Below, in pieces: positions 1-5,307 of a DNA stretch of 5,307 nucleotides. A model generated the notes under the pieces. The model made no database searches. It was not told the DNA's origin and worked only from the letters and a program-made list of their open reading frames with translations. The position numbers and the translations under genes are program-made. Position 1 is the stretch's first letter; every line of letters starts with the position of its first letter. The stretch comes from an uncultured Bacillota bacterium (GTDB taxonomy: Bacteria; Bacillota; Clostridia; Christensenellales; UBA1242), in NCBI GenBank assembly GCA_900555365.1, contig USKO01000050.1, positions 1-5,307 of the forward strand, read 5' to 3'.

Positions 1-52
1 TTTTACAAAATTAAGACATTGAATAAATAAAATTATAATTCTTTAATTAAAC

Positions 53-84
53 AAAAAAAATCTTCAAATTAATGAAGATTTTTT
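53..84 (-). terminator. Intrinsic terminator after glnS
   Basis: A 12-bp perfect stem (55-66 with 73-84) closes a 6-nt loop (67-72). Read on the minus strand, the hairpin begins 7 nt after the glnS stop codon and runs into eight T residues (complement of 53-60), the classic rho-independent layout. The core pairs are TCTTCA with TGAAGA; the outer six pairs are A-T. Because the outer stem is A on one side and T on the other, the hairpin also has a T run in the plus direction and could serve a convergent gene to the left. That second role is inference, since no such gene is visible. Confidence 0.88.
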
Positions 85-91
85 AATATAT

Positions 92-1783
92 TTACTTTTT
101 AAAGCCATCTTTAAGAGAAATAGTGCTATTAAATATATAATTTTCAGGTGTGCTATCTTTATCCATGCAGTAATAGCCCTTTCTTATAAATTGGAATTTA
201 TCTTCTACTTTGGCATTTTTAAGGAATTTTTCTGCATAAGCGGTCTTTTCAATTAGAGAATTAGGCTCTAATATATCTTCTACTTTTGCGCCTTCTGATA
301 GTGCCTTTGCAGGATTTGCAATTTCACGCTTAATAAGGTTTTTAAATTCACGAACGGTTATTTTAAAGTAATTATCATCACTTACAAAGTGTATTGTGCC
401 TTTGCATTTAACGCCGCTTGTATCATTGCCACTTTTGGTATTTGGCAAATATTCACATTCAAGATGGTCTATTTCGCCATTTTCATCAAAAATAACTTTA
501 TTACATTTAATGATATAAGCACCTTTTAGTCTTACAATTCCGCCTTCAACAAGACGATTGTATTTTGGTGGTGGATTAAGAGAAAAGTCTTCTTTTTCTA
601 TATAAATTACTTTTCCGAATTTAGAAATATGTTTTCCAGCATTTTCGTCATTAGGGTTGTTTTCAATTTCAATTTCTTCGCTATCCTTATCATAGTTTGT
701 AATCACAACTTTCAAAGGATCAAGTACAACCATAACGCGAGTGGCAATATTGTTTAAATCAGCTCTTACATAATACTCAAGTGCGCTATAAGGCACGGTA
801 ACCTCAAGCACATTTCCCCAGCCCACCGATTTAACAAAATCTTTAAGAGCTTTTGCGGTATAGCCTCTTCTTCGTACTCCAACAAGGGTAGGGAAGCGTG
901 GATCATCCCATCCTTTTACGATACCGTCATTTACAAATTGTTTTAGATATCTTTTTCCAATTAAAACATTTTCAATAGTAAGCCTTGAAAATTCTCTTTG
1001 TTTTGGCGGATATGGTCTTTTCCAGCCATTTTCAATAAACCATTCATAAAGAGGACGATGTTCATGGAATTCCATAGAACAAAGACTATAAGTGACTCCT
1101 TCAAGTGCGTCTTCAAGAGGGTGGGCAAAATCATACATAGGATAGATGCACCATTTGTCGCCAAGACGATAGTGATGCGCTCGAAGCACTCTATACATGA
1201 CAGGATCGCGCATATTCATATTAGGATGTGCCATATCGATCTTAGCTCTAAGCGTTGCCTTGCCATCTTCAAACTTGCCATCTCTCATAGCTCTAAACAA
1301 TCTTAGATTTTCTTCTACTGTTCGATTTCTATATGGGCTTTCAATGCCAGGTTCAGTTAGAGTACCTCTTGTCTTTGAAACTTCCTCAGCAGAAAGTTCA
1401 CACACATAGGCTTTGCCATCTAAAATCATTTGCTCAGCAATTTTGTAGATATCTTCAAAATATGCCTCACTTGCATATATGAGCTTGTCGGGCTTGTATC
1501 CAAGCCAAGCGAGATCTTCAAGATAACTTTCTGCAAATTCGCCTTCTTCTTTCAAAGGGTTTGTATCATCCATTCTTAAATAGGTTTTTCCGCCAAACTT
1601 TGCAGCAGTATCAAAGTCGATTGTCCATGCTTTGACATGAGCGATGTGCCAGTAGCCGCTTGGCTCTGGTGGGCAGCGAGTGATAACTTCTTTATTTACT
1701 CCAGTTTTAAGATCATTGATTATTTCCTTTTCCAAATCGTTTTCAGGAATGATTGTATCTAAATCAATATTGTTAATTTTCAT
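92..1783 (-). CDS. glnS: Glutaminyl-tRNA synthetase (GlnRS)
   Basis: This class I synthetase joins glutamine to tRNA-Gln in the cytoplasm using ATP. The 563-residue product is close to the usual length (about 554 in E. coli) and collinear with it. The Rossmann core carries the PPEPSGY-HIAH signature (residues 38-49), DDTNP (72-76), YDFAHPLEDALEGVTYSLC (217-235) and GWDDPR (291-296). The C-terminal anticodon-binding beta-barrels begin near RVMVVLDP (349-356) and run to the end. These blocks match GlnRS rather than bacterial GluRS. Two signature variants stand out: HIAH for HIGH, and IGK (275-277) where E. coli has MSK. The lysine is kept. The ATG at 1783 is preferred because GGAG lies 6 nt upstream; an in-frame TTG at 1795 overlaps that site. 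The gene starts 13 nt after sigH and is followed by a terminator, so it is the last gene of the operon. Bacterial GlnRS is regarded as ancestrally acquired from eukaryotes. Confidence 0.96.
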   Translation of the reverse strand: MKINNIDLDTIIPENDLEKEIINDLKTGVNKEVITRCPPEPSGYWHIAHVKAWTIDFDTAAKFGGKTYLRMDDTNPLKEEGEFAESYLEDLAWLGYKPDKLIYASEAYFEDIYKIAEQMILDGKAYVCELSAEEVSKTRGTLTEPGIESPYRNRTVEENLRLFRAMRDGKFEDGKATLRAKIDMAHPNMNMRDPVMYRVLRAHHYRLGDKWCIYPMYDFAHPLEDALEGVTYSLCSMEFHEHRPLYEWFIENGWKRPYPPKQREFSRLTIENVLIGKRYLKQFVNDGIVKGWDDPRFPTLVGVRRRGYTAKALKDFVKSVGWGNVLEVTVPYSALEYYVRADLNNIATRVMVVLDPLKVVITNYDKDSEEIEIENNPNDENAGKHISKFGKVIYIEKEDFSLNPPPKYNRLVEGGIVRLKGAYIIKCNKVIFDENGEIDHLECEYLPNTKSGNDTSGVKCKGTIHFVSDDNYFKITVREFKNLIKREIANPAKALSEGAKVEDILEPNSLIEKTAYAEKFLKNAKVEDKFQFIRKGYYCMDKDSTPENYIFNSTISLKDGFKK

Positions 1784-1789
1784 ATATTT

Positions 1790-1793
1790 CTCC
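1790..1793 (-). promoter_or_regulatory. Ribosome binding site of glnS
   Basis: GGAG on the minus strand sits 6 nt before the ATG at 1783. It fixes that start over the in-frame TTG at 1795, four codons upstream, whose third base is part of the same GGAG. The site lies in the 13-nt gap after the sigH stop, so a ribosome finishing sigH could re-initiate here. Confidence 0.75.
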
Positions 1794-1796
1794 AAG

Positions 1797-2384
1797 TTAA
1801 TTTTTATTTTTTAAAAAAGACAACTTATTTTTAATTCTTGTGAGTGCATTGTCAATACTTTTTTTTGATAGTTTGCTTATCGAAGATATTTCATTATAGT
1901 TGTATCCCTTTAGATAAAGTGACAAAACTTCAAGTTCAAGCGAGCTAAGAACCTCTTTTATTTTCTGTTTGATCTCACTCATTCTTTCCCGTTCAAGCAA
2001 TTTATCATCGGGAGAAGGAAGGGAGGAGGGAATGTATATCTCAAGTTCTCCATCTTCATCGTCTTGAGAAGGATCATTGATAGAAAGGGCAGTGGAAAGA
2101 ACCTTGTGTTTTTCAGCGCTTGCAATCTTTATTGCACTTTGAAGCTGATGTTTTATACAGGTAGATGCAAAGGTCTTAAAAGAGGCATTTTTATTTTTGT
2201 CATAATGCCTTATAGCCTTATATAACCCAATCATACCTTCTTGCAAGATATCTTCACTGTCGCCATCTGTAAGAAAATAACTTCGCGATAGTTTGCTAAC
2301 TAGCGGCTTATACTTTGTGAGCAATTCGTTTACGCTGGATTCATCGCCTGATTGTGCTTTTAAGGCAAGTTGTTCATCAGTCAT
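1797..2384 (-). CDS. sigH: RNA polymerase sigma factor, SigH/Spo0H type
   Basis: A 195-residue sigma-70 family protein that would bind core RNA polymerase and direct it to alternative promoters. Region 2 spans about residues 15-90; the core-binding and -10 recognition block EDILQEGMIGLYKAIRHYD is at 44-62, followed by ASFKTFASTCIKHQLQSAIK (67-86). An acidic linker at about 104-130 leads to region 4 (about 137-190), with the helix-turn-helix around YNYNEISSISKLSKKSIDNAL. There is no region 1.1 or full region 3, as expected for this type. Similarity to Bacillus/Clostridium SigH, and its place after rlmB, support the name. In Bacillus SigH governs the transition to stationary phase, competence and entry into sporulation; whether this organism sporulates cannot be told from the window. 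The ATG at 2384 is chosen because AGAGAGG lies 6 nt upstream; the open frame reaches a TTG at 2414 that lacks such a site. The start overlaps the end of rlmB by 8 nt, implying translational coupling. Confidence 0.9.
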   Translation of the reverse strand: MTDEQLALKAQSGDESSVNELLTKYKPLVSKLSRSYFLTDGDSEDILQEGMIGLYKAIRHYDKNKNASFKTFASTCIKHQLQSAIKIASAEKHKVLSTALSINDPSQDDEDGELEIYIPSSLPSPDDKLLERERMSEIKQKIKEVLSSLELEVLSLYLKGYNYNEISSISKLSKKSIDNALTRIKNKLSFLKNKN

Positions 2385-3108
2385 GGCATGCCTCTCTTTG
2401 TCTAAGCACTTCAAAGATAGTTATTGCGCAGGCTACAGATGCATTAAGTGAATTGACTTTACCTTTTAAAGGAAGAGCCAGTGTGCCGTCACAGTATTTG
2501 ATCAATGAAGGCTTTATTCCAAACCCTTCTGAGCCTATGATAAGTCCGATAGGGCAGTCAAGCTTTTTATCATATATATTTTCGCCGTTTGCATCAGTAG
2601 CAAATATAAATACATCTTTTTCTTTTAAGTAAGTGATTGCTTCCTTTAAATTGGTGACTTTACAAACCAGCATATTCGATATGGCGCCGGCGCTGGTTTT
2701 AAAGACAGTTTCATTAATTTGTGCACAGCGATTCTTTGTTATAATAATTCCATGCACGCCAGCACATTCGCAGCTTCTTATAATAGCGCCTAAATTATGA
2801 GGATCTTCTATTTCATCAAGTAGAACTATAAAAGGTTTTTCATTTTTAATATACGCGCGCTCTAATATATCATCTAACTCGCAGTAGACAAAGTCAACAC
2901 TTTCAGCGATAAACCCTTGATGATGGGAGGTCTTTGATTTTTTATCTAAAATATTTTTAGGCAAAAACTCAATTTTGATTTTATTTGCACGCGCTAAATC
3001 AACAATTTTATCTCTTCGATTTTTTAATGACTGATCGACTAGAAGTTTATTTATAGTTTTGCCCGCTTGTAAAGCCTCTAGCACAGCATTTTTTCCTTCA
3101 ATCAACAT
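2377..3108 (-). CDS. rlmB: 23S rRNA (guanosine-2'-O-)-methyltransferase, TrmH/SpoU family
   Basis: A 243-residue SPOUT-class methyltransferase that uses S-adenosylmethionine to methylate a ribose 2'-OH. The family representative RlmB acts on G2251 (E. coli numbering) in the 23S rRNA peptidyl-transferase region. The N-terminal substrate-binding domain starts with IEGKNAVLEAL (3-13) and runs to about residue 75. All three SPOUT knot motifs are intact: motif 1 LLDEIEDPHNLGAIIRSCE (96-114), with the conserved N105 and R111; motif 2 IIGSEGFGI (190-198); motif 3 ALPLKGKVNSLNASVA (211-226). Length and architecture match RlmB and Bacillus YacO. The start ATG is preceded by AAAGGG. The gene has its own promoter in the 76-nt gap after mrnC and its end overlaps sigH by 8 nt. 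The stop is TGA with a second in-frame TGA directly after it, showing that TGA is not read as tryptophan here. The exact target nucleotide is inferred from the family. Confidence 0.93.
   Translation of the reverse strand: MLIEGKNAVLEALQAGKTINKLLVDQSLKNRRDKIVDLARANKIKIEFLPKNILDKKSKTSHHQGFIAESVDFVYCELDDILERAYIKNEKPFIVLLDEIEDPHNLGAIIRSCECAGVHGIIITKNRCAQINETVFKTSAGAISNMLVCKVTNLKEAITYLKEKDVFIFATDANGENIYDKKLDCPIGLIIGSEGFGIKPSLIKYCDGTLALPLKGKVNSLNASVACAITIFEVLRQREACHD
2391..2397 (-). promoter_or_regulatory. Ribosome binding site of sigH
   Basis: AGAGAGG on the minus strand, 6 nt before the sigH ATG at 2384, lies inside the last codons of rlmB. It decides the start in favour of 2384 over the TTG ten codons upstream and points to coupled translation of the two genes. 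Confidence 0.75.
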
Positions 3109-3126
3109 ACTTTTCCCTTTTTGATT

Positions 3127-3155
3127 ATTTTATATAAATAGATTATCTTTGTCAA
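3127..3155 (-). promoter_or_regulatory. Sigma-A promoter for rlmB-sigH-glnS
   Basis: On the minus strand a perfect TTGACA (-35, complement of 3150-3155) is followed after exactly 17 bp by TAAAAT (-10, complement of 3127-3132). Transcription would start near 3120, leaving a leader of only about 12 nt that begins with the AAAGGG ribosome binding site of rlmB. The three genes may therefore be expressed independently of mrnC. I see no convincing terminator between mrnC and this promoter, so read-through from mrnC remains possible. Confidence 0.8.
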
Positions 3156-3184
3156 ATTAAATTGTTTTGATTTATTGCTCTAGC

Positions 3185-3595
3185 CTATATTTTAGCGGCT
3201 AAATCTAAAGAGAGATTTAAAATTTCATCAAATCGCTCTTGCTCACCTTTTAAGTATAGATATCCAATTAAAATTTCAAAAGCAGTAGCATAGCTATAAT
3301 CACTAGAGCTTGCATTTTTAGCATGATGTTTTGGTTTTGCATTGCGTCCACGCCTAACGATGTCTATTTCGTCATCACTAAGCAGGGGAATTAACTTTTT
3401 TAGCACATTTGCCTGAGTATTTGCTTTGCAAAAATAAGCGGCGCTATTGTGATAGCTTCCCATTTTATCATTGATTTTCTCAATTACTTTCTCTCTTACA
3501 AAGAGAGTATGCACGCCGTCACCAATAAAAGCTAGCGGAAGAAGATTTGTTTTAACTAAATTCTCTAAAAGTTTTTTATTTTCTTTAATAATCAT
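3185..3595 (-). CDS. mrnC: Mini-ribonuclease III (MrnC), 23S rRNA maturation
   Basis: A 136-residue protein made of a ribonuclease III catalytic domain without the double-stranded-RNA-binding domain, which is the definition of Mini-III. In Bacillus it acts as a dimer and trims the 23S rRNA precursor with the help of ribosomal protein L3. The RNase III signature LAFIGDGVHTLFVRE (residues 21-35) carries the metal-binding D26; further blocks are YHNSAAYFCKANTQANVL (48-65), RRGRNAKPKHHAKN (81-94) and YSYATAFEILIGYLYL (100-115), with catalytic E107. Length is typical. The ATG at 3595 is preceded by AAGAAGG with a short 4-nt spacer. The stop is TAG. It is the first gene of the minus-strand cluster, next to rlmB, which also acts on 23S rRNA; this pairing is conserved across Firmicutes. 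The usual upstream partner cysS is absent; a divergent intergenic region and an AAA+ ATPase gene lie there instead. Confidence 0.93.
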   Translation of the reverse strand: MIIKENKKLLENLVKTNLLPLAFIGDGVHTLFVREKVIEKINDKMGSYHNSAAYFCKANTQANVLKKLIPLLSDDEIDIVRRGRNAKPKHHAKNASSSDYSYATAFEILIGYLYLKGEQERFDEILNLSLDLAAKI

Positions 3596-3611
3596 ATAAC
3601 CTTCTTTAAAA

Positions 3612-3641
3612 TATCAATTAAATAATGTCAAAAATTGTCAA
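3612..3641 (-). promoter_or_regulatory. Possible promoter of mrnC
   Basis: On the minus strand a perfect TTGACA (complement of 3636-3641) is followed after 18 bp by TTGATA (complement of 3612-3617), a poor -10 match. A second TTGACA (complement of 3626-3631) lies 10 bp closer to the gene, but its -10 would fall on the mrnC ribosome binding site, so the distal copy is the better candidate. The start point would give a very short leader, like that of rlmB. The call rests mainly on the -35 match and on the absence of a better promoter upstream of mrnC. Confidence 0.35.
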
Positions 3642-3645
3642 AATA
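3626..3645. repeat. Tandem 10-bp direct repeat TGTCAAAA-AT
   Basis: Two adjacent near-identical 10-mers, TGTCAAAAAT and TGTCAAAATA, are spaced exactly one helical turn apart. Each contains a TTGACA on the minus strand, and the second overlaps a TTGTCA on the plus strand. The repeat sits between the mrnC start and the GC-rich island, where divergent transcription would begin. It may be a protein-binding site or simply duplicated -35 sequence; no regulator is recognised. Confidence 0.4.
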
Positions 3646-3661
3646 AATTAATTTATATTAT
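3635..3661 (+). promoter_or_regulatory. Possible promoter of the intergenic structured RNA
   Basis: TTGTCA (3635-3640) and TATTAT (3656-3661) each match the sigma-A consensus at five of six positions, but the 15-bp spacer is shorter than the usual 17. Transcription would begin near 3667-3668, which coincides with the start of the first GC-rich stem (AGCC at 3666-3669). That agreement is suggestive only; the short spacer and AT-rich background keep confidence low. Confidence 0.3.
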
Positions 3662-3665
3662 CGGA

Positions 3666-3791
3666 AGCCGAACTTGCTTGCAAGAGTGAGGCTGATGGTT
3701 ATACAAATTATGTGAAGAGTGCGTGAAACGCACAAATTCGTAAGAATTTATTAAAATTTTATGATAGTAAAATTTTAACATCACATAGTTT
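3666..3791 (+). ncRNA. Unrecognised structured RNA candidate (four-arm fold)
   Basis: The first domain pairs AGCC (3666-3669) with GGCT (3690-3693) around a CTTG/CAAG hairpin (3673-3676 with 3681-3684). The second, 3705-3791, is closed by an 11-bp stem (3705-3715 with 3781-3791, one T-G wobble) and holds three adjacent hairpins: GTGCGT/ACGCAC (3719-3733), AAATTC-GTAA-GAATTT (3734-3749) and an 11-bp AT-only stem with loop TGATAG (3751-3778). Junction linkers are only 0-3 nt. G/C content is 36 of 80 at 3661-3740 against about 12 percent just upstream and 10 percent just downstream. The wobble pair would become an A-C mismatch on the minus strand, and GTAA is a GNRA tetraloop only on the plus strand, so the plus strand is favoured. 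I do not recognise tRNA, tmRNA, SRP RNA, RNase P RNA, 6S RNA, T-box or any riboswitch signature. No strong terminator follows. Alternatives are a leader of mrnC on the other strand or a DNA element that extrudes a cruciform. Boundaries are approximate. Confidence 0.4.
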
Positions 3792-3892
3792 ATATTAAAC
3801 AAAATTTTAATAAAACACTTTAATTTAAAATATTTTTATAACTATATTAGCATAGAAATACAATAAAAATTTCATTTTTTTAAAATTCAATA
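3792..3892. other. Very AT-rich spacer before the ATPase promoter
   Basis: About 100 bases at roughly 10-15 percent G/C with no open frame of note. It contains a third copy of AAAATTTTA (3801-3809; the others are at 3753-3761 and 3769-3777). A weak AT-only hairpin (3804-3810 with 3825-3831) followed by ATTTTT is too poor to call a terminator. The A and T tracts just upstream of the -35 box at 3893 resemble an UP element and could strengthen the downstream promoter. Confidence 0.4.
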
Positions 3893-3921
3893 TTGACTTA
3901 TGCATATTAATAAACTATAAT
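3893..3921 (+). promoter_or_regulatory. Sigma-A promoter of the AAA+ ATPase gene
   Basis: TTGACT (3893-3898, five of six) and a perfect TATAAT (3916-3921) are separated by the optimal 17 bp. Transcription would start near 3928, giving a leader of about 29 nt that ends in the ribosome binding site. The promoter lies downstream of the structured intergenic element, so that element need not be part of this message. Confidence 0.8.
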
Positions 3922-3943
3922 CTTAATAACAATTTTATCTCGC

Positions 3944-3952
3944 AGGGAGGGG
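3944..3952 (+). promoter_or_regulatory. Strong ribosome binding site of the AAA+ ATPase gene
   Basis: AGGGAGGGG lies 4 nt before the ATG at 3957; its AGGGAGG core is 6 nt before it. It fixes the start codon and, with the near-consensus promoter, suggests high expression. Confidence 0.8.
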
Positions 3953-3956
3953 ACAA

Positions 3957-5307
3957 ATGTACTTTGGACAAATTTTAAAAGATATAGCAATTCAATATGC
4001 TTTTGTAAAGAATCCGGGATTATATATCGATCATCTATATTATCAAGATTCTTTAGAAAATCTTGATTTAAGTGAATATGATGAGGAGGATGTTTATCAG
4101 CAGGACGGATTTCCTACTCCAAGCGAAGCGCAAGTAGAATTTAAAAATACGCAAATTTATCAAGCTTTAAAATTTGACAAAAAAGATAGTCATGAGGTTG
4201 CAGCGTTAAAACAAAAATATACAGAAGCTTATATTGAAATTTTAAATGCCATGGGTCTTGCCATTCAAGCAAGAATTATTAAAGGCATTGAAGATAAATT
4301 TACTGTTGGAAAAGCTGAAGATGTTGATGATGCTGTATTTGATTACTTAGAATCATGGAGTTATGCTGACGACCTAAATGGAATTATTTCTAGTCCAGAG
4401 CATCCTATAGATCATTTATCTTTTTATATTGCAAGCAGAAAATTAGATGAAAAGGGACTGGAAGAGCTGAAAAATTTACGAGACTTTTATCTTGAAACAG
4501 TTGATCATATTCAAGATTCTTTAACCGATCTTAAGGGCATTGATTTTATGTCAGAAAAAGGCTTTAATTATGAGAAAGTTAAAGAATGGATTATACCTTT
4601 CTATGCTGTGCCGAATGAGATTGCCAAAGGGCATGGTAAAGTTGATATTAGTGATGTTGTAGACGAAGACGAAGATACTGTAAATCGCACTAAGCTTAGC
4701 GACGAAGAATACAAAAAAATGACAGATTTTGGCAAAAAGGGCAAGCTTGCTGCAGGCAAAAATCAACGCAAGATTATGTCGGTTGAAGAGGCGCTAAAGA
4801 AAAATTTTGCTGATCTTGTTGGGCTTAAAGATGTCCAAAGTGCAATACTTAGAAAAACCAAATTAATAAAGAAACTTCCAAACAAGATTGTTGACTGCAA
4901 TTTCAGATTGACTGGCAACCCTGGGGTGGGTAAAACAACAGTTGCAGAGGCTATGAGCAAAACTTTCTATGATGCGGGAATAATTAAAAATCCTGAGTTT
5001 ATACAGCTAAATGGTGCTGGCTTAAAGGGTAAATATGTTGGTCACACTGTTCCAAAAGTTCAAGAGATGTTCGAAAAGGCTAAAGGCGGCACTCTATTCC
5101 TTGACGAAGTTTACAGCTTGATTTCTGAAGGCGGTGGAGATGATGGCGACTCCTTTGCTCAAGAAGCAATCACTGAACTTATGATTCAAGTAGAAAAGCT
5201 GTATAATGAGCAAAAGACCAACCCAGACGCAAAGACTTTAATCATCCTTGCAGGATATCAAGATAAGGTCAACACTCTTCTTGATAAAAATATCGGTTTC
5301 AAACGAA
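3957..5307 (+). CDS. CbxX/CfqX (SpoVK/EccA-like) AAA+ ATPase, 3' end beyond window
   Basis: The frame is open from the ATG to the window edge, giving 450 residues of an incomplete protein. The AAA+ module begins near residue 280 with FADLVGLKDVQ (284-294). It carries Walker A GNPGVGKT (320-327), the family block GAGLKGKYVGHTVPKVQEMFEKAKGG (353-378), Walker B TLFLDEVYSL (379-388) and the sensor-1 segment TLIILAGYQD (427-436). The visible end, NIGFKR, aligns with the NPGLxSRF arginine-finger motif of the family, and the next codon begins with A, compatible with arginine. These features place it in the CbxX/CfqX group, which includes Rubisco activase CbbX, SpoVK and the type VII secretion ATPase EccA. 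Such proteins form hexameric remodelling machines; the substrate here is unknown. Residues 1-280 are predicted mostly helical, rich in Asp/Glu and Tyr (for example 232-240, SDVVDEDED), with no signal peptide, membrane segment or recognised domain. A basic stretch at 259-272 leads into the ATPase. It is transcribed divergently from mrnC, from its own promoter. Confidence 0.88.
   Translation, partial: MYFGQILKDIAIQYAFVKNPGLYIDHLYYQDSLENLDLSEYDEEDVYQQDGFPTPSEAQVEFKNTQIYQALKFDKKDSHEVAALKQKYTEAYIEILNAMGLAIQARIIKGIEDKFTVGKAEDVDDAVFDYLESWSYADDLNGIISSPEHPIDHLSFYIASRKLDEKGLEELKNLRDFYLETVDHIQDSLTDLKGIDFMSEKGFNYEKVKEWIIPFYAVPNEIAKGHGKVDISDVVDEDEDTVNRTKLSDEEYKKMTDFGKKGKLAAGKNQRKIMSVEEALKKNFADLVGLKDVQSAILRKTKLIKKLPNKIVDCNFRLTGNPGVGKTTVAEAMSKTFYDAGIIKNPEFIQLNGAGLKGKYVGHTVPKVQEMFEKAKGGTLFLDEVYSLISEGGGDDGDSFAQEAITELMIQVEKLYNEQKTNPDAKTLIILAGYQDKVNTLLDKNIGFKR

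Follow-up and report, generated by a model that had tools for sequence, protein, structure and literature searches.

Palindrome-associated transposable elements (PATEs) of the IS200/IS605 family are short, gene-less elements with folded ends that may be moved in trans; as described in the parts of the source consulted, they have no terminal inverted repeats, produce no target duplication and insert at a short sequence (PMC7290912), and guide sequences stand 5′ of the IS200/IS605 hairpins (PMC7290912, PMC8266576, both in part). REP sequences and BIMEs are palindromes of 20–50 nt placed behind a GTAG, and in the REP and REPIN model systems it is the single strand that is recognised, according to the consulted portions of PMC8266576. 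In the BOX repeats of streptococci, boxA and boxC flank inner boxB modules that repeat in tandem (PMC3049150, likewise in part).

We analysed a 5,307-nt stretch of DNA (the window) from an uncultured Bacillota bacterium. Our preferred reading, held with some reserve, is that positions 3661–3797 belong to a family of dispersed 137-nt repeats that form tandem arrays and are likely non-autonomous mobile elements, dependent on an enzyme supplied in trans (Table 1); no description of this unit was found in the portion of the literature surveyed. The window copy is matched at 3652–3797, with 158 bits, by a covariance model (R1) built from 16 copies. Aligned with their flanks, copies are alike from TTTATATTATCGGAAG to CATCACATAGTTTATATTA and diverge beyond both limits, and among solo ends (49 left, 51 right) the core is conserved, with conservation fading outward. 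Direct reading finds TTTATATTA at 3652–3660 and again at 3789–3797, a direct repeat absent from the repeat-finder output; no inverted repeat links the two termini of the window copy. The same 9-mer occurs 78 times in 778 kb of pieces of one relative, G220. The initial annotation had described a 45% G+C island ending at 3791. That figure belongs to the first 80 nt (3661–3740), since 3661–3791 as a whole has 33% G+C, against approximately 12.5% in the flanks, and the unit extends to 3797. ARAGORN found no tRNA or tmRNA. Rfam returned three matches in the window (E 3.9–4.9), none overlapping the island, and none at E up to 1 at six loci with copies; the earlier statement that no common RNA family fits thus agrees with the absence of matches at the thresholds used, and a known Rfam RNA was rejected because no family matches the unit.

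Table 1. Parts of the repeat unit in the window, with the basis for each.
Feature	Positions	Strand	Basis
137-nt unit, as differing between filled and empty sites; one 9-mer copy included	3661..3797	+	aligned copies with flanks, model match, net site differences
Left core TTTATATTA, likely target-derived	3652..3660	+	sequence, 49 solo left ends, empty sites
Arm 1, stem-loop with two GA/GA internal loops (3664-3665/3694-3695; 3670-3671/3688-3689)	3656..3703	+	fold; covariation
Linker, able to pair with right core; putative guide	3701..3707	+	inverted repeat 3701-3715/3781-3795, 87% complementary
Closing stem of domain 2, 5′ strand	3705..3715	+	fold
Hairpin A	3719..3733	+	fold; 6/6 pairs changed on both sides
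Hairpin B, loop GTAA 3740-3743, loop not conserved	3734..3749	+	fold; loop variable
Hairpin C, A/T-rich 12-bp stem	3751..3778	+	fold
Closing stem of domain 2, 3′ strand	3781..3791	+	fold
Right core TTTATATTA, common to next unit in tandem arrays	3789..3797	+	sequence, 51 solo right ends, three-unit array

The two-domain fold of the unit is real and has the support of compensatory changes. The plus strand of 3640–3800 folds as RNA at −41.5 kcal/mol, where shuffled sequences average −22.8 (z −5.8, equalled by 0 of 200 shuffles), and this fold recovers the four arms already proposed from the sequence, that is, a stem-loop followed by an 11-bp closing stem (3705–3715 with 3781–3791) that encloses three hairpins. 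Compensatory change, which had been suggested as a check, bears this out. In the alignment of the 16 copies, pairing holds in 89.1% of 777 cells, compared with 37–45% when partners are slid, 18 of 50 pairs have changed on both sides, among them arm 1 pairs 17–18/53–54 and 21/50, and the covariation score is 0.233 versus 0.046–0.091 with slid partners, the tested structure being taken from the window's own fold, which biases the comparison in its favour. Additional standard pair types show no excess over shuffles (367 of 500 were as high). The GTAA tetraloop noted earlier is present but cannot be called a conserved one, because the loop of hairpin B differs between copies. The plus strand had also been singled out. 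The minus strand folds well too (−33.9, z −5.3). In 47 distinct rows (from the 53 best of 75 matches, fitted to the model after removal of 22 that were weaker or on the opposite strand) plus-strand G-U cells outnumber A-C cells by 177 to 47, so that one strand is favoured. It is moderately so when conserved wobble pairs are set aside, pairs dominated by Watson-Crick types alone giving 59 G-U and 31 A-C cells. The G-U pair of the first stem is retained in 44 of the 47 rows.

The repeat is widespread among relatives. Of 309 genomes in the nearest family, 85 have R1 matches, 27 of these 85 with at least nine scored matches, and relative G214, searched by itself, yielded 17. A DNA search of 197 family genomes recovered close full-length copies, several in each genome and some head to tail; at the loose limit of E 1 the same search finds some match in 195 of the 197, a figure that is meaningless alone. 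Just 19 of 45 copies have their nearest copy in the same genome. The window copy is closest to one in G067 (93.8% in the alignment used for that count; 96% over 144 bp as the best DNA match), on a contig that may be mis-binned, given that its flanks match G001 at 95–99%. Among 297 genomes drawn from the order, seven have R1 matches, of which five are family members. Units in the other two, which lie outside the family, G445 (L298, L303 and L307, in tandem) and G504 (L299 and L304), retain the cores at their ends and the arrangement in two domains, but their helices differ. Phages and plasmids returned short matches alone, covering at most 24% of the query, and among viral contigs a single right end matched exactly, in an unrelated contig lacking the unit, and no left end matched. 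The orientation of the unit relative to flanking genes is mixed (8, 8, 7 and 7 at the 30 of 40 loci where genes were called on either side), and relative to the local gene strand it is the same in 10 cases and opposite in 8, one array being counted twice; there is no such bias, and hence no hint of a lagging-strand preference.

Tandem units are spaced at 137–138 bp (136–149 bp across variants) and have one 9-mer in common, as in a three-unit array (G220:C14) where neighbouring units share their 9-mers. Unit number differs at the same site between genomes, one in G001 versus two in G067, and one in G054 versus two in G241. Copies are also mosaic: short and long forms of arm 1 are each found with both type A and type B of domain 2, the four combinations accounting for 40, 14, 9 and 6 of 74 copies, and five copies have no arm 1 class. 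One locus (L134, 3017–3608) holds four model-matched units of differing variants, with a degenerate fifth in front by eye. At another (L064), the junction of two units at 1548–1694 gives a weak opposite-strand model match (E 3.9e-7), as happens at other arrays, and the sequence beside the array (2401–3035) recurs at 70–99% identity in many genomes of the genus.

Further evidence comes from the close relatives G214 and G220, large parts of which were compared. At four sites one of the two carries a unit that the other lacks, with net size differences at sites 1–4 of 137, 137, 138 and 137 bp; we read these as differences, either gain or loss being possible at each. The empty sites read TAAATATTA, GTGATAATTA, TTTTATATTT and TATATATTA, and all four contain a TATATT-like core, within which the position of the cut is ambiguous. 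Left and right cores are unlike each other at sites 2, 3 and 4. At site 3 the outer sides of both junctions match the target, as does the outer side of the left junction at site 2. Site 2 also requires the loss of one base, and at sites 1 and 4 single core letters agree with neither the empty site nor the end that units usually have. These departures may stem from later mutation or from the mechanism itself. Three of 15 G220 array entries yielded clean empty sites in G214, and two of 17 G214 entries, at the same place, yielded one in G220 (overlapping pieces being listed twice); the remaining entries had no usable match in the other genome. One degenerate copy is common to both genomes (L151/L235), and two further pairs (L064/L104 and L134/L152) were left out because they differ by more than a unit. 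The initial annotation had taken the island for a stand-alone structured RNA of its intergenic region. It is instead a dispersed, tandem-forming repeat, whose clean present and absent sites point to the mobile-element identity that the annotation had itself named as telling against such an RNA.

Candidate mobilisers were sought in the same genomes. Of the 85 unit-bearing genomes 20 have Y1 genes, as do 31 of the 224 others (p 0.058); reverse transcriptases are found in 25 of 85 and 48 of 224 (p 0.18), and the IS110 transposase (PF02371) in 0 of 85 and 2 of 224; none of these genes clearly tracks the unit. Screening of 39 Y1 loci found the unit nearby at two and recognised no Y1 element sharing its ends, two loose right-end matches aside (L211 and L225), and a Y1 gene beside one copy (L092) has, by eye, hairpin ends of its own. 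No longer, gene-carrying version with the ends of the unit was recognised among 92 left-end matches, six of which had the hairpin, though with no right end in reach. The 296 reading frames beside copies provided no convincing recurrent candidate; one frame that looks by eye like an integrase lies near three loci.

The unit probably moves as a folded single strand, through the action of an enzyme. Such an enzyme would recognise the folded strand, cut at the TATATT core on either side and join the unit to a similar core elsewhere, a step modelled on IS200/IS605 enzymes that act on single-stranded DNA. Since the last nine letters of the unit are also its apparent target, another unit can insert directly after the first; insertions of this kind would build arrays, in which recombination by crossing over would later reshuffle units and shorten the row. 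The linker between the domains may act as a guide by pairing with the cores, and its pairing with the right core, within the inverted repeat 3701–3715/3781–3795, resembles the guide sequences 5′ of IS200/IS605 hairpins, in so far as the consulted parts of the sources describe them.

A DNA substrate is not favoured by arm 1, which is predicted better by RNA than by DNA rules. Over the 16 copies its mean pair probability is 0.75 (inner) and 0.42 (outer) under RNA rules, compared with 0.39 and 0.13 under DNA rules, the other helices being about equal under both, and under DNA rules the window copy loses arm 1. Together with the excess of G-U over A-C cells, this is what could be expected were RNA the active form, either a structured RNA guiding its own insertion or one from which new DNA copies are made, as with SINEs. 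We regard this as rather unlikely: the unit contains no terminator-like site and no convincing promoter, IS110-type transposases occur in two of the 309 genomes, neither with the unit, and reverse transcriptases are distributed as given above. The energy rules are also weak evidence for an RNA form, because G-T and G-A pairs form in DNA too. An unlikely variant is a gene-less mobile RNA, in which the two-domain RNA would direct its own placement, the linker pairing with the 9-nt core at both ends, and a new class of enzyme would act on it.

Alternatively, the unit might be a small repeat that spreads and shrinks through replication slippage and homologous recombination between 9-mers, with no dedicated enzyme. 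Tandem arrays, the polymorphism of one versus two units and the mosaic modules would all be expected, and these processes could cause the changes in array size. As an account of the whole unit, however, we consider it highly unlikely, for slippage does not suffice to explain either single copies at loci that are unrelated or steps of exactly one unit where just ~9 nt of core is shared.

The window locus itself does not explain the unit. Among the window proteins, glnS and rlmB exceed the NCBIfam cut-offs, a SigH-like factor falls below, and the protein labelled mrnC by the initial annotation has no match. The AAA+ protein (3957–5306), all of whose NCBIfam matches are below cut-off, has a SpoVK/CbbX-like ATPase part after some 270 residues without a family match. 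Homologues of mrnC adjoin rlmB at 30 loci of the family, the upstream regions suggested earlier as the place to find related RNAs, and the unit is absent from all 30 (32 loci, L001–L032, scanned at E up to 0.1), and a syntenic RNA at mrnC was rejected on this ground. Of the 30 loci, 16 have upstream of mrnC a relative of a 351-aa frame of L002, which we take to be the GTPase YchF; relatives thus keep another frame at this position, and the window has a rearrangement breakpoint in the intergenic region of the unit (3185–3957). The single genome relative found by protein, a Clostridia MAG (L001; AAA+ 64%, RlmB 72%), has the closest AAA+ locus, in which no unit was found upstream of the AAA+ gene. 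Thus, although the unit folds strongly and sits between mrnC and the AAA+ gene, it can hardly be a structured leader or small RNA for either, being missing from those relatives, preceding a promoter-like site for the AAA+ gene (3893–3921; such sites are about as numerous as in shuffles) and adjoining varied genes elsewhere.

If our preferred reading of a mobile element is correct, a compact unit with a well-supported fold, exact junctions and no visible mobiliser is spread through a large bacterial family with genomes of 0.5–2 Mb, where arrays and empty sites offer a way to find the mobiliser. It is also a warning that, in an AT-rich genome, even a G/C island that folds well and shows real covariation can turn out to be a mobile repeat rather than the RNA gene of a locus.

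Several known systems were compared with the unit, against the consulted parts of the sources cited above. A classical MITE is ruled out, terminal inverted repeats and target duplication both being missing, and an IS110-type RNA-guided element is not supported, PF02371 having been found in no unit-bearing genome. BOX repeats are likewise modular, dispersed and folded when read as RNA, with variants in their internal modules (PMC3049150), whereas here whole units repeat with a terminal core in common. REP/BIME sequences, and REPINs with TnpA-REP, are also folded intergenic repeats present several times per genome with tandem copies, but the unit is 137 nt long, comprises two domains and has no GTAG before its hairpins, which excludes membership, and most unit-bearing genomes lack Y1 genes. 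PATEs differ in that the unit is one compact two-domain fold with the same 9-nt core at both ends, where a PATE target has 4–5 nt, no orientation bias is seen, and no resident IS200/IS605 element with the ends of the unit was found (39 Y1 loci, two loose matches). PATE insertion occurs 3′ of a fixed tetra- or pentanucleotide; the unit has its TATATT-like core at the four empty sites, with an ambiguous cut. As in PATEs, terminal inverted repeats are lacking (in the window copy), there is no target duplication beyond the recognised sequence (four sites, net 137–138 bp), and a hairpin stands at each end, arm 1 on the left and domain 2 on the right, with covariation. Although membership fails on resident matching ends, it is with the PATEs that the unit is best compared.
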